A stretch of DNA of 64,000 nucleotides from Mycolicibacterium parafortuitum (lineage in GTDB: Bacteria; Actinomycetota; Actinomycetes; Mycobacteriales; Mycobacteriaceae). Every line of letters starts with the position of its first letter. Positions within the stretch are counted from its first letter, which is position 1. Below are positions 1 to 64,000 of this stretch, in pieces. The DNA is taken from positions 1,550,001 through 1,614,000 of the forward strand of contig NZ_AP022598.1 of the NCBI RefSeq assembly GCF_010725485.1. The letters run 5' to 3'. The notes under the pieces were generated by a model, which made no database searches, was not told where the DNA came from, and was given only the letters and a program-made list of their open reading frames with translations. Made by a program: the position numbers and the translations under genes.

Positions 1-933
1 GCAGCAGTTTTCAACATCGCTGACCATCTCGCGGCCGGGGCGGACACGGCTGATGCGATCGCCGATGCCGAATATGCCGACCGCGACGCCATGCGCCGGC
101 TGTTGCGGTCCTTGGCCTCGATCGGGCTTGTCACGTCCACCGACGGCGCGCGCTTCGGCGCCACGTCCTTGCTGGGCACACTCCGCAGGGACGATCCGAA
201 CTCGCTGCGCGGCATGGTGCTCGCGATGAGTGCACGGGGGCACTGGTTGCCCTGGGGGCGGTTCGTGGACGCGGTCCGCACGGGTGACCGGCAGATCAGG
301 GCCGCGCTCGGCTTCGAGAACGCGTTCGATTATTTCGGTGCGAACCTTGATGAGGCCGCCGTGTTCACCGAGGCCATGTCCAACCTCAGCGCCGCTGTGG
401 CGGCCGAGATCGCCCAGGCGATCGATACGGCGGGCGTCGACCGGGCGTGGGACGTCGGCGGCGCGAACGGCGAGGTCATCCGGGCGATGATGCGGGCCAA
501 CCCGCACCTGCGCGGGGGCGTCTTCGATCTGCCGCACGTGGTGCCTGACGCGGTCGAGGCCGCACGCCGCGACGGATTGCTCCCTCGCTTCACAGCGACC
601 GGCGGCGACTTCTTCAGGTCGGTTCCGGGCGGCGATCTGTACGTGCTCAAGTTCATCCTGCACGACTGGGATGACGACAGCTGCATACGAATCCTCAAGA
701 ACTGCCACGCGTCCCTGCAGGAGGGCGGCCGCGTCGTCGTCGTCGACTACCTCGTGGGTGAGACCGGCGCCGCGGGCCTGCCGCCGCTCATGGACATGAA
801 CATGCTCGTCATGACCGGTGGGCGCGAGCGCGACATCGCCGAGTTCGATGCGATCTTCGACTCGGCCGGGCTGCGGCGTACCGGCATCAGCCGGGCCGGT
901 CAGTTCGCCGTCATCGAGACCGTGGCCATCTAG
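1..933 (+). CDS. SAM-dependent O-methyltransferase (5' end outside window)
   Basis: The reading frame is open from base 1, so the N-terminus is cut by the window edge; 310 codons are visible. The class is the plant-type/antibiotic O-methyltransferase family (methyltransferase family 2), which has an N-terminal dimerisation winged helix followed by a Rossmann SAM-binding domain. Visible signatures are the glycine-rich SAM loop WDVGGANGEV, the acidic FDLPHVV strand that usually binds the ribose, and FILHDWDDD followed by ILKN, the family's catalytic-region hallmark. It would methylate a hydroxyl on a small aromatic or polyketide-like molecule; the substrate cannot be read from sequence. A MarR regulator and an epimerase follow on the same strand after a 40-bp gap holding a long inverted repeat. 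Confidence 0.85.
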   Translation, partial: AAVFNIADHLAAGADTADAIADAEYADRDAMRRLLRSLASIGLVTSTDGARFGATSLLGTLRRDDPNSLRGMVLAMSARGHWLPWGRFVDAVRTGDRQIRAALGFENAFDYFGANLDEAAVFTEAMSNLSAAVAAEIAQAIDTAGVDRAWDVGGANGEVIRAMMRANPHLRGGVFDLPHVVPDAVEAARRDGLLPRFTATGGDFFRSVPGGDLYVLKFILHDWDDDSCIRILKNCHASLQEGGRVVVVDYLVGETGAAGLPPLMDMNMLVMTGGRERDIAEFDAIFDSAGLRRTGISRAGQFAVIETVAI

Positions 934-937
934 ACGA

Positions 938-987
938 TTGACAGTTTGTCTGCCACCTGACATTATTCGTCGGGTGGCAGACAAACT
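938..987 (+). promoter_or_regulatory. MarR promoter embedded in a 15-bp inverted repeat; leaderless start
   Basis: A perfect 15-bp inverted repeat (arms 943-957 and 973-987, spacer 15) covers a promoter: -35 TTGACA at 938-943, a 17-bp spacer, and -10 CATTAT at 961-966. The right arm begins one base before the GTG start at 974. Transcription would begin at about 973-974, giving a leaderless mRNA. This is the geometry expected for MarR autorepression. As RNA the repeat could also act as a terminator for the methyltransferase gene, but no U-run follows. Confidence 0.6.
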
Positions 988-1432
988 CGGTTCTGGGCGG
1001 CACAACACGATCGGTGCGTGGACCAAGCGGTGTTACCTCGCGGCCCGTGCCGCCATGGAGGACGCGCTGCGGCCCTACGGCCTCGGGGCAACCCAGTGGT
1101 ACGTGCTGTACCAACTCGTGAACGCCGGGCCCACCCGGCAGCGCGATCTGCAGCGCATCCTGCAGGTCGAACGCGCGACGCTGAGCGCCGTCGTCATCAC
1201 CCTGGTGAAGAAGAAGCTCGTCGAGCAGATCCCCGACGGTCGTGATCAGCGAAAGAAGCTGTTGCGTATCACCGAGACCGGGGAAGCGCTGTGGACTGAA
1301 CTGCCCGACCTGGCCCGGATTCATTCAGTGGCCTTCGACGGCCTCGATGCCGATGACATCGACGTCGCGATACGGGTGCTGCGCACCGCGACCGAACGAC
1401 TCGAACAACATCTGGGAAAGGAGCTGTCATGA
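974..1432 (+). CDS. MarR-family transcriptional regulator
   Basis: A 152-residue winged-helix regulator. The MarR core is visible: GATQWYVLYQL, then RQRDLQRILQVERATLSAVV (recognition helix), then the wing IPDGRDQRKKLLRITETG. MarR proteins bind palindromic DNA as dimers and are released by small phenolic or hydrophobic ligands. The GTG at 974 was chosen because it lies 7 nt after a -10 element and because upstream codons in this frame overlap the methyltransferase and look non-coding. Its stop overlaps the next gene by ATGA (1429-1432), so it is translationally coupled to the epimerase. The operator at 943-987 suggests autoregulation. Confidence 0.88.
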   Translation: MADKLGSGRHNTIGAWTKRCYLAARAAMEDALRPYGLGATQWYVLYQLVNAGPTRQRDLQRILQVERATLSAVVITLVKKKLVEQIPDGRDQRKKLLRITETGEALWTELPDLARIHSVAFDGLDADDIDVAIRVLRTATERLEQHLGKELS

Positions 1433-2244
1433 AGATCCTGGTGACCGGTGCGACGGGTCTGGTGGGTGCCCGACTACTTCCGCGCCTTGTCGAGGACGGC
1501 CACGACTGCCGCACCCTGGTGCGCCGGCGCGGGGCCGTGTCGCACGACGTGACAGAGGTGATCGGGGACCTCTCCGATCTCGAGTCGCTCACCCCCGCGG
1601 TCAGCGGTGTCGACGCAATCGTCCATCTTGCCGCGGTGTTCCGTACGGCGGACACCGAGCTGATCTGGACGACGAACCGCGACGGGTCCTGCAATCTCAT
1701 CGCCGCGGCACAGGAGCACGCACCGGATGCGCGCTTCATCATGGCGAGCACCGCGCACGTCTACGGCGCCGAGTGCGCGCGTCCGGGCCGCGAGAGCGAC
1801 GAGCTCGATCCTGGCCACGCGTACCCGGCGAGCAAGTTGGCTGCCGAAAATGCCCTGCGCAGTAGCGGACTCACGTGGGCGATTCAGCGCTACGGCTTCG
1901 TCTACGGTGACGGCGACGGTCATCTGGAGGCGCTGCCGGGTCAAGCCGCCAACGCCAACATGCATCCGGCGCAGCGGATGAGCCTCATCCACCACCGTGA
2001 CGTCGCGACCGCGACCCGGCTGGCGCTCACCGGGGCCTTCGACGGCCGGATCGTCAACATCACCGATGAGGCGCCGACGTCGATGTACGAACTCGTCGCG
2101 ATCGCCGGCGGCGCCATGGACCCGTCGTCGCAGCCGCTGGATCACCCCTGGCATCTGCAGATGGACGGTGCGCTGGCACGCCGACTCGGTTTCCGGCCCA
2201 GCATGCGCACCATCCACCACGCCGTCGAACAGCAGGCGATGTGA
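1429..2244 (+). CDS. NAD(P)-dependent epimerase/dehydratase (extended SDR)
   Basis: 271 residues. The N-terminal Rossmann motif TGATGLVGARLL (residues 7-18) is that of extended SDRs. The region IVHLAAVFRTAD, the serine strand MASTAHVYG and a Tyr-x-x-x-Lys pair in HAYPASKLAAENAL complete the Ser/Tyr/Lys catalytic set. Such enzymes epimerise, reduce or dehydrate nucleotide sugars or reduce aldehydes and ketones; the substrate is not evident. It is coupled by a 4-nt overlap to the MarR gene, so it is probably part of that regulator's target operon. It ends in a likely bidirectional terminator shared with the convergent LuxR gene. Confidence 0.85.
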   Translation: MKILVTGATGLVGARLLPRLVEDGHDCRTLVRRRGAVSHDVTEVIGDLSDLESLTPAVSGVDAIVHLAAVFRTADTELIWTTNRDGSCNLIAAAQEHAPDARFIMASTAHVYGAECARPGRESDELDPGHAYPASKLAAENALRSSGLTWAIQRYGFVYGDGDGHLEALPGQAANANMHPAQRMSLIHHRDVATATRLALTGAFDGRIVNITDEAPTSMYELVAIAGGAMDPSSQPLDHPWHLQMDGALARRLGFRPSMRTIHHAVEQQAM

Positions 2245-2272
2245 CCGAGATCGATTGCTGACAAGTCGATTT

Positions 2273-2302
2273 GGTGGTCCCGAGGTCTGCTCAGGGGCCA
2301 CC
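2273..2302. terminator. Hairpin between convergent genes
   Basis: The sequence GGTGGTCCC (2273-2281) can pair with GGGGCCACC (2294-2302) with one G-U wobble, and GAG with CTC extends the stem. It lies 28 bp after the epimerase stop and covers the stop of the convergent LuxR gene. There is no clear U-tract, which is common for mycobacterial hairpin terminators. Confidence 0.4.
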
Positions 2303-2959
2303 CTTCCAGTGCTCGATGCGGTGGTGATCGGGAGTGAACCCGTGCTCGACACCCCACAGCACCGCCTGGGTTCTGCTGGCCACGTCGATCTTCCGGTAGA
2401 TCGTGCGAATGTAGGACTTGATGGTGTTGGGGCTGAGGTAGGTCAGCGCGGCGACCTCAGCGTTGCTCTTGCCCTGCGTGATGAGCGCCAGGATTTCCGA
2501 CTCCCGGTCGCTGAGCCCCTCCCCGCGGCCCGGCCAGTCGAGACCGACCGCGCTGCGCCCACGCGCCGGGACGTCACTGATCACCATCTCGCCGGCGTGC
2601 ACCGCCTCCAGCGCAGTGACCAACTCCCGGGCCGGCAGCGTCTTGGACAGATACCCGTGGGCCCCTTTCCGGCGGGCGCTCTCGATGAGTTCGGGGTGAA
2701 AGTTCCACGTGTAGACCACAACCCGGCGAGCCCGTGGATTGGCGACCAGCGCCGCGATCTCGTCGTGGTCGGACTCCGGCTGGGCGAAGGAGTCGTAGAG
2801 GACGATGTCGACGCTGTCGTCGAGGCTCATGTTGGAGTCGATCTCCGCGACGACGACACGGTCGCGGTAGCGGTCGAACATGTTCGCGACACCCATCAGC
2901 ACGACGTCGTAGTCGTCGACCAGCGCCACCGTGATGGGAGTGTGCGGCGGCGATGCCAT
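2291..2959 (-). CDS. LuxR/NarL-family response regulator
   Basis: 222 residues. The N-terminal receiver-like domain has the acidic pair in VALVDDYD, a candidate phospho-acceptor Asp at about 56 (IVLYDSF), Thr at about 84 and the conserved Lys at about 106 (GYLSK). The C-terminal GerE/LuxR helix-turn-helix occupies about 149-205 (LSDRESEILALI, then SPNTIKSYIRTIYRKI). No histidine kinase is adjacent, so it is an orphan in this window. The receiver between the acidic pair and Asp56 is atypical, and phosphorylation is not assured. The divergent neighbour is a small stress-type membrane protein; two direct repeats lie in the shared promoter region. Confidence 0.85.
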   Translation of the reverse strand: MASPPHTPITVALVDDYDVVLMGVANMFDRYRDRVVVAEIDSNMSLDDSVDIVLYDSFAQPESDHDEIAALVANPRARRVVVYTWNFHPELIESARRKGAHGYLSKTLPARELVTALEAVHAGEMVISDVPARGRSAVGLDWPGRGEGLSDRESEILALITQGKSNAEVAALTYLSPNTIKSYIRTIYRKIDVASRTQAVLWGVEHGFTPDHHRIEHWKGGP

Positions 2960-2976
2960 GGGTTCACGCTACCTAC

Positions 2977-3009
2977 CTAAGGGTGTATCGCCATCCCCCT
3001 TAAGGGTGG
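2977..3009. repeat. Direct repeat in divergent promoter
   Basis: TAAGGGTG occurs at 2978-2985 and again at 3001-3008, 23 bp apart (about two helical turns), between the LuxR start and the small membrane protein gene. A pair of binding sites for the LuxR regulator is one reading; two copies alone are weak evidence. Confidence 0.3.
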
Positions 3010-3090
3010 TCGACTGACAGCAGTGTCGAGCAATCGCCCGGCCATCCCGATCCAGCGCCCCGCGGCGCTGCACCAGAAAGGCACGCAGCC

Positions 3091-3372
3091 ATGATCGGAC
3101 TCATCGTCAGCATCATCGTCGTCGGACTCATCGCCGGCGCCATCGCTCGCCTCCTCGTTCCGGGCAAGCAGAACCTGTCGATCCTGATGACCATCGTTCT
3201 CGGAATCGTCGGGTCCTTCGTCGGTGGGTTCCTCGGATACCTGCTCTTCCACAAGGACGCATCGCAGGGATTCCTGCAGCCCTCCGGGATCATCGGCTCG
3301 GTCATCGGTGCGGTGATCGTCCTGCTGATCTGGCTGCGCGTCGGCGGCCGGAGTTCGGTCACGCACCGGTAG
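3091..3372 (+). CDS. GlsB/YeaQ/YmgE-family small membrane protein
   Basis: 93 residues, almost entirely three hydrophobic segments (about 2-22, 28-50 and 64-86) with glycine-rich turns (GLIAGAIARLLVPGK, then GIVGSFVGGFLGYLL, then GIIGSVIGAVIVLL). This is the pattern of the transglycosylase-associated (GlsB/YeaQ/YmgE) family, which is induced by stress in several bacteria and has no defined biochemical function. An AAAGG Shine-Dalgarno lies upstream of the ATG. It is divergent from the LuxR gene and followed by a strong hairpin, so it is probably monocistronic. Confidence 0.85.
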   Translation: MIGLIVSIIVVGLIAGAIARLLVPGKQNLSILMTIVLGIVGSFVGGFLGYLLFHKDASQGFLQPSGIIGSVIGAVIVLLIWLRVGGRSSVTHR

Positions 3373-3384
3373 CTCAGCGCGACC

Positions 3385-3415
3385 GGGCCGGCTTCGCTGC
3401 GCGCGAGGCCGGCCC
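3385..3415 (+). terminator. Hairpin terminator after the small membrane protein gene
   Basis: GGGCCGGC (3385-3392) pairs perfectly with GCCGGCCC (3408-3415) across a 15-nt loop that can pair further. It begins 13 bp after the stop codon and precedes the lactate permease gene by about 80 bp. No U-run follows. Confidence 0.45.
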
Positions 3416-3495
3416 TGTCGGGTAGCGGCGTTTACCTCGCCGCGGGCCGTGGTAACCGACGCTTGGTGTGAGCCACGCCACAGTGGAGGTAGGTC

Positions 3496-5226
3496 GTGTA
3501 CCAGCAAATTCTCGATCCCGTTGCCGGCTCGCTGGGCTGGAGCGCGGCGGTGGCGGCCGTCCCGCTGCTCCTGTTGTTCGTCCTGCTCGGCGCCGTGAAG
3601 ATGACCGCCTGGAAGGCGTCGCTGATCTCGCTGGCCGTGAGTGTCGCGGTGGCCGTCGTCATCTACGGAATGCCCGTCGGCCAGACCGTTTTGGCGGCCA
3701 CCGAGGGCGCCGCGTTCGGCTTCTTCCCGATCCTGTGGATCGTGATCAACGCCATCTGGGTGTATCAGATGACCGTCGAGACAGGCCACTTCGACGTGCT
3801 GCGGCGGTCGTTCAGCTCGGTCAGCGACGATCAGCGCATCCAGGCCATCATCATCGCGTTCTCGTTCGGCGCCCTGATCGAGGCGCTGGCCGGCTTCGGC
3901 ACCCCCGTGGCGGTCACCTCGGTGATGCTGATGGCGCTGGGGTTCCGTCCACTCAAGGCCGCGGTACTGGCGTTGGTCGCCAACACCGCTCCGGTGGCGT
4001 TCGGCGCGATGGCCACCCCCATCATCACGCTGGGCAAGGTCACCGGGCTGGACGCCGACACCCTCGGGGCGATGGTGGGCCGCCAGACCCCGATCCTCGC
4101 GCTGTTCGTCCCGCTGGCACTGGTGGCGATCATCGACGGCCGCCGCGGGATGCGCGCGACCTGGCCGGCGGCGGTGGTGTGCGGTCTGGTGTTCGCCCTT
4201 GCGCAGTACGCCACGTCCAACTTCCTGTCGGTTCCGCTCGCCGATGTGGTGGCCTCGCTGCTGTCGGCGGCAGCGGTGGTCGCGCTGGTACGGGTATGGC
4301 GCCCCGCCAACACCTACACCGAGCTCGCCGAACCCGAAGCGGTCGCCGTGCGCGTCGGATCGGCCGAGGCCGGCAGCGGCGACGTCCGGCGCGGGGGACC
4401 GCGTTCCGCGGACGGACCACGTCCGCGTGGGGGCAGCGGCGGCACCGGGGATGGTCCCGCGCGAGACGGCGAGGTGAAGGACTCCCGCGCCGACGTCGTC
4501 AAGGCCTACGCCCCATACGGGATCATCATCGCCGTCTTCGTCCTGTGCCAGATTCCGGCGGTCAAAAGCCTGCTCGACACCGCCACCGTCGCCGGAAACT
4601 GGCCGGGGCTCAATGTTGTCGACGCCGACGGCGATCCGTCGACGTTGACGAAGTTCACGCTGAACCTGTTGACCACCCCCGGAACCCAGATGCTGGTCGC
4701 GGGACTGCTCACGATGATCGCGCTGCGCCTGTCGGTGCCCCGAGCGGTCAAGGCCTACGGGGTGACGCTGCATCAACTGCGCTGGGCGATCGTCACCGTG
4801 ATGACCGTCCTGGCGCTGGCCTTCGTGATGAACCTGTCCGGCCAGACGATCACGCTGGGCACGTTCATGGCGGCGGCAGGCGGGTTGTTCGCATTGCTGT
4901 CACCGATCCTGGGTTGGCTCGGCGTCGCGGTCACCGGGTCGGATACGTCGGCGAACTCGTTGTTCGGTGCGCTCCAGGTCACCGCCGCCAACCAGGCCGG
5001 ACTGTCCGAGGTGCTGATGGCTGCGTCGAACAGTTCCGGCGGGGTGCTGGGCAAGATGATCTCGCCACAGAACCTGGCCATCGCCGCCGCGGCTGTCGGC
5101 CTCGACGGCAAGGAGGGCGACATCTTCCGACGGGTGGTGCTGTGGAGTCTCGGGTTCCTCGTGCTGCTGTGCGCGTTGTCGGCTCTGCAGGCGTCACCGG
5201 TCCTGTCGTGGATGGTGCCGGCATGA
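3496..5226 (+). CDS. L-lactate permease family transporter
   Basis: 576 residues, polytopic membrane protein of the LctP/LldP family, which imports lactate or glycolate with protons. Typical segments are AIIIAFSFGALIEALAGFG near 117-135, VALVANTAPVAFGAMATPI-type residues near 160-176, and the C-terminal VTGSDTSANSLFGALQ and ISPQNLAIAAAAVG motifs. Unusually, residues about 285-333 form a Gly/Arg/Ser/Asp-rich low-complexity cytoplasmic loop. The GTG start at 3496 opens the hydrophobic N-terminus. The gene overlaps the following FAD dehydrogenase by ATGA, so transport and oxidation of the same 2-hydroxyacid are probably coupled. Confidence 0.9.
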   Translation: MYQQILDPVAGSLGWSAAVAAVPLLLLFVLLGAVKMTAWKASLISLAVSVAVAVVIYGMPVGQTVLAATEGAAFGFFPILWIVINAIWVYQMTVETGHFDVLRRSFSSVSDDQRIQAIIIAFSFGALIEALAGFGTPVAVTSVMLMALGFRPLKAAVLALVANTAPVAFGAMATPIITLGKVTGLDADTLGAMVGRQTPILALFVPLALVAIIDGRRGMRATWPAAVVCGLVFALAQYATSNFLSVPLADVVASLLSAAAVVALVRVWRPANTYTELAEPEAVAVRVGSAEAGSGDVRRGGPRSADGPRPRGGSGGTGDGPARDGEVKDSRADVVKAYAPYGIIIAVFVLCQIPAVKSLLDTATVAGNWPGLNVVDADGDPSTLTKFTLNLLTTPGTQMLVAGLLTMIALRLSVPRAVKAYGVTLHQLRWAIVTVMTVLALAFVMNLSGQTITLGTFMAAAGGLFALLSPILGWLGVAVTGSDTSANSLFGALQVTAANQAGLSEVLMAASNSSGGVLGKMISPQNLAIAAAAVGLDGKEGDIFRRVVLWSLGFLVLLCALSALQASPVLSWMVPA

Positions 5227-6602
5227 GCACCCACGAGTTCATGGGCGCGCTGGACGATCTCATCACCGAACTACCCGAAGGCACCGTCGTCACCGACCCC
5301 GACATCGTGGCCTCCTACCGGCAGGACCGCGCGGCCGACCCGCGGGCCGGCACCGCCGCGGCCGTCGTTCGGCCCACCCGCACCGAGGAGGTGCAGGCCG
5401 TGCTGCGCTGGGCCTCCGCACACAAGATCGCGGTGGTGCCCCGGGGCATGGGCACGGGATTGTCGGGTGGCGCAACGGCGTTGGACGGTGCCATCGTGTT
5501 GTCGACGGAGAAGATGCGCGACATCACCGTCGACCCGGTCACCCGCACCGCGGTGGTACAGCCCGGCCTGCTCAATTCCGAGGTCAAGAAGGCCGTCGCC
5601 GAACACGGGCTGTGGTACCCGCCGGATCCGTCGTCGTATGAGATCTGCAGTATCGGTGGCAATGTCGCCACCAACGCGGGCGGACTGTGCTGCGTGAAGT
5701 ACGGCGTGACCACCGACTACGTGCTCGGCCTGCAGGTGGTGCTGGCCGACGGCACCGCGGTGCGGATCGGTGGGCCCCGGCTCAAGGATGTCGCGGGGCT
5801 GTCGCTGACGAAATTGTTCGTCGGCAGCGAGGGCACGCTCGGGGTCATCACCGAGGTGACGTTGCGGCTACTGCCACCGCAGCCGCCGCAGTGCACCGTG
5901 GTGGCGACGTTCGATTCGGTGCAGGCAGCCTCTGAAGCGGTGGTTGCCGTGACCGGCAAGATCCGGCCGTCGATGCTGGAGTTCATGGATTCCGTGGCGA
6001 TCAACGCCGTCGAGGACAAACTGAAGATGGGGCTGGATCGCCACACCGCCGCCATGATGGTCGCCGCCTCCGACGATCGCGGCGCCGCGGGCGCCGAGGA
6101 CGCGGAGTTCATGGCTCAGGTGTTCACCGAAGCCGGCGCTGCGGAGGTGTTCTCGACCAACGACCCGGCCGAGGGCGAAGCCTTCGTCGCCGCCCGGAGG
6201 TTCGCGATCCCCGCGGTCGAGGCCAAGGGTTCGCTACTGCTCGAGGATGTCGGCGTGCCGGTGCCCAGACTCGCCGACCTGTGCGCGGGCATCGAGAAGA
6301 TCGCTGCCAACCGAGACGTGCTGATCTCGGTGATCGCGCATGCCGGCGACGGCAACACCCACCCGTTGATCGTGTTCGATCCGGCCGACGCCGCGATGGC
6401 CGAGCGGGCGGAGAAGGCGTTCGGCGAGATCATGGAGCTCGCCGTGGGCCTCGGCGGCACGATCACCGGTGAGCACGGAGTCGGCCGGCTGAAGCGGCCG
6501 TGGCTGGGAAGCCAGATCGGCCCGGAGGCAATGGAACTCAACCGCCGGATCAAGCAGGCACTGGACCCCGACGCGATCCTCAATCCGGGGGCGGCGTTCT
6601 GA
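5223..6602 (+). CDS. FAD-linked 2-hydroxyacid dehydrogenase (GlcD / D-lactate dehydrogenase type)
   Basis: 459 residues. The PCMH-type FAD domain is clear: PRGMGTGLSGGA near residue 78, GGNVATNAGGLCC near 142-154, and GSEGTLGVITEVTLRL near 200. The C-terminal FAD-oxidase domain carries HAGDGNTHP and GTITGEHGVGRLK, hallmark segments of glycolate oxidase subunit GlcD and D-lactate dehydrogenases. It should oxidise D-lactate or glycolate and pass electrons to the respiratory chain. The frame stays open far upstream inside the permease gene; ATG 5223 was chosen because conserved sequence begins there and it overlaps the permease stop by 4 nt. Confidence 0.9.
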   Translation: MSTHEFMGALDDLITELPEGTVVTDPDIVASYRQDRAADPRAGTAAAVVRPTRTEEVQAVLRWASAHKIAVVPRGMGTGLSGGATALDGAIVLSTEKMRDITVDPVTRTAVVQPGLLNSEVKKAVAEHGLWYPPDPSSYEICSIGGNVATNAGGLCCVKYGVTTDYVLGLQVVLADGTAVRIGGPRLKDVAGLSLTKLFVGSEGTLGVITEVTLRLLPPQPPQCTVVATFDSVQAASEAVVAVTGKIRPSMLEFMDSVAINAVEDKLKMGLDRHTAAMMVAASDDRGAAGAEDAEFMAQVFTEAGAAEVFSTNDPAEGEAFVAARRFAIPAVEAKGSLLLEDVGVPVPRLADLCAGIEKIAANRDVLISVIAHAGDGNTHPLIVFDPADAAMAERAEKAFGEIMELAVGLGGTITGEHGVGRLKRPWLGSQIGPEAMELNRRIKQALDPDAILNPGAAF

Positions 6603-6613
6603 CCCGGTGCCCG

Positions 6614-6733
6614 CTACGCGGCGCGCGGTGGGAGCGCGACAGTGTCCCCCGCGACATCGATGGCGACCTTGCCGTGCAGCGCATATGACCGCCTGTTCTC
6701 CAGCAGATCGTGGGCCTCGCCCATGCGGTGAGC
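6614..6733 (-). pseudogene. C-terminal relic of a zinc-type alcohol dehydrogenase / quinone oxidoreductase
   Basis: The last 39 codons of a minus-strand frame read AHRMGEAHDLLENRRSYALH, then GKVAIDVAGD. This closely resembles the C-terminal tail of MDR-family quinone oxidoreductases (typically ...AAEAHRLLE...GKIVL). Upstream codons in the frame show no Rossmann domain and diverge into non-coding sequence, so only the tail survives. It lies between the FAD dehydrogenase and DUF5996 genes in the 180-bp gap and has no start of its own. The call rests on motif similarity alone. Confidence 0.5.
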
Positions 6734-6782
6734 GCGTCGCCACCGATCGTGTGTGGACGACATCGACCGTCCACACACTCCT

Positions 6783-7730
6783 TCACGCGCGTGACTGCCG
6801 GGCCTTCCAGCGGTCGGGATCGTCCTCCAGAGCATCGCGGTCCCAGTTGCCGAGGATCGCCCCGGCTTCGTACGTGCCCTGAAGAAACTCCATCAGCGCC
6901 CGGTCGGGATCGGCCGCTTGCCGCACCGCCTCGTACGGCAGCAGGAACTGGCGGTAGTCCTGACTGTAGAACGCCTCCGCCGGGCCGACCGGATGATCGG
7001 CGAATCCCTCGGGTTCGGGGTAGGCGTAGGCATAGAAGGCGCCCTCGTCGCCACCGCCGGGCCAGAACCCGCAGCTGCTCAGTTCGCGGGAATACCCTTC
7101 CACCATCACCCAGTCACCGACATTGGGTGAGCCACCGGGGTGCGTCGGCGCAGTACGGCCGGAGAACCGGGTACACGCCAAATCCATTGCTCCCCAGAAG
7201 AAGTGCACCGGACTGACCTTGCCGACGAATCGTGACCGGAATTGACCGATGACGCGGTTCGCTTGCAGCAGCTGCCGCCAGAACAGGTTCGCGGCTACGG
7301 GATCGTAGGAGGCGCGCTCGACGTCCTCGGCGAACGGTACGGCCGGGTCGACCTCGTTGGGACGCGACTGGATCTGCGTGTCCAGACCCAACTCGTCGAG
7401 CGCCGTCATGACCTTGAAGTAGAAGTCTGCGACGGACTGTGCCTTGAGCTGGATGGATCGGATTTCGCCGTTGCTACTGCGGATCCGCAATTGATGATCG
7501 ATGAAATCGAACTCGATGTCGAAGGTTTCGCTGCCGTGCGGCACCGCCGATGTGGTGAGGCCGCGCGGCGTCACGTACAACGTGACCTGCCACCAGTGGT
7601 TCACCAGTGGTGCGTGGGCGAGCCGGATCTTGCCGATGATCTGCGTCCACATGTGGAGCGTTTCCCGCGTCGGCGTCCAATCGTCGACGCGGAGACGGGG
7701 CCAGCTGTCGAGGCGCGTGGGTTCTGCCAT
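6783..7730 (-). CDS. DUF5996 family protein
   Basis: 315 residues, soluble, rich in aromatic residues. The pattern WPRLRVDDWTPTRETLHMW at the N-terminus, then IIGKIRLAHAPLVNHWWQ and LYVTPRGLTTSAVPHG, matches the DUF5996 family, which has no assigned function. Later segments include HFFWGAMDLACTRFSGR and AFYSQDYRQFLLPYEAVR. No signal peptide or membrane segment is present. The GntP gene lies 16 bp upstream on the same strand, so read-through from the gluconate genes is possible, though a functional link is not shown. Confidence 0.8.
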   Translation of the reverse strand: MAEPTRLDSWPRLRVDDWTPTRETLHMWTQIIGKIRLAHAPLVNHWWQVTLYVTPRGLTTSAVPHGSETFDIEFDFIDHQLRIRSSNGEIRSIQLKAQSVADFYFKVMTALDELGLDTQIQSRPNEVDPAVPFAEDVERASYDPVAANLFWRQLLQANRVIGQFRSRFVGKVSPVHFFWGAMDLACTRFSGRTAPTHPGGSPNVGDWVMVEGYSRELSSCGFWPGGGDEGAFYAYAYPEPEGFADHPVGPAEAFYSQDYRQFLLPYEAVRQAADPDRALMEFLQGTYEAGAILGNWDRDALEDDPDRWKARQSRA

Positions 7731-7746
7731 CGTGGTCGATTCTCCG

Positions 7747-9177
7747 TCAGCCCACGGCCCACAACGCGAGGCTGAGCGCGAACGCGGTCAGGCCCAGTGT
7801 GGTTTCCAGAACCGTCCACGTTTTCAGGGTCGTCTTGACGTCCATCCCGAAGAACCGGCTGACCAACCAGAAGCCCGAGTCGTTCACGTGCGAGAGCACG
7901 GTGGCGCCCGCCGCGATGGCCATCACCAGCGCCACCAGTTGCACGTTGCTCAAGCCGGCCGCCGCGACCGCGGCACTCAGCAGGCCCGCCGTCGTGGTCA
8001 GCGCGACCGTCGCCGAACCCTGCGCGACGCGAAGCAGTGTGGAGATCAGGAACGCCTGCAGGATCAGCGAGATCCCGAGATTCGACAGGGAACCGCTCAG
8101 CGCGTCGCCGATACCGCTGAGGCGCAACACACCTCCGAACATTCCACCGGCACCGGTGATCAAGATGATCGCGCAGATCGGGCCGAGGGCTTTGTCGAGG
8201 ATCTCGGTGACGTCGGCCATCGAGTTGTTCCGCAGTCCCAGGACCAGCGTCGCGACGATCACCGTGATCAACAGCGCGATCGAGGTGTTGCCGAGCAGCT
8301 TGAGGTACTCCGCCCAGGTGGCGCCCTCCTCGATCACCCCGGCAGTCATCAGCGTGCTGAGTACGGTGTTGAACGAGATCAGCACGAACGGCAGCATCAA
8401 CACGCCGAGCACCGTCAAAAACGACGGCGCCGATCGGGTCTCCGTGCGCACGCTGCCTTGCGCGCCGGCGCCGCCGTCCCCCGCGGCGTCATCGCGCCCA
8501 CCGTTCATCTCACCGAATATCGACACCGGGATGTCGACGTACACCCGGCGCCCGATCACCTGGGACACCAGGAAGGCGCCGACGTACCACGCAACGACGG
8601 CCACGGGGACGCCGATGATCAGGGTGAGCCCGATGTTCGCGCCGAGCGCTTCGGCGGCCGCCACCGGACCCGGGTGCGGCGGCACCAGCGCGTGCATGGC
8701 CGCGAACGCGCCGGCAGCAGGGAACGCGTACAACAGCATCGAACCGCCGAAGCGGCGTGCGACGGTCATGATGATCGGGAGGAAGACGACCAGACCGGCA
8801 TCGAAGAAGATCGGGAAGCCGAACAACAGCGCGGCAACGCCGAGGGCGAGGGGGGCTCTCTTCTCGCCGAACCGGCCGATGAGGGTGTCGGCGAGCACCT
8901 GAGCGCCACCGGTGACCTCGAGCAGGCGGCCGATCATCACACCGAAGCCGACGAGCAGCGCCACCGAGCCGAGCGTATTGGCGAACCCGTAGGACAGTGC
9001 GCTGGGAACATCGGCCACCGGAATTCCGGCTGCGAGCGCTGTCAACGCACTGACCAGCACCAGCGCCAGGAACGCGTGCAACTTCACCTTGATGATGAGG
9101 AACAGCAGGACGGCGACCGCGGCCGCGGCGATCACCAGCAGCGTGGCGGTTCCGAATGCCGGATCAATTGCCTCCAC
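7747..9177 (-). CDS. GntP-family gluconate:H+ symporter
   Basis: 476 residues with a dozen hydrophobic segments. GntP hallmarks are FGFPIFFDAGLVVFLPI, HALVPPHPGPVAAAE, ILITGAGGMFGGVLRLSGIG and SHVNDSGFWLVSRFFGMD. It imports gluconate or a related aldonate with protons. A good Shine-Dalgarno (AGGAG, 5 nt before the GTG at 9177) supports the start. It follows the gluconokinase gene by 36 bp on the same strand, forming a gluconate uptake and phosphorylation operon controlled by the divergent GntR gene. A second GntP paralogue occurs at 18169-19569. A hydrophilic Gly/Asp-rich loop lies near the middle. Confidence 0.92.
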   Translation of the reverse strand: MEAIDPAFGTATLLVIAAAAVAVLLFLIIKVKLHAFLALVLVSALTALAAGIPVADVPSALSYGFANTLGSVALLVGFGVMIGRLLEVTGGAQVLADTLIGRFGEKRAPLALGVAALLFGFPIFFDAGLVVFLPIIMTVARRFGGSMLLYAFPAAGAFAAMHALVPPHPGPVAAAEALGANIGLTLIIGVPVAVVAWYVGAFLVSQVIGRRVYVDIPVSIFGEMNGGRDDAAGDGGAGAQGSVRTETRSAPSFLTVLGVLMLPFVLISFNTVLSTLMTAGVIEEGATWAEYLKLLGNTSIALLITVIVATLVLGLRNNSMADVTEILDKALGPICAIILITGAGGMFGGVLRLSGIGDALSGSLSNLGISLILQAFLISTLLRVAQGSATVALTTTAGLLSAAVAAAGLSNVQLVALVMAIAAGATVLSHVNDSGFWLVSRFFGMDVKTTLKTWTVLETTLGLTAFALSLALWAVG

Positions 9178-9213
9178 GATTACTCCTGTCTGACCACATG
9201 GCGGTTGCCGGGC

Positions 9214-9729
9214 TCATCGGTTCTCCTGTTCGGTGGTGGGGGTTTTCCTTGTGGTGACATAGGTTTCGACGATGGCATCGATGTCGCGATCGACCTCGAT
9301 GGCGATACCGCGCTCGTCGTCCTCGAGGGGTTCGAGGGTTTCGAATTGCGATGCGAGCAGCGACGCGGGCATGAAGTGGCCGGGTCTGCTGGCCTGGCGC
9401 CGACCGATGATGTCGGGGGAGCCCGCAAGATGCAGGAACTCCACCTCGGCGCAATGCCGGCGCATCTGGTCGCGGTAGCTGCGTTTGAGGGCGGAGCAGC
9501 CCATGACGCCGCCGTCGCGATGGCGTGCGAGCCATTCTCCGATCGCCTCGAGCCACGGGTACCGGTCGTCGTCGTCGAGAGCATGGCCCGCCGACATCTT
9601 CGCGATGTTCGCCGGTGGGTGGAAATCGTCGGCGTCGGCGAACGGGACGCGCAGACGCTGTGCCAGAGCGGCCCCAACCGTCGACTTCCCGGAGCCGGAG
9701 ACGCCCATGACGACGATCGGTGGTGGCAT
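9214..9729 (-). CDS. gntK: Gluconokinase
   Basis: 171 residues, the usual length for GntK-type kinases. It phosphorylates D-gluconate with ATP to 6-phosphogluconate for the pentose-phosphate or Entner-Doudoroff pathway. The P-loop GVSGSGKST begins at about residue 9; DADDFHPPANIAKMSAGHAL and GGVMGCSALKRSYRDQMR are GntK-specific substrate-region motifs, and SRPGHFMPASLLASQFETLE is the conserved C-terminal block. The promoter-proximal gene of the operon, it sits 122 bp from the divergent GntR start. That intergenic region holds several inverted repeats. Confidence 0.93.
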   Translation of the reverse strand: MPPPIVVMGVSGSGKSTVGAALAQRLRVPFADADDFHPPANIAKMSAGHALDDDDRYPWLEAIGEWLARHRDGGVMGCSALKRSYRDQMRRHCAEVEFLHLAGSPDIIGRRQASRPGHFMPASLLASQFETLEPLEDDERGIAIEVDRDIDAIVETYVTTRKTPTTEQENR

Positions 9730-9776
9730 CCGCTGTACCTAACTGCGTGGGTGACATCACATAGCTTGGATGAATA

Positions 9777-9816
9777 GGCATACTATTGCAAGAGCTATGC
9801 CGAAATACGTATTCGG
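9777..9816. promoter_or_regulatory. Putative GntR operators between gntK and gntR
   Basis: Within the 122-bp divergent region, GGCATA (9777-9782) is repeated inverted as TATGCC (9797-9802). A perfect 10-bp palindrome AATACGTATT (9804-9813) follows, flanked by CCGA and CGG. The stretch is clearly more AT-rich than its surroundings. These are plausible binding sites for the adjacent regulator; the exact operator cannot be fixed from one locus. Confidence 0.45.
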
Positions 9817-9851
9817 TAATTCGCAAGTAGGCGATCTGGCATGATTTATCC

Positions 9852-10562
9852 ATGTCCGATCGGCTACCGGCGAGCGCTCTTCATGGGAGCCTGCTGACTG
9901 CCCTGGGATCGGCCATCGTGTCCGCCCGCTACGCGCCCGGGCAGGTGATCACCCTCGACGGGGTGAGCGCCGACCATGGCGTGTCCCGCAGTGTCGCCCG
10001 CGAGGCGATCCGCGTGCTCGAATCCATGGGCATGGTCGAGTCCCGCCGTCGTGTCGGCATCACGGTTCTGCCCGCGGAGAAGTGGAACGTGTTCGACCCG
10101 AGGATCATCCGATGGCGGTTGGACGCCGGTGACCGGGCCGCGCAACTCGTCTCTCTGTCGGAGTTGCGACGGGGGTTCGAGCCGGCAGCAGCGGCGTTGG
10201 CCGCTCGGCGGGCGACACCACACCAGTGCCGGGTCATGGCGGCGGCAGTGTCCGACATGATGGTGCACGGACGTTCCGGTGATCTCGACGCTTACCTTCT
10301 GGCGGACAAGCTTTTTCACCAAACTCTGTTGGAAGCCAGTGGGAACGAGATGTTCCGTGGGCTCAACAGTGTGGTCGCCGAATTACTCGCCGGCCGAACG
10401 CATCACGGCTTGATGCCCGAGCGGCCGAAGATCGCGGCGATCGCCCTGCACGACGAGGTCGCACGTGCGATCAGGATGGGCGAGGAGGATCAGGCCGAGG
10501 CGGGGATGCGCGCGATCATCGACGAGGCGGCAGCGGCCTCGGTATCGCCTGGCGGCGACTGA
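9852..10562 (+). CDS. GntR/FadR-family regulator of the gluconate genes
   Basis: 236 residues. The N-terminal winged helix is visible in GQVITLDGVSADHGVSRSVAREAIRVLESMGMVESRRRVGITV, which is typical of FadR-subfamily GntR proteins. The C-terminal FCD ligand-binding domain contains ELRRGFEPAAAALAARRAT and DKLFHQTLLEASGNEMF, with metal-binding Asp/His positions. It is divergent from gluconokinase-GntP, the usual arrangement for the gluconate repressor, and probably responds to gluconate or 6-phosphogluconate. The ATG at 9852 is the only sensible start ahead of the domain. Confidence 0.9.
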   Translation: MSDRLPASALHGSLLTALGSAIVSARYAPGQVITLDGVSADHGVSRSVAREAIRVLESMGMVESRRRVGITVLPAEKWNVFDPRIIRWRLDAGDRAAQLVSLSELRRGFEPAAAALAARRATPHQCRVMAAAVSDMMVHGRSGDLDAYLLADKLFHQTLLEASGNEMFRGLNSVVAELLAGRTHHGLMPERPKIAAIALHDEVARAIRMGEEDQAEAGMRAIIDEAAAASVSPGGD

Positions 10563-10580
10563 CCCACCAGCCACGGATGT

Positions 10581-11654
10581 TCAGCTGCGACGGGCCTGCC
10601 GGGTGACCACTGACCGGCCGAGTACCGGTTCGAGCAGGCCGGGCGCGCTGTCGACGACGTGCGGAATCGCGTTGACGACGGCTTGGCCGGTGAACGACAG
10701 CGAGGGCATGGCCCGCTCGCCCGGGCCGCTCTCGAACGACATCTGCAGGCGCATGCTGGGCCGACCCTCGATGCGGTGCACCATCCCGGCTCCGCCCTCC
10801 GGCCTGGGCCAACTGCCGGGCCACGGGGTCGACGACACTGTCGCGAAGTACTGCACCGCGACGACCGCCTCGCCGCGGCTGATCCCCGCGAGCCGCCAGC
10901 GATGACCGCAGATCGTGCCCTTGGGCAGCGGACCCAACGCGGTGGTCAGATCCTCGGGGGCGAGCACCGTCTCCCAGTCGAGGTCGACAGTGTCGAGTGC
11001 GATCCCGAGCGCGTCGGCGGTGTAGCGCACGACGGCTTCCCAGTCATGGCGGACCTTTCCGGACGCGATCCGGGCGGGGACATGGCCGTCGGGCTTACCG
11101 AATCCCATCGACTCGTGCAGCACCTCCCAGATCGGATACACGAGGTCCAGGTCGATCGCGTACTCGTCCATCCGGTAGCTGTCGACCTGCCCTGCGCCCG
11201 CCATCAGCGCCACGGGCAGGTTGAGGCTGACGATCCCTGGCTCGCAGCCCGAGGCGTAGAACGTCGAACCGCCCTCCGCGCACGCTGATTCGAGCAGACG
11301 TTGCCACTTCTCGGGGGCGGCCGCCGGGTACACCATCGGGATCGTCGAGATGGTCACCACATTGATGCCGTGCCGAAGCAGGCGGGCGATGTCGTTGTAG
11401 GCGTCCTCTTCCCGGCCGACCGCGGTCGAGCAGTAACAGAAGCAGTCGGGTTTCTCGCGGAGCACCGCGTCGAAGTCGTCGTGAGCGATGACGCCGGTGT
11501 CCGGGCGCCCGCACAACGCACCCGCGTCCCGGCCTGCCTTGTCCGGCGACGACACGAGAACCCCGGCGAGCACGAGCTCCGGGTCGTCGATCAAACCGCG
11601 CAGGGCTTCTCGTCCGGTGATGCCGGTGCCGGCATGGACCACGGTGTATGTCAC
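10581..11654 (-). CDS. NAD(P)-dependent dehydrogenase, dihydrodipicolinate-reductase-like
   Basis: 357 residues. The Rossmann start VVHAGTGITGREALRGL and the following VLVSSPDKAGRDAGALCG resemble the DapB-like and amine-dehydrogenase-like proteins that are numerous in mycobacteria. Later motifs are CFCYCSTAV, NVVTISTIPMVYPAAAP and FYASGCEPGIVSLNLPVALM. The substrate is unknown; a diaminopimelate-pathway role is unlikely given the oxidative neighbours. GTG 11654 was preferred over an in-frame upstream ATG at 11687 because GGAGGG sits 5 nt before it and similarity begins there. It is the last gene of a minus-strand run after a GMC oxidoreductase and a P450. Confidence 0.75.
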   Translation of the reverse strand: MTYTVVHAGTGITGREALRGLIDDPELVLAGVLVSSPDKAGRDAGALCGRPDTGVIAHDDFDAVLREKPDCFCYCSTAVGREEDAYNDIARLLRHGINVVTISTIPMVYPAAAPEKWQRLLESACAEGGSTFYASGCEPGIVSLNLPVALMAGAGQVDSYRMDEYAIDLDLVYPIWEVLHESMGFGKPDGHVPARIASGKVRHDWEAVVRYTADALGIALDTVDLDWETVLAPEDLTTALGPLPKGTICGHRWRLAGISRGEAVVAVQYFATVSSTPWPGSWPRPEGGAGMVHRIEGRPSMRLQMSFESGPGERAMPSLSFTGQAVVNAIPHVVDSAPGLLEPVLGRSVVTRQARRS

Positions 11655-11751
11655 GCCGGCCCTCCAATCGTGTCCCGCCGGAAACATACATTCTCCGATG
11701 AGGCAACGTCTACTCTCGCATCGTCGGAGGACGCCGTATGCCGGGCGGTCT

Positions 11752-13302
11752 CTAGGCCCCCGCCCCGTAGCGGATCAGGTCGGCGGCCTTCTCGCCGATC
11801 ATGATGGTGGCGGCGTTGGTGTTGACCGACACGACCCGGGGCATCACCGAGGCGTCCGCGACCCGTAGCCCGTCAAGTCCGTGCACCCGCAGTTCGGGGT
11901 CCACCACCGCCGCCGATCCCGAACCCATCATGCAGGTGCCCACCGGGTGGAAGTAGGTGGCCGTGGCGGTAGACAGGAAGGACCGCAACGCCTTCGGATC
12001 GCGCGCGTCGGGCCCGGGCAGCACCTCCCGCGCACGCCACGGAGCGAACGGCTCAGTGGCCGCGATCTCGCGGGCCACCCCGATGCCCTCGACCATCCGG
12101 CGCAGGTCGGCTTCCGCCCCGAGGTAGTTCGGGTCGATCAGCGGTGGCGTCCGCGGGTCCGGTCCCGCAAGGCGGATCGAGCCGCGCGACTCCGGAACCA
12201 TCACGGCAACGCCGAACGTGAAGCCGTTCGCCGGGGCCTCCAGGTGCGGCGGGATGAACGGCAGGTGGATGAACATCACCTGCATGTCGGGGCCCGCGAG
12301 CGACGGGTCGCTGCGCCACGCCATCGACGTCTCGGCGTGGTTGTTCTGGCCGACCGGAAGCGGTTGTGCTGCTTCGTAGACCACCCCGCACACCGGGTGG
12401 TCGTGCAGGTTGCGTCCGACGCCGGGCAGGTCGTGGAGCACCTCGATGCCGGCGGCTTCGAGTTCGGCGGCAGGGCCGACCCCGGACAACAGCAGCAGCC
12501 GCGGCGAGTCCACCGCACCCGCACTGACGATCACCTCGGCGCCGGCGTATGCCGAAACGGCCCCGCCCTGATGATCGAATTCCACTCCGGTGCAGCGCAT
12601 CCCGTCGATCAGGAGGCGACGGGCACGCGCACCGGTCAGGACCGTCAGGTTGGGCCTGCCGGCACGTACCGGGTGCAGATACGCCCGTGCGGTGCTCTGC
12701 CGGGTGCCCTCGGAGATCGACAGGTCGTGCCAGCCCGCCCCCTCGGCGCAGGCACCGTTGAAGTCGGCGGTGAGCGGGAAGCCCGCCGCGGCGGCCCCCC
12801 GGAGGAAGACCTCGGACAGCGGGTTCGCGACGTCGGGACTGGCGGGCGCGGGTCGCATCGGGCCGTCCGCGCCGCGGAAGCGGGGATCGCCGCCCTCGAC
12901 CGTCTCCATGCGCTTGAAGTACGGCAGCACCGACTCGTAGTCCCAACCGGAACAATTCCAGCTGTCGAAGTCGTTCGGGTGCCCGCGCAGGAAGACCATC
13001 GCGTTGATGCTGCTGCTTCCGCCGAGGGTGTGCCCCCTCGGCCAGTCGTGCCGCAGCCCGGAGGTGCCCGGTTGGGGAATCGTGTTGTAGGCGTAGTCGA
13101 CCTCGGTGCCCCACAGTGCCGGCCACGCGGGGGGTGCTCCGATCTCCGGGCGGGTGTCCTCGGGACCGGATTCCAACAGCAGCACGGTCGTGTCCGGGTT
13201 CTCGGACAACCGGGCCGCAAGTACGCATCCCGCGGATCCCGCGCCGACGATGATGTAGTCGTGGTGCAGCGTCCCGTCCTGGCGGGTCGTCTCGGTGGTC
13301 AT
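11752..13302 (-). CDS. GMC-family FAD oxidoreductase (choline-dehydrogenase type)
   Basis: 516 residues. FAD binding is shown by VGAGSAGCVLAARLSENP followed by VLLLESG, GMC signature 1 by HTLGGSSSINAMVFLRGHP, and signature 2 by GAVDSPRLLLLSGVGP. The catalytic pair is present: His at about 452 (YFHPVGTCMMG) and Asn at about 496 (VNTNAATIM), the same 44-residue spacing as in choline oxidase. It oxidises a primary or secondary alcohol, not necessarily choline. The P450 gene is 49 bp upstream on the same strand, suggesting that an alcohol made by hydroxylation is oxidised next. Confidence 0.92.
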   Translation of the reverse strand: MTTETTRQDGTLHHDYIIVGAGSAGCVLAARLSENPDTTVLLLESGPEDTRPEIGAPPAWPALWGTEVDYAYNTIPQPGTSGLRHDWPRGHTLGGSSSINAMVFLRGHPNDFDSWNCSGWDYESVLPYFKRMETVEGGDPRFRGADGPMRPAPASPDVANPLSEVFLRGAAAAGFPLTADFNGACAEGAGWHDLSISEGTRQSTARAYLHPVRAGRPNLTVLTGARARRLLIDGMRCTGVEFDHQGGAVSAYAGAEVIVSAGAVDSPRLLLLSGVGPAAELEAAGIEVLHDLPGVGRNLHDHPVCGVVYEAAQPLPVGQNNHAETSMAWRSDPSLAGPDMQVMFIHLPFIPPHLEAPANGFTFGVAVMVPESRGSIRLAGPDPRTPPLIDPNYLGAEADLRRMVEGIGVAREIAATEPFAPWRAREVLPGPDARDPKALRSFLSTATATYFHPVGTCMMGSGSAAVVDPELRVHGLDGLRVADASVMPRVVSVNTNAATIMIGEKAADLIRYGAGA

Positions 13303-13351
13303 GACACTCTCTTTCTGGGGTTCTGAGAATTCGGTCGATGGAGCGGTGTTG

Positions 13352-14566
13352 CTAGCCGGCCCCGGACCGGCAGGGTCGGCGGCCGCCGATGGAGATCGGC
13401 AGGCTCAGCAGACCGCGGATCAGGGTGCTCGACCGGTACTGCAGCGGTTCGTCCTCGATGAGCTCCAGATGCTGGAACCGCGAGAGCAGTCCGTCGAGCG
13501 CGATCTCGGCTTCCATCCGGGCCAGTGGTGCGCCGATGCAGTGGTGAATGCCGTGACCGAACGCGAGATGACGGTTGTCGCCCCGAAAGACGTTGAAACT
13601 GCCGGCGTCATGGAACTGCCGCTCGTCGCGGTTGGCGCCCAGCAGCGCGATCAATACCAGTTCGCCGGCCGGGATCTCGACGTCGTCGACGCAGACCGGT
13701 TCGTCGGTGTAGCGGACGGTGGCGGTGTTGAGTGGGCTCTCGAAGCGCAGGGCTTCCTCGATGGCGGCGGGCAGCAGCGAGCGGTCCGCACGCAACGCCG
13801 CCATCTGCGCCGGATTGCGCAGCAGCGCCAGCACGCCGTTGGCGATCAGGTTCACCGTGGTCTCGTAGCCCGCGACGATCAGCAGGAACGCCGTCCCCAG
13901 CAGCTCCTCCTCGGACAATCGGTCACCGTCGTCGCGGAGGTGGACGAGATTGCCCAGCACATCCTGAGCCGGCTCGGTGCGCTTGGCGGCGACGATCGTC
14001 TGCAGAAGTTGCGCGAGTTCGATCCGCGCGTGATCCACCTCGTCCGAGAGGTTGGAACCGAGGATCGGTATCACCAGCGACGAGAACCGGGTGCGCAGTT
14101 CTGGTGGAACACCCAGTAATTCGCCGATCACCCGGATCGGCAGCGGCAGCGCCAGCGACTGCATCAGATCGACGCGCCCCGGTGCCTGGCGGCTCATCGT
14201 GGTGAGCAGGTCGTCGGCGATGTCGACGATGGCCGGGCGTAACCCGCGCACCGATCGCGCCGTGAACGCCGCGGTGATGAGTCGGCGTAACCGCGTGTGA
14301 TCGGGCGGATCGCGAAACAGCATGTTGTCGCCCAGCACCGTCCCGATGGTGGTGGTGTTTCCCGGCGGGAACAGGCTGCTGGCGGTCGGGCCGTGCTTCT
14401 TCAGGCGGGGATCGGCGAGCAGTTCTCGGGCTTCGGCATAGCGGGTGACGATCCAGACGTCCACGCCGCCCCAGGCCTGCGCGCGGTGCACCGCGCCGCG
14501 GCGGCTCAGGTCGGCGTACACCGCGTGCGGGTTCTGAAAGAACGAATCGTCCAGTGTCACGGCCAT
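13352..14566 (-). CDS. Cytochrome P450
   Basis: 404 residues, normal length for a soluble bacterial P450. All core motifs are present: I-helix LLIVAGYETTVN, K-helix E-x-x-R in EEALRFESP, and the heme loop FGHGIHHCIGAPLARME with the cysteine thiolate. It is a monooxygenase depending on ferredoxin and reductase partners encoded elsewhere. The ATG at 14566 (MAVTLDD) was chosen because earlier in-frame codons up to 14629 show no family similarity and cross the divergent promoter. It faces the flavin monooxygenase gene across a 160-bp region with a palindrome, and it probably forms an operon with the GMC oxidoreductase. Confidence 0.93.
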   Translation of the reverse strand: MAVTLDDSFFQNPHAVYADLSRRGAVHRAQAWGGVDVWIVTRYAEARELLADPRLKKHGPTASSLFPPGNTTTIGTVLGDNMLFRDPPDHTRLRRLITAAFTARSVRGLRPAIVDIADDLLTTMSRQAPGRVDLMQSLALPLPIRVIGELLGVPPELRTRFSSLVIPILGSNLSDEVDHARIELAQLLQTIVAAKRTEPAQDVLGNLVHLRDDGDRLSEEELLGTAFLLIVAGYETTVNLIANGVLALLRNPAQMAALRADRSLLPAAIEEALRFESPLNTATVRYTDEPVCVDDVEIPAGELVLIALLGANRDERQFHDAGSFNVFRGDNRHLAFGHGIHHCIGAPLARMEAEIALDGLLSRFQHLELIEDEPLQYRSSTLIRGLLSLPISIGGRRPCRSGAG

Positions 14567-14662
14567 GCTGCCAGCGTGGCGACGCGAAGGCGTCCTGCCC
14601 AGGCCGGAGTTTTCCTGGTAACCGCACACCTACGGTGCGCCGATCCGAACCCCCGGCCAGTT

Positions 14663-14692
14663 CTTTGACAGCTGTCAGAATCTTGGTAGCGT
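14663..14692 (+). promoter_or_regulatory. Promoter and palindromic operator of the flavin monooxygenase gene
   Basis: TTGACA at 14665-14670, a 16-bp spacer and TAGCGT at 14687-14692 form a candidate promoter. A perfect 12-bp palindrome TGACAGCTGTCA (14666-14677) overlaps the -35 box, with partly matching flanks (TTC and GAA). It lies between the divergent P450 and monooxygenase genes. The EthR-like TetR encoded immediately downstream of the monooxygenase is the natural candidate to bind it. Confidence 0.5.
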
Positions 14693-14726
14693 GCCCGGTG
14701 GCGGAGCTCACAGAACGGTAGACACC

Positions 14727-16100
14727 ATGTCCACATCACCCACGGCTGCGATCATCGGCGCCGGTATCAGCGGATTGACCACCGGCAAGAATCTTGCCGA
14801 CGCCGGCATCGACTACGACTGCTTCGAGTCGTCGGACCGGATCGGCGGAAACTGGGCGTTCCGCAATCCGAACGGGCACTCCAGCGCCTACCGGTCGCTG
14901 CACATCGACACCTCGCGCGACTGCCTGTCGTTCCGCGACTTCCCGATGCGGTCCGACCTGCCCGACTACCCGCACCACTCTCAGATCAAGGACTACCTCG
15001 ACGAGTACGCCGAGGCCTTCGGGCTGCTGGAGCGCATTCAGTTCCGTAACGGTGTCGAGCATGCGCGGCGTCTGCCGCAGGGCGGCTGGGAACTCGACAC
15101 CCAGGATGGGCAGACCCGCCGCTACGACGTCCTGGTCGTCGCGAACGGCCATCACTGGGATCCGCGCACGCCCGATTTCCCGGGGGAGTTCACCGGCGAG
15201 AGCATCCACGCCCACGAATACATCGACCCCACCGAACCACTGGATTTGCGCGGGAAGCGCATCGTCGTCGTCGGCATCGGCAACTCGGCCGCCGACCTCG
15301 TCTCCGAACTGTCCCAGAAGTCTTGGCGCAACACCGTTTACCTGTCCACCCGGTCCGGGGCGTGGGTCGTGCCCAAGTACGTCTTCGGGATGACGGCCGA
15401 CAAGATCGCGCACTCCCTGCCGGTGATCCCGCTGGCGTGGCAGCGCCGGGCGATGCAGCCGTTCGCCCGGTTGATGTTCGGCGATCCGCAGCGGTACGGG
15501 CTGCCGAAACCCAACCACCGTTTCCTGGAGGCGCATCCCACGCAGTCCGCCGAACTGCTCATGCGGTTGGGGTCCGGTGACGCGACCGCGAAGCCGAATA
15601 TCGAACGCCTGGACGGCCGTTCGGTGGTCTTCGTGGACGGGTCGTCGGTGGAGGCCGACGTGATCATCTACGCGACGGGATACAACATCACGTTCCCGTT
15701 CTTCGACCGCAGCTTCCTCGAGGCCCCTGACAACCGGCTGCCGTTGTACAAGCGGATCCTCAAGCCGGGCATCGACGACCTGCTCTTCATCGGTTTCGCC
15801 CAGGCGCTGCCCACACTGTTCCCGTTCGTCGAATGTCAGGCCCGGTTGGCCGCGGCGTATCTCGCAGGCACGTACCGGCCTCCGTCGGAGGCCGAGATGC
15901 GTCGCACGATCGCCGCTGACGAGCGAAAGTACATCGGGCATTTCGTCGACAAGCCGCGTCACACCCAGCAGGTGGACTACTGGGACTACGAACGCAACAT
16001 GCGCAAACGCGAACTGCCGGCCGGTCGCCGCCGCGTCGAGAAGTACGGACCGGTGCCACTGGCGGGCCGGGCGACGCGCGAGGCGGCCGGTGCCGCCTGA
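14727..16100 (+). CDS. Class B flavin-containing monooxygenase
   Basis: 457 residues. The FAD motif IIGAGISGL is at about residues 9-17, then GGNWAFRNPNGHSSAYRSLH, typical of FMOs. The fingerprint F-x-G-x(3)-H-x(3)-Y is present as FTGESIHAHEY near residue 155, and the NADPH motif VGIGNSAADLVSEL near 190. The final position is Y and not the W-P of Baeyer-Villiger enzymes, so an N- or S-oxidising or hydroxylating FMO is more likely. ATG 14727 follows the promoter at 14663-14692 and starts right at the Rossmann fold. The TetR gene downstream overlaps by 11 nt. Confidence 0.9.
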   Translation: MSTSPTAAIIGAGISGLTTGKNLADAGIDYDCFESSDRIGGNWAFRNPNGHSSAYRSLHIDTSRDCLSFRDFPMRSDLPDYPHHSQIKDYLDEYAEAFGLLERIQFRNGVEHARRLPQGGWELDTQDGQTRRYDVLVVANGHHWDPRTPDFPGEFTGESIHAHEYIDPTEPLDLRGKRIVVVGIGNSAADLVSELSQKSWRNTVYLSTRSGAWVVPKYVFGMTADKIAHSLPVIPLAWQRRAMQPFARLMFGDPQRYGLPKPNHRFLEAHPTQSAELLMRLGSGDATAKPNIERLDGRSVVFVDGSSVEADVIIYATGYNITFPFFDRSFLEAPDNRLPLYKRILKPGIDDLLFIGFAQALPTLFPFVECQARLAAAYLAGTYRPPSEAEMRRTIAADERKYIGHFVDKPRHTQQVDYWDYERNMRKRELPAGRRRVEKYGPVPLAGRATREAAGAA

Positions 16101-16719
16101 ATCCACGCAGGGTTCCCGGCGCAACGCGACCCGGCCCCAACCGCGTGGTGACGAGCGAAGGCAGCGGCTCCTCGAGGCGTTCGAGGAGCAACTGCAGACC
16201 CAGTCGTTGGCCGACATCAGCGTCGCCGAGGTGGCACGGTCGGCGGGGCTGAAACGGCCGGCGTTCTATTTCTACTTCGCAGGCAAGCACGAGGTCGTCA
16301 CCGAACTGCTCAGCGGGATCTTTCAGGACGACGTGTTCACCATCGGCGGCTTCCTGGCCGGCGGCGGCGACCCCCGCGTTTCCGTGGTCGACGCCATGAC
16401 AAGGACTTTCGAGTCATGGCACACCCACCGCACGCTGTTCCGGGCGATGCTCGACGCCCGCGATTCCGACGCGGAGGCCAAAGCGATCTGGGACCAGTGG
16501 CTGCAGCGCTACGAGGAGTTCGTCAGTGACTTCATCGCCGAGCAGCCCACCATCGACATCCCCGATCCGGCGGCCCTCGCCCACGCGTTGATCTCGATGA
16601 ACGAGCGGGTCCTGGACCGCCACATCCGTTCCGGCGCCGGTGTCGAAGCCGCAGGCCCGCTTCTGGCGGCGGTCATCCACGTCTGGAACACGGCACTGTT
16701 CGGAGGGGACGCGCAATGA
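16090..16719 (+). CDS. TetR-family regulator, EthR-like
   Basis: 209 residues. After a basic leader, LADISVAEVARSAGLKRPAF plus YFYFAGKHEVV forms the helix-turn-helix and closely resembles EthR of M. tuberculosis. Conserved distal blocks ALISMNERVLD and VIHVWNTALFG also match the EthR ligand-domain pattern. EthR represses the Baeyer-Villiger monooxygenase gene ethA; here the likely target is the upstream flavin monooxygenase and perhaps the divergent P450 operon, with which it shares the palindrome at 14666-14677. The GTG start overlaps the monooxygenase stop by 11 nt. Unlike ethA-ethR, the two genes are co-directional. Confidence 0.85.
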   Translation: MPPESTQGSRRNATRPQPRGDERRQRLLEAFEEQLQTQSLADISVAEVARSAGLKRPAFYFYFAGKHEVVTELLSGIFQDDVFTIGGFLAGGGDPRVSVVDAMTRTFESWHTHRTLFRAMLDARDSDAEAKAIWDQWLQRYEEFVSDFIAEQPTIDIPDPAALAHALISMNERVLDRHIRSGAGVEAAGPLLAAVIHVWNTALFGGDAQ

Positions 16720-16735
16720 CGGTGATGCGACCGGT

Positions 16736-17449
16736 CTACAGCGCCCAGGCCTGTGGCGGCTCGCTGAGGCGCGCCTTGGCCTGAGCGCCCATCGGGTCCA
16801 GGATCTCGATCTCGCCGGCCTCCAGACCGTCGAGCGCCAGCCCGACCAGCTCGGCCGGATCCATCACCGCGCCGTCCGGGAACTCGATGCCGTGCCGCTC
16901 GGCGAAGTCGTACAGCGTCTGCGTGCCGACCAGGCCGGGCACCAGCGCGGCGACCTGGGTGCCTTGAGCCGCGAGCTCGAGCCGCACGCCGTTGGTCAGA
17001 CCCCACTCGGCCGACTTCGCGGCCGCGTAGGCGGTGTTTCCGTCGACGGTCGTCCACGCCGCCGCGGACAGCACGTTGAGGATCGCGCCCCCGCCGTTGC
17101 GCGCGAGGATCGGTGCGAACGCGCGGATCATCGCCAGCGTTCCGTAGTAGTTCGAGTCCATCGTGGACCGGATCCCTGCCATGTCTCCGGTGACGAGGTT
17201 GCCGCCTGCGGTGTCGGCGGCGTTGTTGATCAGCAGGTCCACGTCCCCGGCCAATACGGCGGCCGCGTCGACCGATGCCTGGTCGGTGATATCGAGGCCG
17301 ATCGGCTCGGCGCCGGGAATGTTCACCAGTTCGGGACGGCGGGCACTGGCGTACACCTTGGCGCCGCGGGCGAGCAGTTCGACGACGAACTGATGGCCGA
17401 TCCCTCGGTTCGATCCGGTCACCAGCGCGGTGGCTCCGTGCAAATTCAT
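16736..17449 (-). CDS. Short-chain dehydrogenase/reductase
   Basis: 237 residues. The cofactor loop TGSNRGIGHQF is at about residues 10-20, NNAADTAG marks the central strand, and the catalytic Ser (NVLSAAAW) and Tyr-x-x-x-Lys (YAAAK) are present. ATG 17449 with GAAGAGG upstream was chosen; a longer frame reaching 17842 runs over the divergent TetR gene and carries no extra domain. The substrate is unknown. It is divergent from a TetR gene with two copies of a perfect palindrome in the promoter between them, so repression by that TetR is likely. Confidence 0.88.
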   Translation of the reverse strand: MNLHGATALVTGSNRGIGHQFVVELLARGAKVYASARRPELVNIPGAEPIGLDITDQASVDAAAVLAGDVDLLINNAADTAGGNLVTGDMAGIRSTMDSNYYGTLAMIRAFAPILARNGGGAILNVLSAAAWTTVDGNTAYAAAKSAEWGLTNGVRLELAAQGTQVAALVPGLVGTQTLYDFAERHGIEFPDGAVMDPAELVGLALDGLEAGEIEILDPMGAQAKARLSEPPQAWAL

Positions 17450-17481
17450 CTTGTGCCTCTTCGGTATTCGACAGCCGGCTG

Positions 17482-17552
17482 AACATGACCGATCGGTCAT
17501 GTTGACAGGACCAGGCTCGCATAACATGACCGATCGGTCAACTTGGTATCCT
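17482..17552. promoter_or_regulatory. Tandem TetR operators TGACCGATCGGTCA
   Basis: A perfect 22-bp palindrome spans 17482-17503 with core TGACCGATCGGTCA (17486-17499). The same 14-bp core recurs at 17527-17540; the centres are 41 bp apart, about four helical turns. A -10-like TATCCT (17547-17552) lies 6 nt before the GTG at 17559, so the TetR mRNA would be leaderless and the second operator would cover the -35 region. The first copy lies 33 bp from the SDR start and would control that gene. Confidence 0.75.
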
Positions 17553-17558
17553 CGGCCG

Positions 17559-18158
17559 GTGACTTCGACCGACCGGCCGACTCGCGCCGACGCGACCCGC
17601 AACCGTGCGTTGCTGCTGGCCGCCGCCGAGGCAGAGTTCGCCGAACGTGGCCCGTCGGCGTCGGTGGCCGACATCGCCCGCCGCGCCGGGGTCGCGAAAG
17701 GCACGCTGTTCCGGCACTTTCCGACCAAAGAGGATCTGATCGCCGCGATCGTCTGCGGGCATATCGCCGTCCTCGCCGATGCGGCCCGGCAGTTGGCGGA
17801 TGCCCCCGACCCTGGTGCGGCGCTGCTGGAGTTCCTGACCATCGCCGCCGATCAGCGTCAACGCCACGATCTGACGTTTCTGCAATCGGCCAGCGCCGGA
17901 GACCCGAGGGTCGCCGAGGCCGGCGATGCGCTGCACACGAACCTGGAAACCCTGGTCGAGCGGGCCCGGCAGGCCGGGGCGATCCGCGCCGACGTCACCG
18001 AGGCCGACATCTTCCTGATGATGTGCGCACCGATCCACATCGTCGAAAACCTCGCGGCGCCAAGCCCGCTGCTGTGGCAGCGCTACCTGGCGATCATCTT
18101 CGACGGCCTCCGGCCCGACGGGGCGCACCCGCTACCGCAACCGGCGCCCGTCATCTGA
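17559..18158 (+). CDS. TetR-family repressor
   Basis: 199 residues. The N-terminal helix-turn-helix is clear: RALLLAAAEAEFAERGPSAS, then VADIARRAGVAKGTLFRHFP. The C-terminal ligand domain has DLTFLQSASAGDP and LVERARQAGAIRADVTEADI. Start GTG 17559 directly follows the promoter and excludes in-frame upstream codons that run through the palindromic operators. The paired operators between this gene and the divergent SDR indicate autoregulation and control of the SDR. It is convergent with the GntP-type gene, 10 bp away, with no visible terminator. Confidence 0.9.
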   Translation: MTSTDRPTRADATRNRALLLAAAEAEFAERGPSASVADIARRAGVAKGTLFRHFPTKEDLIAAIVCGHIAVLADAARQLADAPDPGAALLEFLTIAADQRQRHDLTFLQSASAGDPRVAEAGDALHTNLETLVERARQAGAIRADVTEADIFLMMCAPIHIVENLAAPSPLLWQRYLAIIFDGLRPDGAHPLPQPAPVI

Positions 18159-18168
18159 GCGACTCAGG

Positions 18169-19569
18169 TCAGACGGCGACCAGATAGACCACCGACGCGA
18201 GCGCGAACGACATGAAGCCGATCGCCGTCGCGATGACGGTCCACGTCTTCAACGTGGTGATGGTGTCGAACCCGCAGAAGCGCCCGATCAGCCAGAAGCC
18301 GGAGTCGTTGACATGGGAGAAGGTGATCGAGCCCGCGGCGATGGCGACGACGACCGCGGCGAGCGCAACAGCGCCGAGGTCCATCTCCATGACGGCGGGC
18401 GCCATGATCGAACCCGCGGTCGTGGCCGCAACCGTGGCCGAACCCTGCGCGACCCGGAACGCGATCGCGATCAGGAAGCCCGCGAGGATGACCGGCAATC
18501 CGAGGGCGTCCAAGCCGTCGGCAAGGGTCTTGCCGATCCCGGTCTCGGTCAGGATCCTGCCGAAGGCGCCACCGGCGCCGGTGATCAGGATGATCGAGCA
18601 GACCGGCGCCAACGCGTCGTCGACGAGGTTCTCCAGCAATCCGCCGATCGGCTCCCCGCGGCGCCGGCGCGGCAGCACGTAGAGCAATACCATCGCGAGC
18701 AGGACGCTGATCAGCAGCGCAATCGAGGTCGTCCCGATCAGGCGCGAAAGCTGGTAGGCGATATTGTCTTTCGTGACGGCGCCGTCGGCTTCGAGGGTGG
18801 AGAAGATGGTGTTGAAGAAGATCAGCACCAGCGGAAGCAGCAGGACGAAGATCACGGTCCAGAAGCCGGGCCGCTCGTCTTCGGGGTAGTCCTTCGGTTC
18901 ACCCAGCAGGTTCGGCACCGGCATGTTGGGGTAGCGCTTGGCGATGATCAGGCTGAGCCGGTAGCCGGCGAGGTACCAGGTCGGCAGGCCCACGAGTAGC
19001 GCGACGATGACCACCATGCCGACGTCGGCGCCCATCACCGTCGCCGCCGCCGTCGGTCCGGGGTGCGGCGGGGTCAGCGCGTGCATCATCAGGAACGCGC
19101 CGATGGACGGCAGCACGTACAACATGAACGACCCGCCGAGCCGCCTGGCCACCGTGTAGATGATGGGCAGCATCACGATGAAGCCGGCGTCGAGGAAGAT
19201 CGGGAACGCGTAGAACAGCGAGGCCACGGCGAGCGCCAGCGGCGCCCTCTTCTCGCCGAACCTGCTCAGCATCTTGTCGGCGAGAACCTGTGCGCCGCCG
19301 GTCATCTCGACTATTCGTCCGAGGACGGTGCCGAACCCGACCAGTAGTGCCACGGTGCCGACGGTGTTGCTGAAGCCCGCGATGACGACGTTGATGACGT
19401 CGCCCATCCCGATGCCGGCCGCCAGACCGGTCAGCACACTCACCACGATCAGGGAGAAGAACGCGTGCAGCCTGACCTTGATGATCAGGAAGAGCAGGAC
19501 CACGATCGCGACGAGCGCGATGATCACGAGCAGGGCGGCAGGCCGCTCCGCGATGGCTATCTCGTCCAT
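18169..19569 (-). CDS. GntP-family acid-sugar permease (second copy)
   Basis: 466 residues with GntP features: FYAFPIFLDAGFIVMLPI, MMHALTPPHPGPTAAA, ILITGAGGAFGRILTETGIG and SHVNDSGFWLIGRFCGFD. It is a paralogue of the gluconate symporter at 7747-9177 but its neighbours differ. It is the third gene of a minus-strand operon after a TIM-barrel enzyme and a 3-hydroxyacyl-CoA-dehydrogenase-like enzyme, so its substrate is probably an acid sugar other than gluconate, with four to six carbons. A GAAGGG Shine-Dalgarno 5 nt before ATG 19569 supports the start. Confidence 0.9.
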   Translation of the reverse strand: MDEIAIAERPAALLVIIALVAIVVLLFLIIKVRLHAFFSLIVVSVLTGLAAGIGMGDVINVVIAGFSNTVGTVALLVGFGTVLGRIVEMTGGAQVLADKMLSRFGEKRAPLALAVASLFYAFPIFLDAGFIVMLPIIYTVARRLGGSFMLYVLPSIGAFLMMHALTPPHPGPTAAATVMGADVGMVVIVALLVGLPTWYLAGYRLSLIIAKRYPNMPVPNLLGEPKDYPEDERPGFWTVIFVLLLPLVLIFFNTIFSTLEADGAVTKDNIAYQLSRLIGTTSIALLISVLLAMVLLYVLPRRRRGEPIGGLLENLVDDALAPVCSIILITGAGGAFGRILTETGIGKTLADGLDALGLPVILAGFLIAIAFRVAQGSATVAATTAGSIMAPAVMEMDLGAVALAAVVVAIAAGSITFSHVNDSGFWLIGRFCGFDTITTLKTWTVIATAIGFMSFALASVVYLVAV

Positions 19570-19637
19570 GGGGACCCTTCAGGAGTGGTGACGGGAAACG
19601 GCCGTCAACGCCGACGACGGCCGGGTGGAACGGTCGG

Positions 19638-20600
19638 TCAGGACCCCTTCGGCGCAGGTCCGAGTTCGCGCAGCAGCTCACCCATGCGGGAGTACGCCTT
19701 GTTGCGGTAGGCGATCAGCTCGGCTTTGGTCGCGTCGTCGAAATCGCCGGTCCACCCCTTGCCGTTCTTGGTGCCGTGCCGGCCGGCGTCGACGTTCTCG
19801 GTGAGCAGCCGCGGAGTCGCCATGCGCTCACCGAACTCGTTCTCCAGCGTGCGGAAACCCTTGACGTACACGTCGAGACCGGCCTGGTCGGCGATCGCGA
19901 ACGGGCCGAAGAAGCCGAGCCGGAATCCGAAGGTGGTGCGGACGATCGTGTCCACGTCCTCCTTGGTGGCCACACCCTGCTCGACGATCAGCGTCGCCTC
20001 CTTGAGCAGGGCGTACTGCAAGCGGTTGAGCGCCATCCCGGGGGTGTCGGCGACCTGGGCGCCTTCGCGCCCGGTACGCACCAGAAGATCCTTGACCGAG
20101 TCGATGACTTCCTGCGTGGTCGCCTCACCGGCGACGAGCTCGACGCCGGGAATGAACGGCGCGGGGTTGGAGAAGTGCACGGTGAGGAACCGCTCGGGAT
20201 TGGTCACCGCTTCGACGAGCACCTTGACCGGGATCGTGGACGTATTGGTGCCGATGATCGTGTCGGGCCGGGCGTTCGCGCAGACCCGTGCCAGCACCTC
20301 CTTTTTCACGTCGGGATCCTCGAACACCGCCTCCATCACGAAGTCGACGTCGGCGACGGCCTCGTCGAGGCTTTCGCCCGCGGTCAGGTTGCCCATGATG
20401 GTGTCGGCGCTGCCCTCGGGGAACAGCCCCTGCTCCTCGAACTCCCGGGCCTCCTTGTCCAGGCGCTTGAGCGCCTCGCGGGTGGCATCGGCGTTGACGT
20501 CGGCGATCTGGACCTTGAATCCGTTCAGGGCGAACACCTGGGCGATGCCGCCGCCCATGTAACCGGCGCCGACGACTGTGACGGTGTTGATCTTGCGCAT
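19638..20600 (-). CDS. 3-hydroxyacyl-CoA-dehydrogenase-like enzyme, predicted acid-sugar 3-dehydrogenase
   Basis: 320 residues. The Rossmann motif VVGAGYMGGGIAQVF is at 9-23. The catalytic set of the family is present: Ser121 (TNTSTIP), His142 (VHFSNP) and Glu154 (GVELVAG). The annotation by homology would be 3-hydroxybutyryl-CoA dehydrogenase, but those are near 285 residues, and this length is closer to L-gulonate 3-dehydrogenase (about 319), a member of the same superfamily. With an acid-sugar permease downstream and a TIM-barrel enzyme 21 bp upstream, oxidation of a 3-hydroxyl of an aldonate is the better hypothesis. GAAGGAC precedes the ATG. Plain fatty-acid metabolism remains possible. 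Confidence 0.75.
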   Translation of the reverse strand: MRKINTVTVVGAGYMGGGIAQVFALNGFKVQIADVNADATREALKRLDKEAREFEEQGLFPEGSADTIMGNLTAGESLDEAVADVDFVMEAVFEDPDVKKEVLARVCANARPDTIIGTNTSTIPVKVLVEAVTNPERFLTVHFSNPAPFIPGVELVAGEATTQEVIDSVKDLLVRTGREGAQVADTPGMALNRLQYALLKEATLIVEQGVATKEDVDTIVRTTFGFRLGFFGPFAIADQAGLDVYVKGFRTLENEFGERMATPRLLTENVDAGRHGTKNGKGWTGDFDDATKAELIAYRNKAYSRMGELLRELGPAPKGS

Positions 20601-20621
20601 GAGATGTCCTTCAGGTTGGGA

Positions 20622-21542
20622 TCAGGCGAGGGCGGAGGTGAGAACTTGCTGGATGTACTCCCGGTTCTCGGCGCATACGCCCAACGAATCGGAGCCGTAA
20701 TGCTCGCAGCAGAACGGCCCGGTGTAGCCGAGTTCGAGTGCGAGACGGATGATCTGGCGATAGTTGATGTAGCCGTACTTCAACGGCAGCGGCGCCGAGC
20801 TGTACGCGCCGGTCGCCGGGTCGAAGTCCCGTGAGTAGTTCTTGATGTGCCAGAAGTTCGAGTAGGGAAGCACTTTGGCGAACATCTCGGTGAAGTGAGG
20901 CATCGGCCGATGTAGCCGGATCAGGTTGCCCAGGTCGGGGTTCAGTCCGACCGCGTCGTGGTCGACGTCCTTGATGAACGCGACCGCATCGTCCGGGGTG
21001 CCGATGTAGGTGTCCTCGTACATCTCCAAGCTGAGCTGGATCCCGTTGGCGCGGGCGTGATCACCGAGTTCACGGATACGGTCGACGGCCAGATCGCGCA
21101 GCGCCGGGTCGTCGACGTGGCCCACGGCCAACCAGAACCAGATCTGCTCGCTCTGCTGCGGGGTGATGGCTTGCATGAACCCGGTGTTCACGATCGTGGC
21201 ACCGAACGTCGGGGCCAGGTCGATCAGGCGGTGCGCGTCGGCGAGATTCTTCTCCCCGTTCTCGACGTCGACGACCGAGTTGCGGGTCATCGAGATCGAC
21301 GAGATCGCCAGGCCTTCGTCGCCGAGGACGGTGCGGAACTCCTCGACGCGGCCGTCGGACAGTGCGGCGAGCGGCACCCAAGCATCGGTGGGGTCGATGT
21401 AGTCGAAACCCAGTTCCCGGACCTGGCGCAGCTGCTTGGCCCACACCGTGGAGGGGGCGTCCTTGATGTGCCCGCCGTCGGGAGCTCTGTTGCCGAACCC
21501 GAGCATGTTGGCCGCGATCGGCCAGTTGTGAGCGGAGTACAT
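20622..21542 (-). CDS. Xylose-isomerase-like TIM-barrel enzyme, predicted 3-oxo-acid-sugar decarboxylase or isomerase
   Basis: 306 residues of the sugar phosphate isomerase/epimerase (AP endonuclease 2) fold. The metal-binding tetrad is recognisable: Glu173 (SLEMYED), Asp203 (NPDLGNL), His232 (FWHIKNY) and Glu280 (CCEHYG). Members include isomerases, epimerases, dehydratases and, in apionate catabolism, a 3-oxo-isoapionate decarboxylase. ATG 21542 was chosen because GGAGG lies 7 nt upstream; an in-frame ATG at 21590 falls inside the predicted GntR operator. First gene of the operon with the dehydrogenase and permease. The reaction is inferred from context. Confidence 0.78.
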   Translation of the reverse strand: MYSAHNWPIAANMLGFGNRAPDGGHIKDAPSTVWAKQLRQVRELGFDYIDPTDAWVPLAALSDGRVEEFRTVLGDEGLAISSISMTRNSVVDVENGEKNLADAHRLIDLAPTFGATIVNTGFMQAITPQQSEQIWFWLAVGHVDDPALRDLAVDRIRELGDHARANGIQLSLEMYEDTYIGTPDDAVAFIKDVDHDAVGLNPDLGNLIRLHRPMPHFTEMFAKVLPYSNFWHIKNYSRDFDPATGAYSSAPLPLKYGYINYRQIIRLALELGYTGPFCCEHYGSDSLGVCAENREYIQQVLTSALA

Positions 21543-21581
21543 CGCCGAACCTCCAGTGGTTTGAGTCACAAAACCCTCCCT

Positions 21582-21595
21582 AAATCCCATAGGAT
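21582..21595. promoter_or_regulatory. GntR operator copy 1 (AAATCCCATAGGAT)
   Basis: AAATCCCATAGGAT matches the copy at 22426-22439 at 13 of 14 positions. It lies 40 bp upstream of the TIM-barrel gene start and about 90 bp before the GntR gene, in the divergent promoter. The 1-bp deviation breaks the perfect symmetry seen in the second copy. Confidence 0.65.
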
Positions 21596-21685
21596 ATAGG
21601 GGTACGGCCTACACGTGTCAACGGCGGGTAAGATTCGCTTCTCGAATTGGAGGGGGCGTCGTCGTGGCGTGCGGAAAGGCCTGGG

Positions 21686-22414
21686 ATGGAAGCCGGCGAG
21701 GACTCGAAACCGATACGCAGCACGCTCGTCGACCAGGTCTACGAGCGGCTGATGGAGTTACTGCTCGACGGCACCCTGAAGTCCGGAGACCCGGTCAGCA
21801 TCGACGGGACCGCGCGCTACCTGGGGGTATCGCCGACGCCCGTCCGTGAGGCGCTGGCCCGGCTGGAATCCACCGGCAATGTCGTCCGGGTGGCCATGCG
21901 GGGGTACCGCGTGCCGGAGATGCCTGATGCCAAGGAGATCTCCGACATCATGGACGCCCGGCTGCTCATCGAACCCCGGATGGCCGAGCTCGCGTGCGCC
22001 CGGGGCGGCGGCGAGTGGTTGGACGGCCTGGAAAACGCGATTGACGAGCAGGAACAGGCGCCGCATACGTCGGATGCGGCGGCGATCAGGAAGTACCACC
22101 GCGCCGACGAGCAGTTCCACCGGCTCATCGCCGAACACGCCGACAACGCCGCGCTGCTGCGCGCCTATGACGCGCTGGGTGGCCACGGACAGCGATTCCG
22201 CCTCTTCATCGGCAAGGGCGTCCAGGACTCCGATTACGCGATCGCCGAGCACCGCGAGTTGCTCGACGCCTTCCGCCGGGGCTACGGCCCGGACGTGTAC
22301 CGCATCATGCACACCCACATCACCGGGGTGAAGGAGCGCGCGCTGGCCGAGCATGCCGAGGCGATGCGCACCGGTAGTTGGGGTTCGGCGCACGGCAACG
22401 GCCTCCACCGGTGA
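21686..22414 (+). CDS. GntR/FadR-family regulator of the acid-sugar genes
   Basis: 242 residues. The winged helix is TLVDQVYERLMELLLDGTLK, then VSIDGTARYLGVSPTPVREALARLESTGNVV; the FCD domain follows with MDARLLIEPRMAELAC, YHRADEQFHRLI and a late AEHRELLDAF. It is divergent from the TIM-barrel/dehydrogenase/permease operon and directly upstream of the kinase/isomerase operon, and matching palindromes occur before both. It probably represses both operons until an acid-sugar intermediate binds. ATG 21686 was preferred; an in-frame TTG at 21647 is an alternative. Confidence 0.88.
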   Translation: MEAGEDSKPIRSTLVDQVYERLMELLLDGTLKSGDPVSIDGTARYLGVSPTPVREALARLESTGNVVRVAMRGYRVPEMPDAKEISDIMDARLLIEPRMAELACARGGGEWLDGLENAIDEQEQAPHTSDAAAIRKYHRADEQFHRLIAEHADNAALLRAYDALGGHGQRFRLFIGKGVQDSDYAIAEHRELLDAFRRGYGPDVYRIMHTHITGVKERALAEHAEAMRTGSWGSAHGNGLHR

Positions 22415-22425
22415 CGTAACCGGTC

Positions 22426-22440
22426 AAATCCTATAGGATT
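22426..22440. promoter_or_regulatory. GntR operator copy 2 (AATCCTATAGGATT palindrome)
   Basis: AATCCTATAGGATT at 22427-22440 is a perfect 14-bp palindrome, in the 107-bp gap between the GntR stop and the kinase start. Together with the near-identical copy at 21582-21595 it defines the likely recognition sequence of this GntR, and it places the kinase operon under separate control although it is co-directional with gntR. Confidence 0.7.
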
Positions 22441-22521
22441 GGTGCACGCTTGCGGCGTGTGCGCAGTGCCGTGCTGCGGTCACACAGCCCTTTCCGAAGG
22501 CCCATTCCTAAGGACGGAACA

Positions 22522-24237
22522 ATGACGTACCTCCTGAACTCGCCCGACGAGTTCGCCGATGAGGCGGTCCGTGGCCTCGTCGCCGCGCATCCCGACCTGC
22601 TCACCGAGGTCGCCGGCGGTGTCGTGCGCTCGACCGAAACGCCGAAGGGCCAGCCCGCGCTGGTGATCGGCGGAGGTTCCGGGCACTATCCGGCCTTCGC
22701 CGGATGGGTCGGTCCGGGTATGGGCCACGGCGCTCCGTGCGGCAACATCTTCTCCTCGCCGTCAGCTGCCGAGGTCTACTCGGTGGTGCGCAACGCCGAG
22801 AACGGCGGCGGCGTCATTCTGGGATTCGGCAACTACGCCGGCGACGTCCTGCACTTCGGTCTGGCGGCGGAGAAACTGCGTCATGAGGGCATCGACGTCC
22901 GCATCGTGACCGTCAGCGACGACATCGCCTCCAACAGCCCGGAGAACCATCGTGACCGGCGCGGCGTCGCCGGCGACCTGCCCGTCTTCAAGATCGCCGG
23001 CGCCGCGATCGAAGCCGGCGCGGATCTCGACGAGGCCGAGCGGGTGGCCTGGAAGGCCAACGATGCGACCCGGTCGTTCGGTTTGGCCTTCGAAGGATGC
23101 ACCCTGCCCGGCGCAGCCGAACCGCTCTTCCACGTCGAAAAGGGTTGGATGGGCGTGGGTCTCGGCATCCACGGTGAGCCCGGCGTCCGCGACAACCGGC
23201 TCGGCACCGCCGCCGAGGTCGCCGACCTGCTGTTCGACGAAGTCATCGCCGAAGAACCGCCGCGCGGCGAGAACGGTTATGACGGCCGGGTAGCCGTCAT
23301 CCTGAACGGTCTCGGCACCGTCAAGTACGAAGAGCTGTTCGTCGTCTATGGGCGCATCGCGGAACGCCTTGCGCAGCAAGGGCTCACCGCGGTGCGCCCC
23401 GAGGTCGGCGAGTTCGTCACCAGCCTCGACATGGCCGGTGTGTCGTTGACGCTCGTGTTCCTCGACGACGAACTGGAAAGGCTGTGGACAGCGCCGGTGG
23501 AGACCCCGGCCTACCGCCGCGGCGCCATGCCCGCGGTCGAGCGGGCTCCGCGCACCGAGATCTGGGATGCCGCCGAGGCCGAGATCCCGCAGGCGGACGA
23601 AGACTCGCGGGCCTGCGCCCGCAATATCGTTGCGGTGCTTGAGACCTTCCAGCAGGTGTGCGCCGACAACGAAGCCGAACTGGGCCGTATCGACGCGGTG
23701 GCCGGCGACGGCGACCACGGCCAGGGCATGACGTTCGGTTCCCGTGGCGCGGTCCAGGCGGCCCGCGCCGCCGCCGACCGGGAGGCCGGTGCCAGGACCA
23801 CGCTGCTGCTGGCGGGGCACGCATGGGCCGACGCCGCGGGAGGAACCTCGGGTGCCCTGTGGGGTGCGGCGCTGACCAGCGCCGGCGGTGTCTTCTCCGA
23901 CACCGGCGGAGCCGACGAGAAGACGGTCGTGGACGCGGTACGCGCCGGCATCGATGCCGTTCTGCGCCTCGGTGGCGCCCAGCCCGGCGACAAGACGATG
24001 GTCGACGCCGCCGTGCCGTTCCGCGATGCGCTGGCCGAGGCCTTCGACACCCAGGCAGGGCCGGCCATCACCAGCGCCGCTGAGGTGGCGCGCGAAGCGG
24101 CCGAGAAAACCGCGGACATCTCGGCGCGATTGGGCCGGGCGCGGGTACTCGGTGAGAAGAGTCTCGGGACTCCCGACCCCGGCGCGGTGTCGTTCGCGCT
24201 GTTGATGAAGGCGTTGGGCGAGCACCTGACCCGATGA
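22522..24237 (+). CDS. lerK: ATP-dependent dihydroxyacetone/erythrulose kinase (fused DhaK-DhaL)
   Basis: 571 residues, a single-chain kinase. The DhaK half has GGGSGHYPAFAGWVGPGM at 50-67, GFGNYAGDVLHFG at 101-113 and the substrate-binding His217 in GLGIHGEPGVRDNR. The DhaL ATP domain has DAVAGDGDHGQGMTFG near 394-409 and AGGTSGALWGAAL near 440. Such enzymes phosphorylate dihydroxyacetone; M. smegmatis uses members as L- or D-erythrulose kinases. The RpiB-like and TIM-like genes directly downstream repeat the reported erythrulose pathway set (LerK, LerI, DerI), so L-erythrulose is the favoured substrate. The symbol is by inference. ATG 22522 has AAGGACGG upstream. Confidence 0.85.
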   Translation: MTYLLNSPDEFADEAVRGLVAAHPDLLTEVAGGVVRSTETPKGQPALVIGGGSGHYPAFAGWVGPGMGHGAPCGNIFSSPSAAEVYSVVRNAENGGGVILGFGNYAGDVLHFGLAAEKLRHEGIDVRIVTVSDDIASNSPENHRDRRGVAGDLPVFKIAGAAIEAGADLDEAERVAWKANDATRSFGLAFEGCTLPGAAEPLFHVEKGWMGVGLGIHGEPGVRDNRLGTAAEVADLLFDEVIAEEPPRGENGYDGRVAVILNGLGTVKYEELFVVYGRIAERLAQQGLTAVRPEVGEFVTSLDMAGVSLTLVFLDDELERLWTAPVETPAYRRGAMPAVERAPRTEIWDAAEAEIPQADEDSRACARNIVAVLETFQQVCADNEAELGRIDAVAGDGDHGQGMTFGSRGAVQAARAAADREAGARTTLLLAGHAWADAAGGTSGALWGAALTSAGGVFSDTGGADEKTVVDAVRAGIDAVLRLGGAQPGDKTMVDAAVPFRDALAEAFDTQAGPAITSAAEVAREAAEKTADISARLGRARVLGEKSLGTPDPGAVSFALLMKALGEHLTR

Positions 24238-24262
24238 ACACGAATTCGAGAAGGAGATGACC

Positions 24263-24721
24263 ATGGCGTTGAAGATCGTCATCGGCGGCGACAACGCCGG
24301 CTTCAACTACAAGGAAGCGCTGCGCGAGGACTTGGAGTCCGACGAGCGGGTGGCCAGCGTCGAGGATGTCGGCGTGATGGCCGCCGAAGACACCACGTCG
24401 TATCCGAACGTGGCCGTCGCGGCCGCCGAGAAGATCGCCCGCGGCGAGGCGGACCGGGCCCTGCTGATCTGCGGCACCGGGCTGGGCGTCGCGATCGCGG
24501 CCAACAAGGTCAAGGGGATTCGCGCCGTCACCGCGCACGACGTGTACTCGGTGCAGCGGTCCGTGCTGTCGAACAACGCGCAGGTGCTGTGCATGGGCGA
24601 ACGCGTCGTCGGCTTGGAATTGGCGCGCGCCCTGGTGAAGGAGTGGCTCGGCCTCGAGTTCGATCCGCAGTCCTCCTCGGCCGCGAAGGTCGACGACATC
24701 TGCGCGTACGAGGGTGACTGA
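24263..24721 (+). CDS. derI: RpiB-like isomerase, predicted D-erythrulose 4-phosphate isomerase
   Basis: 152 residues, RpiB/LacA/LacB family: IVIGGDNAGFNYKEAL at 5-20, active-site Cys70 in LLICGTGLGVAIAANKVKG, and AHDVYSVQRSVLSNNAQ. The usual D-H-A-G of ribose-5-phosphate isomerase B is D-N-A-G here (Asn11 for His). Since that histidine helps open the furanose ring, its loss fits a tetrulose phosphate that cannot cyclise. It would convert D-erythrulose 4-phosphate to D-erythrose 4-phosphate. ATG 24263 has AAGGAG 6 nt upstream; the earlier ATG at 24257 abuts it. The stop overlaps the next gene by 8 nt. Confidence 0.83.
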   Translation: MALKIVIGGDNAGFNYKEALREDLESDERVASVEDVGVMAAEDTTSYPNVAVAAAEKIARGEADRALLICGTGLGVAIAANKVKGIRAVTAHDVYSVQRSVLSNNAQVLCMGERVVGLELARALVKEWLGLEFDPQSSSAAKVDDICAYEGD

Positions 24722-25523
24722 CGCCGGCGCGTTCGGGGCCGACCGGCTGTGGATCGGCACCAGCTGGAAGATGAACAAGGGCCTCGACGAGTCCCGTCGA
24801 TACATCCGCGGATTGCGCGACTACGTGCAGTCCACCCCGCTTCCGGGAGTCCAGCCGTTCATCATCCCGTCGTTCACCGCGGTGACGACCGTCCGCGAGG
24901 AACTGGGCGCCGATTCCCCGGTGCTGCTCGGGGTGCAGAACGCGCACTGGGAAGACGAAGGTGCCTGGACCGGTGAGGTTTCCGTCGCCCAGGCGAAGGA
25001 CGCCGGAGCCCAGCTGGTCGAGATCGGGCATTCCGAGCGACGTGAGCATTTCGGTGAAACCGTGGAGACCACCCGGCGCAAGGTGGCGGCCACACTGGCT
25101 CACGGCTTGATGCCGCTGCTGTGCATCGGCGAGAGCGCCGAGACGAAACAGGCCGGCGGGTCATCACGATTCATCCTGGACCAGGCGGCAGGCGCACTCG
25201 ACGGCCTCGCCGACGAACAGTTGCGGCGCGTGCTCATCGCCTACGAGCCGATCTGGGCGATCGGCGAGCACGGGCGGCCGGCCACCGTCGAGGAGCTACG
25301 CCGGCCGTTCGCCGACTTGGCCCGTGAATACGGCGGTCGCACAAGCGGATTGCTCTACGGCGGGTCGGTGAACCTGGACAATGCCCAGGAGCTGCTCGGA
25401 ATCGAGCATGTCAGCGGGTTGTTCATCGGTCGCGCCGCCTGGCAGCTGCCCGGTTACCTGCGGATCCTCGAGATCGCCGCCGCCCACGCGACCGTCACCG
25501 CGGCGGATCCCCACGCCAGCTGA
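24714..25523 (+). CDS. lerI: Triosephosphate-isomerase homologue, predicted L-erythrulose 1-phosphate isomerase
   Basis: 269 residues. Catalytic residues of the TIM family are in place: Lys19 (SWKMN), His106 (EIGHSERR) and Glu178 (AYEPIWAIGE), with the phosphate loop YGGSVNLDNA. The canonical G-N-W-K is T-S-W-K here, so Asn is replaced by Ser17, an unusual change in true triosephosphate isomerases. By analogy with the erythritol/threitol pathway of M. smegmatis, it should interconvert L-erythrulose 1-phosphate and D-erythrulose 4-phosphate. The housekeeping tpiA is expected beside gapA-pgk, not here. The GTG start overlaps the RpiB-like gene; the 3' end overlaps the convergent gene by 29 nt. 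Confidence 0.83.
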   Translation: MTDAGAFGADRLWIGTSWKMNKGLDESRRYIRGLRDYVQSTPLPGVQPFIIPSFTAVTTVREELGADSPVLLGVQNAHWEDEGAWTGEVSVAQAKDAGAQLVEIGHSERREHFGETVETTRRKVAATLAHGLMPLLCIGESAETKQAGGSSRFILDQAAGALDGLADEQLRRVLIAYEPIWAIGEHGRPATVEELRRPFADLAREYGGRTSGLLYGGSVNLDNAQELLGIEHVSGLFIGRAAWQLPGYLRILEIAAAHATVTAADPHAS

Positions 25524-27420
25524 AGCTGTTGACGTACTTGCCCATATCCAGCGCGAGCTGAAGATTGGCCGCCGACGGCTTGCCCGAGCCGAAGTCGGGG
25601 CCGAATGCCCGATAGGGACCCACCGCGCCGGCGATCAGGGCCACGTCGTTCTTGACCGCGACCATCACCAGGACGCGCATCCGGGTCGCACTGCTCATCG
25701 CGCCCTGCGGCCAGAGATCCGCGGCGTATCCGTAGCCCGGCTGATAGCCGACCATCGTGTTCGGGATCTCGTAGGCGCTCTTGGTGTCCGGGAACGTCTC
25801 GTTGACCAGCGCGACGGCGATCTCCTGTGCGGTGCGGCCTCCGGCGGGACGGCTGAACAGCTGCATCGTGCCGCCGTCACCGGCCTTCAGCACCGCGGTG
25901 ATCCCGTCGGCATGCGTGGTGACCTCATAGGCCGACCCGTCCGCGGGGTAGGAGACCGAGAACGATCCGTCGGCCGCAGTGAACCGCGGGTTGACCTCCA
26001 CCGACCGGTTCATCGGCGGACTCCCGCAGTCGGGCGGGCAGGCATACCGCGCCGCGGGCTTGGTGATCAGCCCCGACAACGCCACCAGGCTGCCGGCCAG
26101 TACGGCGATCGCGATCGCGAGCGCCGACATCACGGCGCGCAGCGACATCCCGGGCCTCGGTTCGGGTGCCTCGAATGTCCCGGAGTGGATGGAGTAGCCG
26201 GGTTGCAAACCGACCACGATCTGGCCGGGCGCGGGTGTGTCGGCCAGTCGGATGGGGCGCTCTTCCCGCAGCGCGCGCCGCTCGCGCCGGGAGCACGCAT
26301 GCATCGCGGCGCCGCATCGGGCGCAGAACGGGGCATCGGGCACAACGTGATCGCACTCGACACACAGGATCGGTTCGTCGCCCTGGTACTGGTCTTTCGC
26401 CTCGTGCAGCAGCGCGAGTTGCAGTCCGACCCGTAGCGCGAACAGCGCCATCGCGGTGAGCATCAGATGCAGTGCCAGCTGGCCCCATTGGGGCAGACGC
26501 GCGATATCGATCACGCCCACCGAGGCGTAGATGGCCACGACCACGGCGGCGATGAGGACCAGCACCGCCCGCACGACGCCTCGGTGCTGGTTGACCTTGG
26601 TCGGAGGCCGCGTGAACCACAGTGCGGTGCCCACCAGACCACCGACCGCGACCGCAGTCAGCGGCATGGCGATACCACGGACGCCGGCCTCGACGAGCAG
26701 GCCGTCCAGCGGGCGTACCCGGTTGATCATCCCGGTGGTGAACTGGGGCGCGAGCCGGGTCAGCGTCGCCGCCGCCGTGAAGGACAACGCACCCAGCGCC
26801 CCGACGACGTAGCCGTCCAACGCTTCCCGGTCGCTTCGCCACAGCCGGCGCGCCGCCAACGCCGGGGCCAGCATCAGCAGCATGCTGCCGAGCGGCACCG
26901 CGATCCCCTCCCGGAGGACCCGGGTGGCGGCGATCCCCGCGCCGAGAGGGACGCCGTACGCGCGTGCGACCGCCGCGCCGGTCAGCAGCGCCCATCCGAC
27001 ACCCAGGGAGACGCCGAGCGCAACGGTCACTATCGCGGCACCGCGCGGCATGTCCTGCAATACACCGGATTCCCGCAGATACAGCACGAACAGCACAGGC
27101 AGGCCGAGCGACGCGACCGCGATGAGCGCCGCAGGCATCCGCAGCAGCGTCGCTGCCGTCAGTGCCGCCGCGATCAACCCGAGGGCGAACAGGAACACGG
27201 TGCGACCCCGCGGGGTCAGGTGCGGGAAAAGGGAACTGGTCAGCGCCGGCGTCATCAGCCGTTGCCCGGAGGCGGCGCCGAAGGTCCGCGCTCGCAGCCA
27301 GTGCGGGCCGTCCCCGCCGCGGTGCTCGGCCAGCGGCACCCCGCAAAGCCCGCAGTACTCCCCCGCGGGGACGTCCGCCTGGCAGACGGGGCATTCCACC
27401 ATGCCGGTAGGGCTACTCAT
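25495..27420 (-). CDS. Zinc-ribbon polytopic membrane protein of unknown function
   Basis: 641 residues. An N-terminal zinc ribbon (CPVCQADVPAGEYCGLCGVP) is followed by about ten hydrophobic segments (about 45-330), a second zinc ribbon (CVECDHVVPDAPFCARCG), one more membrane helix and a C-terminal extracytoplasmic domain of about 180 residues. That domain contains DGSFSVSYPADGSAYEVTTH and resembles lipoprotein-like substrate domains. No enzyme motif is seen. ATG 27420 has GAAGG 5 nt upstream; an in-frame ATG at 27459 overlapping the protease stop by 8 nt is an alternative start. It sits directly downstream of the sedolisin gene, so coordinated function at the envelope is likely. Confidence 0.7.
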   Translation of the reverse strand: MSSPTGMVECPVCQADVPAGEYCGLCGVPLAEHRGGDGPHWLRARTFGAASGQRLMTPALTSSLFPHLTPRGRTVFLFALGLIAAALTAATLLRMPAALIAVASLGLPVLFVLYLRESGVLQDMPRGAAIVTVALGVSLGVGWALLTGAAVARAYGVPLGAGIAATRVLREGIAVPLGSMLLMLAPALAARRLWRSDREALDGYVVGALGALSFTAAATLTRLAPQFTTGMINRVRPLDGLLVEAGVRGIAMPLTAVAVGGLVGTALWFTRPPTKVNQHRGVVRAVLVLIAAVVVAIYASVGVIDIARLPQWGQLALHLMLTAMALFALRVGLQLALLHEAKDQYQGDEPILCVECDHVVPDAPFCARCGAAMHACSRRERRALREERPIRLADTPAPGQIVVGLQPGYSIHSGTFEAPEPRPGMSLRAVMSALAIAIAVLAGSLVALSGLITKPAARYACPPDCGSPPMNRSVEVNPRFTAADGSFSVSYPADGSAYEVTTHADGITAVLKAGDGGTMQLFSRPAGGRTAQEIAVALVNETFPDTKSAYEIPNTMVGYQPGYGYAADLWPQGAMSSATRMRVLVMVAVKNDVALIAGAVGPYRAFGPDFGSGKPSAANLQLALDMGKYVNSFSWRGDPPR

Positions 27421-27451
27421 CGGTACCTTCGCTTCTTCGCGCGAGCGCTCA

Positions 27452-29056
27452 TCAGGCATTCACCTTCTGAGCCAGCAGCAGGTTCCGCACCAGGTTGTCG
27501 ACGTCCGGGGTGCCGAGCCCGGTCACCAGGTCATAGCCCGGCCCGGCATGGTCAACGGCGTTGCCGCCCAACGTGACATCGCGGTAGGACGGTCGGGGAG
27601 CGCCTTCGGCGATGCGGTACAGCAGCGGGTTGATGTCGCCGATGAGGGAGCCGCCGTGCTCCAGCAGGTACTGGTTCATCACCGCGGTCAGACCGGCCCA
27701 GATCGGTGCGGACTGCGAGGTGCCGCCGCCGACCACGACCTGGTCGTTGATCACGATCTTCACGCCGGTGAACGGGTCGGCGACGGCGGCGACATCCGGC
27801 GTCATCCGCTTCCCGGCATGGCGTTCCGGCGGCACCGCGGCGGACGCCACCTGCTGCCACGGTGGCATGTCGAACAAGGCGGAGACACCGCCACCGGTGC
27901 CCTGCGACAGCGGCACGTCGAACCAGGTCTGCTCGGACACCCACGTCCCGTCCGCTGCGGTGGACAACGTGGTGCCACCGACGCTGGTCATCTCCGGCAG
28001 CGACGCGATCGAGTCGAGGCCGATGTCCTGCTCGCTCGGTGGCGAGGACCAGTCCTGACCGCCGCGGCACTCCATGCCGGCGAGATCACCGCTCGCGTTG
28101 TAGGCGGTGGTGCCGTGCGATTGCGCGGTCCGCAGCGCGGATCGCACCGGGGCCAGGTCCGCGGCGGTGATGAGCCGGTCGCAACCCCAGCCGATCGAGA
28201 AGCTCCACACCGCACCGGGGAACCGGCGATCGGTGTCTTCGAGCATCTCGCCGATCCGGCGGTAGCCGCCGTCGCCTTCGACGGTCGGCCGGGCGTTCAC
28301 CACCACCTTGCGGGCGTCGGGGGCGAGGGCGTGGGCAACCTGCAGATCCATCGACGACTCGGCACGCGCCTCGCCGGGCAATCCGCCGACGATCTCCGGG
28401 ATCAACGGCGGCAGTCCGTTCATCGCGGTGAACGCGTCGAGGTCGGACTGACGGAACGAATCGAAGGCGAAGATCACGATGGTGGTCCCTTTGCCGGTGA
28501 ACCCGGCCTTCGCCAACTCGCCGGCGTTGTAGGTGTTCAGCAGCGCATCCGGGCCGAGCCCGCGATCGGGCACGTCCAGCGGGAAGTTGTCCGGACGCGA
28601 CATCCGGTGCGGCAGGTAGCTGAGGATCCGGCCGGTCTCGGCCACCTCCCCGCGTAGGTGGCCCGGCACCGCCGGCTGCTGCGGGGACGCATAGAAGTAC
28701 TGCCCCTTGCGGCCCCGGTAGTTGTGGACGGAGACGTCGAACGCCTGCCCGACGGCATCAGGCGTCCCTTCGATGACCGCCCAGTCGTCACCCGGCCGCC
28801 ACCGCACCGACAGGGTGCGCTCCCGGGCCCAGTCGATCAGCTCCGCGGGTCGCGACGGGGCGGTCAGACCGACGGTGAACTCGATCTTCGGGTCGCGCGC
28901 CGGTCCGAGATCGGTGGATGCGCCGAGCAGCGAGGCGTACGGGCCCGCAATGCGCCTGTCCCCAAGCACGACATCACGCGCTGACGGGTCGCTACCCGTC
29001 AGCGCCGCTGCGAGGAGCAGGAGGACCGTCAGCGTGCGCGCAATCACCGTGGTCAT
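27452..29056 (-). CDS. Sedolisin (S53 family) serine-carboxyl peptidase
   Basis: 534 residues. A signal peptide covers about 1-22, the pro-kumamolisin activation domain about 40-150, and the protease about 165-530. The full catalytic set of S53 peptidases is present: Glu233 and Asp237 (E-S-S-M-D), oxyanion Asp324 (SGDL) and nucleophile Ser447 (GGGTSQSAP). The C-terminal DVTLGG and GYDLVTGLGTPD segments form the calcium site. It should be an acid-active, self-processed exported endopeptidase. A 13-Thr lipoprotein gene precedes it by 51 bp and the zinc-ribbon membrane protein follows, all on one strand. Confidence 0.9.
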   Translation of the reverse strand: MTTVIARTLTVLLLLAAALTGSDPSARDVVLGDRRIAGPYASLLGASTDLGPARDPKIEFTVGLTAPSRPAELIDWARERTLSVRWRPGDDWAVIEGTPDAVGQAFDVSVHNYRGRKGQYFYASPQQPAVPGHLRGEVAETGRILSYLPHRMSRPDNFPLDVPDRGLGPDALLNTYNAGELAKAGFTGKGTTIVIFAFDSFRQSDLDAFTAMNGLPPLIPEIVGGLPGEARAESSMDLQVAHALAPDARKVVVNARPTVEGDGGYRRIGEMLEDTDRRFPGAVWSFSIGWGCDRLITAADLAPVRSALRTAQSHGTTAYNASGDLAGMECRGGQDWSSPPSEQDIGLDSIASLPEMTSVGGTTLSTAADGTWVSEQTWFDVPLSQGTGGGVSALFDMPPWQQVASAAVPPERHAGKRMTPDVAAVADPFTGVKIVINDQVVVGGGTSQSAPIWAGLTAVMNQYLLEHGGSLIGDINPLLYRIAEGAPRPSYRDVTLGGNAVDHAGPGYDLVTGLGTPDVDNLVRNLLLAQKVNA

Positions 29057-29107
29057 CGGCCGGCACGAACACCGGGTGTGCCCGGACCGGGTCCGGGCAC
29101 ACCGAGG

Positions 29108-29377
29108 TTACTGACCGTACTTGTCGCGGTTCGGGTTGTGCGTGGGCTGAGGAGCCACCACGGGAGGAGTGAAGATGCCCGAGACATCCGGGTTGGGGGC
29201 CTTCTCGGTCGGGCTCAGCGGCGGCGTCGTGGTCGTCGTCGTCGTCGTGGTCGTGGTGGTCGTTTCTTCCGGTGCTTCGCTCTCGGTGCTGCAAGATGCG
29301 GTGAAGCCGATCATGGCGAGGACGGCTGTACCGCCCACCGCTAGCGAGATGCGACGACCCAGACGGTTCATGGCCAT
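29108..29377 (-). CDS. Small secreted lipoprotein with poly-threonine tract
   Basis: 89 residues. The signal peptide ends in a lipobox (FTASC), so the mature protein is anchored through Cys near residue 29. The short mature chain is low complexity: Ser/Glu-rich, then 13 consecutive Thr, then Pro-rich to KYGQ. No folded domain is evident; it may be a flexible surface tether, and the Thr run could be glycosylated. GAAGGA lies 7 nt upstream of ATG 29377 (MAMNRLG); a second ATG lies two codons on. It sits directly upstream of the sedolisin gene on the same strand. Confidence 0.7.
   Translation of the reverse strand: MAMNRLGRRISLAVGGTAVLAMIGFTASCSTESEAPEETTTTTTTTTTTTTPPLSPTEKAPNPDVSGIFTPPVVAPQPTHNPNRDKYGQ
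29225..29263. repeat. 39-bp CGT/GGT trinucleotide tract encoding 13 threonines
   Basis: Thirteen consecutive triplets, CGT or GGT on the + strand (ACG or ACC on the coding strand), form an imperfect microsatellite inside the lipoprotein gene. Such tracts can change by whole codons through replication slippage without breaking the frame. Confidence 0.85.
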
Positions 29378-29519
29378 GTTCGGTCCTTCTGTCGGAAAAC
29401 CGGTGAACCTCCCCATCGTAGGAGGAAACCGGGGATCAGGTGCGGTAACCCCTCACCCGACCCCCGGTGGGGAGGGGAATGATCAAGCCACGGCCGGAGG
29501 AACTTTCGCCGGCCACCGG

Positions 29520-30311
29520 CTATCCGGCCTGGACCTGACCGCCGTCGACGACGAGATTGCCGGCCGTGATCCACGCGGCTCTGTCGGAGGCCAGGAACGC
29601 GATCGCCTCGGCGATGTCGGCGGGTTCACCCTTGCGGCCCAGAGGAATCGACCCGCCACCGGCCTCTGGACCGTTGCCGCCCGCGGCGGTCAGCGTCAGC
29701 CGGATGGCGTCGGCCCCCGGGGAGTTGACGTTGCCGGGGGTAACGGTGTTCACGCGCACGCCCCGGGGACCGGCCTCGGCGGCGAGGCCCCGGGTGTAGG
29801 TCGTGAGCGCCGATTTGGCGGCCGCGTAGTGCAGCATCGGCGGAGGCGGACTCAGTGTGACCGCCGAAGCCACATTGATGATGGAGCCTCTGCCGTTGGC
29901 GTACATCGCAGGCAGCAACGCGGCGTTGAGGCGGACGGCAGCCAGGAAGTTGATATTGAGGTCGTTGATCCATTCGTCGTCCGGTATGGCGAGCACACCG
30001 CCGGGGTAGGCGGTCGATGCCCCGGCGTTGTTGACGAGGATGTCCACCTCGCCGAGGACCTCGATAGCGCGAGCGGCGAGATGCTCGACCCCGGCGGCGG
30101 TGGCGACGTCGGCGACGATGTACTCCACACCCGGCGGCAGCGACTCCGGCTGTGACCGGCCCGACGTGACGACGCGGGCCCCGCCCTGAACGAACCGGGC
30201 GACGGTGGCCGCGCCGATCCCCTTGCTGCCACCGGTGATGACGGCGGTCTTGCCCTTGAGGTCCGGCACACCGGTGGTCTCCACCGTCGGCGCGACAACT
30301 GCGGAAGTCAT
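29520..30311 (-). CDS. Short-chain dehydrogenase/reductase
   Basis: 263 residues. TGGSKGIGAATVARF gives the cofactor loop, NNAGAST the central strand, and Ser (NVASAVTLS) with Tyr-x-x-x-Lys (YAAAK) the catalytic residues. The C-terminal ITAGNLVVDGGQ is typical of the FabG-like classical subfamily. Substrate unknown. ATG 30311 is preferred because AAGGAG lies 9 nt upstream, while ATG 30320 is directly fused to that Shine-Dalgarno. It is divergent from a TetR gene, with a 24-bp palindrome in the intergenic region that probably gives repression by that TetR. Confidence 0.88.
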   Translation of the reverse strand: MTSAVVAPTVETTGVPDLKGKTAVITGGSKGIGAATVARFVQGGARVVTSGRSQPESLPPGVEYIVADVATAAGVEHLAARAIEVLGEVDILVNNAGASTAYPGGVLAIPDDEWINDLNINFLAAVRLNAALLPAMYANGRGSIINVASAVTLSPPPPMLHYAAAKSALTTYTRGLAAEAGPRGVRVNTVTPGNVNSPGADAIRLTLTAAGGNGPEAGGGSIPLGRKGEPADIAEAIAFLASDRAAWITAGNLVVDGGQVQAG

Positions 30312-30337
30312 GAAAAGCATCTCCTTCGAACTCAGAT

Positions 30338-30421
30338 GTTCTGTACTGACTAGTACAGAACAGGGCGCGCCGCTATTCCCGAATCCGGGTTATGTACCGA
30401 AATGTCATAAACGGGTATTCT
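30338..30421. promoter_or_regulatory. TetR operator and leaderless TetR promoter
   Basis: GTTCTGTACT (30338-30347) and AGTACAGAAC (30352-30361) form a perfect 10-bp inverted repeat with a 4-bp centre, 26 bp upstream of the SDR start. On the + strand a -10-like TATTCT (30416-30421) lies 6 nt before the TetR ATG at 30428, consistent with a leaderless transcript. Confidence 0.65.
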
Positions 30422-30427
30422 CGACTC

Positions 30428-31021
30428 ATGGCACGTCCGCGTAAGTTCGACGAAGCGCAGGTCGTCGCGGCCAGTCGGGATGTGTTCTGGAACCAGGGTT
30501 ACGCCGCGACGAGTATCGACGACCTCAGCGCTGCAACGGGTTTGGGCCGCGGCAGCTTCTACAAGGCCTTCGGTGACAAGCACAGCATGTTCTTGCGCGG
30601 CCTTGAGCTGTACTGTACCGACGCCGTCGACGGCATCCGTGCCGAGTTACGCGATCCCGATCTGACCGCCTACGAGCGACTGGTCGCGCATCTGCACAGG
30701 GTAGCCGCGGGCGCGGCCTCCGACACCGAACTGCGCGGCTGCCTGCTGGCCAAGAGCGCGTCCGAACTGTCCTCCGTCGACCCGGATGTCGCCAAGCTGA
30801 CCAAGCGCACGCTGGACATCTGGCTGCGGGAACTGACCGCGACGGTCCGCGCCGCCCAGGCCGACGGCGACATTCCGGCCGACGCCGACCCCAAGAGGCT
30901 GGCCAGCCTGCTCCTGGCGGTGCTGCGTGGGATAGAGGCGCTGCGCAAGGGTGGCGCTTCGGCGGCCACCGTGAAAGCCGCCGCCGAGCAGGCCGTTGCG
31001 CTGCTCGGTGCAGGCGCGTAG
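30428..31021 (+). CDS. TetR-family repressor
   Basis: 197 residues. The DNA-binding domain reads MARPRKFDEAQVVAASRDVF, then ATSIDDLSAATGLGRGSFYKAFGDKHSMF, as in the TetR_N family that often controls adjacent oxidoreductases. The C-terminal half has RGCLLAKSASELSSVDPDVA, a segment common in this subfamily, with a buried cysteine near 100. ATG 30428 directly follows the promoter; in-frame upstream codons from 30392 precede it. Its palindromic operator lies between it and the SDR, so autoregulation and SDR control are likely; the next SDR downstream is on the same strand. Confidence 0.88.
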   Translation: MARPRKFDEAQVVAASRDVFWNQGYAATSIDDLSAATGLGRGSFYKAFGDKHSMFLRGLELYCTDAVDGIRAELRDPDLTAYERLVAHLHRVAAGAASDTELRGCLLAKSASELSSVDPDVAKLTKRTLDIWLRELTATVRAAQADGDIPADADPKRLASLLLAVLRGIEALRKGGASAATVKAAAEQAVALLGAGA

Positions 31022-31044
31022 CGCCTGAGAGTATTGCCAAAGAC

Positions 31045-31058
31045 TGGTCGATCGATCA
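31045..31058. promoter_or_regulatory. Near-palindrome upstream of mycofactocin-type SDR
   Basis: TGGTCGATCGATCA (31045-31058) is a 14-bp palindrome with one mismatched pair, 11 bp before the SDR start at 31069. A TetR-type operator is possible; no promoter elements are clear around it. Confidence 0.35.
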
Positions 31059-31068
31059 AGCTGGCGCC

Positions 31069-31884
31069 ATGGGCAAGCTCGACGGCAAGGTCGCTTTCAT
31101 CACCGGTGCGGCGCGGGGTCAGGGGCGTGCGCATGCGGTGCGGTTGGCCGAGGAAGGCGCGGACGTCATCGCGGTCGACGTGTGCGCGCAGTACGCCACC
31201 GTCGTCTATCCGATGTCGCGGCCGGAGGACCTGGCCGAGACGGTGCGCCTGGTCGAGGCCCAGGGCCGGCGAATCGTGGCGAGCGAGGCCGATGTCTGCG
31301 ACGTCGCGGCACTACAGAAGGCTTTCGACGAAGGGGCGGCCGAACTCGGCGGTGTGGACATCGTGGTGGCCAATGCCGGGATCGGCCCCGGCGGGCAGAC
31401 CACCGAGGACGAGCAGTGGGACGACGTGGTCGACGTCAATCTCAAAGGGGTGTGGAACACCCTGCGCGTCTCGGTCCCGACGATGCTGACCCAGGACCGC
31501 GGCGGGTCGATCATCCTGACCAGTTCGACTGGCGGACTCATCGGCACACCCGTCGTCAACGGCGGCATGATCGCCTATACCGCGGCCAAGCACGGCGTGG
31601 TCGGAATCATGCGGGCATACGCGAACTATCTTGCCCCGCACCATATCCGGGTGAACAGCATTGCGCCGACGACCGTTGCGACGCCGATGGCCAACAATGG
31701 CGACCTGAGCATGCTCAAGAAGTACGAACCCGCGATCGCCCGTTCGCTGGAGAACGCGATGCCCGTCGATTACGTCGAGGCGCGCGACGTCGCCAACGCT
31801 GTCGCCTGGCTGGCCTCCGACGACGCGCGCTACGTCACCGGCACCGTCGTCCCCGTGGATGCCGGACTGCTCAACAAACGTTAG
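31069..31884 (+). CDS. Mycofactocin-coupled short-chain dehydrogenase
   Basis: 271 residues. The start MGKLDGKVAFITGAARGQGR, then HAVRLAEEGADVIAVDVC and a long insertion before the NAG motif (VVANAGIGPGG), is the pattern of the carveol-dehydrogenase-like SDRs associated with mycofactocin. These keep NAD tightly bound and pass electrons to the peptide-derived redox carrier. The catalytic Ser (LTSSTGG) and Tyr-x-x-x-Lys (YTAAK) are present. It probably oxidises a secondary or terpenoid alcohol. No mycofactocin biosynthesis gene lies in the window. Confidence 0.85.
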   Translation: MGKLDGKVAFITGAARGQGRAHAVRLAEEGADVIAVDVCAQYATVVYPMSRPEDLAETVRLVEAQGRRIVASEADVCDVAALQKAFDEGAAELGGVDIVVANAGIGPGGQTTEDEQWDDVVDVNLKGVWNTLRVSVPTMLTQDRGGSIILTSSTGGLIGTPVVNGGMIAYTAAKHGVVGIMRAYANYLAPHHIRVNSIAPTTVATPMANNGDLSMLKKYEPAIARSLENAMPVDYVEARDVANAVAWLASDDARYVTGTVVPVDAGLLNKR

Positions 31885-31911
31885 CTCGGGGATGCCGCGC
31901 CGGTAGCACCG

Positions 31912-33372
31912 TCAGGCTGCAGAGCCTTTCGGTGGTGCGGGTCCGCCGGGTTCGCCGGGGTTGTCGGGGTCGGCGGGTTCAGCCGCGGCGCTGTCGTTTT
32001 CGGGTTCCTCGGGTGGGCGCAGGAGTCGTTCGGGGCGGTGGTAGGTGTTGACGCGGGTTTGTCCGGTGTCGAGGTGTTCGGGTGGGATCCATTCGACTTC
32101 GCCGCGGGTGTTGATGCGGGTGGTCCAGGCGGTGGGGTCGTCGGGGTTGACGCTGCGGTTGTCGGGTCCGCAGGCCAGGCCGAGGTCGTTGATGTTGGTG
32201 TTTCCGCCGCGGGCCCAGTCGGTGACGACGTGGTGGACTTGGCTGCCGTAGGCGCCGATGGTGCAGCATGGTTTGGTGCAGCCGCCGTCGCGGGCGATCA
32301 ACATGATCCGCTGCTCAGGTGACGCGATGCGTTTGGTGCGGAACAAATCCAGAGCTGCCCCGGTGGCTTTGTCGAACACCGCCAAGTAGTTATTGGCATG
32401 CCCGCCCATCCGGATCACATCCTTGATCGGCATCCTGGTGCCGCCGCCGGTGACGCCGATCCCGGCGCGGGATTCGAGGTCTTGCAGCGTGGTGCGGATG
32501 ATGATCGACACCGGCAGCCCGTTGAGTGTGCCCAACTCGCCGCTCATCAACGCGATGCGTCCGACGGCGATCAACGCATCATGCTGGCGCTGGGCCAGGC
32601 TGCGAGAGTCGTTGTCGATCTGGGTTTGTGACGGTGTGCCCGAGGTGCAGGGTTCTGGGTCGGCGGGGTTGCACATGCCGGGGGCGGCGTATTTGGCGAA
32701 GATCCATTCCAGTACCGCCCAGGCTTCGGGTGTCAAGGTTGCGGTGAGGTCGATCATCCCGTCGGGGCGCTGCTGGTGTTTGGTGACCCCGCGCTGGCGG
32801 GCGCGTTCGGTGTCGTCGGGTTCGGGGCCGTCCTGATCCAGCAGGAACAGGATCAGTTCGGCGGCGTCCTTCAGCTCTTTGGGTCCGGCGCCGACGGCGG
32901 TGCGGACCAGGTCGACTTCGAATTGTTCGCGGGTGGGGGCGTCGACCCTGGACGGGAGTTTGGCCACGGATTTGCGGATGACCTCGACGTGTTCGGGGTT
33001 GATCAGTCCGCGTTCTTGGGCGATCGCGGTGGCCGGCAGCAGCGGCGGTAGCGCCGGTCCGGTCACCGAGGGGCGCGGCGCCAACAGGCAAGCCTCGGTC
33101 AGGCGCCGATTGGCGTCACTGACCGATAGCCGCCACCGGATCCGCAGCACGTCTTTCCAGGATTTGGCGCCCATCTCGCGGGCGGTGGTCTCGGTCTGAA
33201 GCCGCGCCAGCAGCCGATGACCGAGCCCGGGCAGTTGGCAGCTCAGACTCTCCAACTCGTCGAGGGCTTCGAGGAGTTCGTCGCGGGTCAGTAGCTCCAG
33301 ATCGCAGGCCGCCACGGTGTCGAAGGCGGCGCGCAGCGCGCTGACCGCGTCCTGCAGGCCCGTCCTCGACAT
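31912..33372 (-). CDS. DUF222 / 13E12-repeat protein with C-terminal HNH domain
   Basis: 486 residues. The DUF222 region (about 1-330) contains ELLTRDELLEALDELESL, then RLLARLQTETTAREMGAKSW. The HNH nuclease-like domain has CTKPCC, HHVVTDWARGGNTNINDLGL and ACGPDNRSVN. A Pro/Asp/Glu-rich tail ends the protein. The family is multicopy in mycobacteria. ATG 33372 was chosen because a TATGTT -10 lies 6 nt before it (leaderless), with the LexA box across the -10; ATG 33387 lies inside that box. The gene is convergent with the SDR at 31884. Confidence 0.85.
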   Translation of the reverse strand: MSRTGLQDAVSALRAAFDTVAACDLELLTRDELLEALDELESLSCQLPGLGHRLLARLQTETTAREMGAKSWKDVLRIRWRLSVSDANRRLTEACLLAPRPSVTGPALPPLLPATAIAQERGLINPEHVEVIRKSVAKLPSRVDAPTREQFEVDLVRTAVGAGPKELKDAAELILFLLDQDGPEPDDTERARQRGVTKHQQRPDGMIDLTATLTPEAWAVLEWIFAKYAAPGMCNPADPEPCTSGTPSQTQIDNDSRSLAQRQHDALIAVGRIALMSGELGTLNGLPVSIIIRTTLQDLESRAGIGVTGGGTRMPIKDVIRMGGHANNYLAVFDKATGAALDLFRTKRIASPEQRIMLIARDGGCTKPCCTIGAYGSQVHHVVTDWARGGNTNINDLGLACGPDNRSVNPDDPTAWTTRINTRGEVEWIPPEHLDTGQTRVNTYHRPERLLRPPEEPENDSAAAEPADPDNPGEPGGPAPPKGSAA

Positions 33373-33375
33373 GGT

Positions 33376-33391
33376 TCGAACATACATTCGA
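33376..33391 (-). promoter_or_regulatory. LexA (SOS) box over the DUF222/HNH promoter
   Basis: TCGAAC-ATAC-ATTCGA at 33376-33391 matches the mycobacterial SOS box TCGAAC-N4-GTTCGA at 11 of 12 fixed positions. It covers the probable -10 element (TATGTT, 33384-33379 on the minus strand) immediately upstream of the start, the ideal place for repression. Some 13E12-family genes of M. tuberculosis are reported members of the LexA regulon. Confidence 0.7.
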
Positions 33392-33566
33392 CCACCGACA
33401 AGTTTCGGGCCCGAAACTCGCCAACAAGTTCAGACTCGGCGCCGCGCCGGCGAGCGCCGTCGGTCCCACAGACGAGCCTTCGTTTCACGAACCACGGTTC
33501 ACATGACTGGCGCTGTGCGATACCTTCATGAATCAGTGCCCTCAATGAGTGAGATGGGATTCCTGC

Positions 33567-34955
33567 ATGACCGTGACCGGCGAGCGCCCCGAAATCCTGC
33601 TCGAGGATGTCGACTTCAACCGGCGTGACCATCCCGATCGGCCGCTGAGGCCCATCCCGCCCGGACGTGACCAGTTCGCCCCGCAATGGCGGCATATGCG
33701 TGAGGTCATGTTCGGTGAGTGGATCGACATTGACAAAGAGGTCGAGCCCAGCGAACTGACCCGCCTGCGCGACGATTACTTCTGGCAGCGTGACGAACTG
33801 ATGATCGGTGTCGTCGACGCGTTCGAGCGGATCGGCCACGAGCAGGGCCGCGCGTTGTTCGAACAGGCGCTGACACAGGGAATCGACACCCTCGAGGATC
33901 CGCCGCAGGAGTTCGTCGACCTGTTCGCCCATCTCGACAACCTGCCCGAGCAATTCGATCTCGTCGCCGCCGAACGCGGTCGGATGCTGGCAATGTCGAG
34001 CACGATGGCAGCCACCACGATCATCCGGGGATGGGCGCTGTACGAGACCGCGATGACCGGCGACATCTCCGCCGCGACCGGCGCCACCGGACGGTTCGCC
34101 GACGACGGTCCGCGCCGCAACATCGAAACCGCTCGGGTGTTCGCCGAGTTCACTCTGCCCGACATCTTCGACCGGCAGTCCGAGGCGTTCCAGGACGTGG
34201 TGCGGGTGCGGTTGATGCATGCACTGGCCAGTCGGGGTCTGCGACGGAAGTGGGGTGATGCCCTCTATCTGAAGTTCGGCGAGCCCATTCCGGTCACGTC
34301 GCTGCTCGGGTTCGGCAGCGGCATGCTCCTCGGTCGTCTGGTCGACCACGCCTTCGGTCGCAAGCTGACCAGGCAGCAGCTCGAGGATCTCGCGGAATAC
34401 TCGTCGTTCTCCGGACAACTGTGGGGGGCGCCGGAGCGGCTGCGCTCCGCCGACGGTGTCGAACTGATCAAGTCGTTGAACTACGTACTCGCCAGGGGAG
34501 GCAATCCGTCTCCGTGGCGCGCCGAACTCGTCGACGCCATCGCCAGCCGCGAACACCTCGAGCTCCTGACCGATGCCCTTCCGTCGTGGGTGAGAAGCGT
34601 GGTGGCGCGCTACTCCGACCAGATCACCGCAACCGTCGCGATGGCCTCGGCCGGAGTCGTGTTCGGCTATGAGCAGATCGACGCGATGGTGGCCGACACC
34701 CGCTTCGAAAGACTGGGCTATGACTTCGAGCGCAGGGTGCGCGACTTCACGCGGTTCACCAGACTGAACGTCGGCATCGCACGGGTTGCCGACCGCCTGC
34801 CGTTCTCGAATCCGATCCGCGAGCACCGCAAGAGGACCGGCGCGGCCGCCCGGGAACGGATCGCGATGCTGAACAAGATCGCCGCTGGCCGGCAGATTCC
34901 GCTGACCTACACCCACCACGACAGCTCGACATCGGGGCAGGGTTTCACCGGTTAG
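33567..34955 (+). CDS. MpaB-like oxygenase (DUF2236 family)
   Basis: 462 residues, soluble, no signal peptide. Segments FERIGHEQGRALFEQALTQG, MAATTIIRGWALYETAMTGD, RRNIETARVFAEFTLPD and VRVRLMHALASRGL match the ER-bound oxygenase/MpaB-type (DUF2236) family, related to latex-clearing protein, a heme-containing rubber oxygenase. It may be a heme oxygenase, but the ligand is not certain from sequence. ATG 33567 (MTVTGERPE) was chosen; the upstream in-frame codons are not conserved-looking. The 3' end overlaps the convergent surE gene by 11 nt. Confidence 0.78.
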   Translation: MTVTGERPEILLEDVDFNRRDHPDRPLRPIPPGRDQFAPQWRHMREVMFGEWIDIDKEVEPSELTRLRDDYFWQRDELMIGVVDAFERIGHEQGRALFEQALTQGIDTLEDPPQEFVDLFAHLDNLPEQFDLVAAERGRMLAMSSTMAATTIIRGWALYETAMTGDISAATGATGRFADDGPRRNIETARVFAEFTLPDIFDRQSEAFQDVVRVRLMHALASRGLRRKWGDALYLKFGEPIPVTSLLGFGSGMLLGRLVDHAFGRKLTRQQLEDLAEYSSFSGQLWGAPERLRSADGVELIKSLNYVLARGGNPSPWRAELVDAIASREHLELLTDALPSWVRSVVARYSDQITATVAMASAGVVFGYEQIDAMVADTRFERLGYDFERRVRDFTRFTRLNVGIARVADRLPFSNPIREHRKRTGAAARERIAMLNKIAAGRQIPLTYTHHDSSTSGQGFTG

Positions 34956-35721
34956 CGTTCTGCGCCAACCAATCTCGCACCAGGTCGCCGTCATCTGCCT
35001 CGACGGACCGCAGTTCGGTCAGCGTCGGGTGTCCGGCGTCGAGCAGCGCGCTGTCGGTGTCCTGGCCTGGCCGCTCTTCTGACTCCACCTCGGTCAGGCG
35101 CACGCCGCCGTCCCGGACCTCTTCGACGCGCGTCTGCACCGCCCCGCCGCGGGCGAGGCGTGCGTGGCGCAGCGGACCCAGCTCCGATGCGGGCCGGTCC
35201 GGGACGTTGAGCGACAGCACCGTCCCGTCGGGGGAAGCGAACAGCAACTCCAGGACCGGGGCGAGCAGGCCCGCGGCGGTGTCCCAATGCCGTGCGCCGT
35301 CTGGACGCAGCGCGACGTCGAGGGACACCGCCAGCGCGCGGGTGTCACTGATCTTGGCGGTGAGTGCGGCGCCCACGGTTCCCGAGTGCAGCACCGCCCG
35401 GCCGACGTTGGCGCCGTGGTTGATTCCGGACAGCACGACATCCGGCCGCGGGTCGAACCAGCCGTTGAGCGCGGCCGCGACGATGTGCCCCGGCTGGGCG
35501 TGAACGGCCCACGCCTGCACGTCGAGGTCGGGGAGTTGACGGGGTTCGACCACGGTGCGGCCGTCGTGCCGGACCGCGCTGAGCGCGGCGCTCGCACCAC
35601 TGGCTTGTTCCACCGGCGCGGCCACGATCACGTCGAGACCGGCTTTCACCGCGGCACTCGCCAACGCGTGCAAACCGGCGGAGTCGATTCCGTCGTCGTT
35701 GGTCACCAGTGCGAGCGGCAC
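34945..35721 (-). CDS. surE: 5'/3'-nucleotidase SurE
   Basis: 258 residues. LALVTNDDGIDSAGLHAL at the N-terminus carries the metal-binding Asp-Asp pair. VAAPVEQASGAS and VVLSGINHGANVGRAVLHSGTVGAALTA contain the conserved Ser and Asn metal ligands. SurE hydrolyses nucleoside monophosphates, with survival roles in stationary phase. The start GTG 35721 has a perfect AAGGAGG 4 nt upstream, so the longer frame to 35832 is rejected. It is followed on the other strand by an overlapping MpaB-type gene, and preceded by a PfkB kinase gene 16 bp upstream, probably co-transcribed. Confidence 0.92.
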   Translation of the reverse strand: MPLALVTNDDGIDSAGLHALASAAVKAGLDVIVAAPVEQASGASAALSAVRHDGRTVVEPRQLPDLDVQAWAVHAQPGHIVAAALNGWFDPRPDVVLSGINHGANVGRAVLHSGTVGAALTAKISDTRALAVSLDVALRPDGARHWDTAAGLLAPVLELLFASPDGTVLSLNVPDRPASELGPLRHARLARGGAVQTRVEEVRDGGVRLTEVESEERPGQDTDSALLDAGHPTLTELRSVEADDGDLVRDWLAQNANR

Positions 35722-35737
35722 GCGGCCTCCTTCTGCG

Positions 35738-36700
35738 TCATGTCCATTCGCGGAGTTCCACCCGTTCGGCCAGGGTTTCGACGGCCCGCGCGCCGCCGGT
35801 GCCCAGCCCGTGCCGCACCACGTTGAGCGCACCGCACGCGGCGCCGATCTGGAGCGCCTCGCGCACCGGCCGACCCAGAGCCAGCGCTGAGACGATGCCC
35901 GCGGTCATCGAGTCCCCGGCTCCCGCGGAGTCGGCGGGTTCGAGTGTGGGCATGCAGATCTCGACGATGTCGCCGTCGTCGATCAGGGCCAGCGCCGGGG
36001 CGGACCCGGCCCGCGACACGACGATGGTGCCGGCGCCGTCGTCGCGCATCGAGCGCATCGCGGTGACGAGATCCTTCGCGTCGTCGGATTTCGCTCGGCC
36101 GTCGTCGAGCAGTTCCTCGTGGCTGACCTTGACCAGGCTGGGCTCGCCGGCGAGCACCGCTTCGAGCCTGTCCCCGGACAGGTCGGCGGCCACCGCGCAA
36201 CCGTTGGCGCCGAGGTCGGTGGTCAACCGCCGGTAGAGGTCGGCGGGCACCACGTCGTCCTCCTGCGGGCCGGACAGCAACACCCGTCCGTTGGTCAGCC
36301 CCTCGGTCAGGGTGAGCTCGTAGAGGGAGTCCAGTTCGTGACGATCGAGTGGGGTGCCGGCGGCTTCGGCCACGACGTCGCGGTCCCCGGAGCGGCGGTC
36401 GTGCACATACGAGCCGTTGCGGGCGCTGACCGGAACCGATTTCACCGAGACGCCCTCGATCGGCAGCAGATGCCCGAGAACGTCACCGGTTTCCCCGCCG
36501 AGGGCCACGCACAACACCACCGGCACGCCGAGGGACGACATCATGCGTGACTGCCAGACGCCCTGGCCCCCGGCGTGGACGTGGATGTCGGGGGCACCGG
36601 AGCGGTCTTCGACCGTGACGGTCAGTACGGGTAGCGGCGCGAAGATGACGACGGGCTGGGGCTCATCCGGGGTGTCGGCGCGGGATTTCTTGTCAGCCAT
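35738..36700 (-). CDS. PfkB-family carbohydrate kinase
   Basis: 320 residues. HAGGQGVWQSRMMSSLG near 43-59 is the sugar-binding region and ADSAGAGDSMTAGIVSAL near 265 carries the catalytic Asp and anion hole of ribokinase-like enzymes. The FAPLPVLTVTVEDRSG start resembles 1-phosphofructokinase and tagatose-6-phosphate kinase (LacC/FruK) members more than ribokinase. The substrate is unknown. ATG 36700 (MADKKSRAD) starts before the domain; an upstream in-frame start at 36733 has no support. The surE gene follows on the same strand. Confidence 0.85.
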   Translation of the reverse strand: MADKKSRADTPDEPQPVVIFAPLPVLTVTVEDRSGAPDIHVHAGGQGVWQSRMMSSLGVPVVLCVALGGETGDVLGHLLPIEGVSVKSVPVSARNGSYVHDRRSGDRDVVAEAAGTPLDRHELDSLYELTLTEGLTNGRVLLSGPQEDDVVPADLYRRLTTDLGANGCAVAADLSGDRLEAVLAGEPSLVKVSHEELLDDGRAKSDDAKDLVTAMRSMRDDGAGTIVVSRAGSAPALALIDDGDIVEICMPTLEPADSAGAGDSMTAGIVSALALGRPVREALQIGAACGALNVVRHGLGTGGARAVETLAERVELREWT

Positions 36701-36757
36701 GGGCACCGGGATACCCACCCGGGCCGGGACCACCCACCCGGTGTCAGCGCGAAGGCG

Positions 36758-37531
36758 TCACTGGTGGAAGTTCCACTGCCCGCAGTCCTGGGCCAGCACG
36801 TCGTTGACGTCGACCCTGACGCCGCCGATGAGCGGCCCCGGGTTCGAGGCGGTGTCGATGATGCGCTGGTACAGCACCGCGGCGGGGTAGATCTGACCGT
36901 TGGACCACGACCGGGTCTGCCATGCCCACACGTGCCCGGGGGTGCGGGAGTTGCCGATGACGCGGTCGGCGGCCGCCCACTGACAGGGCCGGATCCCGGC
37001 GTAGATCCCGGTGCGCTGGGCGCCGAGCACCGAGTTGATGCCCCGGAACCACGGGAGCGCCAGGTCGTTCCAGGTCTGCCGGTCGATGTCGTCGTCGACG
37101 GAGAAGAAGATCGGTGCGTTGCGCGCACCCCCCGCCGCGGTGTGCAACTGCCATGCGGTCTTGGCGTCCGCGACGCCGCCGGCGTATCCGCGGGTGAAGT
37201 CCGACGGAGCCGTCCCGCCGGGCTTGCCGTACTGGTAGTTGCTGACGATCACCAGCCCGGCCTTGGTCAGCGACTCGGCGTAGGGCCGCGTGATCGGTTT
37301 CGCACCGAAGTTCGACCCCGGCCGGGACAACGACACGTAGTTGATCACCCCGGCGTGGCCGGCGGCCCGGATCGCGTCGGCGGGGATCTGGGCCGCGGCG
37401 AAGTCGATCAGGGTGGGCGCGGCGGCTCGCGCGTGCGGAGCGCCGGCCGCGGCAGCACCGACGCCGGCCATCGCCGCCGACGCGGCGGCCGCGTACCGCA
37501 GGGCGTCGCGACGAGAAACCGAATGCTCCAC
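36758..37531 (-). CDS. DUF1906 (glycoside-hydrolase-like) Tat-exported protein, Rv2525c-like
   Basis: 257 residues. A twin-arginine signal (SRRDALRYAAAASAAMAG) ends near residue 36. The mature domain TLIDFAAAQIPADAIRAAGH, then NYVSLSRPG, IVSNYQYGKPGG, IFFSVDDDID and WAWQTRSWSNG is the DUF1906 TIM-barrel, resembling GH25 lysozymes. The M. tuberculosis homologue Rv2525c is exported by Tat and affects cell-wall-related phenotypes; enzymatic activity is not established. The GTG start is 8 bp from a 26-bp palindrome that lies between it and the lppW-like gene, both on the minus strand. Confidence 0.88.
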   Translation of the reverse strand: MEHSVSRRDALRYAAAASAAMAGVGAAAAGAPHARAAAPTLIDFAAAQIPADAIRAAGHAGVINYVSLSRPGSNFGAKPITRPYAESLTKAGLVIVSNYQYGKPGGTAPSDFTRGYAGGVADAKTAWQLHTAAGGARNAPIFFSVDDDIDRQTWNDLALPWFRGINSVLGAQRTGIYAGIRPCQWAAADRVIGNSRTPGHVWAWQTRSWSNGQIYPAAVLYQRIIDTASNPGPLIGGVRVDVNDVLAQDCGQWNFHQ

Positions 37532-37539
37532 GGCGCGGA

Positions 37540-37565
37540 TGTTAACAACGGGACGGTTGTTAACA
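37540..37565. promoter_or_regulatory. 26-bp palindrome upstream of the DUF1906 gene
   Basis: TGTTAACAAC (37540-37549) and GTTGTTAACA (37556-37565) are perfect inverted arms with a 6-bp centre. It sits 8 bp upstream of the DUF1906 start and 25 bp after the lppW stop. It is AT-richer than surrounding DNA and more like a protein-binding site than a terminator, since no U-run follows. Confidence 0.5.
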
Positions 37566-37590
37566 GCTGTGCCTCGCCGGGCCGTACGGG

Positions 37591-38511
37591 CTAGATTTTT
37601 CCGCCCGGGAACATCGTCTCGACGGCCTGGGTGATGTTCGCGCGGGCCGCGGCCTCACCCGTCGGATCCAGGGAACCGATCGCCATCACGTAGCGCCGGT
37701 CGGCGCCGATCACGCCGGTGGACACGTGCAGCTGGTTGCCGCCGTTCCAGCAGCAGAACCAGCCCTGCTTGACCGCGACGGGCTCGGCGTAGAGGCCCTC
37801 GGGGATCCCGAAGCGCTGCGGGTAGCCGTCGGTGCCGGTCGGGGTGGAGCGTGCGAGGTTGTCCATGATGATGTCGGCCTGCTCGCGGGGCAGTCCGCCG
37901 GCGCCGGTCAACAGCATGTCGTAGTAGCGGACGAGGTCGGCAGCGGTGCTCTCGGTGACGTCCCAGTGCCCGTTCCAGGGAGCGGTCGTCCCGGTCAGGC
38001 CGTACCGGGCGACGATCCGCGAGATCACCGCATTGCCGCCGTTGCGGTCCCAGAACATCTGTGCGGCACTGTCATCCGAGGAGCGCAGCATGACGTCGAG
38101 CGATTGCCGGTCGGCGGCGGACAACGTGGTCTTGCCTTCGGCCTCCTGCAGCAGCAGGTCGTCGGCGATGAACAGCTTCACCACGGATGCGATCGGGAAC
38201 TGCGCGCCGCCCCCGCCGGCGACGGTCTGTCCGGTGGTGCGATCCAGGATCACGGTCTCGATGGCGGCACCGGACTCGGCCGCGGCGGCGGTCGCCTGGC
38301 GCACACGGGCCTCGAGGCCGTCGAAGGATCCTGCCCGCTGCACGGGGGGGGCCGCGGGCTGCGGGGCCGTTGCGACCGCGGGCGGCGCTTGAGGGGCGTC
38401 CTCGACGGCAGGCGGGTTGCCGCCGGCGTGCGCCTCGCAACCGGCGACGAGCAGAGCCGCGCACACGACCGCCGTCCCGGTGATCGTTCGATTCAGTAGC
38501 CGCCGACGCAT
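37591..38511 (-). CDS. lppW: LppW-like lipoprotein with class A beta-lactamase fold
   Basis: 306 residues. Signal peptide with lipobox LLVAGC (Cys25), a Pro/Ala-rich linker to about 60, then a beta-lactamase-like domain. The Ser-x-x-Lys motif is SVVK in FPIASVVKLF, the second motif is Ser-Asp-Asp (RSSDDSA) where class A enzymes have SDN, and the third is KQG in AVKQGWFCCW where KTG is usual. These changes suggest a non-lactamase serine hydrolase or a pseudoenzyme. The blocks YGLTGTTAPWNGHW and STPTGTDGYPQRFGIPEGLY closely follow M. tuberculosis LppW (Rv2905). GAAGGAGA precedes the ATG by 5 nt. Confidence 0.85.
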   Translation of the reverse strand: MRRRLLNRTITGTAVVCAALLVAGCEAHAGGNPPAVEDAPQAPPAVATAPQPAAPPVQRAGSFDGLEARVRQATAAAAESGAAIETVILDRTTGQTVAGGGGAQFPIASVVKLFIADDLLLQEAEGKTTLSAADRQSLDVMLRSSDDSAAQMFWDRNGGNAVISRIVARYGLTGTTAPWNGHWDVTESTAADLVRYYDMLLTGAGGLPREQADIIMDNLARSTPTGTDGYPQRFGIPEGLYAEPVAVKQGWFCCWNGGNQLHVSTGVIGADRRYVMAIGSLDPTGEAAARANITQAVETMFPGGKI

Positions 38512-38734
38512 GACTCTCCTTCAGGTAGCCGAACCCCCGAAAGCGGGTCCACGCTGCGCCCACCGGTTACCCAGCCTAACCGTCGGCAACCCCCGGGTTC
38601 CACGGCGGAGCGCGGTCGCCAGGGGTCGGTCCTCGATGAACACGACGTTCTGTCCGAGGAGGGACAGCTCAAGATGGGGGATGACAGCTCCTCCGGAATC
38701 CGCGACAACGCAGAGGGTGGGGTCGTCGTACACA

Positions 38735-41269
38735 ATGGATGGGATGGACGGCGGGGCGGGCACAGCTGAACACGGACCGGACCCGTACATCCGGGTGTTC
38801 GCCTCCCGGGTGCACAACCTGAAGACCGTTGATCTCGCTGCGCCCCGGGACTCCTTCGTCGCGTTCACCGGGGTGTCCGGCTCCGGCAAGTCCTCGCTGG
38901 CGTTCGGCACCATCTATGCCGAGGCGCAGCGCCGCTACTTCGAATCGGTCGCGCCGTATGCGCGTCGGCTGCTGCTGCCCCAGGACGCTCCGAAGGTCGA
39001 CGACATCACCGGCCTGCCACCGGCGGTGGCGCTGCAGCAGCGTCGCGGCGCCGCGACGTCCCGGTCGACCGTCGGCACGGTCACCACATTGTCGAACCTG
39101 CTGCGAATGTTGTTCTCCCGCACCGGGACCTATCCACCCGGGGCCACCGAGCGGCTCGACTCCGACGCGTTCTCACCCAACACCACGATCGGCGCCTGCC
39201 CGGAATGCCACGGGCTCGGCCGCATCCACGCGGTAACCGAGCAGACGCTGGTGCCCGATCCGTCGCTGACCATCCGCGAAGGTGCGGTAGCGGCGTGGCC
39301 CGGCGCCTGGCAGGGCCAGAACCTGCGCGACATCCTCATCACGCTCGGCTACGACATCGACAAGCCGTGGCGCAAACTGCCCAAGCGGCACCGTGATTGG
39401 ATCCTGTTCACCGAGGACCAGCCCACCGTCGAGATCGACCCGAGCCAGCATCCGGTCACCGCGGACTACTACTACAACGGCACCTTCTCCAGCGCCGAAC
39501 GCCACGTCCGGCACACGCTGGCGAACTCGCAGAGCGCCGCGATGCGGCGCCGGGTCCTGCAGTACGTGCACAGCACCGACTGTCCGGTGTGTGACGGTTC
39601 CGGGCTGCGGCCCGAGGCGCTCGCGGTCACGTTCGCCGGCCAGACGATCGCTGATCTGGTGGCGCTGCCGTTGACGACGCTCGCCGATGTGCTGGAACCG
39701 GCCGCGACGCGGACCGAGTTCGCGGCTGCGTTCGAATCCACCGAGTCCGGGGAGTTCACCGAAGTCGCGACGATGATCGCCGCCGATCTGGTGGCGCGGA
39801 TCGGTGTGCTCGTCGACCTGGGGCTCGGCTATCTGAGCCTGAACCGCCGGACACCGACGGTGTCGCCGGGGGAGTTGCAACGGTTGCGGTTGGCGACGCA
39901 ACTGCGGGCCGGGCTGTTCGGCGTGCTCTACGTGCTCGACGAACCCTCGGCGGGTCTGCATCCGGCCGACGCGGAACCGCTGCTCGATGTACTGGATCGG
40001 CTTCGGCGCGCGGGCAATTCGTTGTTCGTGGTCGAACACGACATGGATGTGGTGCGCCGCGCGGACTGGGTCGTCGACGTCGGTCCCGGCGCGGGCGAAT
40101 GGGGCGGTGAGGTGCTCTACAGCGGACCGGTGGCCGGGCTCGCGGAGGTCGGCAACTCGGTCACCGGCAGATATCTGTTCGCCGACGCGCCACCCGAGCG
40201 GCGGGCGACCCGTCGGCCACTGGGCGTGATGAGCCTGCGCGGCATCACTTTTCACAACCTGCACGACGTCGGCGTCGACATCCCGCTGGGTGCGTTCGTG
40301 GCGGTCACCGGGGTCTCCGGCTCCGGCAAGTCGACGCTGGTGTGCAAGGTGCTCGGGGACGTGATGGCCCGGCAACTCGGCCGGTCCGCCGAACCCGCCG
40401 ACGACGGCGCCGACAGCGACGCCGAACTGCTTGACATCGACGTGGACTCCAGCGTGGGGGTGCGCGTCGACGGAGCCGACGTGATCGACCGACTGGTCAC
40501 GGTGGACCAGCGACCGATCGGCCGCACCCCGCGCTCGAACCTGGCCACCTACACCGGGCTGTTCGACGCGGTGCGCAAGGCGTTCGCCGACACCCCCGAG
40601 GCCCGCAGGCGGGGCTGGAGTGCCGGACGGTTCTCGTTCAACGTGGCCGAGGGCCGTTGCGCCACCTGTCAGGGGGAGGGATTCGTCGCGGTCGAGCTGC
40701 TGTTCCTGCCGGGCACCTACGCGACCTGCCCGGCCTGTGGTGGCGCCCGCTATTCCGACGAAACCCTCGAGGTCACCTACCGAGACCGCACCATCGCCGA
40801 GGTGCTGGCCCAGACCGTCGACGAAGCAGCCGAATTCCTCTACGAACTTCCCAGCGCCGCAAGGAGTCTGGCGACGCTACGCGACGTCGGCCTCGGTTAT
40901 CTGCGGCTCGGGCAACCAGCCACGGAATTGTCGGGCGGGGAGGCGCAGCGCATCAAACTGGCCACCGAGCTGCAGCGCGCCAAGCGCGGGCACACCCTCT
41001 ACGTGCTCGACGAACCCACCACCGGCCTGCACCCGGCCGACGTCGAGCTGCTGGAACAGCAGCTGCACCGCCTCGTCGATGCCGGCAACACGGTGGTGGT
41101 GGCCGAGCACGACATGTCCGTGGTGGCGCGAGCCGACCACGTCATCGACCTCGGGCCGGGCGGCGGTGACGACGGCGGCACCGTCGTGGTCGCAGGGGTG
41201 CCGGAGGTGGTGGCCGCCCACCCGACGAGCCGGACCGCGCCGTACCTGGCCGCACGGATGGGCCGCTAA
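38735..41269 (+). CDS. Class II UvrA-like ABC ATPase (excinuclease paralogue)
   Basis: 844 residues, shorter than housekeeping UvrA (about 950-970). NBD1 has Walker A GVSGSGKSSLAFG, a zinc module CPECHGLGRI, and Walker B YVLDEPSAGLHP, but its ABC signature is degenerate (TVSPGELQRLRLA in place of L-S-G-G-E). NBD2 is canonical: GVSGSGKSTLV, CATCQGEG with CPACGG, ELSGGEAQRIKLA and YVLDEPTTGLHP. Class II UvrAs are linked to drug tolerance or DNA damage but usually cannot replace UvrA. No uvrB or uvrC is nearby. ATG 38735 chosen, with ATG 38744 as alternative; its 3' end overlaps the convergent hydrolase by 4 nt. Confidence 0.88.
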   Translation: MDGMDGGAGTAEHGPDPYIRVFASRVHNLKTVDLAAPRDSFVAFTGVSGSGKSSLAFGTIYAEAQRRYFESVAPYARRLLLPQDAPKVDDITGLPPAVALQQRRGAATSRSTVGTVTTLSNLLRMLFSRTGTYPPGATERLDSDAFSPNTTIGACPECHGLGRIHAVTEQTLVPDPSLTIREGAVAAWPGAWQGQNLRDILITLGYDIDKPWRKLPKRHRDWILFTEDQPTVEIDPSQHPVTADYYYNGTFSSAERHVRHTLANSQSAAMRRRVLQYVHSTDCPVCDGSGLRPEALAVTFAGQTIADLVALPLTTLADVLEPAATRTEFAAAFESTESGEFTEVATMIAADLVARIGVLVDLGLGYLSLNRRTPTVSPGELQRLRLATQLRAGLFGVLYVLDEPSAGLHPADAEPLLDVLDRLRRAGNSLFVVEHDMDVVRRADWVVDVGPGAGEWGGEVLYSGPVAGLAEVGNSVTGRYLFADAPPERRATRRPLGVMSLRGITFHNLHDVGVDIPLGAFVAVTGVSGSGKSTLVCKVLGDVMARQLGRSAEPADDGADSDAELLDIDVDSSVGVRVDGADVIDRLVTVDQRPIGRTPRSNLATYTGLFDAVRKAFADTPEARRRGWSAGRFSFNVAEGRCATCQGEGFVAVELLFLPGTYATCPACGGARYSDETLEVTYRDRTIAEVLAQTVDEAAEFLYELPSAARSLATLRDVGLGYLRLGQPATELSGGEAQRIKLATELQRAKRGHTLYVLDEPTTGLHPADVELLEQQLHRLVDAGNTVVVAEHDMSVVARADHVIDLGPGGGDDGGTVVVAGVPEVVAAHPTSRTAPYLAARMGR

Positions 41270-42678
41270 GCGCCGTACAGGTGAAGGGCGCGCGCGGCCT
41301 CGGTCGCGATGTCGCCGCTGAGTCCGACGATCGGTGGTCCGCCGCGTACGTGGATGACGTTCGCGAGCACGATCACGTAGGTGTCCGAGCCCGGATCCAG
41401 CCACATCGTGACGCCGGTGAATCCGGTGTGGCCGAATCCGCCGACGGGAAAGACCGCACCACGCGGTCCCGAATGCGCGGTGTCGATGTCCCACCCGAGA
41501 CCGCGCAGATCCGGTGCGGCGGCATCGGGTTGCTGCGGTGTCGTCATCAATGTCGCACCCTCGGGTGACAGCGGAAAGCTGCTCGGCCGTCCGGCCCGCC
41601 GGTCCAGCAGGGCCTGGGCGAACAGCCCGAGGTCGCCGACGGTGGTGAACACTCCGGCATTGCCCGCGACGCCGCCCATGCGCCGCGCGGTCGGATCGTG
41701 CACCGTCCCGCGCAACGGATATCCGAAGTCCGGGTTGAGGCCGGGGGTGTCCTCGTCGAGCGCGGTGGGCGCGATCCTCTCGAGCAGCCCGATGTTCCAC
41801 GTCCCCTCCGGACAGTGCACCACCTGTGCGGCCCCCGGGATGGCCGCCACCGCCGTGCCCCGGACACGGTGCGGCCCACAGACTTCGGGGACGGGAAGGT
41901 AGCGGGTGTGGGCCATGCCCATCGGGGCGAACACGTTGTCGCGGACGTACCCGTCCTCAGGCCGGCCCGTCAGCTTCTCCAGCAGGGCCCCCAGCAGGAT
42001 GAAGTTGATGTCGGAGTAGTGGAACACCGTGCCCGGGTCGAAGACCACCCAGGCGGCGAGCGCCCGGCGGATGCCATCGGCCTTGTCGGGCTTGGTAAGT
42101 CCCCACGGGCCGTCCAGGCTGAGGTCCCCGGCGATGCCGGAGGTGTGCGTCAACAGCATGCGCAACGTCACCTGTGCGCGACGCGGATCGGCGGTGGGGT
42201 TGAATCCGGGCAGATAGGTCTGGACCGGTTCGTCGAGGCGGACGAGGCCCCGCACCTCGAGCTGGGTGATCGCCGTCGCGGTCGCGACACCCTTGGTCAG
42301 CGATGCGATGTCGAACACGGTGTCCTCGGTCATCGGTTCGGCGGCCGACGGTGCACCGTCGAACCCCGGTTCGCCGTCGAGCTTGCGGGCACCGAAGGCC
42401 TGCCGGAACACGATCTCCCCGCCGTGCCCGATCTGCACCACGGCACCGGGCAGCCGTCGCGCCGCGACCGCGTCCTCGACCAGCGCGACGACAGCGGAGA
42501 AGTCACCGCGCGGTTTCACCGGCGGGACGGCGGGGACCGGGGCCGCACGCGGGGAAGGCACCGTGGACGGTGCAGGCGGTGCCGGACGCGGTGCGGGCGA
42601 GGGCGTGCACGCCGTGGCGACGACGATCGCCGCGAGGGCGCCGGCAGCGCACCACCCGGCGATACGCGGACGGGACAT
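41266..42678 (-). CDS. Serine hydrolase of the beta-lactamase/esterase (class C-like) family, lipoprotein
   Basis: 470 residues. A hydrophobic leader ends near ATAC (candidate lipobox), followed by a Pro/Ala-rich linker. The catalytic Ser-x-x-Lys is in DIASLTKGVATA, the Tyr-x-Asn-like motif is YSDIN (Tyr-Ser-Asp), and HTGFTG replaces the third motif. This fits class C-like esterases or D-aminopeptidase-like hydrolases acting in the periplasm. ATG 42678 was chosen, with GTG 42684 two codons upstream as an alternative. The 3' end overlaps the UvrA gene by 4 nt. Substrate unknown. Confidence 0.85.
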   Translation of the reverse strand: MSRPRIAGWCAAGALAAIVVATACTPSPAPRPAPPAPSTVPSPRAAPVPAVPPVKPRGDFSAVVALVEDAVAARRLPGAVVQIGHGGEIVFRQAFGARKLDGEPGFDGAPSAAEPMTEDTVFDIASLTKGVATATAITQLEVRGLVRLDEPVQTYLPGFNPTADPRRAQVTLRMLLTHTSGIAGDLSLDGPWGLTKPDKADGIRRALAAWVVFDPGTVFHYSDINFILLGALLEKLTGRPEDGYVRDNVFAPMGMAHTRYLPVPEVCGPHRVRGTAVAAIPGAAQVVHCPEGTWNIGLLERIAPTALDEDTPGLNPDFGYPLRGTVHDPTARRMGGVAGNAGVFTTVGDLGLFAQALLDRRAGRPSSFPLSPEGATLMTTPQQPDAAAPDLRGLGWDIDTAHSGPRGAVFPVGGFGHTGFTGVTMWLDPGSDTYVIVLANVIHVRGGPPIVGLSGDIATEAARALHLYGA

Positions 42679-42783
42679 CGGCACCGCATCGACGGTAGTA
42701 CGAGCGAATATCTCGGCGACTGGCTTTTAATTTTTTCTTGGGTATGGTCGGCGTTGGTGATGGTTGCGAGCAAAGGAGCAACG

Positions 42784-42918
42784 ATGGCTGATAAATCGCA
42801 GAGTCGTGAACGCCGGAAACCGGCGATGACGATCAAGGAACGCCGGGCGCAGAAGCGCGAGAAGCAATTTCAGTCCGAGCAGGCACCTCCTCGGCGGAAG
42901 CGCCCCACCCCTGCCTGA
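42784..42918 (+). CDS. Very small basic protein of unknown function
   Basis: 44 residues, 15 of them Lys or Arg, no hydrophobic segment. The sequence MADKSQSRERRKPAMTIKER, then RAQKREKQ, is charged and likely unstructured or helical. A strong AAAGGAG Shine-Dalgarno 6 nt before the ATG makes real translation likely. A T-rich stretch (42726-42736) and a TATGGT -10-like element at 42743 form a candidate promoter. The gene is isolated between divergent neighbours and followed by TTCGCA repeats and a hairpin. Function unknown; nucleic-acid binding or ribosome association would fit the charge. Confidence 0.65.
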   Translation: MADKSQSRERRKPAMTIKERRAQKREKQFQSEQAPPRRKRPTPA

Positions 42919-42924
42919 TAGCTG

Positions 42925-42966
42925 TTCGCATTCGCATTTCGCATTCTCCGCAATTCTTAATTGCGG
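42925..42966 (+). terminator. TTCGCA repeats and hairpin after the small basic gene
   Basis: TTCGCA occurs three times in 19 bp (42925, 42931, 42938). A perfect 8-bp stem CCGCAATT/AATTGCGG with a 3-nt loop follows at 42948-42966. The hairpin 30 bp after the stop can terminate transcription; without a U-run an operator role for the following gene is equally possible. Confidence 0.4.
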
Positions 42967-43017
42967 CCGCTGAATTATGCGCGGGCAATTTCTGTTCTCC
43001 TGACAAGCGAGGGTGTC

Positions 43018-43488
43018 GTGGCAACGCAGGCGGCCGACGTGTCGTCGGTGATGGTGGTCGGTAGGTCACCGGATCTGACCGCCTCGATGGTCGCCGCGTT
43101 GCGACGGCTCGGCGCCGATGTGATCGAGGGGCCGGCGTCGTGCGTCGTCGACTCGATGGTGGTCGTCCTCGTCCCCGACCGTGCCGCCGCGCGGGTGCTC
43201 AATAAGGCGTCCACCGACGCCCTCTGCGACACCGCGGTCGGCGCGGTGCTCGACACCGGGGCGCGGCGGCTGGTCGTGGTGTCCGACGGACGGCACCTGA
43301 CCTTCGGGCAGCGCACCCGCGCGGCCGGGGTGGCCCGCAGGGCGGCCCGCCGCATCGAGTACGAGTGCGAAGTCAACGGATCTCGGGGGATCGGCGCGTC
43401 CTACGCGGTGGTCGACACCGCCGACGACATCGCCCGTATCGCCGCGGTCGCCGCATCTGCGCGCGAGGGCCTGGTGTCGCGGAGCTGA
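43018..43488 (+). CDS. Conserved-looking hypothetical protein
   Basis: 156 residues, soluble alpha/beta composition. The N-terminal part VMVVGRSPDLTASMVAALRR, then GADVIEGPA and VVVLVPDRAAARVLNKA, looks like a Rossmann-like or receiver-like fold, and RRLVVVSDGRHLTFGQRTRAAG is a strand-helix unit. No catalytic motif was recognised, and the family is not known to me. The GTG at 43018 has GAGGG 5 nt upstream; upstream in-frame codons from 42961 run into the hairpin. Isolated between a small basic gene and a gap containing a 28-bp palindrome. Confidence 0.7.
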   Translation: MATQAADVSSVMVVGRSPDLTASMVAALRRLGADVIEGPASCVVDSMVVVLVPDRAAARVLNKASTDALCDTAVGAVLDTGARRLVVVSDGRHLTFGQRTRAAGVARRAARRIEYECEVNGSRGIGASYAVVDTADDIARIAAVAASAREGLVSRS

Positions 43489-43491
43489 GGG

Positions 43492-43647
43492 TCAGCCGCC
43501 TGCCGCAGCCCGGTATCCGAGGCTGGGCAGCACCACGATCGGTCTCGGCCTGCTGTTCGACACTTTGATCGTCGGTCGTTCATGACGCCGTCCATTGAGC
43601 CGGCGGATCGTCTCGGTGATGTTGCGGGAACCGCTCTCGCGCAGCAC
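43492..43647 (-). CDS. Possible small protein, uncertain
   Basis: A minus-strand frame of 51 codons from GTG 43647 reads VLRESGSRNITETIRRLNGR and ends PIVVLPSLGYRAAAGG. GC at third positions is about 76 percent, lower than in clear genes here. No Shine-Dalgarno is evident and a stop lies ten codons upstream of the GTG. It could be a small gene or a gene tail. The rest of this 284-bp gap shows only the palindrome at 43694-43721. Confidence 0.3.
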   Translation of the reverse strand: MLRESGSRNITETIRRLNGRRHERPTIKVSNSRPRPIVVLPSLGYRAAAGG

Positions 43648-43693
43648 CGATTTCGGCGACGGAGCTCAGTTGGCGTCGGCGTAGTACCGGCCG

Positions 43694-43721
43694 CCTGGGG
43701 TAGCGCACGCGCTACCCCAGG
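43694..43721. promoter_or_regulatory. 28-bp near-perfect palindrome
   Basis: CCTGGGGTAGCGC (43694-43706) and GCGCTACCCCAGG (43709-43721) are perfect 13-bp inverted arms separated by only AC. It lies 51 bp upstream of the CPBP protease start. The tiny centre favours a DNA operator for a dimeric regulator, for example the response regulator of the downstream operon. A hairpin terminator is the alternative, but no U-run follows. Confidence 0.55.
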
Positions 43722-43772
43722 ACGGGCGCCGGGGTGAGCGACGTGACCGGCCGCGGGCGCTGAACTGGTGAC

Positions 43773-44642
43773 ATGGAACCGGCTGACACGACAACCGCAC
43801 GCTGTGCACCCACCACCGGTGCGCCCGCCACCGCAGCGCCGGCGCACCGCACGCGAGGGGTGCCCTGGTTTCTGGCGCTGGCATTCGTCGGCGCGTGGGT
43901 CCCGTGGCTGGCGGTCCACGGCCTGGGCGGGTCGCTGGACGACCCGTGGACCCAGTTGGCGACCGCGGCGTTCGTCCCGGCGATCGCCGCCTGCATCGTC
44001 CGGCGGTGGATCACCCGCGAGGGATTCGCCGGCTGCGGCCTGCGCCTGAATCTGCGATCGTCCTGGCGGTACTGGCTGGCCGCGGCGACGATCCCGTGGG
44101 GTGTCCTGCTGATCGGGGTCGGCGCCGCCATCGGTCTCGGCTGGTGGTCGATAGCCGACCTCGCCATGCCCGCCTCCGCGTGGGCCTATCTCGCGGCGGG
44201 CCCCCTCGTCTGCATCGCCGCCGCGCCGATCTTCTGGGGTGAGGAGTTCGGCTGGACGGCATATCTGCGGGACCGTTTGGTGCCGGGACGGCCGGTCGCC
44301 ACCACGTTCCTGACCGGGCTGATCTGGGGCGTCTGGCACTGGCCACTGCCGTGGGTCGGCTACTTCGGCGGCGAAGTGCCTGCGGCCGAGGCGGTCTGGA
44401 GCATGCTGGGGTGGGTGCCGCTGAGCATCATGCTGGAGTTCGTCATCGGCTGGCTGTGGTCGGCGACCGGCTCGGTATGGCCCTGCGCGGTCCTGCACGC
44501 GGGTGCGAACCTGGTCGTGGCAGTGGGCATGTCCGAACTCTTCGGTGACCGGGTCGGGATCAACGCGACGACGCTGCTGCTCTGCATCGGCCTGGCACCG
44601 TTCGTCGCGGCCATCGTGTGCACCGGTTCTAGACTCAGGTGA
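43773..44642 (+). CDS. CPBP-family intramembrane metalloprotease
   Basis: 289 residues, about eight hydrophobic segments after a 28-residue polar leader. The CPBP/Abi motifs are present: Glu-Glu-x3-Arg-like WGEEFGWTAYLRDRL, the second motif GLIWGVWHWP with His, and HAGAN near the C-terminus. Eukaryotic relatives remove CAAX tails; bacterial ones are linked to bacteriocin self-immunity or regulated proteolysis. It is directly coupled by TGATG to a histidine kinase and then a response regulator, so it may be a sensor or target of that two-component system. Confidence 0.88.
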   Translation: MEPADTTTARCAPTTGAPATAAPAHRTRGVPWFLALAFVGAWVPWLAVHGLGGSLDDPWTQLATAAFVPAIAACIVRRWITREGFAGCGLRLNLRSSWRYWLAAATIPWGVLLIGVGAAIGLGWWSIADLAMPASAWAYLAAGPLVCIAAAPIFWGEEFGWTAYLRDRLVPGRPVATTFLTGLIWGVWHWPLPWVGYFGGEVPAAEAVWSMLGWVPLSIMLEFVIGWLWSATGSVWPCAVLHAGANLVVAVGMSELFGDRVGINATTLLLCIGLAPFVAAIVCTGSRLR

Positions 44643-45865
44643 TGGTCTCGGCCCCGGCGCGATCTGTGGGTGCCGCGATGGTGTCCGGGCCGGGGTACCT
44701 GGTGTCGGCGTGGCCGTGGCGCGCATTGCTGTGGACGCTGTTCGGTGGTGTGTTCGGCGCGGTGCTGTTCGTCGCTGCTCCGGTGCTGATCCTGGCGGGC
44801 CTGTCCCGGCCGCTACGCAGCGCGGTATGGGCGCCGCTGCTGGAGATCGAATGTGCGCGGCTGGCGCTGATCGACGAGCCGGCTGCCGACCGGGCCAGGC
44901 GGGATCTGGCGGCGGCGCGTGCCGAGCACCGTCTACCGACTCTGCGGCAGGTCGGCTACCTGTGTCTGACGGCGCTCGGCACCGGCCCGTGGGGTGTTGT
45001 GTGCGTGGGGTTCTCGGCGATCCTGACCGCTGTGCTGCTCGCGGCGCCCTGGCTGGTCCATCCTGGCGAGCCGATCAACGTCGGGCTGTGGCTCGTCGAT
45101 TCGCCCGCCGAGGCGTGGGCCGCCGTGCCGCTGGGCATCGCGGTCCTGACCCTGACGGCGTATCTCAACGGCGGCTATGCCGCCGCCGTCGGACAGATCA
45201 CGGCGGCCGCGCTGACGGATCCGCATGCGCTGCAGCGCGAGGTGACCCGGCTCGAACAGTCCCGGTCCGCACTGCTCGACGCCGTCGAGCAGGAGCGTCG
45301 CCGGATCGAGAGCGACCTGCACGACCGGGTCCAGCACCGGCTGGTCGCGCTGGCGTTGACGCTGGGCATCGCCGAGAACACCCACGGCGACAACGCCACC
45401 GGTCGTCTCGCCGCCGAGGCCCACCGCCAGGTCGACGACATCGCCGCCGAACTACGCTCGGTGCTGCTGGGAATCCTTCCGCGGGCGCTGACCGAACACG
45501 GCCTCGCCGCCGCCGCAGCCGATCTGATCGCCCAGTACCCGCTGCCGGTGGACGTCGACTTCGGTGACACCGAGACACCGGTCCGGCTGCCCACACCGGT
45601 CGAACACGCCGCCTACCTGGTGCTCAACGAGACGCTGACCAACGTCGTCAAGCACGCCTGCGCCACGTCGGTGACGATCGCCGCGCGGCGCGGGAACATG
45701 ATGTGGGAGATGGTGATCCGCGACGACGGCCGTGGTGGCGCCGCGATCGAACCGGGTCGCGGGCTGTCCACCCTGGCTGCCCGCGTGGAAGCCCTCAACG
45801 GCACCATGACGATCATCAGCCCCGCCGGGGGACCCACCGAGGTGACGATGCGGAGCCCGCTGTGA
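44642..45865 (+). CDS. Sensor histidine kinase (NarL-type, HisKA_3)
   Basis: 407 residues. Two or more N-terminal membrane segments (about 28-55, then 105-150) are followed by a DHp helix with the phospho-His in ESDLHDRVQHRLVALAL, and an HATPase with LNETLTNVVKHA, DDGRGG and GLSTLAARVEALNG. Class: NarX/DesK-like kinases. The ATG at 44642 overlaps the CPBP stop (TGATG); a GTG one codon earlier is possible. The stop overlaps the response regulator start by GTGA. No large extracytoplasmic sensor loop, so an intramembrane signal, perhaps through the CPBP protein, is plausible. Confidence 0.9.
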   Translation: MVSAPARSVGAAMVSGPGYLVSAWPWRALLWTLFGGVFGAVLFVAAPVLILAGLSRPLRSAVWAPLLEIECARLALIDEPAADRARRDLAAARAEHRLPTLRQVGYLCLTALGTGPWGVVCVGFSAILTAVLLAAPWLVHPGEPINVGLWLVDSPAEAWAAVPLGIAVLTLTAYLNGGYAAAVGQITAAALTDPHALQREVTRLEQSRSALLDAVEQERRRIESDLHDRVQHRLVALALTLGIAENTHGDNATGRLAAEAHRQVDDIAAELRSVLLGILPRALTEHGLAAAAADLIAQYPLPVDVDFGDTETPVRLPTPVEHAAYLVLNETLTNVVKHACATSVTIAARRGNMMWEMVIRDDGRGGAAIEPGRGLSTLAARVEALNGTMTIISPAGGPTEVTMRSPL

Positions 45866-46524
45866 CGAACCTGCGCGTCGTGCTCGCCGAGGATGCCCCG
45901 CTGCTGCGTACGGGGATCGTCACCGTCCTCGAGTCCGACGGGCACCAGGTCTGCGCCGCGGTCGGATCGGCCGACGAACTGCGCGAGGCCACCCGAACCC
46001 ACCGGCCGGATGTAATCGTCACCGACGTGCGGATGCCGCCGACACACACCGACGAGGGAATCCGGGCGGCGATCGAGCTGCGCCGGGCCACCCCGGGTCT
46101 GCCGGTGGTGATCCTGTCGCAGTACACCACCGTCGGCTCGCTGGATCAGCTGCTCGACCGCGATGCGGACACCGGCCGCGGCGGCCTCGGCTACCTGCTC
46201 AAGGACCGCGTCGCCCATGTCCGCCACTTCCTGGACGCTGTCCGCGAGATCGCCTCCGGTGCAACGATCATCGATCCCGATATCGTCGTCGCACTGGTCG
46301 GCGCGTCGCGTCGGCGCGGAGTCCTCGCGGCGCTGACACCGCGTGAGGAGGAGGTGCTCGGACTGATGGCACAGGGCCTGACGAATCAGCAGATCGCCGA
46401 CCGGCTGGTGGTATCCGAGGCGGCCGTGCGCAAGCACGTCGGCAACATCTTCGCCAAACTGCCCATCCCCGAGCACGGTGACCGCCGCGTACTCGCGGTG
46501 CTGACCTACCTCAACGGATCCTGA
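45862..46524 (+). CDS. NarL/LuxR-family response regulator
   Basis: 220 residues. The receiver has the acidic pair in VLAEDAPLLRTG, the phospho-acceptor Asp in VIVTDVRMPP and the conserved Lys in YLLKDRV. The LuxR helix-turn-helix is LTPREEEVLGLMAQGLTNQQ followed by VSEAAVRKHVGNIFAKL. It is the cognate partner of the upstream kinase by GTGA overlap and family match. A likely binding site is the 28-bp palindrome at 43694-43721 upstream of the operon, an inference. It ends 4 bp before the convergent F420-reductase-like gene. Confidence 0.92.
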   Translation: MTNLRVVLAEDAPLLRTGIVTVLESDGHQVCAAVGSADELREATRTHRPDVIVTDVRMPPTHTDEGIRAAIELRRATPGLPVVILSQYTTVGSLDQLLDRDADTGRGGLGYLLKDRVAHVRHFLDAVREIASGATIIDPDIVVALVGASRRRGVLAALTPREEEVLGLMAQGLTNQQIADRLVVSEAAVRKHVGNIFAKLPIPEHGDRRVLAVLTYLNGS

Positions 46525-46528
46525 ACTT

Positions 46529-47248
46529 TCACATCCGCGCGGCGACATCGGCGGCGGCAGCCGCGAAATCTGTGATGCGGTCCCGCCTCCGGTGGTATTC
46601 GGCGATGCCGTCGGAGGTGGTCGCGGCGAGTGCGGCACGGAGCCGGTCGGCGTCGAAATCCTGGCAGTACGAGGGTGTTCCGGGCTGCTGACGCCAGGAG
46701 TCCGCCAGCGGCCCGGCGTCCACCGGCTCGAAACCGAGCTGGTCGACCAACCCGAACACCGTGTCCTTTCCCGGTCCGGCGGGGCCTGCGACAGCCAGCC
46801 CGATCCGGCCGGCCCGGTCGTGAGTTCCGTTGTGCTTCAAGCTGGAAGCGATGATGCTGTTGAACGCCTTGTAGACGGGACGCCCCAGCAATCCGGCCAC
46901 CCAGACGCTGTCCGGCGTGCCGTTGTCGAGCTCGTCGATGCGGCCGTCGCGGTTGGGGTAGTAGTTGCCGGTGTCGATCACGACGGCATCATCGGTTAGC
47001 TTCGGCGCCAGCTGCGCGCACAGCGCCGCGACCCGGTTCTCGGGCACGCTGACGATCACGACGTCCGCGCCTGCGGCGGCATCGGCCGCCCACGACGGGG
47101 TCAGCCGTTCGACACCGGCGAACTGTGTGAGCGTCGACGGGTCCTTCGAGTTGGCGATACGCACCCGGTGGCCCAGTCCGGCCAGGTGGACGGCGAGCGT
47201 GCCACCGATCAGACCGGCCCCGATGACACCGATGGACAAGGATTCCAT
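46529..47248 (-). CDS. NADPH:F420 oxidoreductase-like Rossmann protein
   Basis: 239 residues. The N-terminal GVIGAGLIGGTLAVHLAGLGHRV is a single Rossmann motif and the region VVIVSVPENRV, DTGNYYPNRDGR, VYKAFNSI matches the FNO/NADP-dependent F420 reductase superfamily (PF03807). It may move hydride between NADPH and F420 or oxidise a small substrate. It lacks a C-terminal domain for hydroxyacid dehydrogenases. ATG 47248 (MESLS) precedes the fold; an in-frame ATG at 47266 is an alternative. It diverges from the kinase gene by 49 bp. Confidence 0.78.
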   Translation of the reverse strand: MESLSIGVIGAGLIGGTLAVHLAGLGHRVRIANSKDPSTLTQFAGVERLTPSWAADAAAGADVVIVSVPENRVAALCAQLAPKLTDDAVVIDTGNYYPNRDGRIDELDNGTPDSVWVAGLLGRPVYKAFNSIIASSLKHNGTHDRAGRIGLAVAGPAGPGKDTVFGLVDQLGFEPVDAGPLADSWRQQPGTPSYCQDFDADRLRAALAATTSDGIAEYHRRRDRITDFAAAAADVAARM

Positions 47249-47297
47249 CGAGCCGAGGGTAAACACGGAGACTGTCTCCGGTCAATGCATGTGGAGA

Positions 47298-47864
47298 ATG
47301 CTGGAGGTGACCGTCGACATTGTGGTGCGCCGCCTGCTGGCGTCGGATGCGACCACGGTGCTGATCGACGGGCGCTCCGGCTCGGGCAAGTCCACCCTGG
47401 CCGATCAGCTGCAGCGCTGCTGGCCCTGCAGCGTCGTCGTGCGCCTCGACGACATCTATCCCGGCTGGGACGGGCTGGCGTGGGCCGGCGAGCACATCGG
47501 CACGGAACTGCTCCGGCCACGCGCCGCGGGTCGGACCGGCCGCTGGCGGCAGTGGGACTGGGACACCGGCGCCCCCAGCCGATGGCACGCCGTCGGGGCC
47601 GGCCAGCGGCTGATCGTCGAGGGCGTCGGAGCCCTGTCGGCGGACAACCGCGCGAAGGCCGATCTGGGCATCTGGGTCGAGACCCCCGATGAGGTCCGCA
47701 AGCACCGTGCGCTGCAGCGCGACGGGGACACCTACCGCCCGCACTGGGACCGTTGGGCCGCACAGGAACTCGACTTCATCATCCGGTGTGACCCAATCGC
47801 TTCGGCCGACTACGTGGTGACCGAGGCCGGCGGCGCTCTGGTGTGGGCCCCGGGCATGCGCTAG
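47298..47864 (+). CDS. P-loop nucleoside kinase-like protein
   Basis: 188 residues. Walker A is DGRSGSGKSTLAD near residue 22, followed by VVVRLDDIYPGWDGL, a uridine-kinase-like Asp-Asp lid motif, and RLIVEGVGALSADN as Walker B-like region. RKHRALQRDGDTYRPHWDRW is a basic lid. Closest relations are the AAA_33/uridine-kinase-like group of small-molecule kinases; the substrate is unknown. Start is uncertain: ATG 47298, ATG 47289 or GTG 47307. It is immediately upstream of the TPP riboswitch, which starts about 12 bp after the stop. Confidence 0.75.
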   Translation: MLEVTVDIVVRRLLASDATTVLIDGRSGSGKSTLADQLQRCWPCSVVVRLDDIYPGWDGLAWAGEHIGTELLRPRAAGRTGRWRQWDWDTGAPSRWHAVGAGQRLIVEGVGALSADNRAKADLGIWVETPDEVRKHRALQRDGDTYRPHWDRWAAQELDFIIRCDPIASADYVVTEAGGALVWAPGMR

Positions 47865-47875
47865 CTTGGACGCGA

Positions 47876-47966
47876 TCCACACGGGAGTGCACACCGAGTG
47901 CGCTGAGAGGACGGCTGACCGGCTGTCGACCGTACGAACCTGACCGGGTAATGCCGGCGTAGGGAG
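47876..47966 (+). promoter_or_regulatory. TPP riboswitch (THI-box)
   Basis: The aptamer consensus is followed throughout: ACGGGAGTGC, then CGCTGAGAGGACGG, ACCGTACGAACCTGACCGGG and GTAATGCCGGCGTAGGGAG. CTGAGAGG and CCTGA are the pyrimidine and pyrophosphate helix elements. The 3' end AGGGAG is also the Shine-Dalgarno of the next gene (GTG 47973, spacing 6), so thiamine pyrophosphate binding should block translation of the transporter genes directly. Confidence 0.95.
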
Positions 47967-47972
47967 ATGCAC

Positions 47973-48617
47973 GTGAACGCTTCATTGGGAAACGACCCTG
48001 GAAACGAGCTGGGTAACAACGACCCCAGACCCGTCCTGCGCTGGCGGGTGGTCGACATCGTGGTCGCCAGTGTGCTGGCCGTCGCGGCGGGTCTGGTCTT
48101 CGTGTTCTGGAACGTCGCGTCGAACCCGATCACCGCCCCGCTGTCGGCGGCGCTACCCGGTCTGCAGGCGCTGGCCGGCGGCGGCTGGCTGTTCGCCGGG
48201 GTGCTGACCGCGCTGGTGATCCGCAAACCGGGTGCGGCGCTGTACGGCGAACTGGTCGCCGCGACCGTGTCCGCCCTCGTCGGCAACCAGTGGGGTGTGC
48301 TGACCATCGAATCCGGCCTGGTGCAGGGCCTCGGCGCCGAACTGGTGTTCGCGCTGTTCCTGTACCGGCGCTGGAACCTGCCCGTGGCCGTGCTCTCCGG
48401 CGCCGCGGCCGGCGTGACGCTGGCGATCAACGACCTGATCCTCTGGTACCCCGGATCGACCACCGCGTTCGCGGCCATCTACACCGGATCCGCGGTGATC
48501 TCGGGCGCCCTGCTGGCCGGTGTGCTGTCGTGGTTCGTGGTGCGGGGACTGGCCAAAACCGGTGCGCTGAGCCGCTTCGCCTCCGGCAGGGTGGTGCCGA
48601 CCCGCCAACCTCAATGA
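47973..48617 (+). CDS. ykoE: ECF transporter substrate-binding (S) component, YkoE-like
   Basis: 214 residues with five or six hydrophobic segments. VVDIVVASVLAVAAGLVFVFWN, then PGLQALAGGGWLFAGVLTALVIRKPGAALYGE and LIESGLVQGLGAELVF-like residues match the YkoE S component, which binds thiamine precursors (hydroxymethylpyrimidine). Its mRNA is controlled by the TPP riboswitch immediately upstream. GTG 47973 has AGGGAG 6 nt before; ATG 47967 is fused to the Shine-Dalgarno. The stop overlaps the ATPase start by ATGA. With the following ATPase and T component it forms a complete import complex. Confidence 0.9.
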   Translation: MNASLGNDPGNELGNNDPRPVLRWRVVDIVVASVLAVAAGLVFVFWNVASNPITAPLSAALPGLQALAGGGWLFAGVLTALVIRKPGAALYGELVAATVSALVGNQWGVLTIESGLVQGLGAELVFALFLYRRWNLPVAVLSGAAAGVTLAINDLILWYPGSTTAFAAIYTGSAVISGALLAGVLSWFVVRGLAKTGALSRFASGRVVPTRQPQ

Positions 48618-50086
48618 CGCCGGATCCCCGCACCGGCGGAGCCGAGGTGCGGGCGGAAGGCTGGGGCTGGCAGCACGCCGGTCAACAGCACTGGGCGGCA
48701 AAGGATCTCGATCTGCATATCCTCCCCGGCGAACGGGTGCTGCTGCTCGGGGCGTCCGGGTCCGGGAAGTCGACCCTGCTGCAGGGCCTGGCCGGGCTGC
48801 TGGGCGGCGCCGACGACGGGCACGCGCAGGGCCGCTTGCTGGTCGACGGCGCACCACCTGCGCAACGGCGCGACCGGATCGGGATGGTGCTGCAGGACCC
48901 CGACGCGCAGGTGATCCTGTCGCGGGTCGGTGACGACGTCGCATTCGGTATGGAGAACTTCGGCGTTGCGCGCGAGGCGATCTGGCCGCGGGTGACCGCC
49001 GCACTGGCCGAGGTCGGCCTGGACCTCCCGCTGGACCGCGACACCTCACAGCTCTCCGGCGGGCAGAAGCAGCGGCTGGCGCTCGCCGGTGTACTCGCGA
49101 TGCGGCCAGGGCTGATCCTGTTGGACGAACCGACCGCGAATCTCGACCCCGAAGGTGTGCTCGAGGTCCGCGACGCGGTCACCAGGGCGGCCGAGATCAC
49201 CGGCGCCACCGTCCTGGTGGTGGAACACCGCACCGGTGTGTGGCTTCCCGTCATCGACCGGGTCGTGGTCCTCGGCGGTGACGGCTCCGTCGTCGCCGAC
49301 GGCGCACCCGAGGACACCATCACCCGCGAGCGCGACCACCTGGTACACGCCGGTATCTGGGTGCCGAACACTCCCATCGCACCGGTGCAGCGCCATCCCG
49401 TCACGACCCCCGAGCCGCTGCTCACGGCGACGGACCTCGCAGTGGGGTACCGGGGCAGGCCTGCCGTGCGCGGCGGGATCGGACTGGAGATCCCGCGCGG
49501 TCGCGTCACCGCGATCACCGGGCCCAACGGCTCCGGGAAATCGACCCTCGCCCTCACCCTGGGCGGGCTGCTGCCGGCCCGCTCCGGGACGCTGCACGCG
49601 GCCGACGGACTCGCCCCGTCGCCGCGCAGGCGGGAACCGGCGACGTGGCGATCCAAGGAACTGCTCACCCGCATCGGCACCGTCTTCCAGGACCCCGAGC
49701 ACCAGTTCCTGACCGGCACCGTCCGCGACGAACTCGCCCTGGGGCCAAAGGCGTTGAAGCGTGACACTTCCTGCACCGCCACGCTGATCGACGACCTGCT
49801 TGAGCGGTTGCACCTGCACCACCTCGCCGAGCGCAGCCCGTACGCCCTCTCCGGCGGCGAGAAGCGCCGGCTGTCGGTGGCCACCGTGCTGGTCAGCCGC
49901 CCCGCGGTGATCGTCCTCGACGAACCCACCTTCGGACAGGACCGCCGCACCTGGGCCGAGCTGATCCAGTTGCTGGCCGAAATCGCCGATGCCGGAACAG
50001 CCGTCGTCGCCGTCACCCACGACGCCGAATTCGTCGACGCGCTGGCCGATCACCGGTTCGTGTTGTCGGCCCCGGTGCGACCGTGA
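48614..50086 (+). CDS. ykoD: ECF transporter ATPase with two fused nucleotide-binding domains, YkoD-like
   Basis: 490 residues, a tandem ABC ATPase. Domain 1 has LLLGASGSGKSTLLQGLAG, SQLSGGQKQRLALAG and LILLDEPTANLDP. Domain 2 has AITGPNGSGKSTLALTLGG, YALSGGEKRRLSVATVL and VIVLDEPTFGQDRR. Both Walker and signature motifs are intact, as in YkoD, where the two A components are fused. It powers the YkoE-C-D importer of hydroxymethylpyrimidine or thiamine. It overlaps the S component gene by 4 nt and the T component gene by 4 nt (GTGA). Confidence 0.92.
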   Translation: MTPDPRTGGAEVRAEGWGWQHAGQQHWAAKDLDLHILPGERVLLLGASGSGKSTLLQGLAGLLGGADDGHAQGRLLVDGAPPAQRRDRIGMVLQDPDAQVILSRVGDDVAFGMENFGVAREAIWPRVTAALAEVGLDLPLDRDTSQLSGGQKQRLALAGVLAMRPGLILLDEPTANLDPEGVLEVRDAVTRAAEITGATVLVVEHRTGVWLPVIDRVVVLGGDGSVVADGAPEDTITRERDHLVHAGIWVPNTPIAPVQRHPVTTPEPLLTATDLAVGYRGRPAVRGGIGLEIPRGRVTAITGPNGSGKSTLALTLGGLLPARSGTLHAADGLAPSPRRREPATWRSKELLTRIGTVFQDPEHQFLTGTVRDELALGPKALKRDTSCTATLIDDLLERLHLHHLAERSPYALSGGEKRRLSVATVLVSRPAVIVLDEPTFGQDRRTWAELIQLLAEIADAGTAVVAVTHDAEFVDALADHRFVLSAPVRP

Positions 50087-50832
50087 TCCGTGTCAATCCC
50101 GTCGCGAAGCTGCTCGCCGCCGCGTTGATCGCGGTGGTGCTGGTGCTCAGCGTCGACTGGGTGTCCGCGCTGACCGCGCTCGTCCTGGAGATCCCGTTGT
50201 TCATCGCGCTGCGAGTCCCGTTGCGCCCGTTCCTGATCCGCGCCGGTCTGATCACCGTCGCCGCCGCGCTGACCGCGATGACCAACCTGCTCTACGGCGA
50301 GCCGACCGGCACCGTGCACTGGCACTTCCTGCTGATCAATGTCAGCGACGGATCGATCGAGTTGGCGCTGGCGATGTTCCTGAGGGTGCTGGCCATCGCG
50401 TTGCCGTCGGTGGTCCTGTTCATCGACGTCCACCCGACCGAACTGGCCGACGGGCTCGGGCAGGTGCTGAAGCTGCCCGCGCGCTTCGTCGTCGGCGCGC
50501 TGGCCGGCATGCGCATGGTCGGGCTGTTGCGCCAAGACTGGGAGTACCTCGGTCACGCCCGCCGCGCGCGCGGGGTCGCCGACCATGCCCGGATCCGGCG
50601 GTTCCTGGGTCAGGCCTTCGCGCTGCTGGTCTTCGCGCTGCGCCGCGGTACCAAACTGGCCACCGCGATGGAGGCGCGCGGGTTCGGCGCGTACCCGGCC
50701 AGGACGTGGGCGCGACCGTCGACGTTCGGCACCTCAGAGCTGGCGCTGATCACCGCCGCCGCGGCGATCGCGACCGCCGCGGTCGTCGTCTCCGTCACCA
50801 CCGGACACTGGGACTTCGTCGGTGGCCGCTGA
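50083..50832 (+). CDS. ykoC: ECF transporter transmembrane (T) component, YkoC-like
   Basis: 249 residues with four or five membrane helices. The end of the coupling region, VGALAGMRMVGLLRQDWEYL, then HARRARGVAD and MEARGFGAYPARTW, has the A-R-G/A-R-G-type motifs that contact the ATPases in EcfT proteins. It completes the thiamine-precursor transporter under the upstream TPP riboswitch. GTG 50083 overlaps the ATPase stop by 4 nt. The last 99 nt overlap the convergent MFS gene, an unusually long overlap; both frames appear open and conserved in composition. Confidence 0.9.
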   Translation: MIRVNPVAKLLAAALIAVVLVLSVDWVSALTALVLEIPLFIALRVPLRPFLIRAGLITVAAALTAMTNLLYGEPTGTVHWHFLLINVSDGSIELALAMFLRVLAIALPSVVLFIDVHPTELADGLGQVLKLPARFVVGALAGMRMVGLLRQDWEYLGHARRARGVADHARIRRFLGQAFALLVFALRRGTKLATAMEARGFGAYPARTWARPSTFGTSELALITAAAAIATAAVVVSVTTGHWDFVGGR

Positions 50833-51948
50833 CGCGGGCCGCACCAGCATCGACAGTGCGCCGGCGGCCGCGAACACCAGGAACGCCACCTGGTAGCCGA
50901 ACGACTCGATCAACGCGCCCACCACCGGCGCGCCGATGGCCTGACCGGCCGCGATCGCGAAGAACGCCAGACCGACCCCGTAGGCGGCCGCGTCGGGATA
51001 CACCCGGGTGCCCCACAACAGCAGCAGCCCGCTGAGCCCGATGTAGGCCGCACCGAACACGCTCGCCGACACCAGGATGGCCGCGACGTGGTCGGCCGCC
51101 AGCGCCAGCCCCGCGGTGGCCGCCGCCATCGCGGTCACCGTCGCGACCCAGGTCCGGCTAAAACCCAGCCGGTGCACCGCCGCGCCGCCGAACGCGCCGC
51201 CGATCCCGGCGGCGCCCAACAGCATCCACGCCGCGGTCGCGATCGCGTCCCCGCCCGATGCCGCGCCGATCAGGTCACGGCCGAAGTTCCAGATCGCGAT
51301 GCTGCCCGCACCCGTCAGCACGGATGCGACCAGCAGTCCGGCGGTGCCGGGCCGGAACCGCCGCCCCACCGTGGCGCTCGACCGTGATGCCTGCGATCCG
51401 GTGCGCAACGCGAACGCGACCCACGCGGTGACGGCGACGGTGATCGCGCCGTAGATCGCCCACGCCAAGCGCCACTGATCCAACAGCGCCAGCGCGATCG
51501 GACCGGACACCACCACGCCGATCCCGGTGCCCGCGTTGACGATCGTCTGGGCACGGTCGGCCCGCTCGGCGCTCAGGCGTTGCGCCAGCGCGCTCGCCAG
51601 CGGTGGCGAGGCCAGGCCCGTGCTCATCCCCGCCACCAGGATCCCGATCGCCAGCACCGCGGCCGACTGCGCGGCGGTGACGACGAGAATGCCGACGGTC
51701 GCGACCACGCCCGCGGCGACCGCCATCCGGCGCGCCCCGACCCGGTCGCTGTAGACCAACGCGACGGTGATCGCGGCGCAGTACCCGACGTAGCTTCCCG
51801 CGCCGACGAGCCCGATCACGGTCGCGTTCAACTCGAATCGGTCGGTGAACACCGGGACGAACAGGCCGTAGGCGAAACGGGCGAAGCCGTAGCAGCAGCC
51901 GATCAGCGCCGCGCCCGCACCGATCAGCGAGTAGTAGGACCGTGACAC
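50734..51948 (-). CDS. MFS transporter
   Basis: 404 residues with about twelve hydrophobic segments. YYSLIGAGAALIGCCYGFARF, then VYSDRVGARRMAVAAG and VNAGTGIGVVVSGPIALAL are typical of a drug:H+ antiporter-like MFS. The C-terminal tail of about 28 residues (Gly/Asp/Arg-rich, GGDGDDDRGG) is antisense to the end of ykoC. GTG 51948, 5 nt after the stop of the upstream sugar-porter gene, was preferred over an in-frame GTG at 51984. The substrate is unknown. Confidence 0.82.
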   Translation of the reverse strand: MSRSYYSLIGAGAALIGCCYGFARFAYGLFVPVFTDRFELNATVIGLVGAGSYVGYCAAITVALVYSDRVGARRMAVAAGVVATVGILVVTAAQSAAVLAIGILVAGMSTGLASPPLASALAQRLSAERADRAQTIVNAGTGIGVVVSGPIALALLDQWRLAWAIYGAITVAVTAWVAFALRTGSQASRSSATVGRRFRPGTAGLLVASVLTGAGSIAIWNFGRDLIGAASGGDAIATAAWMLLGAAGIGGAFGGAAVHRLGFSRTWVATVTAMAAATAGLALAADHVAAILVSASVFGAAYIGLSGLLLLWGTRVYPDAAAYGVGLAFFAIAAGQAIGAPVVGALIESFGYQVAFLVFAAAGALSMLVRPASAATDEVPVSGGDGDDDRGGRDRRGGGDQRQL

Positions 51949-51952
51949 GTGG

Positions 51953-53401
51953 TCAGCGGGCGAAGTCGGCGGGCCGGAACTCACCCTTGGCGAGCTTGGT
52001 CTCGATCTCCTCCAGGCTCCTGCCGGTCAGGTCGGGCATCCGGAAGTACACGAACAGCCACGCCGCGACGTTGAACAGCCCGTACAGCCACATCGACGGG
52101 CCGACACCGATTCCGCTGATCAGCGTCAGCAGGGTCAGCGTGATCAGCAGATTGGTGCCCCACAGCGCCGCGGACTGGGCTGCGGTGCCGGCCGGACGGA
52201 CCGCCAGCGGATAGGTCTCGGAGCCGGTCAGCCATCCCATCAACTGCAGACCGCCGGCGTTGAACAACATGAACAGCACCAGGCACGTGATGATGAACGG
52301 CACCGAATCCCGGCCGCTGTTACCGGTCACGAACAGTGCGCCGAGGACGAAAAGGCTCACCGCCGCACCGGGAATCATGATCAACGTCAGCCGGCGCCTG
52401 CCGACCTTGTCGATGATCGACAACCCGACGAGCTGGGCCACCAGATACGTCACGCCGAGCGCGACCGAGACCTGCAACGCGACGGACTCGTCGAACCCGT
52501 TGTCGGTCAGGATGGTCGGGGAGTAGTAGATGATCATCTCGATGCCGGACAGCTGGGTGAAGATCGCGATGCCGCAGCCGAGGATCAACGCGGGCCGGAC
52601 CCACGCCTTGCGCAGCCCCGACCAGCCGCGCGTGTTCGCGGTCTCCTCTTCGCGGGCCAGCGCGGCCATCTCCTCGAGTTCACCGTCGGTGTCGTAGTTC
52701 TCCGGCCGGACGCGCGCCAGCACCTCGCGGGCCCGGTCGCGGTCGTCGTGCTTGACCAGCCAGCGCGGGCTCTCCGGGAGCCGCAACAACAATCCGAGCA
52801 TCAGCAGCGCGGGCACACACGCCGCGCCGATCGACCACCGCCACGGCACCGACTCGGACGCGCCGACGATCGTCGCGATCACGATGCCGACGCCGATCGC
52901 GATCTGGAAGCAGAGCACCAGGCGTCCGCGGTACTTCGGGGGTGCCAGCTCGGCGACGTACATCGGCGCCGTCTGCGTGGCGCCGCCGACGGCGAATCCG
53001 AGCACGAGCCGCCCGACCGACAGCAGAAGCGGGTCCGGGGCGACCGCACACCCCAGCGCACCGACCGCGAAGATCACCGCGAGCATCAGCAGCGTCGTCT
53101 TGCGACCGATGCGCTCGGACAGGAAACTGCACGTCAACGCGCCGATGACGGCGCCGAGCAGGATGCTCGCGGCGATGAACTGCTTCCAGTTCTCTTCGAT
53201 CTGGAAGTCCTTGGTGATCTGCAGCAGCGCGCCGGAGATGATGCCGGTGTCGTATCCGTACAGCATCCCGGAGATCGCCGAGACCAGCGCGACGACGATC
53301 GCCGAACCGGTCAGCTGTCCCGGAGTCCGTTGACGGGCTGCGGCGTCATCACGGGCGGCATCGCGGGCGGCGTCGCTGGCGGCATCGTCGATGGTACTCA
53401 C
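51953..53401 (-). CDS. Sugar porter (MFS sugar transporter family)
   Basis: 482 residues. Sugar porter hallmarks: GYDTGIISGALLQI in helix 1, SERIGRKTTLL after helix 2, PPKYRGRLV, LPESPRWLVKHDDRDRA, and IDKVGRRRLTLIMIPG, with QLSGIEMIIYYSP in helix 7. It imports a hexose, pentose or polyol with protons. GGAGG lies 5 nt before the GTG at 53401. The N-terminus is a polar Ala/Asp/Arg-rich leader of about 25 residues. A second MFS gene follows on the same strand, perhaps co-transcribed. Confidence 0.9.
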   Translation of the reverse strand: MSTIDDAASDAARDAARDDAAARQRTPGQLTGSAIVVALVSAISGMLYGYDTGIISGALLQITKDFQIEENWKQFIAASILLGAVIGALTCSFLSERIGRKTTLLMLAVIFAVGALGCAVAPDPLLLSVGRLVLGFAVGGATQTAPMYVAELAPPKYRGRLVLCFQIAIGVGIVIATIVGASESVPWRWSIGAACVPALLMLGLLLRLPESPRWLVKHDDRDRAREVLARVRPENYDTDGELEEMAALAREEETANTRGWSGLRKAWVRPALILGCGIAIFTQLSGIEMIIYYSPTILTDNGFDESVALQVSVALGVTYLVAQLVGLSIIDKVGRRRLTLIMIPGAAVSLFVLGALFVTGNSGRDSVPFIITCLVLFMLFNAGGLQLMGWLTGSETYPLAVRPAGTAAQSAALWGTNLLITLTLLTLISGIGVGPSMWLYGLFNVAAWLFVYFRMPDLTGRSLEEIETKLAKGEFRPADFAR

Positions 53402-53460
53402 TCGGACCTCCGGGCGGCGGGTGGGCTGACGTGCCGCCCTATACCCCGCCGGAGGTCAGG

Positions 53461-53883
53461 TCACGCCTGGTCCCGCGTCGTTCCGTCGCCGGCCTCGGCG
53501 AGCTGGTTAAGCCCCTTGTCCCAGCGTGACCGTCGGGCCCGGTCACAGATCCGGTGCACGGCAACGAAGATCGCGACGGCGAAGACGGTGACACCCGCCC
53601 AGAGCAGAACTCCGCCCGCAGCAGCCTGGCCGGGTCTCGCGCCGGCGTCGTAGACCGCGGTGCCGAGCGCACCGGCGAACGGCAGTGCCACGACCGACAG
53701 CAGCACCGCCATCGTCAAGACCGCGGCCTCGATGCGGTCCACGGCACGGACCAACGGGTGTTTGCCCCTCAACCGGGTGGCGACGAGAGGCCGCGGAACA
53801 CCGACGGTGAACGTGGTCCAATCGTCGTCGAGCGTGTTGCCGCCGACTGTCGCGCGCCGATCCCTGGCCTCGTGCGGGCGCAC
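53461..53883 (-). CDS. Rv1733c-like two-helix membrane protein
   Basis: 140 residues. A polar N-terminal region contains VRAVDRIEAAVLTMAVLLSV; two hydrophobic helices (about 58-80 and 103-125) bracket a short extracytoplasmic loop with AVYDAGARPG. This layout resembles the mycobacterial Rv1733c family, whose members are conserved membrane proteins of unknown function; the resemblance is by pattern only. GTG 53883 has GAGGAGG 7 nt upstream, which rejects the longer frame to 53958. It follows the sugar porter gene across a gap of 59 bp on the same strand. Confidence 0.72.
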   Translation of the reverse strand: MRPHEARDRRATVGGNTLDDDWTTFTVGVPRPLVATRLRGKHPLVRAVDRIEAAVLTMAVLLSVVALPFAGALGTAVYDAGARPGQAAAGGVLLWAGVTVFAVAIFVAVHRICDRARRSRWDKGLNQLAEAGDGTTRDQA

Positions 53884-54094
53884 CTTGATTCCTCCTCGGA
53901 CACGTTGGAGCCGAGCCCCTTCGGCCCGGCACCTTCCAGGGTGCGCCGACTTCGGCAATTCGGCTTGGACCCGGCGGACAACGACCGGCTGCGGCTTTGT
54001 CCGGGCGGCACAACCTGCTGCCGGGCCGTGAGCGCGGCGGGCCGGCCGATACGCTGCCGGTCAGTACGCCGACTGATCGTGGGAGGACCTGGAC

Positions 54095-54853
54095 ATGACC
54101 GACGTGGATCCGAACGAATCCGTCGCCGCGGCCGGCGCCGCCGTCGAGGAGGCCGTCGCGGTGTTCATGCTGCATCCGCAGACGTACGCCGGGAGCGTCG
54201 CGGCGGGCTACACGAACCCGCTGGCCGGCTACATCGCCGGACGTGGCGGCGTGCTCGGCGATACCACCGGCGCCACGGTGGCCGCGGTGTTCGCGGTGTT
54301 CGAACCGAACGCGGTCGCGGCGCTGTGGGACGAGGGTGTCGCGGTGCGCGGTGCCGCCGGGGCGGCCGAGGTCTACTGGAATCAGGCCGCCGAGTTCGGC
54401 CGCACGTACCTGACCGGCGCCGACGGGTTGGATCGCATCGCGGCGCTGGGGGAGAGGCTCATCGCCGCGGCACCGAACTGGGGCCTGCCGCTGTTCGTCG
54501 GCTGGCGGGCGATGCCGCTGGCCGAGGACGCTCCCGCCCGCGCGCTGCAGGTGATGTTCGTGCTGCGGGAGCTGCGGGCCGCACTGCACTTCAACGCGCT
54601 GTCGCTGTCCGGGCTCACCCCGATCGAAGCGCACATGCTCAACAAGGGACCCCGCTACGCTGCGATGTTCGGCTGGCCTGAGCCGTACGCCGACGGGGCG
54701 GAGAAGAAGGACCAATACGTCGAGATCGAGCGGGCGACCAACCGCCGGATGGCGGAGATCTTCGCCGCCGCGTTGGAAGGCAGTGAGGCCGAAGAGCTTT
54801 CACAACTCAGCCAGGCCGCGCTGGGGACTTTGAAGGCCAACGTTCCGTCCTGA
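54095..54853 (+). CDS. SCO6745-family protein
   Basis: 252 residues, soluble and helical, no signal peptide. Segments AVAVFMLHPQTYAGSVAAGY, GYIAGRGGVLGDTTGATVAA, VFAVFEPNAVAALWDEG and LRAALHFNALSLSGLTPIEA resemble a family conserved in actinobacteria (SCO6745 type) that is named in databases but has no assigned reaction; this is my recall, not a search. The nearby membrane and cutinase genes on the other strand give no functional clue. ATG 54095 is preceded by GGGAGG, 10 nt upstream. Confidence 0.72.
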   Translation: MTDVDPNESVAAAGAAVEEAVAVFMLHPQTYAGSVAAGYTNPLAGYIAGRGGVLGDTTGATVAAVFAVFEPNAVAALWDEGVAVRGAAGAAEVYWNQAAEFGRTYLTGADGLDRIAALGERLIAAAPNWGLPLFVGWRAMPLAEDAPARALQVMFVLRELRAALHFNALSLSGLTPIEAHMLNKGPRYAAMFGWPEPYADGAEKKDQYVEIERATNRRMAEIFAAALEGSEAEELSQLSQAALGTLKANVPS

Positions 54854-54905
54854 GGATGCGCGCTGGTTCACTAGTGCGGGTACGCGAAATGCCGCGGCCA
54901 CCGTC

Positions 54906-55625
54906 TCAGCGCTGTGGTGTGCCACCGCCGTCGAGTTGAACGGCCGCGAACGCGGCGCCCCGCTGCGCCAGATCGCCGGTGTAGGTGCCGGGATTGTGCA
55001 CGGCGAAGTTCAGTCCGTCCGAACAGACCGGATCCTCAAAAGCGCACAGCGAGGTGGTCTTCGACGCGTACAGCGGACCGATGGTCACCGGCGGCTCGCC
55101 GAGAAAGTTCATCGCCCGGGGATTCGGCATACCGAACAGCACGACCGCGGCGACGTGTTCGGCGACGTCGGGCTGCAACGGTTTGGGCACCGTCGCCGGG
55201 TCGACGCCGTCGGGCACCGCGGCAGAGGTGACGAAACCGGCCACCGCAGCGCCCTGGGAGTACCCGCCGAGCACCAGATCCGTACGGGGACAACTACTTG
55301 CCATCGAAAGAATCCGGTTGCCCGCATCCCTGACGCCCTCCGCGCCGGTCGCCCACTGATCGGTGGCCGGGTAGTTCACCGGGTAGACGGCCAGCGATTT
55401 GTCGCCGATCTGCGGGCGTAGCGCGTCGATGAACGCCTGACCTGTCGGACCCACGCCCGGCGGTTCATTGGTGCCGCGGGCGAAGACAACCTCCACGTCC
55501 GGGCATTGCTGCGCTGCGCCGGGCGCCGCCAGGCCGGTCGTGACCGCCGTCAATCCCAGTACCACCCCGCCGGGCACCGCCAGGGCCTTACCGATCATCG
55601 TGCCGATTCGTGTGCCTATCCCCAC
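54906..55625 (-). CDS. Secreted cutinase-family esterase
   Basis: 239 residues. A signal peptide runs to about residue 40. The catalytic nucleophile is in LVLGGYSQGAAVAGF (Gly-x-Ser-x-Gly), and the start VEVVFARGTNEPPGVGPTG is the cutinase oxyanion segment. Asp and His follow in DPVCSDGLNF (Asp) and AVHNPGTYTG (His). The four Cys residues fit two conserved disulfides. Mycobacterial cutinase-like proteins are exported lipases or esterases. GTG 55625 has GGAG 5 nt upstream; a longer frame to 55793 has no signal peptide at its start. Confidence 0.9.
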   Translation of the reverse strand: MGIGTRIGTMIGKALAVPGGVVLGLTAVTTGLAAPGAAQQCPDVEVVFARGTNEPPGVGPTGQAFIDALRPQIGDKSLAVYPVNYPATDQWATGAEGVRDAGNRILSMASSCPRTDLVLGGYSQGAAVAGFVTSAAVPDGVDPATVPKPLQPDVAEHVAAVVLFGMPNPRAMNFLGEPPVTIGPLYASKTTSLCAFEDPVCSDGLNFAVHNPGTYTGDLAQRGAAFAAVQLDGGGTPQR

Positions 55626-56006
55626 GTCAACTCCGTCCGTGCTCTGACCCAACGGCTCGTCGCGTCCGGACGGCGGCACATGGGTAATGGAACATGGCAT
55701 TGCGCAGTGGTCTACACGCAACACATCGAGACCCTGCCGTATCGGCGTCGATGCGGCACCAAAACCGGACAACGCCGACGCGTCGGATCGCATTCCACTG
55801 CCGACGACGACATCGTGGTCACCCCGACGACGCTAGCGCCACCGCGGCCCGTCCGCATCCTATTTGACGCATCGCTGAAAAAAGTCGACACTGTGTAGAT
55901 TAGCGAGGTTCCAGGAGGAGCAGCGGACTGGGGTGGGAATGCCTCTCTCGCAGTACCGATTTCGCCGACGGCGCACAATTGGCCGGCTAGAAAGCATTGG
56001 AGGACG
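55626..56006. other. 381-bp intergenic region between the cutinase and TetR genes
   Basis: No conserved gene. The + strand has an extended -10 candidate TGTGTAGATT (TAGATT at 55896-55901) and TTGACG at 55864. A GGAGGAG run lies at 55914-55920 with no start codon at usual spacing. A 23-codon open frame (55939-56010) ends inside the TetR start codon. Confidence 0.6.
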
Positions 56007-56010
56007 GTGA
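55939..56010 (+). CDS. Possible 23-residue leader peptide
   Basis: ATG 55939 begins MPLSQYRFRRRRTIGRLESI and stops at a TGA (56008-56010) that overlaps the TetR GTG (56007) as GTGA. The peptide is very basic. Coupled translation would link its ribosomes to the regulator gene. No strong Shine-Dalgarno precedes the ATG, so the translation claim is weak. Confidence 0.3.
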   Translation: MPLSQYRFRRRRTIGRLESIGGR

Positions 56011-56621
56011 CCAAGGCATGGCCGTCGCGTCGTACGGCTTCCGCCGTACGCAAGGGTGACCTGCGTGAGCGGCAGATCCTCGATGCGGCCGAGGACCTGC
56101 TCTCATCCACCGGCTACGCCGACATGACCGTCGGCGACATCGCCGCGGCGGCCGGAATCACCCGCGGGGCGCTGTACTTCTACTTCGGCTCGAAACAAGA
56201 GGTGCTCACGGCGCTGGTTGCCCGCACCGTGCAGGCACTGCAGGAGAAGGTGGGTGCAGCCCGCACCGACACCGGCCCGGTCGACCGGGTCATCGCCGAG
56301 GCTCTGCACCGTACCGCGCAACTCTGGCGCGAGCACGGCCCGGTGATGCGCATGGCCGTCGATCTGGGATCCACCGTGCCCGAAGTCGACCGTCTGTGGA
56401 CCGGCGCCGCCGAAGTGTCCATCGACGCGATCGCCGAGGTCCTGCACCGCGGCGGCGTCCCGACCGGCGACGGGCCCGCGGATGCGCCGGCACTGGCACG
56501 CGCGTTGTGCTGGATGATCGAACGCAGCTTCTACCAGGCGTCCAAAGTGTCGCCACAGGCACTCGACAGCGCGGCGCAGACCTGTGAGGCGGTGTGGAAG
56601 CGCATGGCGACATCGCGCTGA
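56007..56621 (+). CDS. TetR-family regulator
   Basis: 204 residues. The DNA-binding domain has RERQILDAAEDLLSSTGYAD, then VGDIAAAAGITRGALYFYFGSKQEV; the ligand domain shows DRVIAEALHRTAQLWREHGP and RALCWMIERSFYQASKV. This helical pattern is again EthR/AcrR-like. GTG 56007 has GGAGGA 4 nt upstream. No obvious palindrome was found in the upstream 381 bp. The genes on either side (cutinase, DUF202) could be targets, but nothing in the sequence fixes one. Confidence 0.88.
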   Translation: MTKAWPSRRTASAVRKGDLRERQILDAAEDLLSSTGYADMTVGDIAAAAGITRGALYFYFGSKQEVLTALVARTVQALQEKVGAARTDTGPVDRVIAEALHRTAQLWREHGPVMRMAVDLGSTVPEVDRLWTGAAEVSIDAIAEVLHRGGVPTGDGPADAPALARALCWMIERSFYQASKVSPQALDSAAQTCEAVWKRMATSR

Positions 56622-56677
56622 GCCGGCGGGCGGCGACGTAGGGTGACCGCAATGGGCGATCGGATGGACGGCGGTCG

Positions 56678-57031
56678 ATGAGCTCGGAGGAACAGGATCC
56701 CGACTACCGCTTCACGCTGGCCAACGAGCGGACCTTCCTGGCGTGGATCCGGACGGCGCTGGCGCTGATCGCCGGCGGGATCGCGGTCGTGCAGTTCGTG
56801 CCGGAGTTCGGGATCCCCGGGACGCGCCACGGCCTGAGCATCGTGCTCACGGCGGGCGGCGGAGTCCTGGCCGCGCTGGCGGTGCGCCGCTGGCAGCGCG
56901 TCCAGGCCGCGATGCGCCGCAACGAGGAACTGCCGGCCACCCGTGTGCCGATGCTGCTGGGCGGCGGGATATTCGTGGTCACCCTGATCGTGCTGGTCAT
57001 CCTGGTGATCTGGCCGCCAGTCGGGCAGTGA
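56678..57031 (+). CDS. DUF202 (YidH-type) membrane protein
   Basis: 117 residues, three hydrophobic helices (about 24-44, 53-70 and 92-114). The N-terminal LANERTFLAWIRTALALIAGG is the YidH/DUF202 signature. The function is unknown. It lies 1 bp from a second DUF202 gene on the same strand and the pair are probably partners in one membrane complex. ATG 56678 is the first in-frame start. Confidence 0.85.
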   Translation: MSSEEQDPDYRFTLANERTFLAWIRTALALIAGGIAVVQFVPEFGIPGTRHGLSIVLTAGGGVLAALAVRRWQRVQAAMRRNEELPATRVPMLLGGGIFVVTLIVLVILVIWPPVGQ

Positions 57032-57032
57032 C

Positions 57033-57371
57033 ATGGCACCGCCTGAGCCCGCCAAGCCCGGACTGCCCGCAGAGCGCACCCTGCTGTCCTGGGAGAGAAG
57101 CGCATTCGGATTCCTGGTCGGCGGAGCGCTGATCCTGCTACGTCAGCACGGTCCGCTCGGCCCGGAGCGCGGCTGGCTCGCGATCACCGCGGCGTTGCTC
57201 GCCCTACTGGTCCTCGTGCTCGGATACCGGCGGTCCCACCAGATCAGAGCCGGCACGGGGGCCGACGACCGCATGGTCCTCGCCGAGCCTCAGACGGAGG
57301 TCGTGCTGATCGGCGCTGCGACGGTCGTCTTCGCGCTGGCCGTGTCCGGGGTGCTGCTGTTCGCCTGGTGA
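57033..57371 (+). CDS. Second DUF202 membrane protein
   Basis: 112 residues, three helices (about 24-40, 46-64 and 88-110). ERTLLSWERSAFGFLVGGAL is the DUF202 motif. It begins one base after the stop of the first DUF202 gene, giving tight co-translation. The pairing of two different DUF202 proteins is common in actinobacteria but has no assigned role. Confidence 0.85.
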   Translation: MAPPEPAKPGLPAERTLLSWERSAFGFLVGGALILLRQHGPLGPERGWLAITAALLALLVLVLGYRRSHQIRAGTGADDRMVLAEPQTEVVLIGAATVVFALAVSGVLLFAW

Positions 57372-57451
57372 GCGTCAGCCGACCATGCCCAGCTGATGGT
57401 CGTCCGGACCTGACGTGTCGATGACGGCAACGTCGATGAAGTCGCGACTCC

Positions 57452-57862
57452 TTATCGGTCGGTGGACCCGAGAGCGTCGATCGCGGCGCGCAGTTTGGCC
57501 GCGGCCTCGTCGGCGACCTCGCGCAGCCCCGGCTGATCTGACACCTGGACCATGATCTGAGGATCCATCGCGTCCACGATCACGGCGTCGCCGCCGGAGG
57601 CGGTGTCGGCACGAACCGCGACGTTGCAGGGCAGCAGCAGCCCGATCTGCCGGTCGGCGCTGACCGCACGGTGCGCCAGCGGCGGGTTGCAGGCCCCGAG
57701 GATCAGGTAGTCCTCCATGTCCTCACCGAGCTTCGCCTTCAGTGTCGCCTTCATGTCGATCTCGGTGAGCACACCGAAACCTTGTTCCGCCAGGGCTTTC
57801 CGGGTGCGTTGGACCGCGTCCTCGAAGGTCGTGTGCAGTGTGGTCGACAGCGCGTAACTCAT
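57452..57862 (-). CDS. DUF302 domain protein
   Basis: 136 residues, soluble. The DUF302 pattern is seen in TLHTTFEDAVQRTRKALAEQGFGVLTEIDM, then YLILGACNPPLAHRAVSADR, LLLPCNVAVRAD and VIVDAMDPQIMVQV. The conserved Cys in GACNPP and in LPCNV may bind a ligand or metal. Ligand and reaction unknown. It lies 39 bp downstream of the CstR-like repressor on the same strand, so it is predicted to belong to the reactive-sulfur regulon. Confidence 0.85.
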   Translation of the reverse strand: MSYALSTTLHTTFEDAVQRTRKALAEQGFGVLTEIDMKATLKAKLGEDMEDYLILGACNPPLAHRAVSADRQIGLLLPCNVAVRADTASGGDAVIVDAMDPQIMVQVSDQPGLREVADEAAAKLRAAIDALGSTDR

Positions 57863-57901
57863 AGTTCCTCCGTTCTCGTCGTCGTCGACGCCCCGGTCAG
57901 G

Positions 57902-59732
<1,831 letters not shown>

Positions 59733-59772
59733 GTTCGGGGTCCTTTCGGGGTGGGGAGGCGGTTGCCGGTAG

Positions 59773-59878
59773 ATACCGCCGGGGGTATGTTGGCTGTCAT
59801 GTTACACATACCCCAGGGGGTACCCGCAAGTTGGAATATGCATACCCCCTAGGGTACTTGACATACCCATAGGGGTAT
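59773..59878. promoter_or_regulatory. Four CstR-type operator boxes in the divergent promoter
   Basis: Four 16-bp inverted-repeat boxes of the form (A/G)TACCC-N4/6-GGGTA(T/C) lie at 59773-59788, 59808-59823, 59842-59857 and 59863-59878. Centres are 35, 34 and 21 bp apart. On the + strand TTGACA (59858-59863) is a -35 for the dioxygenase gene and box 4 fills its spacer region. The 203-bp gap between rhodanese and dioxygenase genes contains no other structure. A fifth box is at 58206-58221. Confidence 0.8.
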
Positions 59879-59934
59879 CGGCAGTCTGAGACGCAGACGG
59901 CTTAACCGATCTACCGAATGAGAGGGCCACCACC

Positions 59935-61314
59935 ATGAAGTTCATCCAGTACTACCTGGACTGCCTGTCGCACGCGTCCTACCTGGTCGCCGACGAAACC
60001 ACCGGCCGCGCAGTCGTTGTCGACCCGCAGCGCGACATCGCCGAGTACCTGGCCGATGCCGAAGCAAACGGTTACACCATCGAGTTGGTGATCGAGACGC
60101 ACTTCCATGCCGACTTCTTGTCCGGCCATCTGGAGCTGGCCGAGGCCACCGGCGCCAAGATCGTGTACTCCTCGGTCGCCGAGACCGAGTTCGAGTCCAT
60201 GGGCGTCGCCGATGGTGAGCGCTACTCGCTGGGTGACGTGACGCTGGAGTTCCGCCACACCCCCGGCCATACCCCGGAGTCGATGAGCATCGTGGTCTAC
60301 GAGCACGTCGGCGACGAGGTGCCCTACGGGGTGCTGACCGGTGACGCGCTGTTCATCGGCGACGTCGGCCGCCCGGATCTGCTGGCCTCCATCGGATTCA
60401 CCCGCGAGGAACTGGCCGAGAAGCTCTACGACTCGCTGCACGACAAGCTGATGACGCTGCCCGATGCGACCCGGGTGTTCCCAGCACACGGCGCGGGCTC
60501 GGCGTGCGGCAAGAACCTGTCGACCGAGCTGTCGTCGACCATGGGCGAGCAGAAGGCGACCAACTACGCCCTGCGCGCACCGGACAAGGCCACCTTCATG
60601 GCGCTGGTCACGGAGGGTCAGCCGCCCGCGCCCGCCTACTTCGTTTACAACGCGGTCCTCAACCGCAAGGGCCGCGAACTGCTGGACGAGACCAAGATGC
60701 CCGAGGCGATGACCTACGAGCAGGTGCGTGACGCGATGGCCGGCGGCGCGATCCTGGTCGACGGGCGTGGACCCGAGGAGTTCGCGCTGGGTCACCTGCG
60801 CGGCGCGATCAACATCGGGCTGGAGGGCCGCTACGCCGAGTTCGCCGGTTCGGTCGTGCCGACCGACGTCGACATCGTGCTGTTCACCGAGCCCGGAGCC
60901 GAGCTCGAAGCCAAGACCAGGCTGGCCCGGATCGGGTTCGACCGGGTGATCGGCTACCTGGAGAATCCGTTCGAGGCGATGTTCGACCACCGCGACGACG
61001 TCCAGATGGCGTCCCGGCTGACAGCCCAGGCCTTCGATGAGCGTGCCGCCGCGCTGTCCGACCTGCAGATCGTCGACGTGCGCAACCCCGGCGAGGTCGA
61101 GGCCGGTGCCATTCCGCATGCGGTGTCGATTCCGGTGGGGCAGTTGCCTTCCCGGCTGGACGAACTCGACCCGGCCAAGCCGACCGTCGTGTACTGCGCC
61201 GGCGGCTACCGGTCCTCGGTCGCGGCCAGTCTGTTGCGACACAACGGATTCGCCGACGTCAGCGACATCCTCGGCGGCTACGGCGCCTGGGACGACGCGC
61301 GCCAGAGCGCCTGA
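59935..61314 (+). CDS. Persulfide dioxygenase-rhodanese fusion (CstB-like)
   Basis: 459 residues: metallo-beta-lactamase-fold domain (about 1-240), a rhodanese domain lacking the active Cys (about 265-360; loop LFTEPG) and a C-terminal active rhodanese (Cys421 in CAGGYRS). Iron ligands of the ETHE1 class are recognisable: His56 with His58-Asp60 in THFHADFLSGH, His112 (TPGHTPES) and Asp137 (LTGDALF). It should oxidise glutathione- or mycothiol-type persulfide to sulfite and transfer sulfur. First gene of the + operon behind the CstR boxes. S. aureus CstB has the same MBL/inactive rhodanese/rhodanese arrangement. Confidence 0.93.
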   Translation: MKFIQYYLDCLSHASYLVADETTGRAVVVDPQRDIAEYLADAEANGYTIELVIETHFHADFLSGHLELAEATGAKIVYSSVAETEFESMGVADGERYSLGDVTLEFRHTPGHTPESMSIVVYEHVGDEVPYGVLTGDALFIGDVGRPDLLASIGFTREELAEKLYDSLHDKLMTLPDATRVFPAHGAGSACGKNLSTELSSTMGEQKATNYALRAPDKATFMALVTEGQPPAPAYFVYNAVLNRKGRELLDETKMPEAMTYEQVRDAMAGGAILVDGRGPEEFALGHLRGAINIGLEGRYAEFAGSVVPTDVDIVLFTEPGAELEAKTRLARIGFDRVIGYLENPFEAMFDHRDDVQMASRLTAQAFDERAAALSDLQIVDVRNPGEVEAGAIPHAVSIPVGQLPSRLDELDPAKPTVVYCAGGYRSSVAASLLRHNGFADVSDILGGYGAWDDARQSA

Positions 61315-61335
61315 GCATCGGGAGGAACAACTGAT

Positions 61336-62535
61336 ATGACAACTGCGAAACACACGATCGTCATCGTCGGCGGTGGCACCGCCGGCATCTCGGTGGCCGC
61401 CCGGCTGCTGCGCAACGGGCATTCCGACGTCGCGGTCATCGAGCCGTCGGACGTGCACTTCTACCAACCGCTCTGGACATTGGTCGGGGGTGGTCAGGCC
61501 AAGGCCTCGACCACTGCCCGGCCGGAGTCCTCGGTGATGCCCAAGGGCGCGACCTGGATCAAGAAGGCCGCCGCATCGGTTGACCCGGATAACAATACGG
61601 TCACCTGCACCGACGGCGCGGTTTACGGGTACCACGTACTCGTGGTCTGCCCTGGAATCCAGCTGGACTGGGACCGCACCGAGGGCCTGGCAGAGGCCCT
61701 CGGCAAGGACGGGGTGTCGTCGAACTACCGGTTCGACCTGGCGCCGAAGACGTGGCAGTTCATCCGCGGGCTGCGTTCGGGCACAGCGGTCTTCGGGATG
61801 CCCTCGGGACCGATCAAATGTGCCGGGGCGCCGCAGAAGATCGCCTACCTGGCCGCCGACTACTGGCGCTCCCAGGGCGTGCTCGACGACATCGACGTTC
61901 ACCTGGTGGTGCCCACACCACGGTTGTTCGGGATCCCGGCGATCGCCGACAGCCTCGATGAGATCGCGGCCGACTACGGCATCACCGTGCACACGAACTC
62001 CGAGGTGACCTCCGTCGACGCCGCTGCCCACAAGGTGGGAGTCACCTCCGGTGCGGACGGTGGATCAGAGGCCATGCTGCCCTACGACGTGCTCCATATG
62101 GCGCCGCGGCAATCGGCGCCGGACTGGATCAAGGCGAGCCCGCTGTCGACCGGTGACGCGAACGGCTATGTCGACATCGACAAGCACACGATGCAGCATG
62201 TGCGCTATCCCAACGTGTTCAGCCTCGGTGACGCCGGGTCCTCGCCGAACTCCAAGACCGGTGCCGCGATCCGCAAGCAGGCGCCGGTGGTGGTCGACAA
62301 CATCGAGTCACACCTGGCCGGCCGGCCGCTGACCGCCCGCTACGACGGGTACGGGTCGTGCCCGATCGTCACGTCCTCACACGACATGCTGCTCGCGGAG
62401 TTCGACTACGACCTCAACATCACGCCGTCGTTCCCGCTGCTCGACCCTGTCAAGCCGCACCGCGCCTACTGGTATCTCAAGAAGCACGGGCTGCCGTTCA
62501 TGTACTGGAATCTGATGCTGAAAGGACTGGCCTGA
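61336..62535 (+). CDS. sqr: Sulfide:quinone oxidoreductase, SQOR type
   Basis: 399 residues. FAD motif VIVGGGTAGISVAARLL at 9-25; FYQPLWTLVGGG is the SQR isoalloxazine segment. The active cysteine pair is present: Cys162 in IKCAGAPQKIAYL and Cys342 in GYGSCPIVTS, identical in context to human SQOR Cys201 and Cys379. It should oxidise sulfide to a persulfide, passing electrons to menaquinone. The C-terminal membrane-associating region includes PFMYWNLMLKGL. GGAGG precedes the ATG. It lies 21 bp after the dioxygenase gene and 2 bp before the thioredoxin gene in one operon. Confidence 0.93.
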   Translation: MTTAKHTIVIVGGGTAGISVAARLLRNGHSDVAVIEPSDVHFYQPLWTLVGGGQAKASTTARPESSVMPKGATWIKKAAASVDPDNNTVTCTDGAVYGYHVLVVCPGIQLDWDRTEGLAEALGKDGVSSNYRFDLAPKTWQFIRGLRSGTAVFGMPSGPIKCAGAPQKIAYLAADYWRSQGVLDDIDVHLVVPTPRLFGIPAIADSLDEIAADYGITVHTNSEVTSVDAAAHKVGVTSGADGGSEAMLPYDVLHMAPRQSAPDWIKASPLSTGDANGYVDIDKHTMQHVRYPNVFSLGDAGSSPNSKTGAAIRKQAPVVVDNIESHLAGRPLTARYDGYGSCPIVTSSHDMLLAEFDYDLNITPSFPLLDPVKPHRAYWYLKKHGLPFMYWNLMLKGLA

Positions 62536-62537
62536 CC

Positions 62538-62903
<366 letters not shown>

Positions 62904-62929
62904 CGGCGGCGAGCGGGCACGATGGACCC

Positions 62930-63433
62930 ATGGTTGAACGTGCCCGCGACGAGACCGGCCGGCCCCGCAACACGCGTCCCCGCGATGATCTGGGCCGGCC
63001 GCTCCCGCCGGGCAGCGAGGGTGTGCCCCGTATCCCGGACGACCTTTCCCTGACGCCGGCCGGTTTCTTGAACTACGCACAGCAACTGCTCGATGACGGG
63101 CGGGCCTTCCACGCCCACGAGGTGCTGGAGGCCGCGTGGAAGAACCGACCGGCCCAGGAGAGACCGCTCTGGCAGGGTCTGGCCCAGCTGGCCGTCGGCG
63201 TCACCCACGTTCAGCGCGGTAACCCGGCGGGGGCGGCCGCTCTGCTGCGCCGGGGCGCCGAGCGACTGCGCGAGGTCGACGACCCGGTGCCACACGGTGT
63301 GGACACCGCCGGGCTGATCGCCTGGGCGACGGAGCTGGTCGGCGGCCTCGGCGCAGGCGACGGTATCCCTCCGGAGCGGCTCCGGCCGGTCCTGGTCCGG
63401 CCGGGCGGCGGTGAAAGTGACTGGCCCGCTTGA
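62930..63433 (+). CDS. DUF309 family protein
   Basis: 167 residues. After a basic, Pro/Arg-rich leader, the segment FLNYAQQLLDDGRAFHAHEVLEAAWK and the following WQGLAQLAVGVTHVQRGNP is the DUF309 pattern, with two His in FHAHEV. The helical C-terminal part follows (GAAALLRRGAERLRE). The function is unknown. It lies 26 bp after the thioredoxin gene on the same strand and could belong to the sulfide operon by read-through. ATG 62930 (MVERARDE) is the first in-frame ATG. Confidence 0.82.
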   Translation: MVERARDETGRPRNTRPRDDLGRPLPPGSEGVPRIPDDLSLTPAGFLNYAQQLLDDGRAFHAHEVLEAAWKNRPAQERPLWQGLAQLAVGVTHVQRGNPAGAAALLRRGAERLREVDDPVPHGVDTAGLIAWATELVGGLGAGDGIPPERLRPVLVRPGGGESDWPA

Positions 63434-63443
63434 TCCCCGGCGA

Positions 63444-63462
63444 TGCCACACCCGGTGTGGCA
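63444..63462. promoter_or_regulatory. 19-bp palindrome before the glutamate-synthase-like gene
   Basis: TGCCACACC (63444-63452) and GGTGTGGCA (63454-63462) are perfect 9-bp arms about one central base. It lies 10 bp after the DUF309 stop and 10 bp before ATG 63473. The one-base centre suits a protein-binding site better than an RNA hairpin. Confidence 0.4.
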
Positions 63463-63472
63463 GTGTGGCGGT

Positions 63473-64000
63473 ATGAAGAAGCGCACCGTCGCCGCGCTGG
63501 CACCGGCCGCCGCGCTGGCCGGAGTCGCACTGCAGGATCTGCTGCAGAAAGAGCACGCGCTGCGGCACAACTTTCCGGTCCTGGCGCGGGCGAGATACCT
63601 GCTGGAGGCCATCGGCCCGGAATTGCGCCAGTACATCATCACCAGCAACGACGCCGAGCGGCCGTTCAGCCGCGATCAGCGCCGCTGGGTGTACACGTCG
63701 GCGAAGAAGGAGAACAACTACTTCGCGTTCGGCACCGACAACGACATCGAGAACAACACCTACCCGATCATCAAGCACGCGACGTTCTCCGACGTCGCCG
63801 CCGCGTCGCCGATCCACGGCAGCGATATCGAGGTACCCGGCGCCAAGATCCTCGGTGGCCCGCGCGGCCGCAGGTACGCGTTTCGGCCGGCGTCGGTGGT
63901 CAACGTGTCGGCGATGTCGTTCGGCTCGTTGAGCCCGCAGGCGATCGAGGCGATGAACAAGGGCGCCAAAATCGGCGGCTTCTGGCACAACACCGGTGAG
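63473..64000 (+). CDS. FMN-binding glutamate synthase-like protein (3' end outside window)
   Basis: 176 residues visible. A hydrophobic leader (AALAPAAALAGVAL), then the N-terminal part of the glutamate synthase-like FMN domain: LRQYIITSNDAERPFSRDQR, then YTSAKKENNYFAFGTDNDIE and SVVNVSAMSFGSLSPQAIEA with GAKIGGFWHNTGE at the edge. Members are stand-alone homologues of GltB's FMN barrel with unclear substrates and often a membrane-proximal leader. The gene is cut by the window end. The ATG has no strong Shine-Dalgarno. Confidence 0.85.
   Translation, partial: MKKRTVAALAPAAALAGVALQDLLQKEHALRHNFPVLARARYLLEAIGPELRQYIITSNDAERPFSRDQRRWVYTSAKKENNYFAFGTDNDIENNTYPIIKHATFSDVAAASPIHGSDIEVPGAKILGGPRGRRYAFRPASVVNVSAMSFGSLSPQAIEAMNKGAKIGGFWHNTGE

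Follow-up and report, generated by a model that had tools for sequence, protein, structure and literature searches.

Several described routes of sugar-acid and tetritol breakdown resemble parts of the locus considered here. In the L-gulonate 3-dehydrogenase/lambda-crystallin route 3-keto-L-gulonate is decarboxylated to L-xylulose, the four-carbon acid sugar pathways employ OtnT, OtnK, OtnI and LtnD, and 2-deoxy-D-ribonate oxidation combines 3-oxidation of a pentonate with cleavage of the chain by a beta-keto acid cleavage enzyme. A decarboxylating branch of D-apionate catabolism (ApnO, OiaC, LerK, LerI and DerI) is said to have been described by Carter and co-workers in 2018. Of the published accounts drawn on here, one has 2-deoxy-D-ribonate oxidation as its subject (PMC6365646), another names a D-apionate oxidoisomerase in a D-apiose gene cluster (PMC11747546), and two attribute tetritol catabolism of M. 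smegmatis by LerK, LerI and DerI to Huang et al. 2015 (PMC10733421, PMC12780249).

The locus lies at 18169..25523 of a 64,000-nucleotide stretch of Mycolicibacterium parafortuitum DNA (the window). The seven open reading frames that a preliminary description had listed there were recovered at the same coordinates, and they match the families it had named:

18169..19569, minus strand: GntP-family permease, 466 aa, third gene of its operon (TIGR00791, 354.5 bits against a cutoff of 292.75; PF02447, GntP_permease)
19638..20600, minus strand: HAD-type dehydrogenase, 320 aa (PF02737 and PF00725, 3HCDH_N and 3HCDH)
20622..21542, minus strand: xylose isomerase-like TIM barrel, 306 aa (PF01261, AP_endonuc_2; ORF listed to 21590)
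21686..22414, plus strand: GntR/FCD transcription regulator (PF00392, PF07729; likely ATG at 21686, ORF listed from 21647)
22522..24237, plus strand: fused DhaK-DhaL kinase, 571 aa (Dak1 and Dak2; PRK14479 family, 748.3 bits against a cutoff of 492; likely ATG at 22522)
24257..24721, plus strand: RpiB homologue, LacAB_rpiB (TIGR02133, the actinobacterial RpiB-type model, 218.9 against a cutoff of 168.2)
24714..25523, plus strand: TIM homologue (NF000722, triose-phosphate isomerase, 364.6 against 293)

The likely start of the TIM barrel, the ATG at 21542, gives it 306 aa, the same as PDB 5tnv. The permease is likely an acid-sugar importer. The seven genes include neither a lactonase nor a polyol dehydrogenase, as had been said, and a Pfam search found no DUF1537-type kinase (OtnK/DtnK) among them. 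On the minus strand, beyond a TetR-like ORF, an SDR-like ORF can be read from about 17440 down to 16736. An Rfam search gave a TPP riboswitch elsewhere as its sole match, and no tRNA was detected.

What might such a gene set do? We propose a two-operon catabolic regulon controlled by the GntR protein encoded between the operons. A small sugar acid would enter via the GntP permease, its C3 hydroxyl would be oxidised by the HAD enzyme with NAD+, the 3-oxo acid would be decarboxylated by the divalent-metal TIM barrel via an enediolate to L-erythrulose, and the kinase/TIM/RpiB operon would carry L-erythrulose to D-erythrose 4-phosphate in three steps. We consider this scheme of import, 3-oxidation, TIM-barrel decarboxylation and conversion to D-erythrose 4-phosphate to be rather probable; within it, we infer the decarboxylase role of the barrel and the identity of the substrate. 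The preliminary description had drawn a similar pathway, of which the single route from an imported acid sugar, oxidised and probably decarboxylated to L-erythrulose, on to D-erythrose 4-phosphate is supported by the shared operator and the dehydrogenase features (below), while its tie to D-apionate is not.

The proposed route would share with the D-apionate branch the succession of acid sugar, 3-oxo acid, L-erythrulose and D-erythrose 4-phosphate and the use of a xylose isomerase-like TIM barrel for decarboxylation, but here there is no ApnO, the dehydrogenase is of the HAD family and the TIM barrel is of a different subfamily. With tetritol catabolism of M. smegmatis, as far as the sources above describe it, it would have in common an L-erythrulose 1-kinase and two isomerases leading to D-erythrose 4-phosphate; unlike that system, this locus has no tetritol dehydrogenase or ABC transporter, and L-erythrulose would arise from an acid sugar. 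As in the L-gulonate route, HAD-fold 3-oxidation of an aldonate and loss of CO2 would give a ketose one carbon shorter, but we propose a five-carbon substrate, a metal TIM barrel as decarboxylase and a route through a Dha-type kinase. The four-carbon acid sugar pathways also have a GntP permease, a dehydrogenase and an AP_endonuc_2-type TIM barrel, whereas the seven genes here include a Dha-type kinase and two isomerases and no DUF1537-type kinase or aldolase. Finally, 3-oxidation of a pentonate is common to 2-deoxy-D-ribonate oxidation, which differs in its use of the beta-keto acid cleavage enzyme on the chain.

Do the two operons belong together? With at most one mismatch, the palindrome ATCCTATAGGAT has two sites in the 6.04-Mb genome, one ahead of each operon; the reversed control pattern has one site in the genome, and none of 100 shuffled windows held two palindrome matches. 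The sites and the adjacent promoter-like site are:

21584..21595, no strand assigned: putative operator 1, ATCCCATAGGAT (one mismatch from ATCCTATAGGAT; 3 bp shared with the -10 element in the promoter of the TIM barrel operon)
22428..22439, no strand assigned: putative operator 2, ATCCTATAGGAT (ahead of the kinase operon; within the 14-bp palindrome AATCCTATAGGATT, 22427-22440)
21593..21621, minus strand: promoter-like site (TTGACA at 21621-21616, 17 bp, TATATC at 21598-21593)

The preliminary description did not contain this palindrome. Upstream-sequence parsing took in 68 of 89 loci (18 mycobacterial), with some organisms repeated (L002/L084; L008/L090). The TTGACA box stands at the equivalent place in all 18 mycobacterial sequences parsed, which are not all independent (L004, L006, L010 and L011 were left out), and a looser operator core was present in 14 of these 18 and in 30 of the 68 overall; a separate mycobacterial upstream alignment with a strict pattern included 6 of 21 sequences. 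Counted as exact cores in 83 whole loci, TCCTATAGGA has 58 sites in 42 loci, many related Actinobacteria among them, and is absent from 41. The gene nearest to the site, with gene starts extrapolated from tblastn, is the TIM barrel in 32 cases, the kinase in 17, GntR in 5, the TIM homologue and RpiB in 1 each, and no query gene in 2. Because the palindrome is common to both, the TIM barrel operon and the kinase operon most likely constitute one regulon serving one function, and the GntR protein (21686..22414) would bind the palindrome and repress until the substrate appears.

Linkage was counted by tblastn, with score thresholds of our own choosing, in 80 TIM-barrel loci (the best 80 of 130); ORF calls at the relatives' loci were heuristic and partly mis-split, and the gene counts rest on tblastn instead. 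Within about 10 kb of the TIM barrel lie the kinase in 62, the HAD gene in 54, RpiB in 53 and the TIM homologue in 51 of the 80 loci, the last count mixing query-like TIMs (41, at least 50% identity) with more distant ones (11, 30-50%). All three lower genes (kinase, RpiB, TIM) are present in 43 loci, two in 15, one in 7 and none in 15, and 7 of the last 15 are shortened loci. Five of seven Promicromonospora loci have the kinase and the HAD gene but no TIM in the locus. Mycobacterial loci, 14 among the best 80, have both halves back to back in 13 cases, with all seven genes in 11 of the 13; the fourteenth (L005) is cut off. In a 148-genome sample of the genus the TIM barrel occurs in 11 genomes, each time (11/11) with a Dha-type kinase at most 4 kb away. 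On these counts the grouping of the genes is not chance. That two unrelated operons merely adjoin, an acyl-CoA or gluconate operon beside a tetritol operon, is extremely improbable: sources do name the HAD relatives 3-hydroxybutyryl-CoA dehydrogenase, and 15 of the 80 loci have no kinase, RpiB or TIM nearby, but the palindrome stands at two genomic sites only and is common to both operons, the linkage is conserved across several genera, and a rearranged cluster in another mycobacterium (L141) keeps most of the same genes.

Were the substrate D-apionate, the dehydrogenase would be D-apionate oxidoisomerase and the TIM barrel OiaC, acting with LerK, LerI and DerI; the lower pathway is identical and both TIM barrels are in one Pfam family. 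We nevertheless hold this to be very improbable. No ApnO-like protein was found in the genome (top match 31% over 85 residues, E 3.5e-4), and in Brachybacterium, Nesterenkonia, Erwinia and Pantoea the ApnO-like proteins (PGDH_C/KARI_N) are accompanied by a different TIM barrel. That barrel, which we take, also from its context, to be OiaC, has 22.6% identity to the query TIM barrel and is not orthologous to it. In eight loci of Actinobacterial relatives an ApnO-like/OiaC-like pair lies near a query-type TIM barrel, with both barrels in the same loci, and an ApnO- or OiaC-like gene is nearest to none of the 58 operator-core sites. On chemical grounds, moreover, C3 of D-apionate is tertiary, and a simple 3-dehydrogenase could not oxidise it. 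For this genome D-apionate was rejected because the ApnO-like protein is absent and the other TIM barrel accompanies ApnO-like proteins, and the earlier tie to D-apionate is not supported on these two points and on the tertiary C3.

By gene order and spacing, the Dha-type kinase, the RpiB homologue and a non-housekeeping TIM form one operon; the other TIM of the genome is at G000:C1:4749248-4749997. As the preliminary description had said, this operon appears to match the erythrulose route of LerK, DerI and LerI, and we propose that the fused DhaK-DhaL kinase is a LerK-like L-erythrulose 1-kinase, the kinase, TIM and RpiB reaching only general model cutoffs and RpiB scoring below the cutoff of the rhizobial DerI model (153.3 against 240 bits). 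The genome's second kinase/RpiB pair is accompanied by a GolD/DthD-family dehydrogenase (394.6 against a cutoff of 286) and a ribose-type ABC transporter and has no TIM, which points to L-erythrulose at the TIM-bearing operon. A TIM of the 24714..25523 type was present in 6 of 6 genomes examined with the same cluster type and in 0 of 3 with the other kinase type only. A distinct tetritol-like locus is found about 121 kb ahead of the 64-kb window.

A four-carbon acid would make a different use of the kinase: a tetronate would be C3-oxidised to 3-oxo-tetronate, giving dihydroxyacetone and CO2, and the kinase would form DHAP. GntP relatives are tetronate importers, in Brachybacterium loci L025, L026 and L028 a DUF1537-type kinase and an LtnD-like dehydrogenase come after an orthologous GntP, and a gene named 3-oxo-tetronate kinase is nearby in Paracoccus (L083). 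However, the Brachybacterium kinase and LtnD-like protein fall below the D-threonate kinase and L-threonate dehydrogenase model cutoffs, and such a route would have no need of RpiB and a second TIM, yet these occur in 53 and 51 of the 80 loci; we find it quite unlikely.

Ser121, His142 and Glu154, which had been pointed out in the dehydrogenase, are correct and, together with Asn192, invariant in a 17-sequence alignment; the motifs around the four were found in 54 of 54 relatives examined. The catalytic Ser, His, Glu and Asn of short-chain 3-hydroxyacyl-CoA dehydrogenases are thus present in the HAD enzyme, but is its substrate a CoA ester or a small carboxylate? Its whole-length best matches, in sequence and fold, are 3-hydroxybutyryl-CoA dehydrogenases, and nearly all relatives among the matches listed are named 3-hydroxyacyl- or 3-hydroxybutyryl-CoA dehydrogenase; P0207 (76%) is the sole one named L-gulonate 3-dehydrogenase among 120 matches listed. 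The M. smegmatis relative is P0130 (91%). The enzyme reached no cutoff among the NCBIfam models. The C-terminal domain alone scores highest with 4om8 (pyridine-carboxylate dehydrogenase), ungapped, and has equal aligned length with the lambda-crystallins 3f3s and 3ado (letters not displayed). Three residues of its loop, TFGFRLGFFGPF, are missing in 5 of 5 CoA enzymes displayed; the long loop is not exclusive, since no gap falls there in the last domain of 6ium, and 1zej (named a 3-hydroxyacyl-CoA dehydrogenase) has equal aligned length. A CoA-type KGK stretch, which has a role with CoA, is lacking in this enzyme, as is the short loop; it occurs in 0 of 54 relatives, and the nearest CoA-type paralogue in the genome carries one. 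The C-terminal domain carries NRLQ and the longer R..GP loop, both also found in the genome's paralogue L149; these two features may mark the small-carboxylate class resembling L-gulonate 3-dehydrogenase and lambda-crystallin. We lean towards the small-carboxylate rather than the CoA type and propose an NAD-dependent aldonate 3-dehydrogenase. Acyl-CoA metabolism is disfavoured by the context and the loop and motif features, despite the whole-length matches to CoA enzymes and the loop exceptions (6ium, 1zej). A proline before G-V-E was dropped as a marker of acid-type HAD enzymes, the proline being present also in the CoA-type paralogue L147.

The TIM barrel matches PDB 5tnv at 92%, an M. smegmatis protein in magnesium complex whose title gives no function. 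Its Glu189, Asp219, His248 and Glu296 (322-aa numbering) are invariant in 28 sequences and, from their position, probably form the metal site of the AP_endonuc_2 fold. The structural relatives listed are isomerases, epimerases, dehydratases or unnamed, with no title that says decarboxylase; structure searches do not separate decarboxylase from isomerase, and no assignment followed from the names of the matches listed in plasmid and protein collections. The dehydrogenase near the barrel belongs to one of three distinct families, HAD, SDR or PdxA, and PdxA accompanies it in Sinorhizobium and Paracoccus. We propose that the barrel is a metal-dependent 3-oxo-acid decarboxylase. It could instead epimerise or isomerise the acid or the ketose, with decarboxylation spontaneous or by the dehydrogenase and the rest as proposed; ketose 3-epimerases, UlaE and IolE are among its nearest solved folds, 3-oxo acids can lose CO2 unaided, and the PdxA family, its partner in these Proteobacteria, can carry out decarboxylation unassisted, so that the barrel might be an epimerase or isomerase. 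We judge this unlikely: decarboxylation is not known for the HAD family, and the barrel persists next to dehydrogenases of changing family. Because the barrel itself served to collect the loci, its constancy is built in, and the change of partner alone is informative.

The substrate of the route is most likely an L-pentonate; the L-3-hydroxy preference of the HAD family, if kept, would indicate L-arabinonate or L-ribonate, and a branched 2-C-(hydroxymethyl)tetronate (isoapionate) is possible. GH39 and GH3 glycoside hydrolases lie near some relatives, and FMN-dependent and D-2-hydroxyacid dehydrogenases in 13 and 12 of the 80 loci, respectively; these neighbours are suggestive of pentose-derived aldonates and of inversion at C2. 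Neither a HAD plus TIM-barrel route to erythrulose nor the operator palindrome was described in the open literature searched. We tentatively suggest an undescribed aldonate pathway in which a C5 acid (L-arabinonate, L-ribonate or a branched isomer) would be oxidised at C3 by a HAD-fold dehydrogenase and then decarboxylated to L-erythrulose by a new subfamily of metal TIM barrels, with HAD, SDR or PdxA enzymes exchanged around the barrel and the D-apionate branch meeting it at a single erythrulose module.

The putative regulon is easily traced in other Actinobacteria via the conserved palindrome. If true, this pathway would be a further fate of pentonates, outside the Weimberg and Dahms routes and ending in D-erythrose 4-phosphate. 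It would also give a function to the 5tnv-type family, which has a solved structure under a title that names none, and to genes whose annotation is mostly 3-hydroxyacyl- or 3-hydroxybutyryl-CoA dehydrogenase.

All seven genes lie in the places and belong to the families that the preliminary description had given for them, and they are arranged as two apparent operons on either side of a regulator gene, with two palindromic sites, as follows:

18169-19569, minus strand, GntP gene, minus-strand apparent operon
19638-20600, minus strand, 3HCDH-type dehydrogenase (HAD), minus-strand apparent operon
20622-21542, minus strand, xylose isomerase-like TIM barrel (AP_endonuc_2), first gene of the minus-strand apparent operon
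21584-21595, palindrome ATCCTATAGGAT with one mismatch, upstream of the TIM barrel operon
21686-22414, plus strand, GntR/FCD gene, between the two apparent operons
22428-22439, palindrome ATCCTATAGGAT, upstream of the kinase operon
22522-24237, plus strand, DhaK-DhaL kinase, kinase operon
24257-24721, plus strand, RpiB-like, kinase operon
24714-25523, plus strand, TIM-like (triose-phosphate isomerase homologue, TIM), kinase operon

Farther along, the window has a TPP riboswitch match (47871-47982, plus strand) whose 55.1 bits are just above the gathering score of 54.3.

With at most one mismatch, ATCCTATAGGAT occurs at only two places in the whole genome, a single contig of 6,044,196 bases, and these are the two operon sites; the one at 21584-21595 overlaps the -10 of a promoter-like site (TTGACA-17-TATATC). 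The reversed pattern, used as a control, occurs at one place in the genome, and shuffled windows gave a mean of 0.03 matches, with two matches in 0 of 100. The exact core TCCTATAGGA is present at 58 sites in 42 of 83 related loci and was not found in the other 41, and the gene nearest to these sites is the TIM barrel gene in 32 cases, kinase in 17, GntR in 5, TIM in 1, RpiB in 1 and none of the query genes in 2. We infer that the GntR protein may repress both operons.

Are the TIM barrel and the lower-pathway genes (kinase, RpiB and TIM) also linked elsewhere? Among the best 80 of 130 TIM-barrel loci, on which the linkage counts are based, the kinase is near the TIM barrel in 62, RpiB in 53, TIM in 51 and HAD in 54; all three lower-pathway genes are present in 43, two in 15, one in 7 and none in 15 (35, 13, 5 and 8, respectively, for the 61 loci with full flanks). 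In the genus sample of 148 genomes the TIM barrel occurs in 11 and some kinase match in 46. A kinase lies within 4 kb of the TIM barrel in all 11, and within the sample kinases at least 82% identical to the window's are confined to 10 of these genomes. In G028, the remaining one, the cluster is diverged and rearranged (L141; identities are TIM barrel 52%, HAD 54%, kinase 53% and TIM 35%) and includes a GntR gene and a gene that is MFS-like by reading only; GntP and RpiB were not seen in this cluster. A proteobacterial version, at 3761-9927 of L082 (S. meliloti pSymB) and 8112-18915 of L083 (Paracoccus), has GntR, PdxA, TctCBA and a 49% identical TIM barrel, and in Paracoccus this version includes a Dha-type kinase, with genes for a SAF-domain protein, a 3-oxo-tetronate kinase and an aldolase after it.

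Ser121, His142, Glu154 and Asn192 of HAD do not vary in 17 sequences, and the motifs around its catalytic residues are kept in 54 of 54 relatives. Its best solved relatives over the whole length are 3-hydroxybutyryl-CoA dehydrogenases; the C-terminal domain alone best matches, with no gap, 4om8 (named pyridine-carboxylate dehydrogenase), and the lambda-crystallins 3f3s and 3ado have equal aligned length with this domain. Three residues at TFGFRLGFFGPF are missing from all five CoA enzymes displayed in the alignment, and the C-terminal-domain search gave the same gap in 3mog, 4kug, 4kue and one 6ium domain; the last 6ium domain is ungapped and 1zej has equal aligned length, which makes the loop suggestive rather than conclusive. 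The loop motif is present in 54 of 54 HAD relatives and the KGK stretch in 0 of 54. In the window's own genome the nearest paralogue of HAD (L147), which appears FadB2-like by reading, has KGK and a short loop, the long loop is found in L149, a paralogue that resembles lambda-crystallin, and the alignments of three FadB-like paralogues stopped ahead of this region.

The TIM barrel is the same type of protein as PDB 5tnv (M. smegmatis), which is magnesium-bound and has a title without a function. At a locus named M. parafortuitum (L002) the TIM barrel shares 99% identity with the window's, which places the window in a Mycolicibacterium close to that species. Its predicted model has a mean pLDDT of 92.0, and Glu189, Asp219, His248 and Glu296, unchanged in 28 sequences, would occupy the superfamily's metal-binding position. 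Directly downstream of it, by counts that rest on heuristic ORFs, are HAD in 29 loci, SDR in 12, kinase in 12, an opposite-strand gene in 10, GntP in 5, PdxA in 2, D-2-hydroxyacid dehydrogenase in 1 and other genes in 4; the dehydrogenases nearby in the best 80 of 130 loci are HAD only in 40, HAD and SDR in 14, SDR only in 11, PdxA only in 7, PdxA and SDR in 2, and none in 6. This swapping of dehydrogenase families suggests that the TIM barrel acts on the oxidation product of the dehydrogenase. Because decarboxylation is the step from a 3-oxo-pentonate to a tetrulose, we assign it, with moderate confidence, to the TIM barrel as a putative decarboxylase; given the partnership with PdxA and the epimerase-like folds, it may instead be an isomerase.

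An ApnO-like protein is present in 8 of the best 80 of 130 TIM-barrel loci and an OiaC-like TIM barrel in 9, including those 8 (the names ApnO and OiaC, for the oxidoisomerase and decarboxylase of the D-apionate route, follow Carter et al. 2018 and context rather than a database label). The ApnO-like proteins match PGDH_C and KARI_N, and their solved relatives are 5t57, 3c24 and ketol-acid reductoisomerases. The pair lies in the neighbourhood of a window-type TIM barrel at L017, L022, L026, L028, L032, L035, L038 and L044, and L026, L028 and L035 additionally have one kinase, RpiB and TIM set. On Erwinia and Pantoea plasmids the ApnO-like gene adjoins the OiaC-like gene, with kinase, TIM and RpiB genes near. 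One lower module thus seems to serve two upper branches. Searching the window's genome with an ApnO-like query found no such protein, and the OiaC-like barrel is only 22.6% identical to the window's TIM barrel, so D-apionate was rejected as the substrate here; of the pathway proposed in the preliminary description, the tie to D-apionate lacks support, and the predicted route from an acid sugar to erythrulose has support that the shared palindrome strengthens. In Paracoccus seriniphilus (L092, 7045-8828) the gene of an OiaC-like TIM barrel (33%) overlaps a further gene of the sugar isomerase/epimerase family, next to a TRAP transporter, and no ApnO-like match was found within that stretch.

According to PMC10733421 and PMC12780249, LerK, LerI and DerI convert L-erythrulose to D-erythrose 4-phosphate; in that scheme D-erythrulose 4-phosphate enters DerI directly, so LerI is required for the L isomer. 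The window's genome has a second Dha-type kinase and RpiB pair (55% and 71% identical, respectively) at G000:C1:1426614-1428802 (about 8597-10803 of L138), ~121 kb ahead of the window; the accompanying genes encode a ribose-type ABC transporter and a dehydrogenase of the GolD/DthD family (394.6 bits vs a cutoff of 286). Searching the genome for TIMs gave just two, that of the window and one at another place, which leaves the second pair without a TIM, and the looser palindrome core was not found in the 19-kb region of this pair. The pair fits a D-threitol route, and the locus is likely a D-threitol/erythritol locus. In a ten-genome comparison that excluded the cluster carriers G009, G027 and G052, the window-type TIM is present in 6 of 6 genomes with the window-type cluster and 0 of 3 with the other kinase type only; in the tenth, G028, the 35% TIM adjoins the TIM barrel. 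This distribution of TIMs points to L-erythrulose for the window's cluster.

What, then, is the substrate? An L-pentonate would be oxidized at C3 and then decarboxylated to L-erythrulose. HAD family members act on an L-configured 3-hydroxyl (3-hydroxyacyl-CoA, L-gulonate), which among the L-pentonates is found in L-arabinonate and L-ribonate. Of the best 80 of 130 loci, 13 have an FMN-dependent dehydrogenase and 12 a D-2-hydroxyacid dehydrogenase; we speculate that these enzymes could invert C2 of such acids. GH39 and GH3 genes close to some relatives fit plant pentose polymers. Against an L-pentonate, 5 of 7 Promicromonospora loci have no TIM inside the locus, a pattern that would rather match D-erythrulose together with a D-pentonate, e.g., D-xylonate. 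The substrate is the weakest part of the proposal. L061 (3402-14225) and similar Promicromonospora loci have an ABC transporter, GH39 glycosidase, LacI, TIM barrel, kinase, RpiB and HAD with no TIM-like isomerase, possibly an oligosaccharide-fed, D-series variant. The window's cluster is predicted to carry out acid-sugar to erythrulose catabolism in a new form, in which the TIM barrel may represent a new decarboxylase subfamily.
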